This document shows positions 1-61,344 of a DNA stretch of 61,344 nt, in pieces. Source of the stretch: an uncultured Microbacteriaceae bacterium (GTDB taxonomy: Bacteria > Actinomycetota > Actinomycetes > Actinomycetales > Microbacteriaceae). The stretch is from assembly GCA_937872445.1 (NCBI GenBank), contig CALMSL010000016.1:1-61344 (forward strand), written 5' to 3'. The notes beneath the pieces are model-generated. The model saw nothing but the letters and a program-made list of their open reading frames with translations. It was not told where the DNA came from and did no database searches. Position 1 is the first letter of the stretch; each line of letters starts with the position of its first letter. Made by a program: the position numbers and the translations under genes.

Positions 1-1360
1 GTTCGGCGATGAACGTCTCCTGACGCTCCTGCTCGATGGCGTCGTCCACGAGTTCATCGATGAGCGCAGGGGGAATGACCAGCACGCCGTCCGAGTCGCC
101 GACGATGATGTCGCCCGGCTGCACTGCGGTGCCGCCGCACGCGATCGTCACATCCGTTTCCCACGGGACGTGGCGTCGGCCGAGCACTGCGGGGTGTGCT
201 CCGCCGTGGTAGGTGGGCAGGCCGAGCGCGGTGACCGCGTCGAGGTCCCGGACGCCGCCATCCGTCACGATGCCCGCCGCGCGGCGCACCTGCGCGCGCA
301 GGGCGAGGATGTCGCCGACCGTGCCCGTGCCGCGCTCGCCGCGCGCATCGATCACGAGCACTTCGCCCTCGCCGAGGGAGTCGAACGCCTGCTTTTGCGC
401 GTTGAATCCCCCGCTGTGCGAGGTAAACAGGTCTTCGCGGCCCGGGATGAAACGCAGGGTGCGCGCTCTCCCCACGAGGCGTTTGCCCGGCTGCGTCGGT
501 GTGAGGCCGTCGATCGAGACGGTGTTGAGCCCCCGCTTGCGCAGTTGCGAGCTGAGAGTCGCCGTGCCGACCGAATTGATCTTCGCGACCAGCTCGTCGG
601 AGAGCCGGGGGTGGACTGCAGTTCCTTCCGCTTCCGCACGCAGTGCGTCGCTGGTCTTCGGGGCCGCGCCGAAGTCGCCGAATGGCGTGGTGCCCTCGAC
701 GACGGGGGTGACGAGGCGGCCGGTCGTGCGACCTTCCGAGTCTTCGACGACGACCTCGACGACATCCCCGGGCTGCACCGTGGTGGATCCGGCCGGAGTT
801 CCGGTGAGGATGATGTCCCCGGCCTCCAGCGTGATGAGCTGCGAGAGGTCGGCCACGAGCTGGCCGAACGGGAACAGGAGGGTTTCGGTGTTGTCATCCT
901 GCACGAGCTCGCCGTTCACCCAGGTGCGGATGCGCAGGGAGTTCGGGTCGATCAGGTTGGCGGCGAGCACCGAGGGCCCGATGGGCGTGAACCCGTCGCC
1001 GCCCTTCGAGCGGAGGTTGGATCCCTTATCCGCGTATTTCAGGTCGTACGCGCCGAAGTCGTTTGCTGCGGTGACCCCGGAAACGTGGCTCCAGCCTTCC
1101 TCCGGTGTCACCCGACGGGCATCCTTGCCGATGATAAGCGCGATCTCGCCTTCGAAGGCGAGCAGTTCGCATCCGGCCGGCCGCTCAATGGGGGTGGCGG
1201 AGGGCGACAGCGACGTTGAGGGCTTCAGGAAGTAGCCGGGCTGAACGGGGGTGCGGCCACGCTGGGCTGCGCGACTCGGGTAGTTGAGGTGGACCGCGAT
1301 AACTTTGCCCGGATGCTGGCCGATCATGGCGTCTATTTCCGGCACGCTGCTGTCGTGCAT
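1..1360 (-). CDS. FAA-hydrolase / RraA-like fusion protein (3' end cut by window edge)
   Basis: About 453 residues are visible and the frame is still open at the left edge. Residues 1-235 match the fumarylacetoacetate hydrolase fold, including the metal-binding Glu pair in FEGEIAL (E70, E72) and the ANDFGAYD motif; this fold includes the HpaG/HpcE isomerase-decarboxylases of homoprotocatechuate breakdown. From about residue 250 a second domain of the RraA / HMG-aldolase type follows, with the TDGGVRD signature near residue 365 and a tail reading GDSDGVLVIPP. ATG is preceded by GGAGGT. It lies next to the IclR regulator and the HpaB-type hydroxylase genes, so a lower-pathway ring-fission step is inferred. 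Exact substrate unknown. Confidence 0.85.
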   Translation of the reverse strand, partial: MHDSSVPEIDAMIGQHPGKVIAVHLNYPSRAAQRGRTPVQPGYFLKPSTSLSPSATPIERPAGCELLAFEGEIALIIGKDARRVTPEEGWSHVSGVTAANDFGAYDLKYADKGSNLRSKGGDGFTPIGPSVLAANLIDPNSLRIRTWVNGELVQDDNTETLLFPFGQLVADLSQLITLEAGDIILTGTPAGSTTVQPGDVVEVVVEDSEGRTTGRLVTPVVEGTTPFGDFGAAPKTSDALRAEAEGTAVHPRLSDELVAKINSVGTATLSSQLRKRGLNTVSIDGLTPTQPGKRLVGRARTLRFIPGREDLFTSHSGGFNAQKQAFDSLGEGEVLVIDARGERGTGTVGDILALRAQVRRAAGIVTDGGVRDLDAVTALGLPTYHGGAHPAVLGRRHVPWETDVTIACGGTAVQPGDIIVGDSDGVLVIPPALIDELVDDAIEQERQETFIAE

Positions 1361-1449
1361 GGCACCTCCAGTGGTGTACGAAATGATATACGATCTCACC
1401 ACACCGGGGTGCCCGCGTCAAGCCCCGCCCCGACCGGACTGTCTGGCGG
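1361..1449 (-). promoter_or_regulatory. Candidate promoter/operator region of the FAA-hydrolase fusion
   Basis: The 89-base gap is AT-richer near 1375-1400. On the minus strand TCGTA occurs twice, 7 bases apart, around TATCATT, upstream of the GGAGGT ribosome binding site. It could hold the promoter and a regulator half-site pair; no experimental support. Confidence 0.35.
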
Positions 1450-2142
1450 CTACAGCTCCGTGGCGATGGTCCGTGCGGCTTCGGCCAGCCGGCGCGCGAT
1501 CTCGGCGGGGGCCTGTGCGCTCGCGACATACACGACGGCGACCGCGGCGGGCGGTTGTCCAGGCAGGGCGAGGGGAACCGCAACGGAAGAAAGCCCGCGG
1601 ATGACTTCGTCGTGGCTCGTGGCGAATCCGCTTGACACAACATCCTCGACCTCGGCGCGCGGCGACTCGCCCATCGCGCGCCACTGGGCAGACGACACGA
1701 GGGACTGGATCGCGATTCCGGGAGCGCCCTGGCTGAGCAAGTGACGCGAGCCCGGTCGCTGGGCCACGGCGGCGTGGGCGTGCGTGGGTTCGACGCTCAC
1801 GAGCGTCACGACGTCGTTCCGGTCGAGCACCGCGAGGAACGCGGTCATGCCGAGGTCGTTTGCGGCGGCGGTGAGGGCCGGCAGCGCGGCCGCCTGCAGG
1901 TCCCGGGAGACGCCGCGGGCGAGGGCCGCCATCCGAGGGGCGAGTTGAACTCCGCCACCGGAGTCGCGCGAAACGAGTCCGTGATCTTCGAGTGTGCGCA
2001 GGATGCGGTAGGCGATCGAGCGGTGGACGCCGAGCGACGCGGCGAGTTCGGCGATGGACGGCGGGGTGAGGGATTCGGCGAGGAGCTCGAGCATTCGCAG
2101 CCCGCGGGAGAGAGTCTGGGAATGCGGCGATTCCTGGCTCAT
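1450..2142 (-). CDS. IclR-family transcriptional regulator
   Basis: 230 residues from the ATG at 2142; the frame also allows 16 more residues from 2190, but that part matches nothing in the family. The N-terminal winged helix-turn-helix runs over about residues 10-65 (SIAELAASLGVHRSIAYRILRTLEDHGLV), followed by the IclR effector domain (LPALTAAANDLGMTAFLAVL...LSVEPTHAHAAVAQRPGSRHLLSQGAPGIAIQS). IclR proteins commonly control aromatic catabolism next to their own gene. It is divergent from the monooxygenase genes and upstream of, and codirectional with, the FAA-hydrolase fusion, so it probably controls both using the palindromes at 2174-2207. Effector unknown. Confidence 0.93.
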   Translation of the reverse strand: MSQESPHSQTLSRGLRMLELLAESLTPPSIAELAASLGVHRSIAYRILRTLEDHGLVSRDSGGGVQLAPRMAALARGVSRDLQAAALPALTAAANDLGMTAFLAVLDRNDVVTLVSVEPTHAHAAVAQRPGSRHLLSQGAPGIAIQSLVSSAQWRAMGESPRAEVEDVVSSGFATSHDEVIRGLSSVAVPLALPGQPPAAVAVVYVASAQAPAEIARRLAEAARTIATEL

Positions 2143-2173
2143 GACTTGCCTAACGTCGGACTGGCGGGGTATC

Positions 2174-2207
2174 GTTCCCTGTCGGAACACGGTATTCTAT
2201 ATTAGAA
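2174..2207. promoter_or_regulatory. Two palindromic operator candidates between iclR and the flavin reductase gene
   Basis: GTTCC (2174-2178) and GGAAC (2184-2188) form a perfect inverted repeat with a 5-base spacer, in the style of IclR-family sites. A second palindrome, TTCTA/TAGAA (2195-2199 and 2203-2207), overlaps the best -10-like AT tract for the rightward gene. Two sites in a divergent promoter fit regulation of both directions by the neighbouring IclR protein. Binding is inferred. Confidence 0.6.
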
Positions 2208-2230
2208 CACCAAGAAAGCGAGAGTCAACG

Positions 2231-2761
2231 ATGATAGCGAAAGCGCCCCGGAGCTTCGAACCCGGTTCGCGGCTGTACCGGCCGCCCGCGCAGTACCTTC
2301 GCGGAAGCTTCGGACGATTCGCTACCGGGGTTGCGGTGGTCACTTTCGAAGCCTCCAGCGGCAGGCACGGGATCACTGTGAACTCGTTCACCTCCGTGTC
2401 GATGGAGCCTCCGCTCGTGCTCGTGAGCATTGCGCGCAACACGGTCTCGCACGACGAATTGGCCGGGAAGAACTTCACGGTGAATGTGCTCGGCGCGGAG
2501 CAGGAATCCCTCGCCATGCACTTCGCCGGCAAGCCGAATCAGGAACCCAAGTGGGTCGAAGGCGACACTGCGCCTCGCCTGGCCGGCACCCTGTCGTGGT
2601 TCGCGTGCACGCCGTGGGCCGCCTATGACGGCGGCGACCACACGCTGTATCTCGGCGAAGTTCAGGATTACGACTACCGCAACGGGGACACGCTCGGATT
2701 CGTGAGCGGCCGCTTCACCGTGATTCCCGAGTTCCTGCCGGGGCACGAATCTTTGCTGTAG
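2231..2761 (+). CDS. hpaC: Flavin reductase component of a two-component monooxygenase (HpaC-like)
   Basis: 176 residues from ATG 2231. The sequence has the FMN-binding split-barrel pattern of the HpaC/DIM6/NTAB family: LRGSFGRFATGVAVVTF, GITVNSFTSVSMEPPLVLVSI, the FTVNVL strand, and a C-terminal FVSGRF. It reduces FMN or FAD with NAD(P)H and supplies diffusible reduced flavin to the oxygenase encoded 92 bases downstream. The frame is open upstream to about 2054, but that extension overlaps iclR on the other strand and the operator region and is unlikely to be coding. The hpaC name rests on context; other group D monooxygenases use similar reductases. Confidence 0.88.
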   Translation: MIAKAPRSFEPGSRLYRPPAQYLRGSFGRFATGVAVVTFEASSGRHGITVNSFTSVSMEPPLVLVSIARNTVSHDELAGKNFTVNVLGAEQESLAMHFAGKPNQEPKWVEGDTAPRLAGTLSWFACTPWAAYDGGDHTLYLGEVQDYDYRNGDTLGFVSGRFTVIPEFLPGHESLL

Positions 2762-2770
2762 CACAACGTT

Positions 2771-2826
2771 CCCTGAGGCTCTCGAAGGGAACCACACCAA
2801 TCCAGCCCCCTTCGAGAGCCTCAGGG
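2771..2826. repeat. Palindromic repeat, family A (copy A1)
   Basis: Two 19-base arms, 2771-2789 (CCCTGAGGCTCTCGAAGGG) and 2808-2826, form a perfect inverted repeat with an 18-base loop. It starts 9 bases after the reductase stop codon. Related copies lie at 9673-9768, 17012-17049 and 32814-32861. It could act as an intercistronic mRNA hairpin; no U-tract follows, so a classical terminator is less likely. Confidence 0.9.
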
Positions 2827-2853
2827 AGCAAAAAAGACAAAGGAGTCACCCCC

Positions 2854-4308
2854 ATGGGCGCAAGGACCGGCCAGCAGTTCCTCGACAAACTGAACTCGAT
2901 GCGACCGCACATCACGATCGACGGCGAGGTGGTCAGCGAGAACCTGACCGAGCACCCGGCGTTCAAGAATGTCGCCCGCACCTACGCGCAGCTGTTCGAC
3001 CTCCAGCACGACCCCAAGTTCAAGGACCAGCTCACCTACCCGTCGCCGACCACCGGGGACCCGGTCAACGTGTCCTTCCTCATCCCCAGGACCATCGAGG
3101 ACCTGGAGCGTCGCCGCGCGGGCATCAAGGTGTGGGCAGAGTATTCGAATGGGTTCCTCGGCCGCTCCGGCGACTACATGAACTCGTCGCTCACGGCGTT
3201 GGCCTCCGCGAAGAAGTGGTTTGAGAAGGCCGACCCGGTGTACGGGGAGCGCATCGAGGCGTACTACGAGATGGCGCGCGAAAACGATCTGCTTGCCACG
3301 CACACCCTGATTCCGCCGCAGGTTAACCGTTCGGTGTCCGGCAGCGAACAACTCGGCGGCCAGTTGTCGGCCCGCATCATCGAGGAGCGCGCGGACGGCG
3401 TCGTCATTCACGGCGCCCGGATGCTGGCGACGGTCGCGCCGATCGCCGACGAGCTTCTCGTGTTCCCGTCGACCGTGCTGCGCGGCACCCCGGAGGACGC
3501 CCCGTACTCGTACGCGTTCGCGATCCCGAACGACACTCCGGGTCTCCGCTACCTGTGCCGCACGTCGCTGCACAACGGCGGGTCCCATTTCGACGAGCCG
3601 CTCGCGAGCCGCTTCGAGGAAATGGATGCCGTGGTCGTGTTCGACAACGTGTTCGTCCCGAACGAGCGAATCTTCATGCTCGGCCACCCCGACCTGTGCA
3701 ACCAGTTCTACTCGGAGACGGGCGCCGCTGCGCTCATGACCCACCAGGTCGTGACGCGCACGATCGCCAAGAGCGAGTTCTTCCTCGGGCTTGCCACCGA
3801 GATCGCGGAGGCCATCGGCATCGACGGGTTCCTGCACATTCAGGAGTCCCTCGCCGAGCTCGTCGTGGATGTCGAGATCGGAAAGGCGCTCATGCGCGCC
3901 GCCGAGGTGGACGCCAAGCTCAACGAGTGGGGCATGATGCAGCCGAACTGGCCCACGCTCAACGCGGCGCGCAACTGGTATCCGAAGATCGCGCAACGCT
4001 TTCCGCAGATCATCCGCACGTTCTGCGCGAGCGGGCTCATGGCGCTGCCCGGCGAGGCTGATCTGGCGAGCGATGCCCTGCCGGATATCGAAATGTACCT
4101 CCAGGGCAAGTCCCTCACCGGGCCGGAGCGGGTGAAGCTGTTCAAGCTCGCCTACGACGCCTCCATCTCCGGGTTCTCCAGTCGGCAGGCTCTGTACGAG
4201 TACTACTTCTTCGGCGATCCCGTGCGGATGGCCGGCGCGCTCGTGTCGAGCTACGATAAGACGCCCCTGCAGCAGCGCATCAAGGACTTCCTCGCGCGCG
4301 AGGACTGA
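2854..4308 (+). CDS. hpaB: 4-hydroxyphenylacetate 3-monooxygenase-type oxygenase component (HpaB family)
   Basis: 484 residues, the usual HpaB length. The N-terminal block (RTGQQFLDKLNSMRP...HPAFKNVARTYAQLFDLQHDP), the LTYPSPTTGDPV segment and the acyl-CoA-dehydrogenase-like helical C-terminal part fit group D flavin monooxygenases. These use FADH2 and O2 to ortho-hydroxylate phenols; 4-hydroxyphenylacetate giving homoprotocatechuate is the best-known reaction. AAGGAG precedes ATG. It is paired with the reductase gene. The true phenolic substrate cannot be read from sequence, and no ring-cleavage dioxygenase gene lies within the window. Confidence 0.88.
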   Translation: MGARTGQQFLDKLNSMRPHITIDGEVVSENLTEHPAFKNVARTYAQLFDLQHDPKFKDQLTYPSPTTGDPVNVSFLIPRTIEDLERRRAGIKVWAEYSNGFLGRSGDYMNSSLTALASAKKWFEKADPVYGERIEAYYEMARENDLLATHTLIPPQVNRSVSGSEQLGGQLSARIIEERADGVVIHGARMLATVAPIADELLVFPSTVLRGTPEDAPYSYAFAIPNDTPGLRYLCRTSLHNGGSHFDEPLASRFEEMDAVVVFDNVFVPNERIFMLGHPDLCNQFYSETGAAALMTHQVVTRTIAKSEFFLGLATEIAEAIGIDGFLHIQESLAELVVDVEIGKALMRAAEVDAKLNEWGMMQPNWPTLNAARNWYPKIAQRFPQIIRTFCASGLMALPGEADLASDALPDIEMYLQGKSLTGPERVKLFKLAYDASISGFSSRQALYEYYFFGDPVRMAGALVSSYDKTPLQQRIKDFLARED

Positions 4309-4365
4309 GGTGGCGCAAGCTCGCCCGCGAGGATTGACGGCGCGGGCTCGCGCGAAAACTGAAGG
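4291..4365. repeat. Degenerate tandem copies at the 3' end of hpaB
   Basis: A 27-29-base unit starting CTCGCGCGCGAGGACTGA recurs at 4291-4319, 4320-4346 (CTCGCCCGCGAGGATTGA) and partially at 4347-4365 (CTCGCGCGAAAACTGA). The first copy contains the hpaB stop codon, and each later copy repeats that in-frame-looking stop. It looks like slippage or short tandem duplication of the gene end. Confidence 0.6.
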
Positions 4366-4440
4366 GTGATCGGTCTGTAACGGTCAGCCGAGTACTGCTC
4401 GAATCACTACGCTGGAATCAGACGATGAAGGAGTCTGCTC

Positions 4441-5907
4441 ATGAGTGATGCGCGCGAGGCCACGCTGCTGGCTTCCGTTCCCGACAAGCTGTTTATTGCT
4501 GGCACCTGGGTTGCCGCGACGGGTGGTGGCACGCTGGACGTGCACGATCCGTCGACGGGCGCCGTGATCCGGAAAATTGCCGATGCGACGGCGGAGGACG
4601 CGCAGAAAGCGATAGATGCGGCAGCCGAAACCCAGGACTCGTGGGCGGCAACCCCGGCCAGGGAGCGCAGCAACATCCTGCGCCGCGCGTTCGATCTGCT
4701 CATGGAGCGCGCGGACGATTTCGCGCTGCTCATGACGCTCGAAATGGGCAAGCCGCTCGCCGAGTCGATGGGCGAGGTGAAGTACGGCGGCGAGTTCCTG
4801 CGCTGGTTCAGCGAGGAGGCAGTGCGCATCCAGGGCCGGTACGGTTCGAACCCCGAGGGCACGGGCACGATGATCGTGACGCAGCGCCCGGTGGGCCCGT
4901 GCTACCTCATCACGCCGTGGAACTTCCCGCTCGCGATGGCGACGCGCAAGATCGCACCGGCGCTCGCCGCGGGGTGCACGGTCGTCGTGAAGCCTGCCGC
5001 GCTCACCCCGCTCACGACACTCGCGTTCGTGAAGCTGCTCGAGGAGGCCGGGCTTCCCGCCGGTGTCGTCAATGTGCTCACGACATCCTCGTCCGGCGCA
5101 GTGTCGAAGCCGATCTTCGCCGATTCCCGCCTGCGCAAGCTGAGCTTCACCGGGTCGACCTCTGTCGGCGTTGCTCTGCTCAAGCAGGCCGCGGATGGCG
5201 TGCTGCGCACCTCGATGGAGCTCGGCGGCAACGCCCCGTTCGTCGTGTTCGAGGACGCCGATCTCGACAAGGCCGTGGACGGCGCGATGATCGCGAAGTT
5301 CCGCAACATCGGCCAGGCGTGCACGGCGGGCAACCGGTTCATCGTGCACGAGTCGGTGGCCGAGGAGTTCGCGAAGCGCGTCACCGAGCGCGTGAAGGCG
5401 TTCAAGATCGGCCGCGGCACCGAGGATGGTGTCACGATCGGTCCGCTCATCGATGCGAAGGCGGTCGCGAAGGTCGGCGACCTCGTGGCGGATGCCGTGA
5501 AGCGCGGCGCGACCGTGCACACGGGCGGTTCGGCGATCCAGGGCGGTGGCACGTTCTACGAGCCGACGGTGATCAGCGATGTGCAGCCCGGCAGCGACAT
5601 CCTCACCGAGGAGATTTTCGGCCCTGTGCTGTCGATCGCCTCGTTCAAGGACGAGGCGGACGCCGTTCGGATGGCGAACGAGACCGAGTACGGCCTCATC
5701 GGCTACGTGTTCACGCAGGATCTCGCACGCGGCCAGCGGATGATCGAAAAAATCGACACCGGCATGATGGGCCTGAACGTCGGGGTTGCCTCCAACGCAG
5801 CTGCGCCGTTCGGCGGCGTGAAGCAGTCAGGTCTCGGCCGCGAGGGCGGTTTCGAGGGCATCCACGAGTACCTCTCGATGAAGTACACGCTCACGCCAAA
5901 CCCGTAA
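4441..5907 (+). CDS. gabD: Succinate-semialdehyde dehydrogenase (NAD(P)+), GabD type
   Basis: 488 residues of the aldehyde dehydrogenase superfamily. Catalytic Glu260 lies in MELGGNAP and the nucleophile Cys294 in NIGQACTAGNRF; the NPVGP-type PWNFPLA and EEIFGPV motifs are present, and the C-terminal NAAAPFGGVKQSGLGREGG block is typical of GabD. Homoprotocatechuate meta-cleavage ends in pyruvate and succinic semialdehyde, so oxidation to succinate would be the final step beside hpaB/hpaC. ATG follows AAGGAG. It could instead serve GABA breakdown, but the neighbours favour the aromatic route. Confidence 0.88.
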   Translation: MSDAREATLLASVPDKLFIAGTWVAATGGGTLDVHDPSTGAVIRKIADATAEDAQKAIDAAAETQDSWAATPARERSNILRRAFDLLMERADDFALLMTLEMGKPLAESMGEVKYGGEFLRWFSEEAVRIQGRYGSNPEGTGTMIVTQRPVGPCYLITPWNFPLAMATRKIAPALAAGCTVVVKPAALTPLTTLAFVKLLEEAGLPAGVVNVLTTSSSGAVSKPIFADSRLRKLSFTGSTSVGVALLKQAADGVLRTSMELGGNAPFVVFEDADLDKAVDGAMIAKFRNIGQACTAGNRFIVHESVAEEFAKRVTERVKAFKIGRGTEDGVTIGPLIDAKAVAKVGDLVADAVKRGATVHTGGSAIQGGGTFYEPTVISDVQPGSDILTEEIFGPVLSIASFKDEADAVRMANETEYGLIGYVFTQDLARGQRMIEKIDTGMMGLNVGVASNAAAPFGGVKQSGLGREGGFEGIHEYLSMKYTLTPNP

Positions 5908-5992
5908 CCGCGGAGGTTCCTCTCGAGAGCGCCGAGTGTCGGTTCTGCGTCGAGCGGGACCGGCGTCCCGGGACAGGAGTGGTTGAACTGCG

Positions 5993-5998
5993 TAGGCT
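5993..5998 (+). promoter_or_regulatory. -10 box of a leaderless promoter for the thiolase gene
   Basis: TAGGCT followed by 6 bases and ATG at 6005, with no ribosome binding site. The same arrangement recurs before other genes in this window. Confidence 0.6.
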
Positions 5999-6004
5999 GG
6001 AACC

Positions 6005-7165
6005 ATGCATGAAGCAGTGATTGTCGATGTCATCCGCACCCCGAGTGGCCGGGGCAAGCCAGGCGGCCAGCTTTCCGGCATCCACGCCGTAGACCTTCTC
6101 GCGGGAGTGCTCGAGACGCTCGTTCAACGCAGCGACCTCGACCCCGCCCTCGTGGACGACGTCATCGCCGGATGCGTGTCGCAAATCGGGGAGCAGGGCT
6201 ACAACATCGGGCGGAATGCTTTGCTCGCCGCCGGATTCCCCGAGCACGTCCCAGGAACGACCGTCGACCGCCAGTGCGGGTCCAGCCAGCAGGCTGCGAT
6301 GTTCGCCGCGCAGGGCGTGATGACCGGACAGTACGATATCGCCATCGCGTGCGGGGTCGAGTCGATGAGCCGCATCCCGCTCGGGACGTCGGTCGCCGGG
6401 ATGGACCGCTACGGCTCGAAACTGCGTGCCCGCTACCCGGAAGGGCTTGTAAATCAGGGCGTCTCCGCGGAGCTCATTGCGCACAAGTGGGGGCTCGACC
6501 GCGAGACGCTTGACGAGTTCTCCGCACGCTCGCATCGGCTGGCCGTCGAAGCCCGCGAGGCTTTCGCAACGGAGATCGTGCCCACAGCCGGCCACACGAT
6601 CGACGAGACCATCCGCGACACCACCACCGTCGAGGGGCTCGCCGGACTGAACCCGGCGTTCCGCACCGACGAGCTGGCAGCGCGCTTTCCCGAACTCGAC
6701 TGGCGCATCACGCCGGGCAACTCGAGCCCGTTCACGGATGGCGCATCCGCCGCCCTCATCATGAGTGCAGAGCGCGCCGAGAGTCTTGGGCTGAAACCCC
6801 GCGCGCGGTTCCACGCGTTTGCGGTCACCGGAAGCGACCCCATCTTCATGCTCACCGGGATCATCCCGGCAACGAAGAAGGTGCTCGAGCGTGCGGGTCT
6901 TGGAATCGACGACCTCGACGCGTACGAAGTGAATGAGGCATTCGCCTCCGTGCCGCTCGCATGGCAGAAGGAGCTTGGAACCGACCCCGACAAACTGAAC
7001 CCGCGCGGCGGAGCGATCGCGCTGGGGCACCCGCTCGGTGCATCCGGCACCCGGTTGCTCACGACCCTCGTGAATCAGCTTGAGGCGACGGGCGGACGGT
7101 GGGGACTTCAAACCATGTGCGAGGGCGGCGGCATGGCCAACGCCACCATCATCGAGCGACTCTAG
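6005..7165 (+). CDS. Acetyl-CoA acetyltransferase / 3-ketoacyl-CoA thiolase
   Basis: 386 residues, a full-length thiolase. The acyl-accepting Cys91 is in VDRQCGSSQQA, the catalytic His342 in GGAIALGHPLGASG, and the second active-site Cys372 in CEGGGMANATI. It cleaves 3-ketoacyl-CoA with CoA, or condenses acetyl-CoA. It lies after gabD and 24 bases before a short-chain dehydrogenase gene, suggesting a small beta-oxidation-type unit, but acyl-CoA chain length cannot be read. It has its own leaderless-type promoter, so it need not share a transcript with gabD. Confidence 0.93.
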   Translation: MHEAVIVDVIRTPSGRGKPGGQLSGIHAVDLLAGVLETLVQRSDLDPALVDDVIAGCVSQIGEQGYNIGRNALLAAGFPEHVPGTTVDRQCGSSQQAAMFAAQGVMTGQYDIAIACGVESMSRIPLGTSVAGMDRYGSKLRARYPEGLVNQGVSAELIAHKWGLDRETLDEFSARSHRLAVEAREAFATEIVPTAGHTIDETIRDTTTVEGLAGLNPAFRTDELAARFPELDWRITPGNSSPFTDGASAALIMSAERAESLGLKPRARFHAFAVTGSDPIFMLTGIIPATKKVLERAGLGIDDLDAYEVNEAFASVPLAWQKELGTDPDKLNPRGGAIALGHPLGASGTRLLTTLVNQLEATGGRWGLQTMCEGGGMANATIIERL

Positions 7166-7189
7166 TCGCGTCGCGGGGAAGGCAACGAC

Positions 7190-7948
7190 ATGCAGATTTC
7201 AGGATGCTCGGCGCTCGTCACGGGCGGTGCTTCAGGGCTCGGGCTGGCCACGGCGACGATGCTGGCCGAGGCGGGTGCGGACGTGGTCATCATCGATCTG
7301 CCGTCGTCGGGCGGCGCGGATGTTCCCGGTGTGACGTTCGTTCCCGCGGATGTCACGAATGAGGATCAGGTGCGCGCGGCGATCGCAATGGCCACGAAAC
7401 CGCTGCGGATCGTCGTGAACTGCGCGGGAATCGCGACGGCGGAGCGCGCGCTCGGCAAGGAAGGGCCGCAACCGCTCGATCACTTCGAGCGCGTCATCAG
7501 GGTGAACCTCATCGGCACGTTCAATGTGATCCGGCTCGCCTCCGAGGCGATGGCGGCAACCGAACCGGTTGGCGGTGAAGGCCAGGGCGAGTCCGAACGG
7601 GGCGTGATCGTGAACACCGCATCCGTGGCCGCGTTCGACGGCCAAATCGGCCAGGCCGCGTACTCGGCATCCAAGGGCGGGGTTGCCGCGATGACGCTGC
7701 CGCTTGCGCGGGAGCTCGCCGCGCGCTTCATCCGCGTCATGACCATTGCGCCGGGAACATTCGACACCCCGATGCTCGCGGCGCTGCCCCAGGCCGCGCG
7801 CGACTCGCTCGGCATGCAGGTACCGCATCCGTCGCGCCTCGGACGCCCGGAGGAGTACGCGGCGCTCGTCAGGCACATCGTGGAGAACTCGATGCTGAAC
7901 GGCGAGGTCATCCGCCTCGACGGCGCGATCCGCATGCAGCCCAAATAA
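7190..7948 (+). CDS. Short-chain dehydrogenase, 3-hydroxyacyl-CoA dehydrogenase type 2-like
   Basis: 252 residues, classical SDR. The cofactor motif VTGGASGLG is at residues 10-18, followed by an acidic IIDLP end of strand 2 (NAD preference); NCAG, then the catalytic Ser in [10 protein letters not shown] and Tyr/Lys in YSASKGG. The ASGLGLATA...DLPSSGG pattern resembles the 17beta-HSD10 / 3-hydroxyacyl-CoA dehydrogenase type 2 group, which oxidises 3-hydroxyacyl-CoA to the ketoacyl-CoA used by a thiolase such as the one encoded just upstream. A generic SDR role remains possible. Confidence 0.88.
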
Positions 7949-7955
7949 CAGCTGA

Positions 7956-8054
7956 CTTTCATCATTCAGGAGGTTGTGTGACGGAAGTTCCGAGAGCTTG
8001 CTTTTTCGAGCCACTCCTGCCCCTCCCACCCCATTCCCTCCTGAATGATGAAAG
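7956..8054. repeat. Inverted-repeat element, family B (copy B1), 99 bp
   Basis: Arms 7956-7973 (CTTTCATCATTCAGGAGG) and 8037-8054 are perfect 18-base inverted repeats enclosing a 63-base core. It begins 8 bases after the SDR stop codon and ends 15 bases before the methyltransferase start codon. One arm carries AGGAGG and the other CCTCCT, so a transcript would pair a Shine-Dalgarno-like with an anti-Shine-Dalgarno-like sequence. The core shares no obvious sequence with copy B2. Confidence 0.93.
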
Positions 8055-8069
8055 CCGACGGGGTAGCGG

Positions 8070-8861
8070 ATGCCGGTGATCGAGATCGTCGACGCGGCCG
8101 ACCCGCGGCTGGCCGACTTCGCCCGAGGCACGGATGTGCTGCTCAAGAACGGTCGTGGCGCGCACGGCCTCTACATTGCCGAGTCTGCCCTCGTGCTGGA
8201 ACGGGCGCTGCAGGCTGGACACCGTGTGCGTGCGGTGCTCACCCTCAGGGACACCGTCGTTGACGCTGCCGCTCTCGTCGGCCCCGAGGTGGCGGTGTTC
8301 ACCGGATCGATGGAACTGTTGGCGAAACTCACCGGCTATGAGCTTCATCGCGGGCTCATCGCGTCGATGGAACGCCCTGCGCTCCCGAACCCGGCCGACC
8401 TGCTTGCCGCGGCGCGGCGCGTGGTCATCCTCGAGAACGTCGTCGACCCGACGAACGTCGGCGCGATCTTCCGGTCGGTCGCGGCGATCGGTGCGGATGC
8501 GGTGCTCGTCACGCCGGGCAGCTCGGATCCGTTCTACCGGCGGGCGATCCGCGTCTCGATGGGCACCGTGCTGCAGGTGCCGTGGGCGCGCGTGGGGGAG
8601 TGGCCGGCGAACCGGAGGTTGCTCACAACGTCCGGATTTCACGTGGCGGCGCTCACCCCCGCCGTCGGTGCGGTGAGTCTGCGGGACTTCGCGGCCGATG
8701 CGCCGGAGCGGGTCGCACTCGTCGTCGGCACCGAAGGTGATGGCCTGACACCGGATGCCCTGGCGGCCGCAGACTCCCTGGTGCGAATCCCGATGCGACA
8801 CGGCATCGACAGCCTGAACGTCGCCGCCGCGGCCGCGGTGGCGATGTGGGCACTGTCCTGA
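8070..8861 (+). CDS. SpoU/TrmH-family RNA 2'-O-methyltransferase
   Basis: 263 residues. The three SPOUT knot motifs are all present: ENVVDPTNVGAIFRSVAAIGAD (about residues 127-148), VVGTEGDGLTP, and IPMRHGIDSLNVAAAAAVA at the C-terminus. The first 100 residues form the usual N-terminal substrate-binding part. SAM-dependent 2'-O-methylation of rRNA or tRNA is the family activity; the target nucleotide cannot be assigned. No clear ribosome binding site precedes ATG 8070. The gene sits between two copies of the same inverted-repeat element. Confidence 0.92.
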   Translation: MPVIEIVDAADPRLADFARGTDVLLKNGRGAHGLYIAESALVLERALQAGHRVRAVLTLRDTVVDAAALVGPEVAVFTGSMELLAKLTGYELHRGLIASMERPALPNPADLLAAARRVVILENVVDPTNVGAIFRSVAAIGADAVLVTPGSSDPFYRRAIRVSMGTVLQVPWARVGEWPANRRLLTTSGFHVAALTPAVGAVSLRDFAADAPERVALVVGTEGDGLTPDALAAADSLVRIPMRHGIDSLNVAAAAAVAMWALS

Positions 8862-8874
8862 CCCGCGCGGTGCG

Positions 8875-8982
8875 CTTTCATTATTCAGGAGGTGGCGGTG
8901 CGGATGATGCTGAAATGCTTAGTCTGACGCCCAGGAGCAACCGATTGTCACTTCTGCCACACCACCTCCTGAATGATGAAAG
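8875..8982. repeat. Inverted-repeat element, family B (copy B2), 108 bp
   Basis: Arms 8875-8895 and 8962-8982 are 21-base inverted repeats with one mismatch (TTATTCAGG against TTCATCATTCAGG-type in the partner) enclosing a 66-base core unrelated to that of B1. It lies 13 bases after the methyltransferase stop codon and 3 bases before the stop codon of the convergent ABC exporter gene, so it could also serve as a two-way transcript end. Confidence 0.93.
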
Positions 8983-8985
8983 GAA

Positions 8986-10905
8986 CTAAACGAGAAGTTG
9001 GTGCTGCGCGAGCTCCTTGTACAGGGGGGTCGAGGCAACGAGCTCGGAGTGGGTGCCGACGCCTACGACACGGCCATGGTCGAGCACGACGATCTGGTCC
9101 GAGTCGACGACCGTGGACAGCCGGTGCGCGATCACGATGAGCGTGCGGTTTTCGGCCACAGCGTCGATCGCCTTGCGCAGGAGTTGCTCGTTGAGCCCGT
9201 CGAGGCTCGAGGTGGATTCGTCGAGCAGCAGGATGGGCGGCGCCGCGAGCAGTGCGCGCGCGATCGCGAGCCGCTGGCGTTCGCCGCCGGAGAGCATGAC
9301 TCCGTCCTCGCCGACGGGCGCATCCAGCCCGAGCGGGTTGCGCTCGAGCACCTCGGTGAGGTTCACGGCATGGAGCACGTCGACGCACTGCTCGTCCGTC
9401 GCGTCCGGCGTCGCGAGGGTCAGGTTCTGCCGGATGCTGCCGGCGAGCACGGGCGCGTCCTGTTCGACGTAGCCGATCTGCGACCGCAGCTCTGCGCGGT
9501 CGAGGCTCCGGATGTCGACCCCGCCGAGGCGGACGACACCGGAATCCGGGTCGTAGAAGCGTTCGATGAGGGCCAGGATGGTGCTCTTGCCCGCGCCGGA
9601 TGGCCCGACAAGCGCGGTGCGCTTGCCACGGGCGGCACCGAAGGTGACGTCGTGCAAAGTCATGGGGGTGCCCCCTTCGAGACGATCGCCTTCGGCGATC
9701 TCCTCAGGGAGCGGATCGGTTGACGTTACCGCTCCCTGAGGAGGACGCGCAGCGGCCGTCTCGAAGGGAGCATTCTCGGCGGTCGGCTCCTCCGGGAGCG
9801 GCGCCGCGTACCCAAAAGACACCCCGTCGAAACTGATGGCAGCATCCGATGCGATCGACGCCGCAGGCTCGACGGCCGCATCAGCCTCGCCCTCTGCGGG
9901 CAGGTCGATGATCTCCTGGATGCGCCCGAGCGCGCCGAGCGCGGCGTTGACCGAGGTGACGGCGCCGAACGCCTGCCCGAGCGGCATGATCATGAGGAAC
10001 AGGAACAGGATGAACGCGACGAGCGACGCGACCGTGATCGCTCCGCTCGCGACCCGGAATCCGCCGACGCCGAGCACAACCAGGAACGACACCTGCATCG
10101 CGATGCCGGCGACCGGCACGACGAGGGCAGAGATTTTCGCAACCTTGATCCCCATCTTCCAGGCGCCGAGAGCATCCTCCTCGACGGCGCCAACTTCGCG
10201 GCCGGTCGCGTTGGCGGCACGCACGGTGCGGATGGCGCTGATCGCCCGCTCGACCGACGCCGCAAGGTCGCCGACGCGGTTCTGCGCCATTTGGCTCGCA
10301 ATCCGGATGCGCGCGGACAGCAGCGTCACGGTCACGACGGACACTGCGATCACGAGCACGGTGAGCCCGAGCAGCACGGGGTCGATGATGAGCATCGCGA
10401 TGAGCGCACCGATGAACGTGAGCGAACCGCCGATCGCTTCGACGAGCCCCTGGGTGAGGACCGCGCGGAGGAGCGTCGTGTCGCTGCCGACGCGCGAGAC
10501 GAGGTCCCCGGTGCGGCGCGTGTCGAATTCGCTGATCGGTAGGCGCAGCATCCGCCCGACGAGGCGTTTGCGGCTGGAGAGCACGACGCCCTCGCCGGTG
10601 CGCTGCAGCAAGTAGTGCTGGTAGCCGGAAATGAGCCCGGTCGCGACGACGAGACCGACAAGAATCCACACGAGAGCGCCAAGTCCCGTGCCCTTTTCGA
10701 CGACCGTGATGACCTGACTGACCAGGAGCGGCTGCGCGAGGGACGCTGCCGCGCCGAGGATGCTGAGCACGGTGACAAACGCGAGCACTTTCTTGTGCTC
10801 CATCAGGTACGGCATGAGTTGGCTGAACCGGGCGCGTGGCCCTTCGTCGCCTGGTGTGCCGCGCCGGCGAATTTTTCCGCGACGGTCCTGTGTCGTTGTG
10901 CTCAT
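8986..10905 (-). CDS. ABC exporter, fused membrane and ATPase domains
   Basis: 639 residues. Membrane segments lie within about 35-310, then the nucleotide-binding domain: A-loop Tyr366 (ISFDGVSFGY), Walker A GPSGAGKS (434-441), signature LSGGERQ (538-544), Walker B ILLLDE (558-563) and H-loop His594. A half-transporter of the MsbA/BmrA type, presumably acting as a homodimer; cargo unknown. Unusually, about 45 extra residues (roughly 368-413) separate the A-loop strand from TLHDVTF, and most are encoded by the palindromic repeat at 9673-9768. It is convergent with the methyltransferase gene. Confidence 0.95.
   Translation of the reverse strand: MSTTTQDRRGKIRRRGTPGDEGPRARFSQLMPYLMEHKKVLAFVTVLSILGAAASLAQPLLVSQVITVVEKGTGLGALVWILVGLVVATGLISGYQHYLLQRTGEGVVLSSRKRLVGRMLRLPISEFDTRRTGDLVSRVGSDTTLLRAVLTQGLVEAIGGSLTFIGALIAMLIIDPVLLGLTVLVIAVSVVTVTLLSARIRIASQMAQNRVGDLAASVERAISAIRTVRAANATGREVGAVEEDALGAWKMGIKVAKISALVVPVAGIAMQVSFLVVLGVGGFRVASGAITVASLVAFILFLFLMIMPLGQAFGAVTSVNAALGALGRIQEIIDLPAEGEADAAVEPAASIASDAAISFDGVSFGYAAPLPEEPTAENAPFETAAARPPQGAVTSTDPLPEEIAEGDRLEGGTPMTLHDVTFGAARGKRTALVGPSGAGKSTILALIERFYDPDSGVVRLGGVDIRSLDRAELRSQIGYVEQDAPVLAGSIRQNLTLATPDATDEQCVDVLHAVNLTEVLERNPLGLDAPVGEDGVMLSGGERQRLAIARALLAAPPILLLDESTSSLDGLNEQLLRKAIDAVAENRTLIVIAHRLSTVVDSDQIVVLDHGRVVGVGTHSELVASTPLYKELAQHQLLV
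9673..9768. repeat. Palindromic repeat, family A, double copy inside the ABC exporter gene (A2)
   Basis: Two head-to-head copies. Outer arms are CCCTTCGAGACG (9673-9684) and its complement (9757-9768); inner arms are CTCCTCAGGGAGCGG (9700-9714) and its complement (9729-9743). The reading frame runs through the element and encodes exporter residues about 380-411, rich in P, E, A and G. It lies in the loop between the first two beta strands of the ATPase domain. Confidence 0.9.
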
Positions 10906-10992
10906 GGATGGCTTTCCGGATTGTGATGTGCCCGAGAGAGAAAGTTTCCGGGTTGTTCAATACTTCTTGTTTACCCCGTTTTGCGTTGACTT
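10906..10992 (-). promoter_or_regulatory. Upstream region of the ABC exporter gene
   Basis: An 87-base AT-richer gap between the exporter start and the stop of the upstream oxidoreductase gene. It presumably holds the exporter promoter; no specific box or operator was convincing. Confidence 0.3.
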
Positions 10993-12024
10993 TTATCCAC
11001 GTGGACTGTCGAGAGCGTTCGGCACGATGACGATTTTGCCTGAGCCGTGACCAGAGGCGATCTGGTCGAGGGCGCGTGCGACACCGTCGAATCCGACGAC
11101 TCGCTCGATGGTCGGTACTAGTTTTCCGGTAGCGAGCAGATCGGCAAGAAAGGCGAGGTCTTCACGAGTTGCTGCCGCGGTAAATCCGTGAAAGCTTGCA
11201 TCGGTCCGGCGCAAGGCGCGCTTCATCCTGGCTTGATAGAACACGGGCCCAAGCAAGCGGTTGGCCATGGGCCCGCTGACGCCAACATAGCGCGCTCCCG
11301 GGGCCAGGATGCTGCGGAACTGTGCGGTCGTGCGGTTCCCCATCATGTCGATGATCAGGTCGTACTTGTCCCCTGCGGCGGCGAAGTCTTCGTGTGCGTA
11401 GTCGATGACGCGGCTCGCGCCCAGTGTGCGAGACTGCTCGACATTTTTCGTGCTGCATACCGCAGTGATGTCGCGGGCGCCGAGTGCTTTGGCAATTTGG
11501 ATGGCAAACGTTCCCACCCCGCCCGCGGCACCGTTGATCAGGACGCGATCGTCCTTCGTCACGGCACCGTGAGTTCTCAGAGCCTGGAGTGCAGTGAGGC
11601 CAGCCACGGGGGTTGCACCAGCTGCGATAAGGTCTACGCCCTTCGGCAGGGTCATGACCGCTGTGGCTCTCACGGCGGCGTACTCCCCGAACCCGCCGCC
11701 GTTGGAATTGCAAAAGACCGCGTCCCCGACATCGAACCCGGAAACGCCTTCTCCGACCGCCTCAACAGTGCCGGCGATATCCGCACCGTGAATGACGCGT
11801 TTTGGCCTCAGAAGGCCGGCAAAGAGTTTGAGGAAGTATGGCGTTCCGCTCATCATGTGCCAATCGAGAGCGTTTGCTGAGGATGCGCGAACACGCACGA
11901 GGAGCTTTCCGGATTCAAGAGCTGGTGCCGGAACCGTTTCGATCTTCAGGACTTTGCTGCTGCCGTAGCGGCGTGCGGTAACCGCCGTCATTGTCTGCGG
12001 AACTGCATTGGTTGTTGCGGTCAT
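10993..12024 (-). CDS. MDR-family NAD(P)H-dependent oxidoreductase (quinone-reductase-like, zinc-free)
   Basis: 343 residues. The GroES-like N-terminal half includes ALDWHMMSGTPYF and GADIAGTVEAVGEGVSGFDVGDAVF; the Rossmann half has INGAAGGVGTFAIQIAKALG. The Cys/His ligands of zinc-type alcohol dehydrogenases are not evident, so quinone oxidoreductase or enoyl reductase activity is likelier. It is divergent from a TetR gene with matching palindromes between them, so it is probably induced by an electrophile, quinone or drug. By eye this pair uses fewer GC-ending codons than its neighbours, hinting at acquisition. Confidence 0.9.
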   Translation of the reverse strand: MTATTNAVPQTMTAVTARRYGSSKVLKIETVPAPALESGKLLVRVRASSANALDWHMMSGTPYFLKLFAGLLRPKRVIHGADIAGTVEAVGEGVSGFDVGDAVFCNSNGGGFGEYAAVRATAVMTLPKGVDLIAAGATPVAGLTALQALRTHGAVTKDDRVLINGAAGGVGTFAIQIAKALGARDITAVCSTKNVEQSRTLGASRVIDYAHEDFAAAGDKYDLIIDMMGNRTTAQFRSILAPGARYVGVSGPMANRLLGPVFYQARMKRALRRTDASFHGFTAAATREDLAFLADLLATGKLVPTIERVVGFDGVARALDQIASGHGSGKIVIVPNALDSPRG

Positions 12025-12044
12025 GCGGACTCCATAAAATTGAT

Positions 12045-12097
12045 ACGTACATTGTACGTTGACCTAGTGCTCGAAACGCTAACACGTACGCTGTACG
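12045..12097. promoter_or_regulatory. Two TetR-type operators in the oxidoreductase/tetR divergent promoter
   Basis: ACGTACA-T-TGTACGT (12045-12059) is a perfect palindrome 21 bases from the oxidoreductase start. A second site, CGTAC-GCT-GTACG (12085-12097), shares the consensus ACGTACNNTGTACG and lies 38 bases before the tetR start. Their centres are 39 bases apart, so each appears to serve one of the two divergent genes. Confidence 0.8.
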
Positions 12098-12135
12098 CTG
12101 TCAACAGAACCGCTTCTCCCCAACGAAAGCTGCGC

Positions 12136-12789
12136 ATGCCCCGTCAGATGGCACCTAAACGGCGAGAACCGCTTAGCACCGAGCGGATAGTCGCTCAGGC
12201 AGTGCTCATTGCTGACGAAAAGGGCGTTGGCGGGTTGAGCATGCGAAGTCTTGCTCATTCGCTCGGGTTCGAAGTGATGGCGCTCTACAACCACATCGCC
12301 AACAAACAGGAGCTTCTTTCCCTCATGGTCGATGCCGTCGCCGGCATGATCGAAGTCGAAACTGCCGACACGCGTTCACTCGACGCCGTGCGTTCGATCG
12401 CCGTCTCCGCCCACACGGTTCTCTCACAACATCCGTGGATCACCGAACTGTGGCAGCAACATTTGCCCGGGCCCGTGCGCACAGACTTCATGGACACCCT
12501 CCTGCGCTTGCTCAAGGAAAGCGGCCTCTCGCCCGACCTGGCCCACCTCGGTTTTCACGCGGTAACCAATCACGTGATCGGGTACGCGATTCAAGAGGCG
12601 AATATGGTGCGTTCGAAGAGGCACACATCAACGACAGCTGAGGAGTTTCTGGCCGGCATGTCCGAGGAGAGAAACCCGCACATGGTCGCTCACGTTCGCC
12701 AACACCTGGCGGGGGACTCCTCCAGTAGTTTTCAGTTCGTTCTCGACCTCATTCTTGACGGTCTCGTCGCTGCCAACCACGAATCTTAA
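12136..12789 (+). CDS. TetR-family transcriptional repressor
   Basis: 217 residues from the ATG at 12136; the frame extends back to 12040, but that stretch contains both operators and is not protein-like. The N-terminal helix-turn-helix is STERIVAQAVLIADEKGVGGLSMRSLAHSLGFEVMALYNHIANKQELL, typical of TetR/AcrR proteins, followed by a helical ligand-binding domain resembling the tetracycline-repressor C-terminal type. It probably represses itself and the divergent oxidoreductase gene through the two palindromes. Ligand unknown. Confidence 0.92.
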   Translation: MPRQMAPKRREPLSTERIVAQAVLIADEKGVGGLSMRSLAHSLGFEVMALYNHIANKQELLSLMVDAVAGMIEVETADTRSLDAVRSIAVSAHTVLSQHPWITELWQQHLPGPVRTDFMDTLLRLLKESGLSPDLAHLGFHAVTNHVIGYAIQEANMVRSKRHTSTTAEEFLAGMSEERNPHMVAHVRQHLAGDSSSSFQFVLDLILDGLVAANHES

Positions 12790-12853
12790 GGCTTGTGCCC
12801 AACCCCTGTTTCACCGCGTCATCAGATACGCCTGACGCTCGTCGCCCCGTCGC

Positions 12854-14275
12854 TTAGCTCTTTTTGGCCCGGATCTGTGCCAAAACGTCGGATTGGGTGG
12901 CGCGGTCAATCCGATACCGCAGCGCGGCCCACACGATGAACGGCGAAATGGCGACTAGCAACCAGGACGGCACCATCGCCAGTTGGAATGACGTTGCCGC
13001 CGTTTGTTCGGTCAATGCCCCGTTGAAGCCGATGACATCGAGCAGGACGCCGCCAAGAAACACGCTGAACGCAATGCCGAGCTTGTACGAGAACGTGTAC
13101 AGGCCGAAATACAGGCCCTCCTGACGTCGGTCGGTCGCCAATTGTCCGCTGTCCGCCGAGTCGGCGACCATGGAGAACGGGATGCTCATGAACGCACCGT
13201 TTCCGATGCCGGCGAGCATGCTGAACGCGGCGAGCGTCCACAGCGAGCTGGGTGCGTCGAGCGGCAACCAGCCGAACCACACGTGTGCCCAGGGCATCCC
13301 CACAAAGCCGATCAGCCCCACCACCATGCCCATCACGAGAACGGTGCGCTTTTCGAATCGTTTGGACAGGAACACCCACAGAGGCTGAGACAGCACGGAC
13401 ATTCCCAGCAGCGCCAATCCGAGGATCCCCATTTGCGGCCCGTTCAGATGATAGGTGAACGTGTTCACGTGGGTGCCGATGGCGATCGTGATCTGGAAGG
13501 TCGTCTCGATGAGGAAGATCACAATCAGGATGGCGCGGAAGCTCTTATTCTTCAACGCGCCCTTGATCTGGGTCCACAGGCGCGGTGCCTTGCCCTCCGT
13601 GGAGTCGCCGTAATCCTTCGGAATCATGAAGTAGGCGATGATGGCGATGACGAGTGTGATCACCGCGACCGCGATGCCGATCTTCGGGTATGCGGCAGGA
13701 TTGAGCTGTCCGCGCGGGAACTCGGCGGTGCTGGGGAACAGCAGAATCTGAATGCCGACGATCGCGAGGATCATCCCGACAACGTGGAATGCTGCCCGGT
13801 ACCCCTGCAGTGAGGAGCGCACGTCGTAGTCGCTGCTCATCGAACCGCCCAGCGCGTAATACGGTGCGCCGTAGAACGTGTTCATCGTTTTCGTGAACAG
13901 CACCGCGGCAAGCACGAGGAGCACGGTGCCGATGGCGCCGCCGACGGGTTGGATGGACCAAAGCCACAGGCTGCCGAGGGCAGTTCCGACCCCACCCAGC
14001 AACAGGTATTGGTGTCGGCGTCCGAATCGTGCTGACACCGTGCGGTCCGAAATCGACCCGATCCACGGGTCAGTGATGGCATCCCAGAACACGGATACCG
14101 CGATGACCGCTCCTGCGAGGATCGGCGGGACCTGAAGGATGGCTGTCACGAAGAAGAGGAGGAAGCTTGCCAACACCTGATACGGCAGGGCGTACGCAAT
14201 CGCTCCAAGGCCGTAGCCCATCTTCTGACCGAACGCGACCGGGCGTGCGGTTGTAGTCTCAGGCGTTGTCGTCAT
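12854..14275 (-). CDS. GPH-family (MelB-like) cation-coupled symporter
   Basis: 473 residues with about 12 membrane segments. The glycoside-pentoside-hexuronide:cation symporter signature DAITDPWIGSISDRTVSARFGRRH lies near residue 65, as in melibiose permease relatives of the major facilitator superfamily. Its start codon overlaps the end of the upstream acyl-CoA ligase gene by 17 bases, so both are made from one mRNA. Pairing with a CoA ligase rather than a glycosidase suggests an organic-acid substrate instead of a sugar; this is inference. Confidence 0.88.
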   Translation of the reverse strand: MTTTPETTTARPVAFGQKMGYGLGAIAYALPYQVLASFLLFFVTAILQVPPILAGAVIAVSVFWDAITDPWIGSISDRTVSARFGRRHQYLLLGGVGTALGSLWLWSIQPVGGAIGTVLLVLAAVLFTKTMNTFYGAPYYALGGSMSSDYDVRSSLQGYRAAFHVVGMILAIVGIQILLFPSTAEFPRGQLNPAAYPKIGIAVAVITLVIAIIAYFMIPKDYGDSTEGKAPRLWTQIKGALKNKSFRAILIVIFLIETTFQITIAIGTHVNTFTYHLNGPQMGILGLALLGMSVLSQPLWVFLSKRFEKRTVLVMGMVVGLIGFVGMPWAHVWFGWLPLDAPSSLWTLAAFSMLAGIGNGAFMSIPFSMVADSADSGQLATDRRQEGLYFGLYTFSYKLGIAFSVFLGGVLLDVIGFNGALTEQTAATSFQLAMVPSWLLVAISPFIVWAALRYRIDRATQSDVLAQIRAKKS

Positions 14276-15839
14276 TACCCATCCTTGCTTTCACTTCTCG
14301 TCGCAACACCTTGCCCAGAAAACTTCGGGGTATTGCGTCAATGATTCGAATCTCGTCTGGCAGCAGTTCCGGGCCGAGACGGCCCTCCAACAGGGCGTGA
14401 AGTTCCCGCACGACGGCATCGTCGCTTCCACCACCGTACTGACTGCGTCGCGAAACGACCAGAACCGGTTTTCCGGCCAGTTCAACGAGGCAGCACTCCT
14501 TGACGGCGGGATGGTCATGCGCTTCCTCCTCGACCGTCCGTGGATAGATGACTGAGCCCGCGGCTCGGATCAGGTCAGCGCCACGATCCAGAACATGAAG
14601 GTAACCTGCCTGGTCAAGATATCCCTGGTCCCCGGTCCGGAAGTATCCGTCGGCGAGAATGACGCCCTCGTTTTGAGAGCGGTCCAGGTAGGTTTGCAGC
14701 CGCGTCGGGGACTTCACCTGGATGTCGCCGGGCATTCCCGCCGGCAGTTCCTGGCCGTCCGGGCCGACTATGCGCAAGTGCACCCCACGTGCGACCTTTC
14801 CGCACGACTGAAGGATGCTGCGCGGGGCAAGCTCGCCGTCCACCATGTGCTCTTCCGGGCGCAGCAGTGTGACGGGGGGCAGCACCTCAGCCTGACCGTA
14901 TCCCTGCTGGAAGATAGGCCCGAAACGGTTGATCGCCTCTTCGAGCTTTGCCGCCGGCATTGGCGCCGTGCCATAGACAATGTGGTTCACCGTCGCAAGA
15001 TCCCGATCGACCTTTGCTGGCATGTCCAGCAGGTCGATCAGGTGGCTTGGGGTGAGGAAGAGCCGGGTCACTCCGAACTTTGTGACGGCGGCGATGAGTG
15101 ATTCCGGTGTGTACGCGTCCAGCACGACGAGCGTTCCGCCCACGATCATGGTGGGGAAGACCAGGCCGGTACCGCCGCCAACGAGGTGGATGGGGGACAG
15201 CGAAATGTTGTTCGCTGTGCGGTCCCGCTTTCCCGTGAAGTTTCGGATCACCATTTTCAGACTTGTCACCGATGCGCTCTGACTGGAGATCAGACCTTTC
15301 GGCACACCGGTTGTTCCGGACGTGAACCCCAGCGTGAATGGGGCGGCGCTCGAGAACCGCTCCTTCGAGCGCACCGCGTCGTGGGAGCGCAACTGCGCCT
15401 CGAACTCGCCATCCGGCCCGACCAGCCACACCGGAACGCCCGGGTGTGCGGCGTGCATGGCCTCCGCCGTGCCCGGTGCGAAGTCGCGATCGACGATCAA
15501 GAGCTTTGGGGTGACGGCGTTCGCGGCCGTCGTCACGAACTCGGGAGAGTGCAGTGAGTGGAAACCGGTGAGTACGGCTCCGGTCTCCGCAGCGGCAACC
15601 CGAATTTCGAAGAGTTCCCCTCCGGTGCCGACCTGCGAGAACACGGCGTCTCCCGGACGCACTCCGAGCGCGTGCCACGCCTGTGCGAGGCGGTAGCCGC
15701 GTTCCTCTAGTTGCCGGTAGGTGATGGAACGGTCCGCGAATTGCAGTGCCACGCGATCCGGATACTGGCGAAACGCAAACCTGTGGATGTCTCGCGGAAG
15801 TCGGATGGTGGAAAGCAGAACGTTGGTCAGCAGGCCCAT
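14259..15839 (-). CDS. AMP-forming acyl-CoA synthetase
   Basis: 526 residues of the ANL superfamily. The ATP/AMP loop LGFTSGTTGVPKG is at about residues 170-182, then YGQAEVLPPVTLLRP, the hinge-region YFRTGDQGYLDQAGYLHVLDRGADLI, and the C-terminal catalytic Lys in PRSFLGKVLRR. It activates a carboxylic acid to an acyl-adenylate, then to a CoA thioester. First gene of a two-gene operon with the GPH symporter, suggesting uptake and activation of one unknown carboxylate. An AT-rich -10-like tract (TTAATAT on the minus strand) lies 35-50 bases upstream. Confidence 0.92.
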   Translation of the reverse strand: MGLLTNVLLSTIRLPRDIHRFAFRQYPDRVALQFADRSITYRQLEERGYRLAQAWHALGVRPGDAVFSQVGTGGELFEIRVAAAETGAVLTGFHSLHSPEFVTTAANAVTPKLLIVDRDFAPGTAEAMHAAHPGVPVWLVGPDGEFEAQLRSHDAVRSKERFSSAAPFTLGFTSGTTGVPKGLISSQSASVTSLKMVIRNFTGKRDRTANNISLSPIHLVGGGTGLVFPTMIVGGTLVVLDAYTPESLIAAVTKFGVTRLFLTPSHLIDLLDMPAKVDRDLATVNHIVYGTAPMPAAKLEEAINRFGPIFQQGYGQAEVLPPVTLLRPEEHMVDGELAPRSILQSCGKVARGVHLRIVGPDGQELPAGMPGDIQVKSPTRLQTYLDRSQNEGVILADGYFRTGDQGYLDQAGYLHVLDRGADLIRAAGSVIYPRTVEEEAHDHPAVKECCLVELAGKPVLVVSRRSQYGGGSDDAVVRELHALLEGRLGPELLPDEIRIIDAIPRSFLGKVLRREVKARMGNDDNA

Positions 15840-15962
15840 GAAATACGAAATCCCCTCAATTGTCTGGCGATATTAAGTGTTCGGTGGCCACGGTGTGCGA
15901 CCACGCCAGCTCTTCTAGGGCGACGTGCTGACTTCATCGACGGGATCAGGAGAGTGTACTCC

Positions 15963-15982
15963 GTGTGGACGCTCATCCACAC
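15963..15982. promoter_or_regulatory. Palindrome in the divergent ligase / ABC exporter promoter
   Basis: GTGTGGA (15963-15969) and TCCACAC (15976-15982) are perfect inverted repeats with a 6-base spacer, 36 bases before the TAATCT box of the ABC ATPase gene. Operator or short hairpin; no regulator gene is adjacent. Confidence 0.4.
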
Positions 15983-16017
15983 ATCCGCCGGGTATCGCTG
16001 ACGTCGGTGCAGGCCGC

Positions 16018-16023
16018 TAATCT
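16018..16023 (+). promoter_or_regulatory. -10 box of a leaderless promoter for the ABC ATPase gene
   Basis: TAATCT is followed after 8 bases by the in-frame GTG at 16032. The alternative TTG at 16023 overlaps this box, which argues against it as the start. Confidence 0.5.
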
Positions 16024-16031
16024 TGACTCTT

Positions 16032-17003
16032 GTGCCAGAGCCATCACCCCTCCCCGCAGCGACTGTTTCCTCGAGCGCGCGCGGCCCGGTGATCAGCGCC
16101 ACCAATCTGACCAAGAAGTACAAGGACTTCGCGGCCGTCGACGGGATCTCGTTCGAGATCGCGCCCGGCGAATCGTTCGGATTTCTCGGCCCGAACGGTG
16201 CGGGGAAGTCGACGACCATGCGGATGATCGGCGCCGTGTCGACCCGCACGTCCGGCGATCTTTCCGTGATCGGGCTCGACCCGAACGAGTACGGGCCGGA
16301 GATCCGCTCCCAGCTTGGCGTGGTCCCGCAGGAAGATAATCTGGACTCCGAGCTCAGGGTCAGGGACAACCTGATCGTGTACGGACGATACTTCGGCCTG
16401 CCGCACAGCTACCTTGGCCCCAAAGCCGACGAACTGCTCGCGTTCGCTCAGCTCACCGAGAAGGCGAAGTCGCGCATCGACGACCTGTCCGGTGGGATGA
16501 AGCGCCGCCTCACGATTGCGCGCGCGCTCATCAACAACCCCCGCATCATGATGCTCGACGAGCCGACCACGGGCCTTGACCCGCAGGCCAGGCACATCCT
16601 GTGGGATCGCCTGTTCCGACTCAAGGAGCAGGGTACGACTCTCGTGCTCACGACCCACTACATGGATGAGGCCGAGCAGTTGTGCGACCGCCTTGTCGTG
16701 ATCGACAAGGGCGCAATCATGGCCGAAGGGTCACCCTCCGCACTGATCAGGCAGTATTCGACGCGCGAAGTTCTCGAGTTGCGCTTCGGCTCCAATCGCA
16801 ACGCCGACGTCGCGACGCAACTGGAGGGACTGGCCGAGCGGATTGAGGTGCTCCCTGACCGAATCCTCGCGTACAGCGACAATGGCGACGCCGCCATGCA
16901 ACGCGTGATCGAACTGGGCCTCAACCCGCTGACCTCCCTCGTGCGCCGGTCGAGCCTCGAGGACGTGTTTCTGCGCCTCACCGGACGGTCGCTGATCGAA
17001 TGA
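16032..17003 (+). CDS. ABC-2 type exporter, ATP-binding subunit
   Basis: 323 residues from GTG 16032. Walker A is LGPNGAGKSTT, Q-loop VVPQEDNLD, signature DLSGGMKRRL, Walker B IMMLDEPTTGLDPQ, H-loop TTHYMDEAEQ. The DrrA/NodI-type C-terminal extension follows. It overlaps the first permease gene by ATGA and begins a three-gene unit. Such NodI/NodJ-like or DrrAB-like systems export lipids, polyketides or drugs; nothing adjacent names the cargo. Confidence 0.94.
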   Translation: MPEPSPLPAATVSSSARGPVISATNLTKKYKDFAAVDGISFEIAPGESFGFLGPNGAGKSTTMRMIGAVSTRTSGDLSVIGLDPNEYGPEIRSQLGVVPQEDNLDSELRVRDNLIVYGRYFGLPHSYLGPKADELLAFAQLTEKAKSRIDDLSGGMKRRLTIARALINNPRIMMLDEPTTGLDPQARHILWDRLFRLKEQGTTLVLTTHYMDEAEQLCDRLVVIDKGAIMAEGSPSALIRQYSTREVLELRFGSNRNADVATQLEGLAERIEVLPDRILAYSDNGDAAMQRVIELGLNPLTSLVRRSSLEDVFLRLTGRSLIE

Positions 17004-17869
17004 CGACCACCCCGCTCCCTGAGGAGCGTATTGCGCGTCTCGAAGGGAGTCCAGCGGACAAGGCGATCCAGGGCGGCGTGAAGCCGCGCCGTTACGGAAG
17101 TCTGTACGTCGCCGAAACCCGCCTGAGGGTGATGCGCAGCTACCTGCAGACCATGGTCGCCACGGGTGTCGGCACCCCGCTCATCTACCTTTACGCACTG
17201 GGTGTCGGGCTCGCGACGCTCGTCGACGCCAATCTGGGCAGCGGGGGCGGCAGCCAGGTCAGTTACCTCATTTTCGTGGCACCCGCACTCCTGTGCAGCG
17301 CGGCCATGACGACCGCCACCGAGGAGTTCAGCTATCCGATCATGCTCGGGTTCAAATGGAATCCGACATTTTTCGCGATGAACGCCGCCCCGATGCGCGG
17401 CGGCCAGATCATCAACGGCGTCACGTTTGCGGTCATCGTCCGGCTCGTCGCTCAGAGCATCGTGTACTACCTGTTCATGCTGCTGTTCGGCGCGATCCCG
17501 GGCCCCTACGGCTGGCTGATCATCGTTGTCGGCGTGCTCACCGGCATGGCTCTCGGCACGATGCTCATGGCCTATGCCGTGCGGCTTGAGGAAGACAAGG
17601 GTCAGTTCAACTACATCATGCGGTTCGGCGTGATCCCGCTCACACTGTTCTCCGGCACGTTTTTTCCGCTGTCCGTGCTGCCGGTGTGGCTGCACTGGAT
17701 CGGCTGGATCTCGCCGCTGTGGCACGGCACCGAGCTGTCCCGCGTGCTCTCCTACGGATACGACGAGCCCGTCTGGCTCTCGATTGTGCACGTCACATAT
17801 CTTGTTCTGTTGATCGTCGTTGGCTGGATCCTGGCGCGGCGCCTTGCCGTGAAGAGGTTGAACAAATGA
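17000..17869 (+). CDS. ABC-2 type exporter permease (first)
   Basis: 289 residues with about six membrane segments and the ABC-2 motif region FSGTFFPLSVLPVWLHWIGWISPLWHG before the last helix. It overlaps the ATPase gene and the next permease gene by 4 bases each, indicating coupled translation. The N-terminus contains PLPEERIARLEGS, encoded entirely by a family A palindromic repeat (17012-17049); the conserved part of the protein begins only near GSLYVAETRLRVMRS. Confidence 0.93.
   Translation: MTTTPLPEERIARLEGSPADKAIQGGVKPRRYGSLYVAETRLRVMRSYLQTMVATGVGTPLIYLYALGVGLATLVDANLGSGGGSQVSYLIFVAPALLCSAAMTTATEEFSYPIMLGFKWNPTFFAMNAAPMRGGQIINGVTFAVIVRLVAQSIVYYLFMLLFGAIPGPYGWLIIVVGVLTGMALGTMLMAYAVRLEEDKGQFNYIMRFGVIPLTLFSGTFFPLSVLPVWLHWIGWISPLWHGTELSRVLSYGYDEPVWLSIVHVTYLVLLIVVGWILARRLAVKRLNK
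17012..17049. repeat. Palindromic repeat, family A, inside permease coding sequence (A3)
   Basis: CCGCTCCCTGAGGAG (17012-17026) then CGCGTCTCGAAGGGAG (17034-17049). It is a single copy of the unit present twice in the exporter at 9673-9768 and is translated in the same frame as one half of that copy (LPEE...RLEG in both proteins). Confidence 0.85.
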
Positions 17870-18699
17870 CCTCGACGATCGACGCACCGCCGACGCCGCA
17901 TGTGAATCGGCCGTTCCTGCTGCCTTCGCTGTACGCGGGCAACGCCCGATCCGTCATGGAGCGCGGTATCCTCTCCACGGCGAAGACGAACTGGCTCATT
18001 GTGGTGTCCGGATTCTTCGAGCCCGTGTTCTACCTCCTCGCGATGGGCATCGGCCTCGGCAGCTACATCGGCGCGATCCAGGTCCCGGGCGGGCATACGG
18101 TCCCCTACGCGGCATACATTGCGCCGGCCCTGCTCGCGGTTGCCGCCATGAACGGCGCGGTGTTCGACTCGACGTGGAACGTGTTCTTCAAGATGAACTT
18201 CGGCAAGCTCTACGACGGGATGCTCGCCACCCCGCTCGGACCCTTCGATGTGGCGCTCGGCGAAATCCTGCTCGCCCTGGCCCGCGGATTCGTGTATGCG
18301 TGCGGGTTCATGATCGTCATGCAAGTGCTGGGGCTCAACCTCTCCTGGACCGCCATCCTCGCCCTGCCGTCCGTGCTGCTCATCGCGTTCGCGTTCGCGA
18401 GTTTCGGCATGGGCATCACGAGTTACATGAAGACGTTCCAGCACATGGACTGGATCAACTTCATCATGCTGCCGATGTTCCTGCTCTCGGCAACCTTCTA
18501 CCCCCTGACCGTGTACCCGGAATGGATGCAGGTCGCTATCCAAGCCATGCCGCTGTGGCACGGTGTGGAACTCGTGCGAGGTTTCACGACCGGCCTCGTG
18601 ACGTCAGCGATGCTGTGGCACGTGCTCTACTTCGTCGTGATGATCCTCGTGGGGATGACCCTCACGACGAGGCGCTTGAAGTCCCTCTTCCTGGACTGA
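17866..18699 (+). CDS. ABC-2 type exporter permease (second)
   Basis: 277 residues from ATG 17866, which overlaps the stop of the first permease gene (ATGA). The frame is open further upstream, but that part lies over the first permease. About six membrane segments; MLPMFLLSATFYPLTVYPEWMQVAIQAMPLWHG is the ABC-2 motif equivalent to that of its partner. The two permeases are diverged paralogues and probably form a heterodimer with two copies of the ATPase. Confidence 0.93.
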   Translation: MTSTIDAPPTPHVNRPFLLPSLYAGNARSVMERGILSTAKTNWLIVVSGFFEPVFYLLAMGIGLGSYIGAIQVPGGHTVPYAAYIAPALLAVAAMNGAVFDSTWNVFFKMNFGKLYDGMLATPLGPFDVALGEILLALARGFVYACGFMIVMQVLGLNLSWTAILALPSVLLIAFAFASFGMGITSYMKTFQHMDWINFIMLPMFLLSATFYPLTVYPEWMQVAIQAMPLWHGVELVRGFTTGLVTSAMLWHVLYFVVMILVGMTLTTRRLKSLFLD

Positions 18700-18787
18700 T
18701 CGTTCCCGAAGGAAGCCGCGCGGCGGCAAGCTTGACGGGAGCCTTCCCCGATGCCGATGAGGGTAGTCGTGCCCCAGCCTCCCAGGG

Positions 18788-18886
18788 TCACCTCTGGAAG
18801 AACACGACGTACACCCATGCGCCGAAGAGCGCGAGTGACGCAAGGCCGACGAGCGTCAGGAGCACGCGGGGAAAATTGAAGCTCAT
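18788..18886 (-). CDS. 32-residue single-span membrane peptide coupled to the mevalonate operon
   Basis: The ATG at 18886 overlaps the stop codon of the HMG-CoA reductase/mevalonate kinase gene as ATGA, the same junction used between all other genes of this operon. The peptide starts MSFNFPRVLLTLVGLASLAL and ends VYVVFFQR: one hydrophobic helix, with basic residues at both ends. Function unknown. Support is the overlap, start codon and composition; it could be chance, but a 33-codon frame of this character directly coupled to an operon end is unusual. Confidence 0.6.
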   Translation of the reverse strand: MSFNFPRVLLTLVGLASLALFGAWVYVVFFQR

Positions 18887-21174
18887 GACTCCACTGTACC
18901 GGTCTGCGTGGAGCGGATCTCGGTGAGGTAGGTCTGGTACCCGGCGACATCCAGTGTGCTCGCGACGGAGTGGATCCGGTCGGGCTCCGCGATGGCGATC
19001 ATCGCGCCGCCGCCACCGCCGCCGGTGAGTTTCGCCCCCAACGCTCCCGCTTTCCGTGCAAGGTCGACGATGTCCTCAAGTTCGGGGCTGGAAACCTGCA
19101 GCGCGTTCAGCAAACCATGGTTGAGGTTCATCACCTCACCGAGACCCGGAAGGTCGCCGCTGCGGAGGGCTTTCGTTCCCGTCATCACCAGGTCATCGAT
19201 TTCGGAGAAAATCGCATCGTAGTGGCGCGGGTTCTTCTCCCAACCCGCATGCACCCGCCCGACCGTTTCTGCGGTGAGCGAGCGGACGCCGGTCATCCCG
19301 ACAACAATCGGGATCGGCGTGGCGAGTTCCAAATCGGTGACCAGATCCCCGTCGTCCCTCTTCTGGAACAGAATCGTGCGCCCGAACGTGGCCACGGTGT
19401 TGTCGATGCCGGACGGCGTGCCGTGCACCAGTTCCTCGCACTCGAATGCGAGCTGCGAGATCTCCTCCTCCGAGACGGTCAGATTGAAGCGATGCACCAT
19501 CGCCCGGATGACCGCGACGGCGAGGGCCGCCGAGGCGCCAAGGCCGCTCGCTCTCGGAAGCTCAGGGAAGACTTCGACGCGAACCGGTGAGTCCGCTACA
19601 CCCAGCCGTTGGGCGATGAGAAGCGCCACCCGCGCGGCAAGTTCGGCACCGGCCGGATTGTGGGCGGCCGGGTCGGCATCCCAACCGGAAATCACGAGCT
19701 CGTTCTGCTTCGCGGCCCCCGTCACCTCGGCGCGAATGGCCAGGTTGAGTGGAGCGGCAATGGCGCGATAGCCGTACACGACGGAATGTTCGCCGAGGAG
19801 GATGATCTTCCCGTACCCGATATTCTTTGCGGGATCCACCTGAGTGGTGGTGATCGGGGAAATGTCGATGGTGCCGGTGACGGTTGCCCCGCCCTCGAGG
19901 TCCTCAATAATTTTCTGCGCCCTCCATACTTTGATGTCCCCGCTCGCGACGAGTTTCTCGACAACCTCTTCGAAGTTGTCGTCGCTCGCCCCCGCGGCGA
20001 CCGCGACGCTGCGCGCGTGCAGTCGCATGTGCCCTGGCTGGATTCCTTCGGTGGACAGTGCTTTGAGCGCGGCGAGATTCTGGGCGAGGCCCACCGCGGC
20101 CATGATTTCAGCGAGTTCCCGCGCGGAGCCGGTGCCCAGCAGGTTGTAGGCGATCCGAATGACCGGATTGGACTGCACCTGGCCGCCGACCGTCCCCACC
20201 TTGAGCGGCAGTTCGATTTCGCCGACAAGGTTCCCCGCGGCATCCCTCGACCAGCGGGTGAGCGGTTGGTAGCTGCCCGAGGAGGCCGCCCACGCGTGCG
20301 CCGCGGCTTCGATTGCGCGCCAGTCGTTTCCGGTGGCGATCGCGACGGCGTCGATGCCGTTCATGATCCCCTTGTTGTGTGTTGTCGCCCGGTACACGTC
20401 CAGTTCGGCGAATTCCCCCGCAAGCACGATGCCGTCGCGCACATCCTCCCCGCTGAAGTGTTCGGTGGCCAGGCTCGCGGCGGGGATCACGGCGCGTGCC
20501 CGCACCATCGCCCGGTCGGTCAGGTTGGACAGGATGCGCAGGAAGACCCGACCGTCGCTGAGCTCCTCGATGAGCGGCGCAACCGCTTCGCACATGGTGT
20601 TCACGAGGTTCGCGCCCATCGCGTCCCGGCTGTCGACCACGAGGTGCACGACGAGCAGTTCGCCGTTGCCTGCGCTGGCACCGCGCCGGTGGACCTCCAC
20701 GTCGAGCGCCCCGCCGCCACGGTCCACCATGTTCGGGTGCGTGCTGTTGGCCAGATCGAGGATGCGCTGCTTGCCGGCGAGGATGCGTTCGGTCGCGCCA
20801 TCCGGGTCTCCGACGTCGAGCACCTGAACCTGACCGATGATGAGCGGGTCATCCGCCGAGCTCGTGAAGCCCCCCGAGTTGCGCACGATCAGGGCCGCGG
20901 AACTCACCGCGGCGATGATGGACGGCTCCTCCACCACCATGGGAACGAGGTAGTCGCGGTCGTTAATGGTGAAGTTGAGCCCGAGGCCCATCGGCATGGA
21001 GAACACGCCGACCACGTTTTCGGTGAGCTGATCCGCTTTCATCGACGTGAGGATGTACGAGCCGGTGTTCAGCGCTTCGAAGTCGGCATCACCCAGAGCG
21101 CCCCTGTCGTGCAGTTCGCGCAGGCGTTCTGCGACGCTCAGTTGGTAAAACCTGGGGATTCTGGAGTCCGTCAT
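18883..21174 (-). CDS. Fused HMG-CoA reductase (class II) and mevalonate kinase
   Basis: 763 residues carrying two enzymes. Residues 1-425 are class II HMG-CoA reductase: catalytic Glu83 in MVVEEPSIIAA, DAMGAN (184-189), Lys268 in THNKG and His382 in GHMRLHA. Residues about 450-755 are mevalonate kinase of the GHMP family: KIILLGEHSVVYG (456-468), the ATP loop PRASGLGASAAL (540-551) and KLTGGGGGG (715-723). The fusion would carry HMG-CoA through mevalonate to 5-phosphomevalonate on one chain. It overlaps the upstream phosphomevalonate kinase gene by ATGA. No frameshift or internal stop. Confidence 0.95.
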   Translation of the reverse strand: MTDSRIPRFYQLSVAERLRELHDRGALGDADFEALNTGSYILTSMKADQLTENVVGVFSMPMGLGLNFTINDRDYLVPMVVEEPSIIAAVSSAALIVRNSGGFTSSADDPLIIGQVQVLDVGDPDGATERILAGKQRILDLANSTHPNMVDRGGGALDVEVHRRGASAGNGELLVVHLVVDSRDAMGANLVNTMCEAVAPLIEELSDGRVFLRILSNLTDRAMVRARAVIPAASLATEHFSGEDVRDGIVLAGEFAELDVYRATTHNKGIMNGIDAVAIATGNDWRAIEAAAHAWAASSGSYQPLTRWSRDAAGNLVGEIELPLKVGTVGGQVQSNPVIRIAYNLLGTGSARELAEIMAAVGLAQNLAALKALSTEGIQPGHMRLHARSVAVAAGASDDNFEEVVEKLVASGDIKVWRAQKIIEDLEGGATVTGTIDISPITTTQVDPAKNIGYGKIILLGEHSVVYGYRAIAAPLNLAIRAEVTGAAKQNELVISGWDADPAAHNPAGAELAARVALLIAQRLGVADSPVRVEVFPELPRASGLGASAALAVAVIRAMVHRFNLTVSEEEISQLAFECEELVHGTPSGIDNTVATFGRTILFQKRDDGDLVTDLELATPIPIVVGMTGVRSLTAETVGRVHAGWEKNPRHYDAIFSEIDDLVMTGTKALRSGDLPGLGEVMNLNHGLLNALQVSSPELEDIVDLARKAGALGAKLTGGGGGGAMIAIAEPDRIHSVASTLDVAGYQTYLTEIRSTQTGTVES

Positions 21175-22190
21175 GAGGTCTCGACCTTCACGCCGTCGGA
21201 GTCGGACGGGACGGGAATCACGAGTGCTCCGGCTTCGGTGAAGGTGGACTGGAGGACGTCCACATCCTCAAGCTTCCCAAACACCAACCCCAGGTCGCCA
21301 CCCCCGGCGCCGCTGGGTTTGAAAACGGCACCGGATTCGGCGGCGAGACGCCGAAGTTCCCGGTGCCGCTCGGTGACGATTTCCGCGCCCGAGTGTTGCG
21401 CCAGTTCGACCAGCGCGTGGAAGTACTCGTCCATGAGGGCAAGCACGCCGGCAGCGGATCCGAGAGCGGCGGTCACCGATTCGGCGAGTCGGCTGAGCGC
21501 ATCCAGGTCACGCCGGTAGGCCTCTGGTCGGTTGCGTCGGTATTCCGCAACCTGACCGACAAGTTCGACGGTGCTGCTCCCCGATCCGGTCGCGACCGCG
21601 AAGACTCCCAACCCTGCCGGGAGTGCCGCGACGTGGGGGGTGTGGTCGCGCCGATAGAGGATGACGCCGCCGCGGACGCTTGCCGCGACGTCGCCGCCGC
21701 TGCCGGACCCGCCCTGTGCGGATCGGTGGGCTTCATTTGCCAGTCGAAAAATCGTGTCGCGGTCGAGACTGCGACCGCGGACATCGCCGCGTGCGCAGAT
21801 CAGCGCTGTAGTCAGAGCGACAGCGACAGCGGCGCTCGAACCGAGCCCGAGTTTGTTGCCGTCGTGCCGGAACGCTGTGCTGTCCACGACGAGCTCCTGC
21901 GGGCCAGTCGGCGAATCGACATGGCTGTCGACACGCCTGCGTACCGAGTCGAAGAGCGTCAGTTGCCGGGACAGGTCCTCCTCGAGACCCGGCGGCAGCG
22001 AACCGTCCGCCCCGAGCGTGATCGTTCCCACACCGAGTCCGGGGGCAGTCAAGTGCCACGTCGGGGCGGTCTTGGCGGTCACGACGGCGCGCTGGCCGGC
22101 CGCGACAAGCAGTGCAGGGGCGCCCTCCAGTACGGCGTACTCCCCGAGCAGGAAAAGCTTGCCGGGGGCGGAAACGCGAACCGTGGTCAC
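21171..22190 (-). CDS. Phosphomevalonate kinase
   Basis: 339 residues from the GTG at 22190, chosen because it gives a GTGA overlap with the decarboxylase gene and begins VTTVRVSAPGKLFLLGEYAVLEG at the GHMP fold start; about 42 upstream in-frame residues lie inside the decarboxylase gene. GHMP motifs are LGLGSSAAVAVAL and PSGAGGGD. It makes 5-diphosphomevalonate from the phosphomevalonate produced by the fusion enzyme encoded next. Position between decarboxylase and kinase supports phosphomevalonate kinase over other GHMP kinases. Confidence 0.93.
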   Translation of the reverse strand: MTTVRVSAPGKLFLLGEYAVLEGAPALLVAAGQRAVVTAKTAPTWHLTAPGLGVGTITLGADGSLPPGLEEDLSRQLTLFDSVRRRVDSHVDSPTGPQELVVDSTAFRHDGNKLGLGSSAAVAVALTTALICARGDVRGRSLDRDTIFRLANEAHRSAQGGSGSGGDVAASVRGGVILYRRDHTPHVAALPAGLGVFAVATGSGSSTVELVGQVAEYRRNRPEAYRRDLDALSRLAESVTAALGSAAGVLALMDEYFHALVELAQHSGAEIVTERHRELRRLAAESGAVFKPSGAGGGDLGLVFGKLEDVDVLQSTFTEAGALVIPVPSDSDGVKVETS

Positions 22191-23215
22191 AGTGTTCCGG
22201 CCGTCGCAGTGCCGAGAATGCGGGCGGCCGGTCCGAGCCCGCTGCGGATCACGTCGCGCACCCCGGGCACGGCCGAGAGCGCAGCGGCGACCGTGTCGGC
22301 ATCCTGGGGCAGGCACACCGCCTTCACCTGAGGGCCGGCATCAATCGTGAAGTAGACCGGCACGCCGCGATCACGCAGTGCGCGCACCGCGTGAATGGCC
22401 GCAACGGTCGCCGCATTCCAGTAGATGAGCGCGGGGCGCGTTGTGAACATCAGCGAGTGCAGCGCGAGGCAACTGTGCTCGGTGAGCTCGCCCACGGTCG
22501 CGAAGTCGCGCGCCACGATGGCCTCCCGCATCCGATCCAGGTTGGATGGCGCGTCGGCGACCCACGCCGGGTAGAACGGCGAGCTCGCGCTCGTGGCCTG
22601 CATGCCCTCCGTGGAGGAAACTGCTTTCGCCGACTCGTCGGTGATGGCGACGATCACGCTCAACGGCCACGCCGCCCCGTCGAGAAGCTCTTCGGCGTAC
22701 GAGTCACCGCCGTCCTCGGATGCCCCGGTGTGCAGCTCCACGAATCCGCCGAAAATGGATCGCGCGGCGGAGGCCGACCCGCGCCGTGCCAGAACGGACA
22801 GTTCGCGCGGGGAGGCGGCGACACCGGCCGCGGCGCATGCGGCGACGACGAGCGCAGCGAATCCGGAGGCCGACGAGGCGAGCCCCGCGCCCGTCGGGAA
22901 GTTGTTCACCGACGACACCCTCGCCGCCACATCCAGTCCCGCCAGTTCCCGCACCCGATCGAGAACGTCGCCCACTCTGCGCAGCGACTCCTGGCCGGGG
23001 GGCTGAAGCTTGCCGTTCAAAACGAATTCGTCCTGCGCGAGGTCGGCCGTGAAGCTCACGGAGGTGTCCGTGCAGAGCGCGTCGAGAGTGACGGAAATGG
23101 AGCCCACGGCCGGAATATTCAGCACCGAGTCCCGCTTGCCCCAGTATTTGGCGAGCGCGATGTTGCTGTGAGCTCTCGCACCGGCGGTGAGGGCACCGCC
23201 GTCGGTGTTGTCCAC
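22187..23215 (-). CDS. mvaD: Diphosphomevalonate decarboxylase
   Basis: 342 residues from GTG 23215. The family signature SNIALAKYWGKRD is near residue 18, GAGLASSASGFAAL forms the ATP loop, and FTIDAGPQVKAVC is close to the C-terminus. ATP-dependent decarboxylation yields isopentenyl diphosphate, the last mevalonate step. It is the first gene of the minus-strand arm (decarboxylase, phosphomevalonate kinase, reductase-kinase fusion, small peptide), reading away from HMG-CoA synthase. Confidence 0.96.
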   Translation of the reverse strand: MDNTDGGALTAGARAHSNIALAKYWGKRDSVLNIPAVGSISVTLDALCTDTSVSFTADLAQDEFVLNGKLQPPGQESLRRVGDVLDRVRELAGLDVAARVSSVNNFPTGAGLASSASGFAALVVAACAAAGVAASPRELSVLARRGSASAARSIFGGFVELHTGASEDGGDSYAEELLDGAAWPLSVIVAITDESAKAVSSTEGMQATSASSPFYPAWVADAPSNLDRMREAIVARDFATVGELTEHSCLALHSLMFTTRPALIYWNAATVAAIHAVRALRDRGVPVYFTIDAGPQVKAVCLPQDADTVAAALSAVPGVRDVIRSGLGPAARILGTATAGTL

Positions 23216-23242
23216 AGTGGTGCTCCGATCGCGTCGGAGGCC

Positions 23243-23271
23243 ATTTTAGCGGTCTCATCGCTTGCTAAAAT
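23243..23271. promoter_or_regulatory. Symmetric divergent promoter of the mevalonate locus
   Basis: ATTTTAGC (23243-23250) and GCTAAAAT (23264-23271) are perfect 8-base inverted repeats. Each contains a TAAAAT -10 box, one facing mvaD and the other HMG-CoA synthase. With 17 bases between them, each -10 box lies where the -35 region of the opposite promoter would be, so the two polymerases would compete. An operator role for the palindrome is also possible. Confidence 0.6.
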
Positions 23272-23310
23272 TGTTGGACGGCCCGAGCGGCCTCGAACGT
23301 AAGGAACTGC

Positions 23311-24777
23311 GTGCCCCCTGGAATTAGCGGTCTGTCGCTTTCCCTGCCCCCCTACCGAGTGCAATTGCAGGACTGGTGCGCCTGGAATGACGAATCGTGG
23401 GAGAAGACCCGCAGTGTCGTCGGCCGCAGTTTTCGGATGCGCGGGCCGTCCCAGAGCGTGTACACGCTCGCCGCGAACGCCGTTCTGCGTCTCATCGAGG
23501 ACTACGAGATCGACCCCACCCGGGTGGGAATGCTCGCGCTCGGAACGGAGTCGAGCAGCGACAACTCCGCCGGGGCGATCATCGTCAAGGGCATGATCAA
23601 CGACGCGCTCGCCGCGAAAGGGATGCCGCCGCTCGCCCGGGACTGCGAGGTCCCGGAGTTCAAGCACGCCTGCCTCGCCGGGGTGTACGGGTTGAAAGCC
23701 GCGCTCCGGTATCTCGCCGCGGACGGGGTGGGCCGACAGGCGATCGTCGTGTCCGCCGACATCGCGGAGTACGCGCTCGGCAGCACGGGAGAGCCCACGC
23801 AGGGCGCGGGCGCAGTGGCCATGCTCGTGGACGGTGAAGCGCGTCTGCTCGAGGTCGACCTGGCCGCCGGGGGGAGCGACTCCGATTACCGCACCGTGGA
23901 CTTCCGCAAGCCGTTCGCGCGGTTCCGGCAGCCTCCGCGCGAAGACGGGCAAATGCAGGATCTCCCGGTGTTCAACGGGCGGTACTCGACGAGTTGCTAC
24001 ATCGATGCGACGCACCACGCAATGATGGCCATGCTCGCGAAACGGCCGGGCCGGGCGGCAGAGTATTTCACCGACGTCGACCGGGTCTTCATGCACCGCC
24101 CGTACCACCAGATGCCCACGACCGGGTGGGTGATGGCCTATCTGTTCGCGCTCGCTTCGGACGATGACGGCCGCACCCAATTGCGCGAATATTGCGACGC
24201 ATCCGGCATCGACGCTGTGGCACTGCTGCACGAGCTGGACACCGCATCCCCATTCGACGAGTCGATTGTCGCAGGGAACAGCGATGGCGACGTGTTCCCG
24301 CTGTCCCGCAAACTGCGCCAGCACCTGCGCGGCCTCGACCTGTGGCAGTCCCTCGTGGTGGACAAGCTGCGCCTCGGCTCGGAGGCCATGGCGGATCTCG
24401 GCAACCTGTACTCCGCTGCACTCCCGGCGTGGCTCGCCTCGGGGCTGCGGCAGGCGGCGGATGAGGGACTCGAGATTGGCGGGCAAAGCTGGCTTGCGCT
24501 CGGCTACGGCAGCGGCGACGCGGCGGAAGCCCTCCCGATGCGCGTGGCGAAGGGGTGGAAGTCCGCGGCCGGCCGAATCAACTTCGCCGAGGCACTGGGC
24601 ACACCTGTGGATCTCACCGAATCGCAGTACCTGGCACTTCATGAGGGACACTCAAGCGATCTGGTACCTTTGGTCGCTAAGGGAGAGTTCATCGTGGAAT
24701 CCATCGGAACGATCGACGGCCCCGACTTTCACAACCTCGGCGTCGAGTTCTACCGGTACGTTCCTGCGGCGACGTGA
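23311..24777 (+). CDS. Hydroxymethylglutaryl-CoA synthase
   Basis: 488 residues from GTG 23311, with AAGGA upstream. The nucleophile Cys121 is in EFKHACLAGVYGLKAAL; GTESSSDNSAGAI and the HRPYHQMPTT block also fit the family. It condenses acetyl-CoA with acetoacetyl-CoA to HMG-CoA, the entry step of the mevalonate pathway. At about 490 residues it is longer than the ~390-residue enzymes of Gram-positive cocci. It is divergent from the other pathway genes and leads an operon with a flavin monooxygenase gene (GTGA overlap). Confidence 0.94.
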   Translation: MPPGISGLSLSLPPYRVQLQDWCAWNDESWEKTRSVVGRSFRMRGPSQSVYTLAANAVLRLIEDYEIDPTRVGMLALGTESSSDNSAGAIIVKGMINDALAAKGMPPLARDCEVPEFKHACLAGVYGLKAALRYLAADGVGRQAIVVSADIAEYALGSTGEPTQGAGAVAMLVDGEARLLEVDLAAGGSDSDYRTVDFRKPFARFRQPPREDGQMQDLPVFNGRYSTSCYIDATHHAMMAMLAKRPGRAAEYFTDVDRVFMHRPYHQMPTTGWVMAYLFALASDDDGRTQLREYCDASGIDAVALLHELDTASPFDESIVAGNSDGDVFPLSRKLRQHLRGLDLWQSLVVDKLRLGSEAMADLGNLYSAALPAWLASGLRQAADEGLEIGGQSWLALGYGSGDAAEALPMRVAKGWKSAAGRINFAEALGTPVDLTESQYLALHEGHSSDLVPLVAKGEFIVESIGTIDGPDFHNLGVEFYRYVPAAT

Positions 24778-26105
24778 CGAGAGCTGACGAGCCAGAAGTG
24801 CACACGAGCACTGCACCGCGCTACGCCATCATCGGCGCTGGCCCGTCCGGTCTGGCCGGCGCGCGGACCTTCCAGAAGCACGGACTGGATTTCGACGGTT
24901 TCGAAGCGGCAAGCGAAGTTGGCGGGCTGTGGAATATCGACAACCCCCGCAGCACGATGTACGAGTCCGCGCACCTCATTTCCAGCCGGACGACCACCGA
25001 GTTCACCGAGTTCCCCATGCCCGACGGCACCCCCGACTATCCGGGACATAAGGCACTGCAGCAGTATTTTGTGGGTTTTTCACGCGAGTTCGACCTCGCC
25101 AGGCACTTTCGCTTCGACACGGAAGTGACCGGCATTGACCGCGTTGACGGCGGATGGCGCGTCACGTGGAAGGACAAGGCGGGCACCGGGAGCGCGATGT
25201 ACACGGGAGTCGTCCTCGCGAACGGCACTCTCGCGACACCGTCGGTCCCGAGCTTTCCCGGCACGTTTACCGGCGAACTCCTGCACAGCAGCCAGTACAA
25301 GTCTGCGGATGTTTTCCGCGGCAAGAGGGTGCTCATCATCGGCGCCGGCAACAGCGGTTGCGACATCGCCGTGGACGCGGTGCACCACGCGGCGAGCATC
25401 GATATGAGCGTGCGACGTGGCTACTATTTCGTGCCCCGATATCTTCTGGGCCGCCCGGCAGACACCCTGAACCCGAGTCGGATGCTTCCGGCGCGGGTCA
25501 AACAGTGGATAGATTCCCGATTTCTCAAGCTCTTTACGGGAGACCCCGTGAAGTTCGGGTTCCCGGAGCCGGACTATCGAATCTACGAGTCCCACCCGAT
25601 CGTCAACACCCTCGTACTCGGGCACCTCGGCCAGGGCGACCTGCGCATCCGCCCGGACATCGACCGCTTCGAGGGTACGACCGTGTACTTCACCGATGGG
25701 ACGAGCGACGACTACGACCTCGTGATGCTCGCCACCGGCTACGAGCTCGACTACGGGTTCATCGACAAGAGCCACCTGAACTGGACGGGCATGGCGCCCA
25801 CACTTTTCCTCAACATCTTCGGCTCGGACATCGGATCCACCACGTTCAATGGGGTGTACGTCCTCGGAATGGTGGAGGCCATCGGGCTCGGCTGGCAGGG
25901 CCGCTACGAGCAGGCCGAATTGCTTGCCCGCTATCTCGCGGCGGAACAGGCTACGCGGCACGGGTTCGAGGAGCTGGCGGCGAAACGGTGGCCGGACCTC
26001 ACCGGCGGCTACCACTACCTTGGGATCGAGCGGATGTCGTACTACGTGAACAAGGACGTTTATCGCCACGTGCTGAAGAAGCTGACCCGAACCCTGAAGG
26101 AGTAA
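24774..26105 (+). CDS. FMO-type flavin-dependent monooxygenase
   Basis: 443 residues from GTG 24774, overlapping the HMG-CoA synthase stop codon. FAD motif GAGPSG (21-26), NADPH motif GAGNSG (190-195), FMO fingerprint FxGxxxHxxxY at F165-H171-Y175 (FTGELLHSSQY) and LATGYELDYGF later. Class B flavoprotein monooxygenases oxygenate soft nucleophiles or perform Baeyer-Villiger reactions. Being coupled to an isoprenoid-precursor gene suggests a terpenoid substrate, but this is inference only. Confidence 0.9.
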   Translation: MTRADEPEVHTSTAPRYAIIGAGPSGLAGARTFQKHGLDFDGFEAASEVGGLWNIDNPRSTMYESAHLISSRTTTEFTEFPMPDGTPDYPGHKALQQYFVGFSREFDLARHFRFDTEVTGIDRVDGGWRVTWKDKAGTGSAMYTGVVLANGTLATPSVPSFPGTFTGELLHSSQYKSADVFRGKRVLIIGAGNSGCDIAVDAVHHAASIDMSVRRGYYFVPRYLLGRPADTLNPSRMLPARVKQWIDSRFLKLFTGDPVKFGFPEPDYRIYESHPIVNTLVLGHLGQGDLRIRPDIDRFEGTTVYFTDGTSDDYDLVMLATGYELDYGFIDKSHLNWTGMAPTLFLNIFGSDIGSTTFNGVYVLGMVEAIGLGWQGRYEQAELLARYLAAEQATRHGFEELAAKRWPDLTGGYHYLGIERMSYYVNKDVYRHVLKKLTRTLKE

Positions 26106-26107
26106 TC

Positions 26108-27031
26108 GTGAACATCGACGAAGTTGTTCTGAACTTCAACCCGACATCGCTTCTGGCGCTCGACATCGTGCTCGCGCTCATCATGTTCGGAATTGCCCTC
26201 GCGGTGAAAGTGGACGACTTCAAGGCGGTCCTGACGATGCCGAAAGCGATCGCCGTGGCGATCGGGGCGCAATTCATCCTGCTGCCGGCCGTGACGTTCG
26301 GGCTGACGCTTCTGCTGCAGGTGCAGGCGTCGATCGCGCTCGGGATGATCCTGGTTGCCTGCTGTCCGCCCGGCAACATCTCGCAAGTGCTCACGAATCA
26401 GGCGCGCGGAAACGTGGCGCTGTCCGTGTCGATGACGGCGGTCGGCAACGTCCTGGCGATTTTCCTGTTGCCGCTGAATTTCGCGTTCTGGGGCGGCCTG
26501 CACCCGACAGCATCCAAAATTTTCGAAGCGGTTCAACTGGATGCGTTCGACATGCTGCTGAAGATCGTGCTCATCATCGGATTGCCGTTCGTCGTCGGTG
26601 TGCTCATCGGGCACCGGTGGCCGAATGTCACGGCGAAAGTGCAGCCGTGGGTTCGCGGGATCAGCCTCGTCGCCCTGGTCGCGTTCATCGTGTTCGCGCT
26701 CGTCGGCAACTGGAGCTATTTCATGGCGTTCATCGGCGTCGTGCTGCTGGCCGTGTTCCTGCATGACTCGATCGCGCTCGCCCTCGGCTACGTGACGGCG
26801 CGCGCGTTCCGGCTCGACACCCCCAGCACGAAGGCGGTCACGTTCGAAGTGGGCATCCGCAACGCCGGGCTCGGCCTGGGGCTCGTATTCGCCTTCTTCG
26901 GCGGACTCGGCGGCATGGCCGTCGTCGCCGGATGGTGGGGGATCTGGGACATCGTCGCCGGGCTTATCCTCGCCACGGTGTGGTCGCGATTCACGCTGAG
27001 GAAAGCCGCGAGGGAAACCGTGCCGGCATGA
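26108..27031 (+). CDS. BASS-family (bile acid:sodium symporter) transporter
   Basis: 307 residues from GTG 26108, preceded by AAGGAG. About nine to ten membrane helices; LVACCPPGNISQVLTNQARGN and FEVGIRNAGLGLGL match the two crossover (Na+-binding) regions of the BASS fold. Members carry organic anions, including bile acids, steroid sulfates, pantoate and, in plastids, pyruvate. The start codon lies 2 bases after the monooxygenase stop and the end overlaps the SDR gene, so it belongs to the HMG-CoA synthase operon. Uptake of an organic anion feeding this pathway is inferred. Confidence 0.9.
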   Translation: MNIDEVVLNFNPTSLLALDIVLALIMFGIALAVKVDDFKAVLTMPKAIAVAIGAQFILLPAVTFGLTLLLQVQASIALGMILVACCPPGNISQVLTNQARGNVALSVSMTAVGNVLAIFLLPLNFAFWGGLHPTASKIFEAVQLDAFDMLLKIVLIIGLPFVVGVLIGHRWPNVTAKVQPWVRGISLVALVAFIVFALVGNWSYFMAFIGVVLLAVFLHDSIALALGYVTARAFRLDTPSTKAVTFEVGIRNAGLGLGLVFAFFGGLGGMAVVAGWWGIWDIVAGLILATVWSRFTLRKAARETVPA

Positions 27032-27996
27032 CCCGCGTCTACGTGACGGGCGGGAACGGGTTCCTCGGAAGCTCCGTCGTTTCCGGGCTCGCGGCGGCGA
27101 CGGGTACGGAGCTCGTGGTGAGCGGCGATGTGCGCGATCCGGCCCGTGCGGTGCCCGGCGTCGTGTACGAGCGGGCCGACATCACCCGTCGGGAGGATCT
27201 CGTCGGGCAGTTTCGCACCCACCGGATCGACACCGTCGTGCACCTTGCCGCGATCATGAACCCCGGGCCGCACATCACCAGAGAGCAGGAGTATCTCGTG
27301 GATGTGGAGGGCACGCGCAACGTGCTCGAAGCGTGTTTTGCCACCGGCGTGAAACGCATTGTCGTGTCGTCCAGCGGTGCCGCGTATGGCTACCACGCGG
27401 ACAATCCGGCGTGGATCACCGAGTCGGATGCCCTTCGCGGCAATCCGGAGTTCGCCTACTCCGACCACAAACGCATCGTCGAGGGTGTGCTCGCCGAAGC
27501 ACGCACCGAGCATCCGGAGCTTGAGCAGGTCATCTTCCGCATCGGCACGATCCTCGGGGCCACGGTCGACAACCAGATCACGGCGCTCTTCGAGCGCCGC
27601 CGGGTGCTTGCGATCGCCGGTTCGGACAGCCCGTTCGTGTTCATTTGGGATGAGGATGTCGTGGCGTGCATGGTGCGCGCCGCAACCGACGGTCCGGCCG
27701 GCATCTACAACCTCGCCGGGGATGGCGCCGTCACGGTGCACGAACTTGCCGCCGTGCTCGGCAAGAAGCTGCTCACGCTTCCCGCCTGGCTGCTCACCGC
27801 GGCGCTCGCCGTCGCGAAGCCGTTGCGGCTGACGCGCTACGGGCCGGAGCAGGTCGGATTCCTCCGCTACCGGCCGGTGCTCAGCAATGCCCGGTTGAAG
27901 GACGAATTCGGCTACACGCCGTCCAGGACGAGCAGGCGGGCGCTCGAGGCGTGGAAGGCCGCTCGCGTGGCGCGATTAGCCGCGGAGGCTTCGTAG
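27028..27996 (+). CDS. Extended SDR (NAD-dependent epimerase/dehydratase family)
   Basis: 322 residues from ATG 27028 (ATGA overlap with the transporter gene). The N-terminal motif is VYVTGGNGFLGSSVV, followed by HLAAIMNPG and SSSGAAYGY; the expected YxxxK appears as YSDHK. Family members act on nucleotide sugars, steroids or other secondary alcohols. Last gene of the HMG-CoA synthase-monooxygenase-transporter operon. Its final 21 bases overlap the 3' end of the convergent ribH gene. Confidence 0.88.
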   Translation: MTRVYVTGGNGFLGSSVVSGLAAATGTELVVSGDVRDPARAVPGVVYERADITRREDLVGQFRTHRIDTVVHLAAIMNPGPHITREQEYLVDVEGTRNVLEACFATGVKRIVVSSSGAAYGYHADNPAWITESDALRGNPEFAYSDHKRIVEGVLAEARTEHPELEQVIFRIGTILGATVDNQITALFERRRVLAIAGSDSPFVFIWDEDVVACMVRAATDGPAGIYNLAGDGAVTVHELAAVLGKKLLTLPAWLLTAALAVAKPLRLTRYGPEQVGFLRYRPVLSNARLKDEFGYTPSRTSRRALEAWKAARVARLAAEAS

Positions 27997-28458
27997 CAGT
28001 ACGGCCATCTCCAATGCGGCCAGGGCCGCCTCGGCGCCCTTGTCCTCCTTCGACCCCGGCAGTCCGGCGCGGTCGATGCCCTGCTGTTCATCATCGAGCG
28101 TGAGAACCCCGAAACCGACGGGTTTTCCGGTGTCGATCGCAACGCGGGTCAGACCATTCGTGGCCGCGTTCGACACGAAATCGAAGTGCGGCGTCCCGCC
28201 CCGGATGATGACGCCGAGCGCGACCACCGCATCCGCGCCCTCCTCGAGCGCCGCCTTGCACGCGACCGGCAGTTCGAAACTTCCCGGCACGCGCAGTTCG
28301 GTGATCTCGGCGCCGGAAGCATCGAGTATTCGATGCGCGCCGGCGAGCAGACCGCCAGCGATCAACTCGTGCCAACGGCCGGCGACGATCGTGATGTTCA
28401 GGCCGGAGCCGTCGACAACCTCGGACGCGGAATGATTGGGTGAACCTGCACCGCTCAC
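27976..28458 (-). CDS. ribH: 6,7-dimethyl-8-ribityllumazine synthase
   Basis: 160 residues. LNITIVAGRWHELI, VPGSFELPVACKAAL and GVIIRGGTPHFDFVSN are the active-site segments, the last including the catalytic His. It condenses 5-amino-6-ribitylaminouracil with 3,4-dihydroxybutanone phosphate. Last gene of the riboflavin operon, overlapping ribBA by 4 bases. Confidence 0.96.
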   Translation of the reverse strand: MSGAGSPNHSASEVVDGSGLNITIVAGRWHELIAGGLLAGAHRILDASGAEITELRVPGSFELPVACKAALEEGADAVVALGVIIRGGTPHFDFVSNAATNGLTRVAIDTGKPVGFGVLTLDDEQQGIDRAGLPGSKEDKGAEAALAALEMAVLLRSLRG

Positions 28459-29726
28459 GACTGGTGTCCTTTCGCTTCGATCAAAGGCTTGGTGCTGCCG
28501 GGGAACGTGTGGCCCATCCGGTCGCGCTTCGTGTCGAGGTAGTCGCGATTGAACTCCCCGGCGCCGACCAGGAGGGGAATCATTTCGCTCACCTGCACGC
28601 CGTGAGCGGCAAGCTGCTGGGCCTTGTCCGGGTTGTTTGTGAGCAGGCGCACCGAGTCGATGCCAAGATCCGCCAGAATCGCGACCGCCGCCCCGTAGTC
28701 GCGCTGGTCGGCCGGGAATCCGAGCGCGAGATTCGCGTCGAACGTGTCGAGACCGCTCTCCTGGAGCTTGTAGGCGCGCAGCTTGTTGACGAGCCCGATC
28801 CCGCGGCCCTCATGGCCGCGCAGGTAAATCAACACGCCACCCTCACGTTGGATGCGCTGAAGAGCTTCATGCAGTTGGGGCCCGCACTCGCACTTGAGCG
28901 AACCGAACACCTCCCCGGTGAGGCACTCGGAGTGCACCCGGACGAGAGCGTCGTCGCCGGGCTTTCCCGAAATCACCGCGACATGGTCGGCGCCCGTCAT
29001 GCGGTCGCGGTACGCGCGCATCCGAAAGCTGCCGTACGCGGTGGGCACTGTGGTCTCCACCTCAAAGATCACGCGGGACGATTCCGGAATGGGGGTTGCC
29101 CCGCCCGACGAGGCGGTACCGTGCGCGTTCAGGAAATCGATGAGGTCTGCGATCGCAATCACGACGACATCTTCCGCCGCGCCGAATTCGAGAAGCTCCG
29201 GCAGGCGCATCATTTCGCCGTCATCGAGCACAATCTCGCCGATCGCGCCGACCGGGGACAGCCCGGCAAGTTTCATCAGGTCGACGGCAGCCTCCGTGTG
29301 GCCGGCACGTTCGAGCACACCGCCATCCTTGGCTCGCAGCGGCAGAATGTGGCCGGGCCGGATGATGCTCGCCGGAGTAGAGGTCGGGTCGGCCAGCACC
29401 CGCAGCGTGTGCGCCCGGTCGGAGGCGCTGATGCCCGTGCTGAACCGGTCGGCCGCGTCCACGGACACCGTGTAGTTCGTGCCGCGCGGGTCCTCGTTGT
29501 CGGCCACCATGACGGGCAGCTTCAGCCGATCCGCGAGCTCGTTCGGCATGGGCGCGCACAGGTAACCGGACGTGTGGCGCACCATCCACGCGATCCACTC
29601 CTGGCTCGCGAGTTGCGCCGAGATGATCACGTCGCCCTCGTTCTCGCGACCTTCATCGTCCACGACGATCACCGGCTTGCCGCGCCGCAGCTCGTCGAGT
29701 GCTGTGGGGATATCTGCAAGGCTCAT
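28455..29726 (-). CDS. ribBA: RibBA: DHBP synthase / GTP cyclohydrolase II
   Basis: 423 residues, bifunctional. The N-terminal half (about 1-205) is 3,4-dihydroxy-2-butanone-4-phosphate synthase with the acidic VVDDEGRENEGD motif and RPGHILPL. The C-terminal half is GTP cyclohydrolase II with the three zinc-binding Cys in SECLTGEVFGSLKCECGPQL and GHEGRGIGL. It supplies both precursors of lumazine. Coupled by ATGA overlaps to ribE upstream and ribH downstream. Confidence 0.96.
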   Translation of the reverse strand: MSLADIPTALDELRRGKPVIVVDDEGRENEGDVIISAQLASQEWIAWMVRHTSGYLCAPMPNELADRLKLPVMVADNEDPRGTNYTVSVDAADRFSTGISASDRAHTLRVLADPTSTPASIIRPGHILPLRAKDGGVLERAGHTEAAVDLMKLAGLSPVGAIGEIVLDDGEMMRLPELLEFGAAEDVVVIAIADLIDFLNAHGTASSGGATPIPESSRVIFEVETTVPTAYGSFRMRAYRDRMTGADHVAVISGKPGDDALVRVHSECLTGEVFGSLKCECGPQLHEALQRIQREGGVLIYLRGHEGRGIGLVNKLRAYKLQESGLDTFDANLALGFPADQRDYGAAVAILADLGIDSVRLLTNNPDKAQQLAAHGVQVSEMIPLLVGAGEFNRDYLDTKRDRMGHTFPGSTKPLIEAKGHQS

Positions 29727-30439
29727 TGTGTGGCTCCTTGGTCACTTGTGGTGGTCGTGGGGGGAGCGGTCAAGGGGTCGTGCCCAAGGATGCCCGCCGA
29801 ACCCGCGACCCCTTGACCGCTCCCCCCACGACCGTCCAATGTGATGTCCAGCAGGCGCGCGACGTGGCGCGCGAGGATGTCGGTTTCGACGTTGACGAGG
29901 TCGCCCGGCTGTTTCGTGCCGAGGGTGGTCACGGCGAGGGTCTCGGGGATGAGGGACACCTCGAACCAGTCGGAGTCACCGTCGCGGCCGACGGCGCTGA
30001 CGGTGAGGGAAACGCCATCCAGGGCGATGGAGCCCTTGCGCACGACGAGGGGCGCAAGCTCTGCGGCGAGACTGAAACGCACCACCCGCCAGGCGCTTCC
30101 CTCGGTGACGGCGAGCACCGTGGCTGTGCCGTCGATGTGGCCCTGCACGATGTGCCCGCCGAGCCGGTCGCCGACTTTCGTGGCCCGTTCGATGTTGACG
30201 GGGTCACCCGGCTGCGGATTCGTGAACGTGCTCATGCGGATGGTCTCGGCCATGACATCAGCGGTGAACCAGTCCGCGCCCTGGTCGACGACGGTCAGGC
30301 ACACACCGCTCACAGCAATCGAGTCGCCGTGGCCGGCATCCGATACCGCAAGCGGTGCGCGCACAGTCAGGCGTGCGGCATCGCTCGACTGTTTCCAGTC
30401 GACGACTTCGCCGAGTTCCTCGATAATTCCCGTGAACAT
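29723..30439 (-). CDS. ribE: Riboflavin synthase, alpha chain, with repeat-encoded C-terminal tail
   Basis: 238 residues. Two homologous barrel domains begin MFTGIIEELGEVV and GHIVQGHIDGTATV; dismutation of two lumazines gives riboflavin. Usual length is about 200-215 residues. The extra tail (about 203-229, rich in G, P and T, including GRGGSGQGVAGSAG) is encoded by the 81-base palindrome at 29753-29833. The frame remains open through it and keeps the ATGA overlap with ribBA. Core motifs are intact, so the enzyme is probably functional. Confidence 0.95.
   Translation of the reverse strand: MFTGIIEELGEVVDWKQSSDAARLTVRAPLAVSDAGHGDSIAVSGVCLTVVDQGADWFTADVMAETIRMSTFTNPQPGDPVNIERATKVGDRLGGHIVQGHIDGTATVLAVTEGSAWRVVRFSLAAELAPLVVRKGSIALDGVSLTVSAVGRDGDSDWFEVSLIPETLAVTTLGTKQPGDLVNVETDILARHVARLLDITLDGRGGSGQGVAGSAGILGHDPLTAPPTTTTSDQGATQ
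29753..29833. repeat. Long perfect palindrome, family D, inside the 3' end of ribE
   Basis: Arms 29753-29780 and 29806-29833 are perfect 28-base inverted repeats (the arm begins GGTCGTGGGGGGAGCGGTCA) with a 25-base loop. It is translated as part of ribE. The very stable GC-rich hairpin lies just before the ribBA start and could affect transcription, mRNA decay or translation of the last two rib genes. Confidence 0.95.
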
Positions 30440-30441
30440 GG

Positions 30442-31491
30442 TTACCTTTCCTCAGCGGCGGACGGCCGTGCCCGGACGAGAACGTCGTCGCCGATCCGCT
30501 CGACCCCCAGAATGTCCAACCGCCGCGCGCCCGCCAGTGTTCCGACCCCGATATCGCCGAGCGCGAACCGGTCGCCGCCGAGGAGCACCGGGGCGAGGTA
30601 GATGAGGTACTCGTCGACGAGCCCCGCCGAAACGAAGGCACTTGCGAGGGTCGGGCCGCCCTCGACGAATGCGCGGCGAACCCCGCGGGCAAAGAGTTCG
30701 CTCAGAATCGTGTCAAGGTCGCGAGTGCCCGGGGCGAAAAGCGGTTGCGGATGGCCGTGCAGTCGCGCGTCGGCAGGTACCGCACGCTCGCCCACGACCA
30801 CAGGGATCGGCTGTTCGGGGAGAAGGTCGCCGTTGGCGTTTCGCGCCGTGAGGCTGGGGTCGTCGGCCAGTACGGTCCCCGTGCCGACGAGGATCGCGTC
30901 GGCTGCGGCGCGCTGCGCGTGAACGTGCGCTCGTGCGGCTTCGCCTGTGATCCATTGGCTCGAGCCATCCGCTGCGGCCGCCCTGCCGTCGAGGCTCGAC
31001 GCCCACTTGAGCGTGACGTAGGGGCGTCCGCGGCGTACGGCGGTGAGCCACGGGTGCAGAAACTGCGACACCTCGTCGGCCAGCACCCCGTGCGTCACGA
31101 CAACGCCCGCCTCGCGCAAGCGGGCAGCGCCGCCTTTCGCCGCAGGGTTGGGGTCGCTGACCGCGTAATAAACCTGGGCCACGCCCGCACCGATCAGAGC
31201 TTCGCTGCAGGGGCCGGTTTGCCCGTAGTGGTTGCAGGGTTCGAGCGTGACGACGGCCGTGGCGCCACGAGTGTCATCGGCCGTCAGCTTCGTGAGCGCG
31301 TCGACTTCGGCGTGGGGCGTGCCGAGGCCCCGGTGCCATCCTTCGGCCATGATGTCACCCGCGGGGGAGAGGATGACGCAGCCGACCTGCGGATTGGCGC
31401 CCCTCGCCGGTCCGCGTGCAGCGAGTTCGAGGGCGCGACGCATCGCATCCTCGATGAGCGGCGTGGCGCGCTCCTCGTGCTGTGCTGACAT
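30442..31491 (-). CDS. ribD: RibD: pyrimidine deaminase / reductase
   Basis: 349 residues from the ATG at 31491, preceded by GAGGG; the frame extends a further 32 codons but those run into the FMN riboswitch. The N-terminal deaminase has the zinc motif HAEVDAL and PCNHYGQTGPC. The C-terminal reductase has LKWASSLDGR, SQWITG and FVEGGPTLASAF. First gene of the riboswitch-controlled rib operon; its stop is 2 bases from the ribE start. Confidence 0.95.
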   Translation of the reverse strand: MSAQHEERATPLIEDAMRRALELAARGPARGANPQVGCVILSPAGDIMAEGWHRGLGTPHAEVDALTKLTADDTRGATAVVTLEPCNHYGQTGPCSEALIGAGVAQVYYAVSDPNPAAKGGAARLREAGVVVTHGVLADEVSQFLHPWLTAVRRGRPYVTLKWASSLDGRAAAADGSSQWITGEAARAHVHAQRAAADAILVGTGTVLADDPSLTARNANGDLLPEQPIPVVVGERAVPADARLHGHPQPLFAPGTRDLDTILSELFARGVRRAFVEGGPTLASAFVSAGLVDEYLIYLAPVLLGGDRFALGDIGVGTLAGARRLDILGVERIGDDVLVRARPSAAEER

Positions 31492-31570
31492 CCAATCCCT
31501 CGTCTTCTCGACGCACGGACTCCGGGAACGCGGGCGCGAACGCCTGGCGCTGTGCACGCTCGCGCGAACA

Positions 31571-31720
31571 CTCGTGCTTCCTTCCATCCGGACTGAGAAC
31601 CATCTTCAGTTCATAACCGTCGGTCCCGGAATTCCACCGGCTCAACCGTTCTCAGCCTCAGCCGATCGCGGGTCGCGGACTATCACCGCCGGTTCGGATT
31701 TTCACCGACCCCGGAGCACG
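31571..31720 (-). ncRNA. FMN riboswitch (RFN element) upstream of ribD
   Basis: On the minus strand the conserved RFN blocks occur in order: GGGGTCGGTGAAAATCC, GAACCGGCGGTGATAGTCC, GCGACCCGC, then GCCGGTGGAATTCCGG, GACCGACGGTTA and AGTCCGGATGGAAG. The outer stem pairs CGTGCT (31715-31720) with AGCACG (31571-31576). It ends 80 bases before the ribD start. FMN binding is expected to shut off the ribD-ribE-ribBA-ribH operon, by translation or transcription control; an expression-platform hairpin was not resolved. Confidence 0.96.
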
Positions 31721-31765
31721 TACTTCCTGAAGTCTACCGCGCTGGGCAACCGAATCGCCGAGCCC

Positions 31766-32773
31766 TTACGCCTTCGGCAGCAGCCCGACCCGGTCGTACA
31801 CTTTCGCGAGCGTCTCGTTCGCAATGGATGCGGCACGGTTCGCGTTGCCGGCGAGCACGCGGTCGAGTTCTGCGGGGTCATCGAGCAGCTCGAGTGTTCG
31901 TGCTCGCACTGGCGCAAACGTCTCCACGACGACGTCGGCAAGATCCTTCTTGAGATCCCCGTAACCACGTCCCGCGTACTCATCTTCGAGGTCGGCAATC
32001 GTCTTCCCCGCGAGCACCGAATAGATGGTGAGCAGGTTGGCGACGCCGGGCTTCTCGTCACGGTCGAAGCGGATCTCCCGCCCCGCATCCGTGACAGCAG
32101 ACTTGATCTTCTTCGCGGTTACCGACGGCTCATCCAGCATCCACACGACGCCGGCGTCGCTGGATGCCGTCTTGCTCATCTTTACGTCGGGCGCCTGAAG
32201 GTCGTAGATGCGCGCGGTTTCCTTCAGAATCACCGCTTCGGGCATGGTGAGGGTTTCGCCGTAGCGGGAATTGAACCGCCCGACGAGGTCGCGGGTGAGT
32301 TCGACGTGCTGCCGCTGGTCGTCGCCCACCGGCACCGCGACGGCGTCGTACAGGACGATGTCGGCGGCCATGAGCATCGGGTACGCGAAGAGGCCGACCG
32401 TGGTTTTGTCGGCGCCAAGCTTGGCGGACTTGTCCTTGAACTGGGTCATTCGGCTCGCCTCGCCGAAACCGGTGATGGTATTGAGCACCCATGCGAGTTC
32501 GGCGTGCGCGGGAACCTGCGACTGCACGAACAGGGTGGATGCTTCCGGGTCGATTCCCGCCGCGATGTACTGCGCGCCGGTGCGTCGCGTGTTCGCCCGC
32601 AGCTCTTCCGGATCCTTCCGTTCGACGAGCGCGTGCAGGTCGACGATGCAGTAAATGGCGTCGTAGGCGGTTTGCAGGTCCTTCCACTGCAGCAGCGCAC
32701 CGATGTAGTTTCCGATGTGGAGGCTGTTCGCGGAGGGCTGCATGCCTGAGAACAGGCGGGGTTTCGACGTCAT
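31766..32773 (-). CDS. trpS: Tryptophanyl-tRNA synthetase
   Basis: 335 residues, class I synthetase. The HIGH-equivalent is [11 protein letters not shown] near residue 17 and the second signature is KMSKT near residue 198; [19 protein letters not shown] is typical of bacterial TrpS. It attaches tryptophan to tRNA(Trp). It ends only 45 bases before the FMN riboswitch in the same direction, so the rib promoter must lie in that gap or inside trpS, or the operon is partly read through from trpS. Confidence 0.97.
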
Positions 32774-32813
32774 GGGTTCATTCTTTCAGGATTAGGTACG
32801 TAGTTTGGCGCGC

Positions 32814-32861
32814 CTCCCTTCGAGAGCCTCAGGGCAAGCCTTCGAGAGCCTCAGGGAGCGG
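32814..32861. repeat. Palindromic repeat, family A, tandem copies (A4)
   Basis: CTCCCTTCGAGAGCCTCAGGG (first 20 of the unit, 32814-32834) is directly repeated at 32839-32861, in the gap between xthA and trpS. Unlike A1 and A2 these copies are head-to-tail, and the second starts 5 bases before and ends 5 bases from the xthA stop codon region (stop at 32867). Confidence 0.85.
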
Positions 32862-32866
32862 CGGCG

Positions 32867-33712
32867 CTAAATGTTGTAGTCGACAACGACGGGAGCGTGG
32901 TCGGACCATCGGGTATCCCAAGCGCTCGCACGATCGATCGCGTAGTTCGTGACGGTGCCGGCGAGGGCTGCGGTGGCCATCTGGTAATCGATGCGCCAGC
33001 CGGTGTCGTTGTCGAACGCCTGGCCGCGCTGCGACCACCAGGTGTACGGGCCGTCCACGTCGCCGGCCCATTTCCGGCCGACATCCACCCAGCCGAGCCC
33101 GGTGGCCTTCGTGCCGTCGACGCAGTCGACGTCGTCGCCGAGCGGTGCGAAGATCCGGTCGAAGTATGCCCGTTCCTCGACGAGGAATCCGGCGTTCTTG
33201 CGGTTGCCCTTCCAATTACGGATGTCCCGTTCGCGATGCCCCACGTTCAGGTCGCCGACGACGAGGGCCAGTTCGCTGTGCCCGGCGAGCAGCGGCAGGC
33301 GCTCGACCATGGCGTCCAGGAACGTGTATTTCTCCACTTGCTTAGGTGTACCCACTTCGCCGGAATGAACATAGGTGCTGACTACCGTTATTGAGCGCTC
33401 ACCCACCTGGTAATCGGCCTCCAGCCAACGTCCCGCGCTGTCGAAGTCGTCGGCCCCGAACTCGACGCGGTGCACGGACGCGGCGTTTCGACTCGCGAGC
33501 GCAACCCCAGCGCGCCCCTTGGCGCTCGCGGGATCGTGAAGGATATTCCACCCCGACCCGAGAAGGTTCTCGATGTCTTCGGTGGCTGCGCGCACTTCCT
33601 GCAGCGCGAGGATGTCGACGTCTCTCTTCTCCAGCCATTCGCCCATGCCCTTGCGGAATGCGGCACGGATGCCGTTGACGTTGACGGAGGCGATGCGAAG
33701 CGGCGTGGACAC
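32867..33712 (-). CDS. xth: Exodeoxyribonuclease III / AP endonuclease
   Basis: 281 residues from GTG 33712. Motifs of the Mg2+-dependent EEP nuclease fold: VNVNGIRAA, the metal-binding Glu in ILALQEVRA, catalytic GDLNVGH, and the C-terminal SDHAPVV. It nicks DNA at abasic sites and degrades 3' ends in base excision repair. It has a leaderless-type start (TAAGCT, 6 bases, GTG). Confidence 0.95.
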   Translation of the reverse strand: MSTPLRIASVNVNGIRAAFRKGMGEWLEKRDVDILALQEVRAATEDIENLLGSGWNILHDPASAKGRAGVALASRNAASVHRVEFGADDFDSAGRWLEADYQVGERSITVVSTYVHSGEVGTPKQVEKYTFLDAMVERLPLLAGHSELALVVGDLNVGHRERDIRNWKGNRKNAGFLVEERAYFDRIFAPLGDDVDCVDGTKATGLGWVDVGRKWAGDVDGPYTWWSQRGQAFDNDTGWRIDYQMATAALAGTVTNYAIDRASAWDTRWSDHAPVVVDYNI

Positions 33713-33718
33713 TCCGCC

Positions 33719-33724
33719 AGCTTA
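33719..33724 (-). promoter_or_regulatory. -10 box of a leaderless promoter for xth
   Basis: TAAGCT on the minus strand, 6 bases before GTG 33712; no ribosome binding site. Confidence 0.55.
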
Positions 33725-33746
33725 TCGGCGGCCTCTGACCCCGAGG

Positions 33747-34769
33747 TTACGGTCGCGGAGGCCGCCGGAACAGCTTTGCCAGCCAGCTGCGATCCTCGGC
33801 CGCCTGGGCGGCGCGTTCGGCGCGCTCCGCCTCCTCGCGTTCCCGCTTCGCACGTTCCCGTTCGCGCCGTTCGGCGGCGATTTTCGGATCGGCGGCTATG
33901 CCCGCATCCGCCATGCCGACCGCGATCCAGCTCGCGCCGAGAAGGATGACGACGCAGATCAGGTTGAACCAGATGAGCAGACCGATGATGATGGCGAAGG
34001 ATGCCAGCAGCGGGTTCCGGCCAGCGCCGCCCAGCAACAGCCCGCCGAGGAGTTTCAGCACGCCGAGAGCCGCCGCGCCCAGCACTGAACCGACCAGAAG
34101 GCGACGCAGCGGGATCTTCAACCCGGACAGTACCCGGTACAACATCGCGAGCACGACCGTGTCGAGCACGAACATGAGTGCCAGTCCGATCACCCGGCCC
34201 GTCACCGCGGAAAAAATCGAATCGTCACCGACATCGAGCCAGTCGAGTACGCCATTGAGCAGCTCGGAGCCGACGACGGAAAGCGCGGACGACACGATGA
34301 GCGCGGCACCGAATCCGACGGTGAGCCCGAAATCCTTGAGCTTCAGCAGGAGAAAGTTGAGCCTCTCGCCCGGCAGCCCGAAAAGTGCCCGGATGGCGTC
34401 CCGCGCGGAGGACATCCACCCGACGGCGGTGAACAGCAGTCCGACGGCGGCGATCGCACCCGTCCAGCCCAAAATTTCGACCTGAAGAAGTTGCTGCGGG
34501 TCGATGACGCCCTTCTGGCCATTCCAGGTGAGAAGCCCCGGAACGGAGCGGGCCAGCGTCGTGAAGAAGGCATCGCTCAACCCGGGGTTATCCCTGAGGA
34601 CGAGCCCGGCGGTGGCGAAGCCGACCCAGATGCCCGCAAACACGGCGAAGATCGACTGGAATGACAGGCCGGCAGCGAGGAGGAACCCGCGATGGTCCGT
34701 GAAGTGCACGACGACGCGCACCGGCCGGAGCGCCATCACCCAGTCAATGACCTTCTTGATGGCTGCCAT
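33747..34769 (-). CDS. YihY/BrkB-family integral membrane protein
   Basis: 340 residues with about six membrane helices in residues 30-275 (LLAAGLSFQSIFAVFAGIWVGF, GAALIVSSALSVV, LLGGLLLG and others) and a highly charged C-terminal coil (AAERRERERAKREREEAERAERAAQ). The family was once annotated as ribonuclease BN or virulence factor BrkB; the biochemical role is unsettled. It is read divergently from the sigma-factor gene and codirectionally with xth, from its own leaderless-type start. Confidence 0.92.
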   Translation of the reverse strand: MAAIKKVIDWVMALRPVRVVVHFTDHRGFLLAAGLSFQSIFAVFAGIWVGFATAGLVLRDNPGLSDAFFTTLARSVPGLLTWNGQKGVIDPQQLLQVEILGWTGAIAAVGLLFTAVGWMSSARDAIRALFGLPGERLNFLLLKLKDFGLTVGFGAALIVSSALSVVGSELLNGVLDWLDVGDDSIFSAVTGRVIGLALMFVLDTVVLAMLYRVLSGLKIPLRRLLVGSVLGAAALGVLKLLGGLLLGGAGRNPLLASFAIIIGLLIWFNLICVVILLGASWIAVGMADAGIAADPKIAAERRERERAKREREEAERAERAAQAAEDRSWLAKLFRRPPRP

Positions 34770-34775
34770 GGTTCG

Positions 34776-34781
34776 AGCCTA
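34776..34781 (-). promoter_or_regulatory. -10 box of a leaderless promoter for the BrkB-family gene
   Basis: TAGGCT on the minus strand, 6 bases before ATG 34769. The context TAGGCTcGAACCATG matches the thiolase promoter at 5993 at all but one base. Confidence 0.6.
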
Positions 34782-34909
34782 CCCAGTGGGCCCGGATGCT
34801 CCGGTAGACAGACGGGTCTGGCATTTTTCACGGTACTGCGCAATACTGAGGACACGAGGGGGAGCGGTATACCGGAAGGTTCCGCCAACCGTTACGTACG
34901 GGGGTGCGT

Positions 34910-36382
34910 ATGGATCAGAGCGAAACGACGGGGACGGAAATCTCCGACGAAGAACTCATCCTGCGTGCGCGGGGCGGGGATCGCACCGCTTTCGGAGAGC
35001 TGTGGACACGGCACGCGCGCTCGGGGATCACCGTTGCGCGGCGATTCACCTCCAGTCTCGACGCTGACGACCTGGTCGCGGAGGCCTTCACGCGGATCTA
35101 CCAGCGAGTCCTCGACGGCGGTGGACCGGATGGCGCGTTCCGCCCCTACCTCTATACGACGATTCGGAACCTCGCGAGCCGGTGGGGCACGGATCGGAAC
35201 GACATTCAGATCGAAGACATCGAAGACCTGCGGGATGACAACATCCCCGAGGACCCGACCACGGTCGCACTGGACGCGCGCCTCACGGCCAGCGCATTCC
35301 AGAGCCTTCCCCAACGGTGGCAATCCGTGCTCTGGTACACGGAAGTGGAGGGGATGACCCCGCAGGATGTCGCGCCCATCCTCGGCCTGACCGCAAACGG
35401 CGTTGCCGCGCTCGCCTACCGCGCCCGGGAGGGCCTGCGAACCGCGTGGCTCCAGGCGCACGTTTCCGAAGCGGGCGCAACAGAGGATTGCCGGTGGGCC
35501 ACCGGAAGGCTCGGCGAGAACGCTCGCAATTCGCTCACCGCGAAGGAAAAGGCGCGGTTTGACGACCATCTGGCCGAGTGCGAACGGTGCGGTGCGGTCG
35601 CGAACGAGGTCGACGAGGTGGGTTCCAGCATCGCCGTCGCGCTGCTCCCGCTCATCCTCGGGGCAACCGTCGGCGGCAGCCTGCTCGCGTCGATGGGTTC
35701 GGCGCAGTCGGCCTCGGCGATGTCGCTTCCCGCGGCCCCGGCCGCGTTCCAGACGATGACCGGAAGCGCGGTGCCGGCGGCAGCCGCTGGAGCCGCAGCA
35801 ACGTCGGCCGCAACCGCGCCCGTGCTCGCCGGGGCGCTCGCCGTCACGATCATTCTCGGCGGTGGTGCCGCGGTCATCCTTCAGCCGACCGCCGCCGACC
35901 CGTCGTCGGCGAATTCGGCGCCTTCGGCAGACCACTCCGATCCGGCTGCCACGGTGACGGGAGCGGAAGGCGATCCCGCCACCGATCAGGTGCAGACTGG
36001 TGACGGCGGATCGGCGGGCCCGATCGCCGACATCGTCACGAGCCTCACCGATCCCATCAACGGCATCATTCCGAACCTGCCGGTCGGCCCGGTTCCCGAC
36101 CACGTCGCGCCGAACGGCCTTGTGGGCGCGCTCATCGACCTCAACCTGAACGGGAAGGGAATGCCGGGCGCCACCGTTTCGGCGCAGGTCGCCGGCCAGG
36201 TCTACACGACGGTGGTCGCCGCGGATGGAAAGTGGGCGCTTCGCCTCACCGCACTGCCGGAGGGCGTCGGACCGATCACTCTCAAACAGAACCTGAAGGT
36301 TCTCGGCGTGACGGTGCCCATCACGATTCCGCTTACGCTGCTTTCCGACACTCTGGGGATCACGGTCGAACTCCTGAACTGA
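34910..36382 (+). CDS. ECF sigma factor fused to a zinc-motif anti-sigma-like segment, membrane span and extracytoplasmic domain
   Basis: 490 residues from ATG 34910 (GTG at 34904 is an alternative). Residues 15-95 are sigma region 2 (LILRARGGDRTAFGELW...DADDLVAEAFTRIYQ) and 128-182 are region 4 (LPQRWQSVLWYTEVEGMTPQDVA). Then an HxxxCxxC zinc motif (H220, C224, C227), the hallmark of zinc-binding anti-sigma domains, an Ala-rich stretch with a likely membrane span at about 304-325, and a 150-residue outer domain ending in an Ig-like segment (PGATVSAQVAGQVYTTVVAADGKW). Sigma factor and its sensor-inhibitor thus appear to be one chain; release would need proteolysis or a conformational switch. 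Confidence 0.88.
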   Translation: MDQSETTGTEISDEELILRARGGDRTAFGELWTRHARSGITVARRFTSSLDADDLVAEAFTRIYQRVLDGGGPDGAFRPYLYTTIRNLASRWGTDRNDIQIEDIEDLRDDNIPEDPTTVALDARLTASAFQSLPQRWQSVLWYTEVEGMTPQDVAPILGLTANGVAALAYRAREGLRTAWLQAHVSEAGATEDCRWATGRLGENARNSLTAKEKARFDDHLAECERCGAVANEVDEVGSSIAVALLPLILGATVGGSLLASMGSAQSASAMSLPAAPAAFQTMTGSAVPAAAAGAAATSAATAPVLAGALAVTIILGGGAAVILQPTAADPSSANSAPSADHSDPAATVTGAEGDPATDQVQTGDGGSAGPIADIVTSLTDPINGIIPNLPVGPVPDHVAPNGLVGALIDLNLNGKGMPGATVSAQVAGQVYTTVVAADGKWALRLTALPEGVGPITLKQNLKVLGVTVPITIPLTLLSDTLGITVELLN

Positions 36383-36463
36383 GTTCAAAAAAATTCCCGC
36401 AAAACCGCGTCATGAATGCGCACGGTTCGCGTCTCTTCAGGTAAGAGGGAAAGCAGCAACTCT

Positions 36464-36477
36464 ATACCGGGGGGTAT
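36464..36477. promoter_or_regulatory. Metal-repressor-like palindrome ATACC-GGGG-GGTAT
   Basis: ATACC and GGTAT flank a G tract, resembling operators of CsoR/RcnR-type copper or nickel repressors. It lies between convergent genes with no repressor or metal transporter nearby, so it may be a chance match. Confidence 0.3.
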
Positions 36478-36479
36478 TC

Positions 36480-36511
36480 CGCCGGCAGTTCCGTCGGGTG
36501 GACTGCCGGCG
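36480..36511. terminator. Bidirectional terminator-like hairpin between the sigma gene and sdhB
   Basis: CGCCGGCAGT (36480-36489) and ACTGCCGGCG (36502-36511) form a perfect 10-base stem with a 12-base loop, followed on the plus strand by TTTCCTCTGTT. It lies 98 bases after the sigma-gene stop and 35 bases before the convergent sdhB end. Confidence 0.7.
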
Positions 36512-36545
36512 TTTCCTCTGTTCCCGCCGAGTCGGGGCCGAACAG

Positions 36546-37310
36546 CTAGGGCTTGCCCCGCATGATCGCCTGCTTGACTTCGGCGATCGCCTGCGTGACC
36601 TGAATTCCGCGCGGGCAGGCATCCGTGCAGTTGAATGTCGTGCGGCAGCGCCACACGCCCTCCCGATCGTTCAGGATGTCCATGCGCACCTGGGAGCCTT
36701 CGTCCCGCGAGTCGAAGATGAAGCGGTGCGCGTTCACGATCGCCGCGGGCCCGAAGTACTGGCCATCCGTCCAGAACACGGGGCAGCTCGACGTGCAGGC
36801 CGCGCACAGGATGCACTTGGTGGTGTCGTCGAAGCGGGCACGCTCTTCCGAGCTCTGCAGACGCTCCTTGCCGTCCTTCGGTTTGCTGGAGGCCATGAGG
36901 AACGGCTGAACCTCGCGGAAGCTGTCGAAGAACGGCTCCATGTCGACGATGAGGTCCTTCTCCAGCGGCAGCCCCTTGAGCGCCTCAATATAGATCGGTT
37001 TCGAGATATCGAGATCCTTCAGCAGCGTCTTGCAGGCCAGGCGGTTGCGTCCGTTGATGCGCATCGCATCCGAGCCGCACACGCCGTGTGCGCACGACCG
37101 GCGGAATGCGAGCGAACCGTCGATCTCCCACTTGATCTTGTGCAGCGCGTCCAGCACGCGATCGGTTCCGTGCATTTGCAAGTCGTAGTCCACCCACCGC
37201 GGCTCATCGTCGACCTCCGGGTCGAATCGGCGCACGATCAACGTCACCGTGAACGTCGGTACGACGTCATGGGCGCGCGGCCCGCCTTTTTCGAGAACGT
37301 CGGATGCCAT
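36546..37310 (-). CDS. sdhB: Succinate dehydrogenase iron-sulfur subunit
   Basis: 254 residues from ATG 37310, which shares one base with the sdhA stop (TAATG). The [2Fe-2S] ligands are in SCAHGVCGSDAMRI and NRLAC; the [4Fe-4S]/[3Fe-4S] ligands are in CILCAACTSSCP and the later CRTTFNCTDACPRGI. It passes electrons from SdhA to the membrane quinone site. The frame extends far upstream over sdhA, but that part is not protein-like. Confidence 0.97.
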   Translation of the reverse strand: MASDVLEKGGPRAHDVVPTFTVTLIVRRFDPEVDDEPRWVDYDLQMHGTDRVLDALHKIKWEIDGSLAFRRSCAHGVCGSDAMRINGRNRLACKTLLKDLDISKPIYIEALKGLPLEKDLIVDMEPFFDSFREVQPFLMASSKPKDGKERLQSSEERARFDDTTKCILCAACTSSCPVFWTDGQYFGPAAIVNAHRFIFDSRDEGSQVRMDILNDREGVWRCRTTFNCTDACPRGIQVTQAIAEVKQAIMRGKP

Positions 37311-39109
37311 TAGTACTTTCTTTCCGTCGGCGGGTAATTCGTGATGACGACCGGTTTCCAGTCGAGCTTGATGTGGTCGTCCGCGACAGCGGATTCGGCG
37401 TCGCCGGTCAGGTAGGCCATGGTGTGGACCATGAGGTTCTCGTCGTCCCGCTTCGGGTAGTCCTCCCGCATGTGGGCGCCGCGGCTCTCCTTGCGGTTGC
37501 GAGCTGAGTACACGACGACTTCGGCAAGGTCGAGCAGGAATCCCAGTTCGACGGCCTCGAGCAGGTCGGTGTTGAATCGCTTGCCCTTGTCCTGCACCTG
37601 CACGTTGCGGTAGCGGGCGCGCAGGGTCTTGATGAGGTCTCCCACGTCGCGCAGCGAGTCGTCGGTGCGGAACACCTGGGCGTTGCGGTCCATCGCCTCC
37701 TGCAGCTCGCGCCGGATGACCGCGATGCGCTCGCTGCCGTCCCCGCTGCGAACGTGGTCGAGAAGTTTCCGCACCCCGGCGGTGGGATCCTTCGGCAATG
37801 CCACCCAGTCCGCCTTCTTCGCGTACGCGGCCGCATTGTTGCCGGCGCGTTTTCCGAACACGTTGATGTCGAGCAGGGAGTTCGTGCCGAGCCGGTTCGA
37901 ACCGTGCACGCTCACGCACGCGCATTCGCCGGCGGCGTACAGTCCGGGCACGGTCTCGGTGTTGCTGCGCAGAACTTCAGCGTCATTGGTCGTGGGGATG
38001 CCGCCCATCGCATAGTGCGCCGTCGGCAGGACCGGGACCGGCTCCGTGTACGGTTCGACGCCCAGATAGGTGCGGGCGAATTCGGTGATGTCGGGAAGCT
38101 TCGCGTCGATGACGGCAGGTTCCAGGTGGGTGATGTCGAGGTAGAGGTAGTCCTTGTACGGGCCCGCCCCCCGTCCTTCGCGGATTTCGGTGGCCATGGA
38201 TCGGGCGACGATGTCCCTGGGTGCAAGGTCCTTGATGGTGGGGGCGTAGCGCTCCATGAAGCGTTCGCCGTCCGAGTTCCGAAGGATCGCGCCTTCCCCG
38301 CGGGCGGCCTCCGACAGCAGGATGCCGAGCCCGGCCAGCCCGGTCGGGTGGAATTGGAAGAACTCCATATCCTCCAGTGGCAATCCCTTGCGCCACATGA
38401 TGCCGACGCCGTCCCCGGTGAGCGTGTGGGCGTTGGAGGTGGTCTTGAAGATCTTGCCGAAACCACCGGTCGCGAAAATGATCGACTTGCCCTGGAAGAC
38501 GTGCAATTCGCCCGTGGCGAGTTCGTAGGCGACGACCGCTGACGGGCGGGACACGCCTTTGACTTCGGTCATGAGCAAATCGAGCACGTAGAACTCGTTG
38601 AAGAAGTTGATTCCGTGCTTCACGCAGTTCTGGTACAGGGTCTGCAGGATCATGTGCCCGGTGCGGTCCGCCGCGTAGCAGGCTCTGCGCACGGGCGCTT
38701 TGCCGTGTTCGCGCGTGTGACCGCCGAACCGGCGCTGATCGATGCGACCTTCCGGTGTGCGGTTGAACGGGAGGCCCATGTTTTCCAGATCGATGACCGC
38801 GTCGATGGCTTCCTTGGCGAGAATCTCCGCCGCGTCCTGGTCGACGAGGTAGTCGCCGCCCTTGACGGTGTCGTAGGTGTGCCACTCCCAGTTGTCTTCT
38901 TCCACATTCGCCAGGGCGGCAGCCATTCCGCCCTGCGCGGCACCCGTGTGGGAACGCGTCGGATACAGCTTCGAAATGACGGCCGTGCTCACCTGCGGTC
39001 CCGCTTCGATCGCCGCGCGCATCCCTGCACCGCCCGCGCCGACGATCACCACATCGTGCTTGTGGTAGTGAACTCCGTCGATCAACTCGCCCTGCTCCGA
39101 CTGCGCCAT
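37310..39109 (-). CDS. sdhA: Succinate dehydrogenase flavoprotein subunit
   Basis: 599 residues from the ATG at 39109, two bases before the sdhD stop codon region; 19 further upstream codons are open but overlap sdhD. Rossmann motif [14 protein letters not shown], the covalent-FAD His in [25 protein letters not shown], and the substrate region around [15 protein letters not shown]. Oxidises succinate to fumarate in the TCA cycle and respiratory chain. Confidence 0.97.
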
Positions 39110-39111
39110 CG

Positions 39112-39558
39112 TCAACCTGCCGAGCAGAATGTCGGGAGCAGGTTCGCCGCTGCTCCTGCCGGGCACGGGTCAAAGGTAAATATCACGAGAGTTCCCAGGA
39201 TGAGGAGGACGATGGTTGCCGCCAGAATGGCGCCTTTGAGAATGAGGTTGACGAGGTTGTTGCGAGCGTAGTCATTCGTGATGGTGCGCATGCCGTTCGC
39301 ACCGTGGATGAGGGCAAGCCAGAGCAGGAGGGTGTCCCACCACTGCCAGAACGGGTTGGAGAGCTTTCCGCCGACGAACGCGAAGTCGAGCGCCTTCACG
39401 CCGTGGCCGATCATGAGGTTGACGAAGAGGTGTCCGAAAATCAGCACGACGAGCGCAACGCCGCTCACGCGCATATAGATCCAGCCCCACTTTTCCCAGT
39501 TGATGCCTCCACGGCGCACGGTGCGCGGGGCGCGGGGTGTTTCGATGCTCACAGTCAT
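39112..39558 (-). CDS. sdhD: Succinate dehydrogenase membrane subunit D
   Basis: 148 residues from ATG 39558, which begins [26 protein letters not shown]-like; upstream in-frame codons lie over sdhC. Three hydrophobic helices, with heme/quinone-region His in [17 protein letters not shown] and [12 protein letters not shown]. Anchors the SdhAB head with SdhC. The 3-helix layout and actinobacterial operon order C-D-A-B are as expected. Confidence 0.93.
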
Positions 39559-39563
39559 GGCGG

Positions 39564-40013
39564 TTACTCGCTGAACACGTTGATCAGGTGGCGCGGCACA
39601 AATCCGACCAGTAGGACGATCCAGAGGATGATGACGATCCACTGAAGGAGTCTTTGGTGCTTTGTGCCCCACGCCCAGAAGTCGATGAGGATGATCCGCA
39701 GACCGTTGAGCGCGTGAAGCCCGATGGCGGCCACGAGGGCGACTTCGCCGAGTCCCATGATCGGGTTCTTGTACGTGCCGATGACCGCGTTGTACGCCTC
39801 GGGGCTGACTCTCACGAGGGCCGTGTCGAGAATGTGCACGAGGAGGAAGAAGAAGATCGCGACCCCGGTGATTCGATGAAGCACCCACGACCACATGCCG
39901 GGATCACCACGGTAGACGGTCCCTGCTGGGGCTTTGGGCTTGCTGAACTTGGGAAGCGGATACTTGCCTTGCGGTGCCGACGGCACCGCTGTTCCCACCG
40001 ATTTGCCAGGCAC
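39564..40013 (-). CDS. sdhC: Succinate dehydrogenase cytochrome b556 subunit C
   Basis: 149 residues from GTG 40013, chosen because AGGAAGG lies 6 bases upstream; a TTG two codons earlier is also open. Residues about 35-148 hold three helices, with MWSWVLHRITGVAIFFFLLVHILD (heme and quinone region) and GLHALNGLRIILIDFW. First gene of the sdhCDAB operon. Confidence 0.94.
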   Translation of the reverse strand: MPGKSVGTAVPSAPQGKYPLPKFSKPKAPAGTVYRGDPGMWSWVLHRITGVAIFFFLLVHILDTALVRVSPEAYNAVIGTYKNPIMGLGEVALVAAIGLHALNGLRIILIDFWAWGTKHQRLLQWIVIILWIVLLVGFVPRHLINVFSE

Positions 40014-40097
40014 GACCAACCTTCCTGCAGATGTGCAATCGCGAGCGCGACAGTAGCTCTCGCACTATCGACCCTGCCAGTCTATTCCCGCGTTCGC

Positions 40098-40103
40098 TAG
40101 TCT
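40098..40103 (+). promoter_or_regulatory. -10 box of a leaderless promoter for manC
   Basis: TAGTCT followed by 7 bases and ATG 40111; no ribosome binding site. Confidence 0.55.
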
Positions 40104-40110
40104 GAACGCC

Positions 40111-41232
40111 ATGACCAATAGTCGGAAGGCGCAGGACCGCTTCTACAGCGTCATCCCGGCAGGGGGGATCGGTTCGCGGTTGTGGCCGCTGTCGCGCGCG
40201 GATGCACCCAAGTTCCTGCACGACCTCACGGGCTCCGGGAAGACGCTTCTTCGTGCCACCTGGGAGCGGTTGGGACCGATCTCCGGACCGGACCGGATCA
40301 TGGTGGTCACCGGCCGTGCGCACCGGGCGGCGGTCGAAGCCCAGATCCCTGAGCTTGCCGACCTGAACGTCGTTCTGGAAAGCGAACCCAGGGAGTCGTC
40401 GGCCGCAATCGGGCTTGCCGCAGCAATCCTCCAGCATCGGGAACCCGACGTGATCATCGGCTCCTTCGCCGCAGATCACGTCATTTCCGACGAAAGCGGA
40501 TTCCAGAGTGCGGTGCGGGAAGCGATCGCCGCCGCCGATGCCGGATTCATCGCGACGATCGGGATCACGCCTACGGAACCGGCGATCGGGTTCGGCTATA
40601 TCCATTGCGACGGTGCCCTCGGTATCGATGGTGCGCCGAGCGCGGTGAAGGCGGATCGATTCGTGGAGAAACCCGACATTCACGTTGCCAGAGAGTATCT
40701 GTCCGATGGCAACTATCTCTGGAACGCCGGAATGTTCATTTCCCGGGCAGACCGGCTGCTCGAGCAACTCGGCGAAAGCCAGCCCGAACTACTCGCCGGC
40801 CTCACTGAACTTGCCACTGCGTGGGATACCGACCGTCGGGGTGCGGTGGTGGACAGGGTGTGGCCGAGCCTCGCCAAGATCGCCATCGACTACACGGTGG
40901 CTGAGCCGGCCGCGGCGCGGGGAAACCTCGCGGTGGTGCCGGGCAATTTCGACTGGGATGACGTTGGGGATTTTGCCGCAATCGCGAAACTTCACTCCGG
41001 CGGCCGCACCTCCGATCTGGCCATCCTGGGCGAGAATGCGCGCGTGCTTTCGGATGCGTCCAGCGGCGTTGTGGTGAGCCAGACGGGCCGATTGATCTCC
41101 CTGATCGGCGTCACGGACATCGTCGTGGTGGACACTCCGGATGCACTTTTGGTGACGACAAGCGCGAATGCGCAACGTGTGAAGACGGTTGTCGACGCGT
41201 TGAAGGTCTCCGGGCGCAGCGACATCCTCTAA
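40111..41232 (+). CDS. manC: Mannose-1-phosphate guanylyltransferase
   Basis: 373 residues. The nucleotidyltransferase signature is PAGGIGSRLWPLSRADAPKFL near residue 17, with SFAADHVI and FVEKP further on. It makes GDP-mannose from mannose-1-phosphate and GTP for glycolipids, cell-wall glycans and protein mannosylation. It lacks the C-terminal isomerase domain of bifunctional ManC/AlgA enzymes. Monocistronic, divergent from sdhC. Confidence 0.94.
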   Translation: MTNSRKAQDRFYSVIPAGGIGSRLWPLSRADAPKFLHDLTGSGKTLLRATWERLGPISGPDRIMVVTGRAHRAAVEAQIPELADLNVVLESEPRESSAAIGLAAAILQHREPDVIIGSFAADHVISDESGFQSAVREAIAAADAGFIATIGITPTEPAIGFGYIHCDGALGIDGAPSAVKADRFVEKPDIHVAREYLSDGNYLWNAGMFISRADRLLEQLGESQPELLAGLTELATAWDTDRRGAVVDRVWPSLAKIAIDYTVAEPAAARGNLAVVPGNFDWDDVGDFAAIAKLHSGGRTSDLAILGENARVLSDASSGVVVSQTGRLISLIGVTDIVVVDTPDALLVTTSANAQRVKTVVDALKVSGRSDIL

Positions 41233-41334
41233 ACCGCTGGTGAGCGCCTGTTGCAGGTTGGTAACCTTTCGACTTTCCCCACCCATTTGGGTTGCCCTGA
41301 CGCGCGTTTCATTGGGTAACCTGTACCAATATCG

Positions 41335-41353
41335 CTGTGGCACCGCGCCACAG
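41335..41353 (+). promoter_or_regulatory. 5' leader hairpin before the BMP lipoprotein gene
   Basis: CTGTGGC (41335-41341), ACCGC loop, GCCACAG (41347-41353): a perfect 7-base stem 10 bases before the GGAGG ribosome binding site. It could stabilise this abundant mRNA or tune translation. Confidence 0.5.
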
Positions 41354-41372
41354 CAGCACCTTGGAGGACACC

Positions 41373-42458
41373 TTGAGAATCACCTCACGAAAGTCCGCGT
41401 TGAGCGGACTCGCACTGGTCGGAGTCAGCACGCTGCTGCTCGCCGGCTGTGCATCAGCACCCGAAGCCCCAAGTGGCAGCCCTTCACCCGGCGCCTCGAA
41501 CTTCAAGCCCTGCATGGTTTCCGACTCCGGCGGGTTCGACGACAAGTCGTTCAACCAGATCGGTAAGGAAGGCCTCGACGCTGCGGCCAAGGACCTCGGG
41601 GTCACGGCCAACGCTGTCGAGTCGAAGGCCGAAACCGACTACGCAAGCAACATCAACAACCTGGTCGCCGACGGCTGCAACATCGTCGTCACGGTTGGCT
41701 TCCTGCTCGCGGACGCGACCAAGGCAGCGGCTACCGCGAACCCCAACGTTGACTTCGCGATCATCGACGACAGCTCGATCAGCCTTCCGAACGTGAAGCC
41801 GATCGTCTTCGACACCGCGCAGGCAGCGTTCCTGGCCGGTTACGCCGCCGCAAGCTACTCGAAGTCCGGAATCGTCGGAACCTTCGGTGGCATCCCGATC
41901 CCGCCCGTGACAATCTTCATGGACGGATTCGTTGACGGTGTGAACTACTACAACACCGCCAAGGGCAAGAGCGTCAAGGCGCTGGGCTGGGATGTGACCA
42001 AGCAGGACGGCGCGTTCACCGGTGGCTTCGACGCCAACGACACCGCGAAGTCCACCGCTCAGAACCTGATCGACCAGGGTGCTGACGTGATCCTGCCGGT
42101 CGGTGGCCCGATCTACAAGAGCGCCGCTCAGGCGATCAAGGACTCCGGAAAGAGCATTGCGCTCATCGGAGTTGACGCCGATGTCACCCTGACCGACCCG
42201 AGCATCGCAGACATCCTGCTGACCTCGGTCATGAAGGGTATCGCCGTCGGTGTCTCCGACGTCGTGAAGAGCACCGCAAGTGGCAAGTTCGACAACAGCC
42301 CGTTCGTCGGCACGCTCGCAAACGGTGGAGTCGGCATCGCGCCATTCCACAGCTTCGAGAGCAAGGTCGACCCGGGACTGAAGGGCGAGCTTGACGCGCT
42401 GAAGGCTGACATCATCAGCGGCAAGGTCAAGGTCGAATCCCCGTCGTCTCCTAAGTAG
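41373..42458 (+). CDS. BMP-family nucleoside-binding lipoprotein of an ABC importer
   Basis: 361 residues from TTG 41373, chosen because GGAGG lies 5 bases upstream and it gives a clean lipoprotein signal ending LLLAGC; a GTG 12 codons upstream is also open. The mature part (SDSGGFDDKSFNQIGKEGL, then DYASNINNLVADGCNIVVTVGF) is typical of BmpA/PnrA proteins, which bind purine or other nucleosides. A strong hairpin at 42478-42512 follows, consistent with higher expression than the downstream ATPase and permease genes. Confidence 0.94.
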   Translation: MRITSRKSALSGLALVGVSTLLLAGCASAPEAPSGSPSPGASNFKPCMVSDSGGFDDKSFNQIGKEGLDAAAKDLGVTANAVESKAETDYASNINNLVADGCNIVVTVGFLLADATKAAATANPNVDFAIIDDSSISLPNVKPIVFDTAQAAFLAGYAAASYSKSGIVGTFGGIPIPPVTIFMDGFVDGVNYYNTAKGKSVKALGWDVTKQDGAFTGGFDANDTAKSTAQNLIDQGADVILPVGGPIYKSAAQAIKDSGKSIALIGVDADVTLTDPSIADILLTSVMKGIAVGVSDVVKSTASGKFDNSPFVGTLANGGVGIAPFHSFESKVDPGLKGELDALKADIISGKVKVESPSSPK

Positions 42459-42477
42459 ACGGTAGAGACACAACAGG

Positions 42478-42512
42478 ACTCGGGGAGGCCAGCTTCGCTG
42501 GTCTCCCCGAGT
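42478..42512 (+). terminator. Intercistronic hairpin after the binding-protein gene
   Basis: ACTCGGGGAGGCCAGC (42478-42493), TTC loop, and GCTGGTCTCCCCGAGT (42497-42512): a 16-base stem with one mismatch, followed by TCGTTGT. It is probably a partial terminator or 3' stabiliser that raises binding-protein yield relative to the rest of the operon. Confidence 0.8.
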
Positions 42513-42584
42513 TCGTTGTAGGCTTCCAAAGCACCCCAGTGCATGATTTCGGCAGCGTTGCCAGATGGACAGGAACCGACAGAT

Positions 42585-44105
42585 ATGAAGCTCGAACTTC
42601 GCGGCATCACGAAGCGATTTGGTGCGTTAGTTGCGAACGATCACATCGATCTTGTTGTCGAAGCGGGCGAAATTCACTGCCTGCTCGGCGAGAACGGCGC
42701 AGGCAAGTCCACGTTGATGAACGTCCTGTACGGCCTGTATCAGGCCGACGAGGGCGAGATACTCCTTGACGATGTCGTCCAGGATTTTGCCGGTCCCGGC
42801 GATGCCATGGCTGCGGGTATCGGGATGGTGCATCAGCACTTCATGCTCATCCCGGTGTTCACGGTGGCCGAAAACGTGATGCTCGGCCACGAGCCGACGA
42901 AGCTTGGCGGGCGTCTGGATGTTGCGAAGGCTCGAGAGCAGGTGCGCGAAATCTCCGCCCGATTCGGCTTCGACCTGGACCCGGATGCCATCGTGGGGGA
43001 CCTTCCCGTCGGCGTTCAACAGCGCGTGGAGATCATCAAGGCCCTGTCCCGCGACGCGAAGGTACTCGTATTCGATGAGCCGACGGCTGTTCTCACCCCG
43101 CAGGAGACCGACGAGCTCATGGTCATCATGAGGCAGCTCAAGGAGGCCGGCACCTCGATCGTGTTCATCACGCACAAGCTTCGCGAAGTGCGCGAAGTGG
43201 CGGACAAGATCACCGTCATCAGACTCGGCAAGGTCGTCGGCGAGGCCTCGCCGACCGCCTCCAACGAAGAACTCGCCTCCATGATGGTGGGGCGCGCCGT
43301 CGAACTGACCATTGAGAAGGGCAAGGCGAAGCTCGGTGACCCGGCACTTGTCGTCGATAATCTCAGTGTCATTGACCCGATCGGCCAACTCGTGGTCAAC
43401 AAGATCAGCTTCGACGTAAAGGCGGGGGAGATTGTCGCCATCGCCGGCGTGCAGGGCAACGGCCAAACTGAACTTGTCGAAGCCATCATGGGACTTCAGC
43501 CCAAGGTCACCGGGGATATCAGCCTCGATGGCGAATCGCTGATCGGATTGAGCGTGCGGAAGATTCTGGACGCCGGCGTCGGGTTCGTGCCGGAGGACCG
43601 CAATGAGGATGGACTGGTTTCCGAATTCACGGTAGCCGAGAACCTGATGCTCGATCGCGCGACCGGTGAACCGTTTGTCCGGTACGGCAACCTTCAACTC
43701 AACACCCTTGCCGAATTCGCGGAACGGAAGCTCACCGAATTCGATATCCGTGCGCAGGGAATTGGCACACACGCCGGCAATCTTTCCGGGGGCAACCAGC
43801 AGAAGGTCGTGCTGGCGCGGGAGATGAGCCGTGATCTTCATCTCCTGGTCGCAGCGCAACCCACGAGAGGTTTGGACGTCGGGTCGGTCGAATTTGTGCA
43901 CACCCGAATTGTCGAAGCTCGCGATGCCGGGGTTCCGGTACTCGTAGTTTCAACGGAGTTGGACGAGGTGGTGGCCCTTGCCGACCGAATTGTCGTCATG
44001 TATCGAGGAGGAATTGTGGGCATCGTCCCTGGAGATACCCCGCGCGATGAACTTGGGCTCATGATGGCGGGTGCTGCGCCGGCAGGCAAGGGGAAGGCCG
44101 CGTGA
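42585..44105 (+). CDS. Nucleoside ABC importer, duplicated ATP-binding protein
   Basis: 506 residues from ATG 42585. Two ATPase halves: the first has Walker A LGENGAGKST, signature LPVGVQQRVEI and Walker B VLVFDEPTAVL; the second has a degenerate Walker A (GVQGNGQTE) but an intact LSGGNQQKVVLAREM. This is the RbsA/BmpC-type architecture. It overlaps the first permease gene by GTGA and powers nucleoside import with the two permeases that follow. Confidence 0.94.
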   Translation: MKLELRGITKRFGALVANDHIDLVVEAGEIHCLLGENGAGKSTLMNVLYGLYQADEGEILLDDVVQDFAGPGDAMAAGIGMVHQHFMLIPVFTVAENVMLGHEPTKLGGRLDVAKAREQVREISARFGFDLDPDAIVGDLPVGVQQRVEIIKALSRDAKVLVFDEPTAVLTPQETDELMVIMRQLKEAGTSIVFITHKLREVREVADKITVIRLGKVVGEASPTASNEELASMMVGRAVELTIEKGKAKLGDPALVVDNLSVIDPIGQLVVNKISFDVKAGEIVAIAGVQGNGQTELVEAIMGLQPKVTGDISLDGESLIGLSVRKILDAGVGFVPEDRNEDGLVSEFTVAENLMLDRATGEPFVRYGNLQLNTLAEFAERKLTEFDIRAQGIGTHAGNLSGGNQQKVVLAREMSRDLHLLVAAQPTRGLDVGSVEFVHTRIVEARDAGVPVLVVSTELDEVVALADRIVVMYRGGIVGIVPGDTPRDELGLMMAGAAPAGKGKAA

Positions 44106-45430
44106 ACGAGAGCGAACACCGGGACTCCTCCGAGCCACAGCTCCCCAAGGTCACCGGGGAACCGCACGTGCACGAGCAGGTTGAACCCGAGTCGGATGGA
44201 ACCGCGCCTCCGGAGCAGTCCCGCTGGACCGGCGCGATCCGGGAAATCCTGTCGGGAAGCGCAATCATGTCGGTGCTGGCCATTGTGCTCGCGCTCATCA
44301 TCGGGGGCGTGCTCATTGCGTTGACCGACACCCGCGTGCAGGAAACAGCCGGATACTTCTTCGCGCGGCCGGGCGACATGCTCGGAGCAATCTGGAATTC
44401 GGTGTCCGGCGCGTACATCGCGCTCTTCCAGGGTTCGATCTACAACTTCCGCAGGCCCGGATTCGCGGACGGTATCAAACCTTTCCTGGACACGTTGACG
44501 TTCGCGACGCCGTTGATTGCGGCCGGGCTCGGCGTCGCCCTCGGATTCCGGGCAGGGCTCTTCAACATCGGTGGCCGCGGCCAGATGCTGTTCGGTGCCG
44601 CCGCTGCCGGATGGGTGGCGTTCTCGTTCCACCTCCCGTTCGGACTCCACCTGGTGCTCGCGCTCGCGGCGGGCGTCGCCGCGGGGGCGATCTGGGGCGG
44701 TCTTGCCGGCTTCCTGAAGGCACGAACCGGTGCGCACGAGGTCATCACGACCATCATGCTGAACTATGTCGCGTACTACTTCGTGTACTGGATGCTCAGC
44801 ACGCCTGGATTGCTCCAGGCGCCAGGTTCCAACAATCCAAAGACCCCGGCGATGATGGATACCGCCGTTCTTCCCAATCTGTTCGGACCCCAATACTCGC
44901 TGCACTGGGGCTTCGTCATCGTGGTCGGTGCCACCGTGTTCACCTGGTGGCTGCTGAACCGATCGGCTCTCGGTTTCCAATTCAAGGCGGTCGGATTCAA
45001 TCCGAGTGCTGCGCGAGCTGCGGGAATCAACGTGAACCGCATGTTCACCTACGTCATGCTGTTCTCCGGTGCGCTGGTCGGACTTGCCGGCGTCTTCCAG
45101 GTGCTGGGTACCGTGAAGACCGGTTTCAGCGCGGGAATCGACGCGGGCATCGGATTTGATGCGATCACCGTGGCGCTCCTCGGGCGATCCAAACCGTGGG
45201 GGGTGTTCGCGGCGGGAATACTGTTCGGCGCGTTCAAGGCGGGCGGGTTCGCCATGCAGGCAACCCAGGGCATCCCGGTGGACATCGTGCTCGTCGTCCA
45301 GTCCATGATCGTGCTGTTCATCGCGGCGCCGCCACTGGTTCGGGCGATCTTCCGGCTGCCGGAGCCTGGTCTCAACACGGCAGCGCGAATACTGAAACTT
45401 CAGGGCAAGAAGGCGGTGGTGTCCAAGTGA
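44102..45430 (+). CDS. Nucleoside ABC importer permease (first)
   Basis: 442 residues from GTG 44102. A hydrophilic N-terminal stretch of about 55 residues is followed by about eight to ten helices; AAGLGVALGFRAGLFNIGGRGQMLFGA and GAHEVITTIMLNYVAYY are the conserved BPD_transp_2 segments of nucleoside permeases (BmpB/NupP type). It overlaps both neighbours by 4 bases. Confidence 0.93.
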   Translation: MNESEHRDSSEPQLPKVTGEPHVHEQVEPESDGTAPPEQSRWTGAIREILSGSAIMSVLAIVLALIIGGVLIALTDTRVQETAGYFFARPGDMLGAIWNSVSGAYIALFQGSIYNFRRPGFADGIKPFLDTLTFATPLIAAGLGVALGFRAGLFNIGGRGQMLFGAAAAGWVAFSFHLPFGLHLVLALAAGVAAGAIWGGLAGFLKARTGAHEVITTIMLNYVAYYFVYWMLSTPGLLQAPGSNNPKTPAMMDTAVLPNLFGPQYSLHWGFVIVVGATVFTWWLLNRSALGFQFKAVGFNPSAARAAGINVNRMFTYVMLFSGALVGLAGVFQVLGTVKTGFSAGIDAGIGFDAITVALLGRSKPWGVFAAGILFGAFKAGGFAMQATQGIPVDIVLVVQSMIVLFIAAPPLVRAIFRLPEPGLNTAARILKLQGKKAVVSK

Positions 45431-46704
45431 GCACGTCAGCATCCGCAGCCACAAAGATCATGCTCGACAAGGCGGTGGTCCGCAGCTGGAAGGCCCCGAT
45501 CGCGCTCGGCATTTTCGCCGTCATCGCGATCGTCGTGTTCGGGATCTTCGGCCGGCCGGGGGTAAGCCATTTCCGGCTGTCCCGCCCAACCGACTTCATC
45601 CAGCTCCCCGACGTTCACCTGCCGACGACCCAGACGGGCTGGATTCTTGCGGTAGTGCTCGTCGTGTTGGCCGCATACTCCGCCTGGCTGGTCAGGCAGG
45701 CCCGCAAGGTCCCGCTCTGGCTCATCATCCTCTACGTCGTCATCATCCTGGTGGCGTTCCTCACCTGGGTGTCCGCAAACGCCCTCATCCCGGTGCCGGG
45801 TCTCCTGATCGGCGCGGTAAGCCTGAGTGTGCCGCTGATCTTCGGCGCCATGAGCGGCGTGATCTCCGAGCGCAGCGGTGTCGTGAACATCGCCATCGAG
45901 GGTCAGCTTCTGGCGGGGGCGTTCATTTCGGCGATGGTCGCTTCGGCGACGCGGCAGCCGGTCCTCGGCCTGATCGCCGCGATGGTGGCCGGAATGCTCG
46001 TGTCGTTCGTGCTCGCAGCGTTCTCGATCAAATACATCGTGGACCAGATCATCGTCGGCGTGGTGCTGAACGTGCTGGTGGCGGGATTGACGAGTTTTCT
46101 GTTCTCGAAGCTCATGGTTCCCAACCCCGAACTGCTGAACAACCCACCCCGGTTCGACCGGATCGACATCCCGATTCTCGGTCAGATCCCCATCATCGGT
46201 CCGGTGCTGTTCAACCAGACGATCATCGTGTACGTCATGTACGTCACGGTTGCGGCCGTTGCGTTCGCCCTGTTCAAGACGCGCTGGGGTCTGCGCACGC
46301 GATCCGTGGGCGAGCACCCGCAGGCCGCGGACACCGTCGGGATCAAGGTCAACACGATGCGGTTCTGGAACGTGTCGCTGGCCGGCGCGATCGCAGGTTT
46401 CGGTGGCGCGTACTTCACACTCGGCTCGGTGGGCGAGTTCACGAAGGAAATGACGGCGGGGGCGGGCTTCATCGCGCTCGCCGCGGTGATTTTCGGACGC
46501 TGGGACCCGATCCGGGCGATGCTTGCCGGTCTCCTGTTCGGATTCGCCACGAACCTGCAGAGCGTGCTGGGGATCATCGGCTCTCCCGTGCCGAGCCAGT
46601 TCATGCTGATGCTGCCGTACATCGTGACGATCTTCGCGGTGGCCGGTCTCGTCGGCCAGTCGAAACCTCCGGCCGCGGACGGCAAACCGTACATCAAGTC
46701 TTGA
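45427..46704 (+). CDS. Nucleoside ABC importer permease (second)
   Basis: 425 residues from GTG 45427, which overlaps the previous stop (GTGA); the open frame upstream lies over the first permease. About ten helices with IFGAMSGVISERSGVVNIAIEGQLLAGAF, the permease motif expected of the NupQ-type partner. It completes the binding protein-ATPase-permease-permease set. Confidence 0.93.
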   Translation: MSTSASAATKIMLDKAVVRSWKAPIALGIFAVIAIVVFGIFGRPGVSHFRLSRPTDFIQLPDVHLPTTQTGWILAVVLVVLAAYSAWLVRQARKVPLWLIILYVVIILVAFLTWVSANALIPVPGLLIGAVSLSVPLIFGAMSGVISERSGVVNIAIEGQLLAGAFISAMVASATRQPVLGLIAAMVAGMLVSFVLAAFSIKYIVDQIIVGVVLNVLVAGLTSFLFSKLMVPNPELLNNPPRFDRIDIPILGQIPIIGPVLFNQTIIVYVMYVTVAAVAFALFKTRWGLRTRSVGEHPQAADTVGIKVNTMRFWNVSLAGAIAGFGGAYFTLGSVGEFTKEMTAGAGFIALAAVIFGRWDPIRAMLAGLLFGFATNLQSVLGIIGSPVPSQFMLMLPYIVTIFAVAGLVGQSKPPAADGKPYIKS

Positions 46705-47918
46705 CCTCGGAATCGGTGGCGACGCCTGTGCGGGCGGCGCCCGGGGGGCTGTGGGCTGCGATCGCGGTCGTGCTCGTGGCATTGAACCTGCGACCCGTCA
46801 TTGTTGCGGTGGCTCCCGTCTTCGATGACATCATCCGCGACCTGGAGTTGTCCTCTGTGCTCGCCGGGCTTCTCGTGACGGTCCCCGTCCTGTGCTTCGG
46901 GGTGCTCGGCCCCCTGGCTCCCCTGCTCGCCGAACGAATCGGTTTCGAGCGCAGTCTCGCCATGGTGCTCCTGGCGATCATCGGCGGTTCGGCGCTGCGC
47001 ATCGTCCCCACGGTTCCCGCGCTGTTCGCGGGAACCGTGTTGATCGGGGCGGGCATCGCCGTGGGCAACATTCTCCTGCCCGGGTTGATCAAGCGGGACT
47101 TCCCGCACCGGCTCGGAATCATGTCCGGGCTGTTTTCCATGTCGCTCACCGCTGGTGCGACTCTCGCCGCGGGAATCACCGTGCCCATCGCCCAGGCCGT
47201 GGGCTGGGGCTGGAACGAAGTTCTCGCGGCGTGGGGCCTGTTCGCGCTTTTGGGACTGGTCTGCTGGATTCCGACGCTGCGCAGCACGCGGCAAATGCCG
47301 CGCCACCCGCGGGTTGTCGGAATTGTGCTCTCCCGCGACCCGATCGCCTGGTTCGTGACCATCTTCTTCGGGCTGCAGTCGCTCAACTTCTATTCGACGA
47401 CGGCCTGGCTCCCGACCATCCTCATCGGGTACGGGCACGACGCCGTATTCGCCGGGCTCATGCTCTCGGTCGTGAATCTCGCGAGCATCCTTCCCGCGCT
47501 CGTCGTCCCGCTCATCCTCGACCGGATGAAAAGTCAGGCGGCGTTCTCGATCGTGGTTTCCGTGCTCTATGTCGTGGCGTTCGGCGGCTTCCTGCTCATG
47601 CCCGCTGCCGCAATCCCGTGGATGATTTTCCTCGGCCTCGCGCAGGGGGCAGGACTCGGCCTCGGGCTCACCTACATCGTGCTCCGGTCGCCGGATTCCG
47701 CGCACGCCACGAAGTTGTCGGGAATGTCGCAGAGCTGGGGTTATCTGCTGGCCGCAGTCGGGCCGCTCGCGCTCGGCGCGCTCCGCGACGCGACATCGGC
47801 GTGGCTCGTACCGCTGCTGTTCCTGACCGTGCTCATTGTGCCTCTGGCGATCACGGCGTACCTTGCGGGGAGGCCGGGCAAGGTTGGCGGTAGCAGGCTA
47901 GATTCGAAGGAAGAGTGA
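46701..47918 (+). CDS. MFS transporter (CynX/NimT-like)
   Basis: 405 residues from TTG 46701 (TTGA overlap with the permease gene); GTG 46716 is an alternative. Twelve predicted helices; the early segment ALNLRPVIVAVAPVFDDI and the PVLCFGVLGPLAPLLAERIGFER motif resemble the CynX/NimT branch (cyanate, nitroimidazole and nucleoside-analogue-type transporters). Its place between the nucleoside importer and cytidine deaminase suggests export or import of a nucleobase or nucleoside; inference. Confidence 0.88.
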   Translation: MTSESVATPVRAAPGGLWAAIAVVLVALNLRPVIVAVAPVFDDIIRDLELSSVLAGLLVTVPVLCFGVLGPLAPLLAERIGFERSLAMVLLAIIGGSALRIVPTVPALFAGTVLIGAGIAVGNILLPGLIKRDFPHRLGIMSGLFSMSLTAGATLAAGITVPIAQAVGWGWNEVLAAWGLFALLGLVCWIPTLRSTRQMPRHPRVVGIVLSRDPIAWFVTIFFGLQSLNFYSTTAWLPTILIGYGHDAVFAGLMLSVVNLASILPALVVPLILDRMKSQAAFSIVVSVLYVVAFGGFLLMPAAAIPWMIFLGLAQGAGLGLGLTYIVLRSPDSAHATKLSGMSQSWGYLLAAVGPLALGALRDATSAWLVPLLFLTVLIVPLAITAYLAGRPGKVGGSRLDSKEE

Positions 47919-47926
47919 GGACTGCC

Positions 47927-48328
47927 ATGGTTGATGTTGATTGGGACGGCCTGCGGGACATCGCGAAGGAAGCGATTGACCACGCCTACGTCCCGTACTC
48001 CAATTTTCCGGTCGGCGTCGCGGCGATGGTGGATGATGGCCGCGTGATTTCCGGCTGCAACGTGGAGAACGCCTCCTACGGCCTCACGCTGTGCGCGGAG
48101 TGCGCGCTCGTGTCCAGCCTGCACATGACCGGCGGCGGCAAGCTCGTCGCGTTCACGTGCGTCGACGGTCACGGCAACATCCTGATGCCGTGCGGACGGT
48201 GCCGCCAACTGCTGTTCGAACACTCCGCTCCCGGCATGGTGCTGGAAACCGTGTCCGGAATCAAGACGATCGACGAAGTCATCCCGGATGCCTTCGGCCC
48301 GCGCACCCTGGAGGAGTACCGAGCGTGA
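47927..48328 (+). CDS. cdd: Cytidine deaminase
   Basis: 133 residues from ATG 47927, with GAGG 6 bases upstream; GTG 47915, overlapping the MFS stop, would add 4 residues. Catalytic CNVENASYGLTLCAEC and MPCGRCRQLL hold the zinc Cys ligands and the proton-shuttling Glu. It deaminates (deoxy)cytidine to (deoxy)uridine. It overlaps deoA by GTGA. Confidence 0.96.
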   Translation: MVDVDWDGLRDIAKEAIDHAYVPYSNFPVGVAAMVDDGRVISGCNVENASYGLTLCAECALVSSLHMTGGGKLVAFTCVDGHGNILMPCGRCRQLLFEHSAPGMVLETVSGIKTIDEVIPDAFGPRTLEEYRA

Positions 48329-49626
48329 CAACTGTTGAACCGTTTGACACGGTGGACCTCATTCACGCCAAGCGCGACGGCGCCAAACTTTCGAGTGCGC
48401 AGGTGTCCTGGCTCGTGGACGCCTACACTCGCGGCTACGTCGGCGACGAGCAGATGGCTGCGATGGCCATGGCGATTTTCCTCAACGGAATGGATCGGGA
48501 CGAAGTGCGCGACCTGACCCTCGCGATGATCGACTCCGGTGAGCGGATGTCGTTCGACACTCTGTCGAAGAAGACCACGGACAAGCACTCCACGGGTGGC
48601 GTGGGCGACAAGATCACGTTGCCCCTCGCGCCGCTCGTGGCATCCTTCGGCGTCGCGGTCCCTCAGCTGTCGGGGCGCGGGCTCGGCCACACCGGCGGCA
48701 CGCTCGACAAGCTCGAGAGCATCCCCGGCTGGCAGGCCGACCTCAGCGCGGAGGAGATGCGTGCCCAGCTCGAATCCGTGGGCGCCGTCATTTGCGCGGC
48801 GGGGGCGACTCTCGCTCCGGCGGATAAAAAGCTGTACGCGCTTCGGGACATCACCGGCACCGTGGAGTCGATCCCGCTCATCGCGTCCTCGATCATGAGC
48901 AAGAAGATCGCCGAGGGCACGCACTCGCTCGTGCTGGACGTGAAGTTCGGGTCCGGCGCGTTCATGCAGGACCCTGAGCGCAGCCGACAATTGGCCGAAA
49001 CGATGGTGGCGCTCGGCACGGATGCGGGTGTGGTCACGACCGCGCTCCTCACGAACATGAATGTGCCGCTCGGGCTCGCGATCGGCAATGCGAACGAGGT
49101 CCGCGAATCGGTTGAGGTGCTCGCGGGCGGCGGGCCGGCGGATGTCGTCGAGCTGACTCTCGCGCTCGCGCGGGAGATGCTCGCGTCGGCCGGTCAGCCG
49201 GATGCGGACGTCGAGGGCGCGCTGAAGGACGGGCGCGCGATGGACACCTGGCGGGCGATGATCGCCGCTCAGCACGGCGACCCGGATGCGCCGCTTCCGG
49301 TGGCGAAGGAGTCCCACGTGGTCACGGCGGATCGGGAGGGCATCCTTGTGGAGCAGAAGGCGCTGCCGTTCGGCATCGCGGCGTGGCGCCTGGGCGCGGG
49401 CAGGGCGCGCAAGCAGGATCCTGTGCAACACTCGGCGGGCATCGACCTGCACGCGAAGCCGGGGGATGCGGTGACGAAGGGTCAGCCGCTGTTCACGCTC
49501 AGCGCGGACGAACCGGCGCGCTTCGAGCGGGCGCTGGAAGCGCTCGAGGGTGCCTACCGCATCGGCTCGAAGGGCGACGAGGTGCACGACGGCGGTCCCC
49601 TCATCGCGGATCGAATCACCGCCTAG
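48325..49626 (+). CDS. deoA: Thymidine (pyrimidine-nucleoside) phosphorylase
   Basis: 433 residues from GTG 48325, within the cdd stop overlap. The phosphate-binding signature SKKTTDKHSTGGVGDKITLPLAP and SGRGLGHTGGTLDKLESIPGW are diagnostic of the nucleoside phosphorylase family II. It splits thymidine or uridine with phosphate. Last gene of the nucleoside operon; an inverted-repeat element begins 35 bases after its stop. Confidence 0.96.
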   Translation: MTTVEPFDTVDLIHAKRDGAKLSSAQVSWLVDAYTRGYVGDEQMAAMAMAIFLNGMDRDEVRDLTLAMIDSGERMSFDTLSKKTTDKHSTGGVGDKITLPLAPLVASFGVAVPQLSGRGLGHTGGTLDKLESIPGWQADLSAEEMRAQLESVGAVICAAGATLAPADKKLYALRDITGTVESIPLIASSIMSKKIAEGTHSLVLDVKFGSGAFMQDPERSRQLAETMVALGTDAGVVTTALLTNMNVPLGLAIGNANEVRESVEVLAGGGPADVVELTLALAREMLASAGQPDADVEGALKDGRAMDTWRAMIAAQHGDPDAPLPVAKESHVVTADREGILVEQKALPFGIAAWRLGAGRARKQDPVQHSAGIDLHAKPGDAVTKGQPLFTLSADEPARFERALEALEGAYRIGSKGDEVHDGGPLIADRITA

Positions 49627-49661
49627 CGGCCCCACTCGGCCCGCAGCAACCGGCGCGCTGT

Positions 49662-49759
49662 CTCGAAAATTCAGGAATCCGCGTCGACGGCAAGATCGGG
49701 AATCCCGGAATCATCGTGAATGCGGATGCCCGCGCGACGCGAGTTCCTGAATTTTCGAG
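49662..49759. repeat. Inverted-repeat element, family C, 98 bp
   Basis: Arms CTCGAAAATTCAGGAA (49662-49677) and TTCCTGAATTTTCGAG (49744-49759) are perfect; the match extends inward with CGCGTCG on one side and CGACGCG on the other, after a 2-base mismatch. Size, inverted arms and the ATTCAGGA core resemble family B, and it too lies just after a stop codon (deoA). Confidence 0.9.
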
Positions 49760-49785
49760 GCACCTCGGGCGGTTCGGCGACTTGT

Positions 49786-49839
49786 GGTTCCGCGGGGGGC
49801 ACAGGTTCCGCTGGGGGCACAGGTTCCGCTGGGGGCACA
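49786..49839. repeat. 18-bp tandem repeat, three units
   Basis: GGTTCCGCTGGGGGCACA repeats at 49786-49803 (with one C-G variant), 49804-49821 and 49822-49839, between the family C element and the nucleoside hydrolase stop codon. No protein-coding role is apparent; it is a candidate variable-number locus. Confidence 0.9.
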
Positions 49840-49858
49840 GACTCGAGTGGGGTGGAAA

Positions 49859-50803
49859 TTACCCTGGGTCGCCGATGCGGATGAGGGCATCGGTGACGAG
49901 GCCCCAGAATTTGGCGTGGTCGAGGTCGGTGGCAGCATACGTGTTGCAGTTCTCCGGCGCTTCAGCGCGGAAGTCCGCGACCGTCATCCCCAGGGTGAGC
50001 GAACCGGTCAGCTCGATGTCGAGCGGCACGCGCACGACCGTCATGACGGTCGGATCGATGACCAGGGCGACGGCGCACGGATCGTGCACGGGCGGGTAGT
50101 CGAAACCTTGCGCATCCCGATAGCTCTCCGTGAAGAAATCGAGGAGTTCGAGGACGAACCGCGCGGGGGCCGTGTCGATCGCGGCGATGGAGGCAACGAC
50201 ATCCGGGGTCGCGAGGGCTTTGTGGGTGAGGTCGAGGCCGACCATGGTGAGCTTCCACGATTCGTTGAAAACGATGTGCGCGGCCTCCGGGTCGATCACA
50301 ATGTTGAATTCCGCTGCGGCGCTCCAGTTGCCAACGTGGTAGCCGCCGCCCATGAGCACGACCTCTTTCACCCGATCCGCGATGCGCGGCTCCTTGCGCA
50401 CCGCGAGAGCGATGTTGGTGAGCGCGCCGGTCGGCACGAGCGTGATCGTGCCCGGCGGGTTTTGCATGATGGTGTCGATGATGAGGTCCACCGCGTGGCG
50501 GTCTTCCGGCGCGAACGCCGGTTCGGGGAGCACCGGCCCGTCCATGCCGGAGTCCCCGTGAATCGACTCGGCAACCTCGGCGGCCCGCACGAGCGGCCGG
50601 TGCGCTCCGGCCGCGAACGGTACCCCGGTGATGCCGGCCACGGTGGCGACCGCGAGCGCGTTTCGCGTCACTTTCTCGATCGTCTGGTTGCCGTGAACGG
50701 TTGTGACGGCCACGAGGTCGATCTCCGGGTTCCCATGTGCGAGCAACATCGCAATCGCGTCGTCGTGGCCGGGGTCGCAGTCGAGGATGATCTTCGTGGT
50801 CAT
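49859..50803 (-). CDS. Nucleoside hydrolase (IUNH family)
   Basis: 314 residues. The Ca2+-binding signature DCDPGHDD is at residues 8-15, with TGALTNIALA and the C-terminal DPCAVALVIDP contributing further metal ligands. It hydrolyses nucleosides to ribose and base; specificity (inosine-uridine or purine) cannot be told from sequence. It is opposite in direction to the upstream nucleoside operon and divergent from adenosine deaminase. Confidence 0.95.
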   Translation of the reverse strand: MTTKIILDCDPGHDDAIAMLLAHGNPEIDLVAVTTVHGNQTIEKVTRNALAVATVAGITGVPFAAGAHRPLVRAAEVAESIHGDSGMDGPVLPEPAFAPEDRHAVDLIIDTIMQNPPGTITLVPTGALTNIALAVRKEPRIADRVKEVVLMGGGYHVGNWSAAAEFNIVIDPEAAHIVFNESWKLTMVGLDLTHKALATPDVVASIAAIDTAPARFVLELLDFFTESYRDAQGFDYPPVHDPCAVALVIDPTVMTVVRVPLDIELTGSLTLGMTVADFRAEAPENCNTYAATDLDHAKFWGLVTDALIRIGDPG

Positions 50804-50809
50804 GCATGA

Positions 50810-50815
50810 ATCCTA
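50810..50815 (-). promoter_or_regulatory. -10 box of a leaderless promoter for the nucleoside hydrolase gene
   Basis: TAGGAT on the minus strand, 6 bases before ATG 50803; no ribosome binding site. Confidence 0.55.
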
Positions 50816-50842
50816 GACGGGGACGCTGGTGGCCGGAGCCGG

Positions 50843-50848
50843 TAGATT
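50843..50848 (+). promoter_or_regulatory. -10 box of a leaderless promoter for adenosine deaminase
   Basis: TAGATT, 6 bases before ATG 50855. With the box at 50810 this makes a 51-base divergent promoter region for two purine-salvage genes. Confidence 0.55.
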
Positions 50849-50854
50849 TGCTGA

Positions 50855-51991
50855 ATGAGCACCGCAACGTTCGACCGCGCAGCCGACCGACAGTTCACCC
50901 TGGCCAGCGGCGTGACCATCAACCCCCTGCCCAAGGTGTCGCTGCACGACCATCTGGATGGCGGGCTGCGACCGCAGACGATCATCGACATCGCCGCCGA
51001 GCTTGAACTCGATCTGCCGGAATCGAATGCCGATGCCCTCGGCGAGTGGTTCGCGAACCAGGCGGATTCCGGTTCCCTCGTGGAGTATCTCAAGACGTTT
51101 GATGTCACCATCTCCGTGATGCAGACCGCGGAGGGGCTCGCGCGGGTCGCGCGGGAGTTCGTCGAGGACCTGCACAGGGATGGCGTCATCTACGGCGAGG
51201 TTCGGTGGGCGCCCGAGCAGCACGGGAGGCGCGGGCTGAGTCTGGATGATGCGGTGGATGCGGTGCAGGGCGGGATCGAGGATGGCATCGCCTCGGTCAC
51301 CGCATCCGGGGGTCAAATCCGGATCGGGCAGCTGGTGAGCGCCATGCGGCAGGCCGACAACGGACTGGAGATCGCCCAGCTCGCGGTGCGGCACCGGGAC
51401 AACGGAGTGGTGGGTTTCGACATCGCCGGGCCCGAGGATGGGTTCCCGCCGAGTCGGCTCCGCACCGCATTCGACTTCCTCGCCGAGAACTATTTTCCGA
51501 CGACGGTGCACGCGGGGGAGGCCGCGGGCCTCGACAGCATCCGGGGCGCGCTGATCGATGGACGGACGCTTCGGCTCGGCCACGGTGTGCGAATCGCGCA
51601 GGACATCGACGTTGACGACGAGCCCGGTGCGAACCACTACGTGACGCTGGGGGTGCTGTCGCGGTGGGTGCGCGACCGCGAGATCGCCCTCGAGCTCAGC
51701 CCCTCGTCCAACCTCCAGACCGGGGCCATCGCCCAGTGGGGGACCGAACTCGGCGATCATCCGTTCGATCTCCTGTACCAGCTGGGATTCCGGGTGACGG
51801 TGAACACGGATAACCGGCTCATGAGCAACACCACACTCAGCCGGGAACTCGCGCTGCTCGCCGACACGTTCGGCTACGACCTCGGCGACCTGGAGTCGTT
51901 CCAGCTCAATGCCGCTGCGTCAAGCTTTCTCCCGGTCGAGGAGCGGGAGGAACTCGCCTCCGTCATCGTCGAGGGATTCGACGCGGCCTGA
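50855..51991 (+). CDS. add: Adenosine deaminase
   Basis: 378 residues. The zinc ligands H31 and H33 are in LHDHLDGGLRP; TTVHAGEAAG, RLGHGVRI and VTVNTDNRLMS supply the other His, catalytic Glu and Asp residues. Converts adenosine to inosine, which the adjacent nucleoside hydrolase could split. Divergent from that gene, with a leaderless-type start. Confidence 0.95.
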   Translation: MSTATFDRAADRQFTLASGVTINPLPKVSLHDHLDGGLRPQTIIDIAAELELDLPESNADALGEWFANQADSGSLVEYLKTFDVTISVMQTAEGLARVAREFVEDLHRDGVIYGEVRWAPEQHGRRGLSLDDAVDAVQGGIEDGIASVTASGGQIRIGQLVSAMRQADNGLEIAQLAVRHRDNGVVGFDIAGPEDGFPPSRLRTAFDFLAENYFPTTVHAGEAAGLDSIRGALIDGRTLRLGHGVRIAQDIDVDDEPGANHYVTLGVLSRWVRDREIALELSPSSNLQTGAIAQWGTELGDHPFDLLYQLGFRVTVNTDNRLMSNTTLSRELALLADTFGYDLGDLESFQLNAAASSFLPVEEREELASVIVEGFDAA

Positions 51992-52014
51992 ACGGCCGAA
52001 CCAATTCAGATGGG

Positions 52015-52635
52015 TTAGCCGAGCCTCATATAGACCGGGTTTCCCCAGATTGCGCGGTACTTCACGTACTCGCCCCACCGGGGGGAATCGATCATCATCC
52101 CGCCGCCGGCGTAAATTCCGATGTGCTGCCCCGGGTACCACAGGAAGTCCCCCGGACGCGCATCGGCGGGGGAGATCGCCACGAGGATTCCTGCCTGGCC
52201 GTCCGCCGTTCGCGGCAGCGAGATGCCGAAGTTGGCGAAAACGTACTGGGTGAGGCCGTCGCAACTGAAGCTCGTGGTGGGGGTGTTGCCCATCCCGTAC
52301 GGTACGACGCCGACAAACTGCATTGCGAAGTCCACGACGGCTTGTCCGCTGTAGGTTTGCGCAGGCGGGTTCAGGGTGACGAACCGGTTGTAGGTGACGG
52401 AGGTCGTGACCGGTTTCACCGCCGTGTACCCGTCACGGGCCACCGCGAGTTCGGTTGACGGGGTGGAGGCGAAAGTCTGCACGATGGCCGTCTTTGGCGC
52501 CGTCGACGGGGCGCTCGCAACCGAATCCTTGTGGTTGAAGGCGTAGGCGGGGAGTGCGAGAGTCGCCACAAGGCCACCGGAGACCGCAATGACTGCGACC
52601 TTCACCAGCTGTTCGCGGGTCTTCTTCACACTCAA
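52015..52635 (-). CDS. Secreted NlpC/P60-family cell-wall peptidase
   Basis: 206 residues from TTG 52635, which has AAAGG 9 bases upstream (GTG 52629 is also possible). The first 31 residues are a signal sequence (VKKTREQLVKVAVIAVSGGL then ALPAYA). The peptidase domain starts near residue 95; Cys125 lies in FSCDGLTQYVF and His171 in PGQHIGIYAGGG. The catalytic block reads SCDG rather than the common DCSG. Likely cleaves peptidoglycan stem peptides. Confidence 0.9.
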   Translation of the reverse strand: MSVKKTREQLVKVAVIAVSGGLVATLALPAYAFNHKDSVASAPSTAPKTAIVQTFASTPSTELAVARDGYTAVKPVTTSVTYNRFVTLNPPAQTYSGQAVVDFAMQFVGVVPYGMGNTPTTSFSCDGLTQYVFANFGISLPRTADGQAGILVAISPADARPGDFLWYPGQHIGIYAGGGMMIDSPRWGEYVKYRAIWGNPVYMRLG

Positions 52636-52824
52636 ACCGTCAAACCTTTCTCCGGCCCACCGTGCGTACGTGAATGTCGTTTCACGGTCGGCAACGGCGG
52701 GCAAACCAAAGTCCAATGGTACAGGCTGCGCCGCGGGGACCCAATTGATTCCGGATGACTCAGGACTTTCCCAGCACGGCGCCGGAGCCACCGCGCCGGT
52801 TCGCTGCCCGCTGCGACGACCCCG

Positions 52825-54102
52825 CTACCTGCCCTGCAGGTCGAACCGCGCGAGCGCGTCAGCGTCTCGGGAGTAGGTGGCCGAACTGCGCGCGGTATCG
52901 AGAGCGGCAACCGGATCCGATTCGGCTTCCGCAACCGCAAGAAGCCGCTCCGCCTCCGCGAGCCGGGTTCGTGCTTCATGCCCCACCCCGCCGCGCCGGG
53001 TGTCGATGAAGTTTCTGGTTGCCGCGATCTGGCTCCGTGCGCCGACGAGTGCGCCGACGAGTGCCGTTCGCGCACCGCTGAGCCGCTGTTGCTGGTTGCG
53101 CGCGCTCGCCATGCTGGCATCCAGTTCGGCATTCGCCGACCGCAACACTTCGAGCGTCGCCAGGGGGTCCCGCAATGTGACGTCCACGGCAAGGGCCGCC
53201 TCGACGGTTTCGATCGCATGCCCGACCGCAGAGCCGACGGCAGCATCCGGTGGTGCGTCGCGCACGGCACGGGCCTCGATGAGGCTTTCCCGCGTTGATT
53301 CGCGCAACGCGGTCGCCGCCTGCACGGTTTTGTCCAGCTCGTGTCGAAGCTCCGTGATCGCGTCCAGCAATTTGCCTGCGCGGTAGGCGTGCTCCTCTGC
53401 GGTTTTGATGGCATCGACCGGAGAGGTGCCGGTGGTCGCCGTGCCTGCGGCGCCCAGAACCGCTTCCGCCCGATTCGCTTCGCCCGTGGCCGCGTCAAGT
53501 TCGGAGGTAGCCCGATCGACGTTGTCCGCGACCGAGGCGACGGCGTTGGCGCTGAAGTCGCGGTTCAGCCCCGCCAGAACTTCGCCGGCATCCGATTTTT
53601 GGGCGAGAGCCGCGTCAATCGCTCGGCGGGCCGCAGCCAGATTCTCGGGAGCATTCTTCTCCTGCGTGCGCAACCGGGCGAAGGCGAGTTCCTGCTGTTC
53701 GAGGGCGGACTGCGCCGACTCGCACAAGTGGATGATCCGGCTGTTCCACTCGCGACGTTGCGTCTCGGACTCGGGATAGGCGTCATCGAGTTTCTGTTGG
53801 AGTCCGAACGCCTCCCGCAGCTCATCCTTCGCGGCAGCCACGACGGTCTCAAATTCCTGGGACCTGACGTTTCCGAACTGGGCGATCGCGTAGCCGAGCT
53901 CGTCTTCGGAATTCTTGACCGCATCATCGACCCTCACCAGAAGGATGTTCGCCTTCTGTTCGAGCGCTTCGAGAGCATTCGGGGTCTTCCCGTTTGCCTT
54001 TCGGCGGGCCAGCAACCAGAATCCGGCGCCGACGAGGGCCACGAAAACCAGGGCAACGACGACGACGATGATGCCGGCCGCGTTGAGGAGCTGGGAACCC
54101 AT
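52825..54102 (-). CDS. Membrane-anchored coiled-coil protein
   Basis: 425 residues from ATG 54102. One N-terminal helix (IIVVVVALVFVALVGAGFWLLA) with a short outer end, then about 390 residues of Ala-, Glu- and Arg-rich helix with many heptad-like stretches. It resembles the C-terminal helical part of actinobacterial TPM-domain proteins but lacks a TPM domain. Function unknown; a structural or septal role is possible. Divergent from the helicase-like gene, each with a leaderless-type start. Confidence 0.8.
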   Translation of the reverse strand: MGSQLLNAAGIIVVVVALVFVALVGAGFWLLARRKANGKTPNALEALEQKANILLVRVDDAVKNSEDELGYAIAQFGNVRSQEFETVVAAAKDELREAFGLQQKLDDAYPESETQRREWNSRIIHLCESAQSALEQQELAFARLRTQEKNAPENLAAARRAIDAALAQKSDAGEVLAGLNRDFSANAVASVADNVDRATSELDAATGEANRAEAVLGAAGTATTGTSPVDAIKTAEEHAYRAGKLLDAITELRHELDKTVQAATALRESTRESLIEARAVRDAPPDAAVGSAVGHAIETVEAALAVDVTLRDPLATLEVLRSANAELDASMASARNQQQRLSGARTALVGALVGARSQIAATRNFIDTRRGGVGHEARTRLAEAERLLAVAEAESDPVAALDTARSSATYSRDADALARFDLQGR

Positions 54103-54109
54103 GGTCGCA

Positions 54110-54115
54110 AGTTTA
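54110..54115 (-). promoter_or_regulatory. -10 box of a leaderless promoter for the coiled-coil gene
   Basis: TAAACT on the minus strand, 7 bases before ATG 54102. Confidence 0.5.
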
Positions 54116-54219
54116 GGGTGAGCGGGCCGCCGGGCGGGAGTTGCGAAGCCGCAGGGTGATGGCGCGGACAGACCACGCGACATCGGCCTCGCCTCCGCGG
54201 AAAACCGGCAGGTTCCGCT

Positions 54220-54225
54220 TAAGGT
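54220..54225 (+). promoter_or_regulatory. -10 box of a leaderless promoter for the helicase-like gene
   Basis: TAAGGT, 6 bases before GTG 54232; no ribosome binding site. Confidence 0.55.
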
Positions 54226-54231
54226 GGCATC

Positions 54232-57200
54232 GTGTGGCGTGCCGGCAAACATGATGACGACTTCCTGGAAAACCCAGCGGAGGACTCGGGTGACCCGTTT
54301 GGCACGCACGATCAGGTCACCGCACCGCACGCTCTCAGCTTTGGCGATCCGGGTTTCACGGTCATGAATGTCGCCGAGCCGATCTGGAATTCGTGGCGCG
54401 AGCAGCTCGCGGCGCTCGGCGGCTCGAGCCCGCTGTTGCATTTCGTCGACGCACCGCACACCCGAATTGAACTGGGGGCGACGCATCCGGGTGGCCTGGC
54501 GCAATTCATCACGGGGAAGACGACCCTGCTGTCGAGCCTCATCCGAGACGACATGGCGCTGCGCGCTGCCAAACTGGCGGCGGCGGAGCTTGCGGCGAAG
54601 TCGACGGAGCTGGCGACGACTCGCGGCATCGATGCGGTCCAGCTCGGCATTGGGATCGCCCAGTGGCAGTTCGAGGGGTCAGAGTATTGCGCACCGGTGT
54701 TGCTGCGCCCGCTCGCCATCCGGCGCTACGGGAATGACTTCGAGCTGCGGCTTCGCGGCGAGGCAGTGCTCAACCCGGCCCTGGCCAGGGCGATGGAAGC
54801 GCAGTTCCAGATCGTGCTCGATGCGCAGGGGTTCATCGCGCTCGCCCAGCAGGATGGCACTTTCAAGCCGAACCCGGTGATCGACCGGCTGCGCGGCCTC
54901 ACGCACCACCTGGAATGGTTCAATGTGCAACCGCGGCTGGTGGCGTCGACCTTCGCGGACGTTGCGACTGCCCTCGTCACTGACGCCGCGGACCTCGACC
55001 ACCCCATCCTGGACGCCCTTGCCGGGAACCCGAATGCCAAATGGGCGGTCGAGGAAAGTTTCATTCCGGCCGAAACGCAGCACCCGGATGCGCGCAGCCC
55101 CGAGACGGACACCCTGCTGCTGGATGCCGACGCCGAGCAGGAAGATGTCATCGCGCAGATCGCGGCCGGAAACTCCGTGGTGGTCAAGACGCTTCCGGGG
55201 ACCGGGGGGACCCAAACAATCGTGAACGCGATCGGGTGCCTGCTGCAACAGAACAAGCGGGTTCTCGTGGTGAGCCCTCGGCGATCGAGCCTCCAGGGCA
55301 TCGTCCAACGATTCGGCGACATCGGCCTCGGCGGTCTGCCTGTCGCGTCCGCAACGCTCCAGCGCGACGTGATCCGGGCCATCGGCCGCAACGAGAAAGC
55401 CCAGCAACCTCAACTCGGCGAAGTTGACGAAGCCCTGGTCCGACTCCGCAAGATTCTGCTCGACTACCGCAGTGCCGTCACGCAGGTGGATCCGGTCCTC
55501 GGGGTGTCGGTTCTGGATTGCCTGACCGAACTGTCCCGCCTCGCCCTGCTCCCTGAACCACCGACGACAACGGCGAGACTTGGCCGCTCGTCCGTGGAGC
55601 GTCTCCTCAACGGTCGCGCTCAGGCGGCGGAGACGATGATTCAGGCCGCGAGCCTCGGAGAGTTCCAGTACGGGCCTGGAGATTCGGCCTGGTACGGGGC
55701 GTCGTTCACGTCGAGCGAGCAGGCGTCGCGGGCGCACGGTATCGCAAAGCAGCTGTATCACGTGGAGGTCCCCCGCCTTCTCCAGCGTGCTAATGAACTC
55801 CTCGCCGGCACGCGCATGCGGCCATTCGAGTCGATCGCCGAACTCGGCGTCTACCTGAGGCTGCTCACCGAGATTCGGGACACGCTGGACAAGTTCCTTC
55901 CGGTCGTGTTCGAACGGTCCCTGAGCGATCTGATTGCGGCGACGAGTTCGCGCAAGGATTCCGACCACATGTCTGCGGCGAACCGGCGCAGAATGAGGCA
56001 GCTCGCCAGGGAGTACCAGCGCCCGGGCTCGCACGTGAGCGACCTGAACGAAGCGTTGCGCCGCATCCAGCAGCAGCGGTTCCTGTGGCAGCGCTTCGTC
56101 GCCGAGGGGGTCATCCCGGAGATTCCGGTGGGCATCGCCGACGTTCAGGTCGCGCACCAGCAGGTTGTCCAGGACCTCAGCGCTTTGGATGAGCCGTTGG
56201 GGAATCACACGACCGCGACCCAGCTCGCCAATCTTCGCCTCGACGAGCTTGCCGGAAAACTTGCCGGGCTCAGCGACGAGTCGGATGCGCTCCAGAACCT
56301 TCAAGAGCGGACTGCGCTGGTTGCGAGCCTGCGGGAGCTCGACATCGAGCCGCTCCTGTTCGACCTTTCGGCCCGGCACGTGAAAGAGTCGGCGGTGACG
56401 GCCGAACTGGAACTCGCCTGGTGGCGTTCGGCGCTGGACTGCCTGCTCGAGCAGGACCGCGCTCTTCTCGGCGCGAACACCGAGGTACTCGATCGGCTTG
56501 AAGCGGACTTCCGGATGGTGGATGAGGCGCACGCCTCGGGCAGCGCCCACCTTCTCGCCTGGCAGCTTGCGGAGAACTGGAGCGTCGGCCTCGTCGACTG
56601 GCCGGAGGAGGCTGCCGAGCTCAAAAAGCTGCTGCGCGGGCGCGCAGTGGATTCGCGGGCGCTCCAGGAGGCGGCCCCGCACCTGTCCCGCTTCATCGCG
56701 CCGGTGTGGATCGCCTCCCCCTACGAGGTCCCGGAGATCACGGATTCGCTGCGTTTCGATTCGGTGATCCTCGTGGATGCCGGCGCCATGACGGTTGCCG
56801 AGAGTCTCGGCGCGATCCGGAGGGGCAAGCAGATTGTCGCGTTCGGCGACCCGGTGACCCAAACGCCGTCACCGTTCACGATCGCGATCGGCGCCAGCCC
56901 CCGCGATGACGGCTCGGGCGAGGATTCCGCGGAGGACCTCGATGAGCTTCATGCGGCATCCGCGCTGTCGTCGCTTGCGAACCTGCTTCCCACGCTGACG
57001 CTCACCCGCAGCTATCGGGCCGGCGGCGAGGATCTCGCCGAGCTCGTGAACCGCAGGTTCTACTCGGGGCGGATCGAGTCGCTCCCGTGGGCGGGGAGTT
57101 TCCTCGGCCACGGCAGCATCCGGATCGATCACGTGGAGAACGGCACCGGGATGCCGGACGAGGCGACGGGCGCGGTCGAAAGCGTCGACGCGGAGGTCGA

Positions 57201-58002
57201 CCGGGTTGTCGAGTTGGTGCTCGAGCACGCGGCAACCCGCCCGCAGGAGTCCCTGATGGTCATCACCGCGAGCCCCCGGCACGCGGTGCGGGTGCACCAG
57301 GCGGTTCTGCTCGCTCTCGCGACGCGGCCGGAACTGCACGACTTCATCCTGGGGGATCGCCCGGAACCGTTCACGGTCGCCACCATCGAGCAGGCGGTTG
57401 CGGAGAGCCGGGATCGGGTCATCTTCTCGATCGGGTACGGGCGTACCCCGCACGGCAGGGTGCTGAGCGATTTCGGGGCGCTGGGGCGCCCGGGCGGGGA
57501 ACGGATGCTCGCTGCCGCGATGACGCGTGCCCGCCGGGCCATGGTGATCGTGAGCTGCTTCGAGGCATCCGACATCGATGAGGACCGGATGAAGTTCGGC
57601 GCGGTGGCGCTGGCCGAGATCCTCACGGACGTGACGGCGCGCACGCGGGTGGAAGCTCTGCCTGACGACAGCGATCCGATGCTGGTTGACCTCGCGCGCC
57701 GGCTCGAGGCGAGGGGCCTGCGCGTGGCTCTGGGGCACCGCGGCAAGCTCGGACTGGTGACGAGCAACCGCGGAATGTGCCTCACGATCGAGACGGACAC
57801 GGTGCTCGGCGGATCAAGCATGCGCGAGGCGCTGCGGCTTCGTCCCGAACTTCTGAGGCGGCTCGGCTGGCATTACCTGCGCGTGTACGCGTTCGAGTTG
57901 TTCAGCAACCCGGATGCCGTCGCGGATCGCGTCGTTCAGATGCTGGGTGTAGACACTGCGCCGAAGACGGAGCCGATAGCCATCGGCGGTGCTCAGGGTT
58001 AG
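54232..58002 (+). CDS. Superfamily 1 helicase-like protein with degenerate ATPase motifs
   Basis: 1256 residues. The arrangement matches Upf1/DNA2-type SF1 helicases: a motif I position (KTLPGTGGTQT, 319-329), motif II position (VILVDAGAM, 845-853), motif III GDPVTQTPSPF, motif IV LTRSYRAGGEDLAELVNRRFY, motifs V-VI around ATIEQAVAESRDRVIFSIGYG and MLAAAMTRARRAMVIVS. But the Walker A Lys is Gly326 and the DE box is D849-A850. A C-terminal segment (about 1150-1245) looks like a worn PD-(D/E)XK/Vsr-type nuclease (TIETD, LLRRLGWHYLRVYAFELFS). The frame is intact, so it is selected, perhaps as a scaffold or binding protein. Confidence 0.85.
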   Translation: MWRAGKHDDDFLENPAEDSGDPFGTHDQVTAPHALSFGDPGFTVMNVAEPIWNSWREQLAALGGSSPLLHFVDAPHTRIELGATHPGGLAQFITGKTTLLSSLIRDDMALRAAKLAAAELAAKSTELATTRGIDAVQLGIGIAQWQFEGSEYCAPVLLRPLAIRRYGNDFELRLRGEAVLNPALARAMEAQFQIVLDAQGFIALAQQDGTFKPNPVIDRLRGLTHHLEWFNVQPRLVASTFADVATALVTDAADLDHPILDALAGNPNAKWAVEESFIPAETQHPDARSPETDTLLLDADAEQEDVIAQIAAGNSVVVKTLPGTGGTQTIVNAIGCLLQQNKRVLVVSPRRSSLQGIVQRFGDIGLGGLPVASATLQRDVIRAIGRNEKAQQPQLGEVDEALVRLRKILLDYRSAVTQVDPVLGVSVLDCLTELSRLALLPEPPTTTARLGRSSVERLLNGRAQAAETMIQAASLGEFQYGPGDSAWYGASFTSSEQASRAHGIAKQLYHVEVPRLLQRANELLAGTRMRPFESIAELGVYLRLLTEIRDTLDKFLPVVFERSLSDLIAATSSRKDSDHMSAANRRRMRQLAREYQRPGSHVSDLNEALRRIQQQRFLWQRFVAEGVIPEIPVGIADVQVAHQQVVQDLSALDEPLGNHTTATQLANLRLDELAGKLAGLSDESDALQNLQERTALVASLRELDIEPLLFDLSARHVKESAVTAELELAWWRSALDCLLEQDRALLGANTEVLDRLEADFRMVDEAHASGSAHLLAWQLAENWSVGLVDWPEEAAELKKLLRGRAVDSRALQEAAPHLSRFIAPVWIASPYEVPEITDSLRFDSVILVDAGAMTVAESLGAIRRGKQIVAFGDPVTQTPSPFTIAIGASPRDDGSGEDSAEDLDELHAASALSSLANLLPTLTLTRSYRAGGEDLAELVNRRFYSGRIESLPWAGSFLGHGSIRIDHVENGTGMPDEATGAVESVDAEVDRVVELVLEHAATRPQESLMVITASPRHAVRVHQAVLLALATRPELHDFILGDRPEPFTVATIEQAVAESRDRVIFSIGYGRTPHGRVLSDFGALGRPGGERMLAAAMTRARRAMVIVSCFEASDIDEDRMKFGAVALAEILTDVTARTRVEALPDDSDPMLVDLARRLEARGLRVALGHRGKLGLVTSNRGMCLTIETDTVLGGSSMREALRLRPELLRRLGWHYLRVYAFELFSNPDAVADRVVQMLGVDTAPKTEPIAIGGAQG

Positions 58003-58006
58003 CGCG

Positions 58007-58225
58007 GTGGATTCGAAGCACACTGGCCGGGACCAATCCGAAGAGGCGGAAGGTCGGGTCAGCGGGGAGAGTCGGGATGGGAAACCCGGTCGAAGGAAGA
58101 ATCGGCGCGTGTCCACTCCCGCCGTCCCGGGGAGCGATCCGACGCCGCAGCCGGAGCCGCGCCGGCACGCCGACGATGAAAACGACGACCGACTGAAGGC
58201 CGACAAGCCGCCGCACTGGGGTTGA
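58007..58225 (+). CDS. Small charged hypothetical protein
   Basis: 72 residues from GTG 58007, 4 bases after the helicase-like gene. Hydrophilic and probably disordered (RDQSEEAEGRVSGESRDGKPGRRKNRR), ending RLKADKPPHWG. Start at GTG is a guess; the frame is open slightly upstream. Context suggests cotranscription with and function alongside the helicase-like protein; no known family recognised. Confidence 0.6.
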   Translation: MDSKHTGRDQSEEAEGRVSGESRDGKPGRRKNRRVSTPAVPGSDPTPQPEPRRHADDENDDRLKADKPPHWG

Positions 58226-58303
58226 TCAGCGAGCGGCGACACGCGGCGCGACAACAATCTAGCCAAGATAGATAATAGGCTGGCATATATCGATCCAACG
58301 CAG

Positions 58304-58309
58304 TAAGCT
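58304..58309 (+). promoter_or_regulatory. -10 box of a leaderless promoter for the MarR gene
   Basis: TAAGCT, 6 bases before ATG 58316. The preceding 50 bases are the most AT-rich stretch in the area and may hold a MarR operator, but no strong palindrome was found. Confidence 0.5.
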
Positions 58310-58315
58310 CTCTTC

Positions 58316-58864
58316 ATGCCCGAATTGCCCGAGCCGCGTCATCCGGCCTCCGATCCTCTCATTGATCCTCGGGTGATCGACCCCCATCAGGCGTTGATCA
58401 ACCGAAACGACATGAGCGAGACCGATGTGGAGGACACCGTTGCCGTGCTTTCATCCGTTCGGCGTTGGCGGGAGGCAGAACAACGGATGAATGAAGCGTC
58501 ACGGCACACGATGAAGCTGGGCGACAACGACATGAAGGCGATGCGGTTCATCATTGTCTCCACCAACCAGGGAAGGAGCGTGACCCCCGGCATGATCGCC
58601 AGTCATCTCAACATCTCCACCGCATCGACGACCAAGCTGATCGACCGCCTCGAAGCGGCGGGCCACGTCACGCGGGCATCGCATCCCACTGATCGCCGCG
58701 CCATGGTGATTACCGTCACTGCGGCCGCGCACGCCGAAGTGGAGGAGAAAGTGGGCCGTATGCACGCGAAACGATTCGAAGCGGCGGCTCGCCTGACCGC
58801 GAGCGAGAAGAAGATCGTGATCCGTTTCCTGGATGACCTCGCCGACACGGAAACCAACGCCTGA
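58316..58864 (+). CDS. MarR-family transcriptional regulator
   Basis: 182 residues. The winged helix spans roughly 70-140: LGDNDMKAMRFIIVS, TPGMIASHLNISTASTTKLIDRLEAAGHVTRASHPTDRRA, the last containing the DRR wing signature. About 40 extra N-terminal residues precede it. The stop codon overlaps the MMPL exporter start (TGATG), so it most likely represses its own operon and responds to an exporter substrate. Confidence 0.93.
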   Translation: MPELPEPRHPASDPLIDPRVIDPHQALINRNDMSETDVEDTVAVLSSVRRWREAEQRMNEASRHTMKLGDNDMKAMRFIIVSTNQGRSVTPGMIASHLNISTASTTKLIDRLEAAGHVTRASHPTDRRAMVITVTAAAHAEVEEKVGRMHAKRFEAAARLTASEKKIVIRFLDDLADTETNA

Positions 58865-61071
58865 TGGCTGGCAACGACGCCCGCAACCATTCGCCGAATC
58901 CACCGCGCGTGCCGCGGCGGTGGGTGCGCATCCTGCTTCCCACCGTGCTTCTTCTCGTGTGGTTCGCGGCGGCGGCCATCGGCGGCCCGACCTTCGGAAA
59001 GCTCTCCTCCGTCTCGAGCAATGACCAGGCGTCCTTCCTGCCGGCCAGCGCCGAGTCGACGGTCGCGATCGACTGGCAGAAGAAGTTCTCCGACTCGGGC
59101 TCGATTCCCGCCGTCGTGGTTGTCGTCTCCGACACGACGATCGACCGATCCCAACTGGGCACGTTCGCGAACCTCGGCGAACGCCTCGGCACAGTGGACG
59201 GAGTGCAGAAGCCGGATTCCGGCCAGTCGACCGCCGTCGCGGGCCCGATCCCATCCACGGACGGGTACGCCGTCGAGTTCATTGTGCCGATTTCGGAGAA
59301 TGCCGGCCTGCGCGACACCGTAGGCGGATTGCGTGCCGTGCTCGCGGAGGACCTGCCTGCGGGTGCGACCGGATACGTGACAGGGCCGGCCGGACTTACC
59401 GCCGACCTCGTGAACGCGTTCGGGGGAATCGACGGGCTCCTTCTGCTGGTTGCGGCGGGCGCGGTGTTCGCCATCCTGTTGCTCGTGTACCGGTCCGTCG
59501 TACTTCCCATCCTCGTTTTGTTGACCGCCGTGTTCGCGCTGTGCGCGGCAATCCTCGTGGTGTACGCGTTCGCGAGTTGGGGCTGGATTTCGCTGAGCGG
59601 GCAAAGCCAGGGCATTCTGTCGATTCTCGTGATTGGCGCGGCCACCGACTATTCGCTGCTCCTGGTGGCGCGGTATAAGGAAGCGCTCGCGCACGTCGAG
59701 TCCCGCTGGGCTGCGATTCTGCAGGCGTGGCGCGCTGCGTGGGAGCCGATTGTCGCGTCCGGCGCCACCGTGATCATCGCGCTGCTGTGCCTGCTGTTTT
59801 CCGACCTCAACTCGAACAAGAGCCTCGGACCCATCGCGGCGATCGGGATCGTGTTCTCGCTTCTGGCGGTGCTGTCCTTCCTCCCGGCAATCCTGGCGAT
59901 CTTCGGGCGGACGGCGTTCTGGCCGATCCGCCCCAGGTATGCCGCCGATGCGGTCGGGGGCACCTCAGAGCGGGCGGATGAGGGCTCTTCCGAAGCACGC
60001 GGCCTGGCCGGGGTCAGCGGAGTGTGGAAGCGGATCGGCACGCTCATCGCACGCAGGCCGCGCATCACCTGGCTCGTTGCCCTCGCCGTTCTGGTTGCGG
60101 GCGGACTTGGGACCATTCAACTGCAGGCCAACGGCGTGCCCCAAACCGACCTCGTGCTCACGGCCACGGATTCCGTTGCCGGGCAGGCCGCGCTCACCAA
60201 GCACTTCGACGCCGGCTCCGGAAGCCCCGTCGTTGTCGTTGCGAAAGAGGACAAGGCGGACGCCATCGTGGCGGCCCTCGACAGCACCAGGGGTGTCGGA
60301 TCGGCGTCGATTTTCGCGGGGACTGTGCGGCCGAGCATGGACCCGAACGCTCCGGCGCCTACGCCGGTTGTGCGGGATGGGCGCGTGCTCGTGAACGCCG
60401 TGCTCGACTACGAGGCGGATTCCGACCGGGCCGAGGCGGTTGTACGCGAACTCCGCGTGAACTTGGCCGGCATAGATAGCTCCGTGCTCGTCGGCGGGGT
60501 GACCGCGATCGCGCTCGACACGAATGACACCGCCCAGGCCGACCTCGTGAAGATCATTCCGATTGTGCTCGTGGTCATCCTGCTGATTCTCATGCTGTTG
60601 TTGCGCGCGATCGTGGCGCCCATTTTGCTGATCGTGAGCGTGGTGGTGTCCTATGCGACGGCGCTCGGCGTGTCCGCGATCGTGTTCAACCACGTGCTCG
60701 GGTTCCCCGGGGCGGATGCCTCCGTACCCCTGTTCGGTTTCGTGTTCCTTGTGGCGCTCGGGGTGGACTACAACATTTTCCTCATGACGCGCGTGCGCGA
60801 GGAGTCGCTGCGTCTCGGAACTCGGGCCGGCATCCTGCGCGGGCTCGGCAAGACCGGGAGCGTCATTACCTCGGCAGGGATCGTGCTCGCCGCGACGTTC
60901 GCCGCGCTCTCGGTGATCCCGATCCTGTTCCTCGTGCAGATCGCGTTTATCGTCGCGTTCGGGGTGCTCGTCGACACGATCATCGTGCGTTCGCTGCTGG
61001 TCCCGGCGCTCTCCTACGACATCGGCAAGGCAATCTGGTGGCCGTCGAAGCTGTCCAGAATGACCGAGTGA
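58864..61071 (+). CDS. MMPL-family (RND superfamily) exporter
   Basis: 735 residues with about 12 membrane helices in two repeats, each having a large extracytoplasmic loop after the first helix. Repeat motifs GAATDYSLLLVARYKEAL and VALGVDYNIFLMTRVREES are the paired GxxxDYxxF/L...R signatures of MMPL proteins. Family members export lipids, siderophores, pigments or drugs by proton motive force. MarR control suggests an inducible drug or toxic-lipid exporter; cargo unknown. Confidence 0.94.
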   Translation: MAGNDARNHSPNPPRVPRRWVRILLPTVLLLVWFAAAAIGGPTFGKLSSVSSNDQASFLPASAESTVAIDWQKKFSDSGSIPAVVVVVSDTTIDRSQLGTFANLGERLGTVDGVQKPDSGQSTAVAGPIPSTDGYAVEFIVPISENAGLRDTVGGLRAVLAEDLPAGATGYVTGPAGLTADLVNAFGGIDGLLLLVAAGAVFAILLLVYRSVVLPILVLLTAVFALCAAILVVYAFASWGWISLSGQSQGILSILVIGAATDYSLLLVARYKEALAHVESRWAAILQAWRAAWEPIVASGATVIIALLCLLFSDLNSNKSLGPIAAIGIVFSLLAVLSFLPAILAIFGRTAFWPIRPRYAADAVGGTSERADEGSSEARGLAGVSGVWKRIGTLIARRPRITWLVALAVLVAGGLGTIQLQANGVPQTDLVLTATDSVAGQAALTKHFDAGSGSPVVVVAKEDKADAIVAALDSTRGVGSASIFAGTVRPSMDPNAPAPTPVVRDGRVLVNAVLDYEADSDRAEAVVRELRVNLAGIDSSVLVGGVTAIALDTNDTAQADLVKIIPIVLVVILLILMLLLRAIVAPILLIVSVVVSYATALGVSAIVFNHVLGFPGADASVPLFGFVFLVALGVDYNIFLMTRVREESLRLGTRAGILRGLGKTGSVITSAGIVLAATFAALSVIPILFLVQIAFIVAFGVLVDTIIVRSLLVPALSYDIGKAIWWPSKLSRMTE

Positions 61072-61077
61072 CGTCGC

Positions 61078-61344
61078 CTACTTCGCGCGGTCGCTGCCCG
61101 TCGACTGCTTCGCCAGAAGGTCCCGGATTTCGGCGAGCAACTGGAGCTCGGTCGGCGGGACTTCCGCCTCGGGCGCGCCGGCGTTGCGCTTCGCCTCGGC
61201 GCGAGCCTTCATCCGGTTGATCGGCAGCACGAGCGCGAAGTACACCGCTGCGGCGACGAGCACGAACTGGATGACCGCAGCAACCACCGCCCCGAACAGG
61301 ATCTCGGCGCTTCCGCCCGACACGGTGTGAATCGACACGATCCA
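61078..61344 (-). CDS. mscL: Large-conductance mechanosensitive channel MscL (5' end outside window)
   Basis: The last 88 residues are visible and the frame stays open to the right edge. The second helix (GSAEILFGAVVAAVIQFVLVAAAVYFALVLP is its region) is followed by the RMKARAEAKR linker and the C-terminal amphipathic helix (TELQLLAEIRDLLAKQ), as in MscL. It releases solutes on hypo-osmotic shock. Convergent with the MMPL gene, 6 bases apart. Confidence 0.88.
   Translation of the reverse strand, partial: WIVSIHTVSGGSAEILFGAVVAAVIQFVLVAAAVYFALVLPINRMKARAEAKRNAGAPEAEVPPTELQLLAEIRDLLAKQSTGSDRAK

Follow-up and report, generated by a model that had tools for sequence, protein, structure and literature searches.

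Short dispersed repeats in bacteria are usually taken for transposon relics or RNA hairpins. REPIN/RAYT repeats are inverted pairs of short repeats that lie between genes, with several families per genome. MITEs and foldback elements have inverted ends and no coding capacity, and integron attC sites have GTTRRRY/RYYYAAC ends and are served by an integrase. At the lac, gal and ara operators, paired protein sites with helical phasing form short DNA loops. The looping of these three operators is named in an account of the internal eliminated sequences (IESs) of Paramecium (PMC3464196), which describes IESs as unique-copy sequences with short conserved ends, mostly <150 bp long, with a size period of ~10 bp that is explained by DNA loop formation between the ends. 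IESs are eukaryotic, are excised during development and have their main size peak at 26–28 bp (PMC3464196). The TAACTGA repeats of Beggiatoaceae, as described in PMC4679880, are dispersed intergenic sets of direct heptamers near start codons. In the bacterial family described here, F1, rotational spacing is the only conserved internal property. It recurs in two genera and in a sister family related in sequence, and points to a DNA-bridging protein at gene ends.

Two inverted-repeat elements belong to a dispersed family

The window (the whole stretch of DNA analysed, 61,344 nt, from an uncultured Microbacteriaceae bacterium) contains two F1 elements, neither assigned a strand: B1 (7956–8054, 99 bp) and B2 (8875–8982, 108 bp). 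Each has a left box on the plus strand (7956–7973 in B1, 8875–8892 in B2) and a right box on the minus strand (8037–8054 and 8965–8982, respectively). All four boxes match the 18-nt arm without mismatches, apart from the left box of B2, which has one. The arms of B1 are 100% complementary across 18 nt, and those of B2 are 83% complementary across 30 nt, with a single mismatch within the first 18. B1 starts 7 nt after the stop (7948) of a short-chain dehydrogenase (SDR) gene (7190–7948, plus strand; PF00106). Between the elements lies a SpoU-type RNA methyltransferase gene (8070–8861, plus strand; PF00588), and B2 starts 13 nt after its stop (8861). B2 occupies the gap between this gene and a convergent ABC-transporter gene (8986–10905, minus strand; PF00664 and PF00005), and ends 3 nt from the stop of the latter (8986).

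As RNA, B1 and B2 folded 6–7 sd below shuffled sequences, as any inverted repeat would. The F1 box contains AGGAGG. No intrinsic-terminator pattern (a hairpin and then a T run) occurred within 7700–9300, and an Rfam search of the window at gathering score gave no match at B1 or B2. The sole Rfam match was an FMN riboswitch (31571–31722, minus strand). Elsewhere in the window, an 81-bp inverted repeat with a 28-nt arm lies at 29753–29833, and is apparently also present in G003 (L174, 2919–2999).

The 18-nt arm matched 38 places at ≤3 mismatches in its own genome (3.06 Mb), and the reversed control pattern matched none. Given this control the count is not chance, and B1 and B2 are members of a dispersed family. 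The conserved inverted ends noted in the preliminary description therefore mark a real family, and searching with the arm, as it had proposed, returned many paired copies in both the own and related genomes. The own loci fetched held 13 inward-facing pairs of 49–119 bp, plus several lone arms.

Within the genus, four of eight genomes carry F1 (G000, G002, G003 and G005). Three others (G001, G004 and G007) had no arm at ≤2 mismatches, and G006 had two isolated arms, each with 2 mismatches. Exact arms were found in 9 of 398 genomes of the host family and 3 of 85 genera: four genomes in the window's genus, four in genus g105 and one, at a single place, in g101. Carriers also include G113, G175 and G341. 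Two g105 genomes, G225 and G269, are without F1. A scan of species genomes matched Cryobacterium-labelled MAGs, a Micrococcales MAG, MAG CAN_BIN33 and Marisediminicola senii (strain SM7_A14); five more single-arm matches in unrelated taxa look like chance. A limited search of open papers found no published report of the family.

Viral or plasmid carriage was considered and rejected. Ten viral contigs had a single arm each, in one recurring coding-like context of 40–46% GC (judged by eye), a plasmid search gave only two weak matches (both E 0.7), and a phage search with F1 gave none. A box-like sequence also lies just upstream of an smpB-like gene (L025, 2400; L033, 1501; L053, 2079), including in G006, which is otherwise without F1.

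Boxes are near invariant and cores are free

In the window's genus the arm is a box of 17–18 nt, near invariant except at position 8. Beyond the box come 9-bp repeats (TGkGRC), which occupy positions 22–27 and 31–36 and, more weakly, 40–45. The repeats were counted in 56 and 30 of 70 arms, and longer elements more often hold a third. They are almost absent from G113 (1 and 0 of 86 arms). Elements in g105 are without them, and their boxes often form arrays, in which several right-facing boxes are followed by a core and then by several left-facing boxes. Every multi-box cluster that we counted had inward-facing boxes, with no divergent neighbour pairs.

Cores were compared among the 25 pairs that are ≥95 bp long, and yielded just two 10-nt matches. 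The cores compared are thus unrelated between elements, as first described, but they do not begin directly at the 18-mer: on each side another ~18 nt carries the 9-bp repeats in the window's genus. At positions 18–21, the left and right arms of one element agree with each other more closely than with arms from other elements in that species (0.743 compared to 0.591), and no such excess was found at positions 22–36. Conservation extends weakly outward from the ends (T at −3 in 61%, A or G at −1 in 92%).

Element lengths are quantised in helical turns

F1 lengths are quantised, in steps of about one DNA helix turn, a property new in this analysis. The preliminary description had called B1 and B2 similar in length; the lengths are really discrete and about one turn apart, which two copies could not reveal. 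In the window's genus, lengths cluster at 79, 89, 99, 108 and 119 bp. The 39 distinct pairs from this genus, taken from the loci fetched (which include the majority of G002 and G005 arms, though not every one), gave a best period of 9.7 with R 0.70, a value reached by none of 5000 null sets under either of two nulls.

In a second genus, the length clusters run from 78 to 183 bp with the same phase. Outside the window's genus there were 26 pairs, 25 of them in g105 with its named members and one in g101; their best period was 10.40 (R 0.81). At 10.5 bp, the phase was 4.0 for the genus set and 4.2 for the outside set. The first G113 sample was partly picked around known arms. A further 400 kb of G113 was fetched afterwards, not selected for arms, and contained 8 new pairs of 120, 132, 141, 149, 149, 151, 151 and 162 bp, with a phase of 4.0 (test against the predicted phase, p 0.001). 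Pooling all pairs at one per site, with 7 G002 orthologues removed (n = 66), gave a best period of 10.30 (R 0.69; 0 of 2000 nulls).

Spacing between boxes facing the same direction behaved similarly. The 68 spacings fell only at 20–23, 31–36, 43–45, 54–55, 64–66 and 74 bp, with a best period of 10.60 (R 0.87); spacings of 33 bp are common among these tandem boxes. Without the 31–36 class (n = 24) the best period was 10.75 (R 0.85; 0 of 2000 nulls). Modular growth may contribute to the lengths in the window's genus, where longer elements more often hold a third 9-bp repeat. The 9-bp repeats do not explain the phase in G113, where they are almost absent.

Boxes persist at orthologous sites while occupancy varies

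Compared to their orthologues in G002, the boxes of B1 and B2 keep 17, 16, 17 and 17 of 18 bases, and the cores are within ~1.2 sd of shuffled sequence. The B1 site in G002 holds an F1 element of 108 bp rather than 99 bp (boxes 17 and 16 of 18), and the B2 site one of 99 bp rather than 108 bp (17 and 17 of 18). The B1 site holds a different inverted repeat in G003, and in G006 the gap is almost empty. At the B2 site, the element is nearly unchanged in G003. Thus, elements that are retained preserve their boxes but not their core.

Other sites differ in occupancy. At the L015 site, G000 and G002 have elements (109 and 44 bp, respectively), while G003 and G006 have an empty site; the L016 site in G003 has a decayed remnant of 41 nt; the L021 site is filled only in G000 and G002; and at the L065 site G003 and G002 have F1, and G000 the sister family F3. 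Elements are therefore gained, lost and exchanged. The preliminary description had named fixation at the same loci in all relatives as a possible refutation, and this was not seen. It had also suggested comparing empty and occupied sites for target duplications. Empty sites do exist, but the signal is weak at best: z was 2.4 for 3-mers (the best over 25 offsets) and ≤1.4 for 4-mers and longer. At B1, compared with G006 and G003, the intergenic sequence is too diverged for a target duplication to be read.

At the empty sites in G006, and in G003 at the L015 site, both convergent genes end inside one CTAG. Their filled counterparts have separate stops (L140, L139, L232 and L244; sites of L015, L021 and L065). 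In G004, which is without F1, the same gene gaps hold other inverted repeats with arms like AGTTGCCCACTT and GAGTCGGGAG (L123, L128 and L142).

Elements lie at gene ends

The preliminary description placed both elements within 15 bases of a stop codon, and this extends from B1 and B2 to the family: 30 of 37 pairs have an end ≤15 nt from a roughly called stop codon (11 of 13 in G000, 15 of 18 in G002 and 4 of 6 in G005). In G113, 14 clusters occupied 7 convergent, 6 tandem and 1 divergent gaps, against a background of 63 convergent, 201 tandem and 67 divergent gene pairs. Lone boxes were excluded from both counts, and genes were called by a simple script based on GC frame rather than by a trained gene finder.

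Single boxes also occur, one upstream of an M20 peptidase gene and another in the gap that separates genes for a pyridine-nucleotide oxidoreductase and a phosphorylase; both are kept in G000, G003 and G002. In the two single-box genes inspected, the start codon lies ~33 nt or more downstream of the box, on which ground we rejected a ribosome-binding role for it. We also rejected a larger mobile unit enclosing a gene. At the M20-peptidase locus the boxes are 1.3 kb apart around an ordinary peptidase, and the outer one is the conserved single box at the gene start.

Sister families

F3, with arms around AATTCAGGAA, occupies 26 places in G000, G002 and G003, excluding one F1 place that matched too. 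Within a search range of 68–98 bp, all 26 fell into three length classes: 73–75 (15), 85–86 (7) and 96 bp (4). Its best period is 11.25, with G000 and G002 orthologues not separated. The window has one F3 copy (49662–49759, no strand, outer limits set by eye), which lies ~40 bp past the end of an open reading frame (48091–49626) and measures 86 bp from inner motif to inner motif (49668–49753).

F2 (GTCCNAAATGAAGG) has its inner motifs 76–77 bp apart at 28 of 29 places and 64 bp apart at one (search range 63–93), and is therefore of fixed length, with no period. Judged by eye, the F2 cores seem unrelated. Not all copies are at gene ends: one is in an apparently divergent gap (by eye) and one is beside a tRNA gene. 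Example copies are at L009 (2293–2379), L043 and L167 (315–405). Two copies are identical between G003 and G002 (L370/L365 and L167/L371) and sit in homologous flanks (93.5% over 1438 bp and 99% over 363 bp). These flank identities exceed the 76–84% seen at most other sites between G000 and G002.

Discussion

What gives rise to a family in which ends and length steps are conserved and the cores compared are not? We propose that B1 and B2 are paired boxes for a predicted sequence-specific DNA-binding protein that would bridge them in place, a reading that we consider about evenly balanced between right and wrong. The protein, or its oligomer, would keep both boxes of a pair on the same face of the helix, and the bridge would span a mini-loop of roughly 80–180 bp. 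With both boxes held on one face, box sequence, inward orientation and rotational distance would be under selection and the core would not. That boxes are kept while cores drift argues for selection at each site, and the helical spacing, present in two genera as well as in F3, suggests that what is selected is double-stranded DNA whose two ends are engaged simultaneously. Because the elements occupy the space that separates a stop codon from the following gene, in many cases a convergent one, their likeliest job is that of a transcription boundary, which might act as a roadblock or terminator at gene ends; we infer this role from position.

Several results count against bridging. The window's genus alone is fitted better by 9.65–9.7 than by 10.5, its five shortest pairs (44, 49, 52, 58 and 72 bp) include three that are >2.5 bp off phase, F3 is fitted best by 11.25, and F2 has no period. 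The excess match between an element's own arms at positions 18–21 also fits a hairpin or arm conversion. Finally, since some close congeners lack the family, its function must be dispensable.

As the main alternative, F1 could comprise non-autonomous transposable elements of the MITE or foldback kind, in which a transposase synapses the two ends so that only whole-turn lengths are moved, and which collect at gene ends where insertion is tolerated. The patchy spread within the genus, the variable occupancy (the L015, L016 and L065 sites), the weak outward extension of the ends and the resemblance of tandem inward boxes to transposon ends all fit, and short transposons are known to have phased lengths (PMC3464196). 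Of the mobile-element suggestion in the preliminary description, the differing presence between relatives stands. Transposed copies should, however, share cores, and the cores compared do not; the target-duplication signal is weak; and Y1_Tnp, the only transposase type searched for, is missing from all eight genus genomes. Plasmid and phage searches gave little or nothing, and the F2 copies identical between G003 and G002 are in homologous flanks and not at new sites. We noticed no autonomous element with F1 ends in the stretches read, from draft assemblies that break at repeats. Moreover, kept boxes with randomised cores need selection in place, beyond the time of movement. We therefore regard transposition as unlikely, and prefer in-place bridging: a synapse accounts for the helical steps, as in Paramecium IESs (PMC3464196), but it also predicts shared cores, which are not seen in the pairs compared, and target duplications, which are not clear.

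An RNA hairpin at the 3′ ends of mRNAs (a terminator, a stabiliser or a sequestered ribosome-binding site), with incidental DNA spacing, would account for the gene-end position, the strong folds of B1 and B2, the own-arm match at positions 18–21 and the AGGAGG in the box. We judge it improbable. A hairpin predicts stem pairing, yet the own-arm excess is absent at positions 22–36, and neither a terminator pattern nor an Rfam match was found at these elements. RNA predicts neither steps of ~10.5 bp common to two genera nor phased boxes facing the same direction, and the purely RNA or ribosome-binding role first suggested is disfavoured for the same reason. Local duplication, in which lengths are quantised only because repeat units of 9–33 bp are added or removed, and geometry is not selected, draws on the 9-bp repeats of the window's genus, their excess in longer elements and the many 33-bp spacings of tandem boxes. 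This seems quite improbable, as G113 has the same phase without the 9-bp repeats, the period persists outside the 31–36 class, and orthologues with unrelated cores remain in the favoured length classes. The observation in the preliminary description is confirmed, and its interpretation is partly supported.

In-place bridging may have wider scope. F1 and F3, which are related, and F2, with its fixed length, could belong to a class of bacterial chromosomal elements whose conserved feature is geometry: box pairs and arrays kept at whole helical turns by a dedicated bridging protein, which would form mini-loops at gene ends and so separate transcription units. This is a tentative proposal, and we lean somewhat against it. 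F1 itself offers a natural spacing series for in vivo tests of DNA looping, and a lead on how compact actinobacterial genomes separate adjacent transcription units.

Among known systems, integron attC sites have ends that differ from those of F1 by eye. The TAACTGA repeats resemble F1 in being dispersed and intergenic, and differ in that F1 consists of inverted 18-mers near stops. F1 is like REPIN/RAYT repeats in its inverted intergenic pairs and multiple families, and unlike them in its unrelated cores and quantised lengths; we rejected REPIN/RAYT identity on the absence of the RAYT transposase (Y1_Tnp, PF01797) from all eight genomes of the window's genus, compared to its presence in 5 of 14 in the control rings. 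With MITEs and foldback elements F1 shares inverted, non-coding ends and, in the second genus, tandem end repeats, but the cores compared are not shared, target duplication is not clear and no parent was seen. The Paramecium IESs (PMC3464196) likewise combine periodic lengths with free cores; F1 is not known to be excised, and has longer boxes, tandem boxes and a gene-end position. F1 also has the helical phasing between sites that characterises a DNA-loop operator pair. Whereas the lac, gal and ara operators each serve one promoter, F1 lies at gene ends in many places in the genome.
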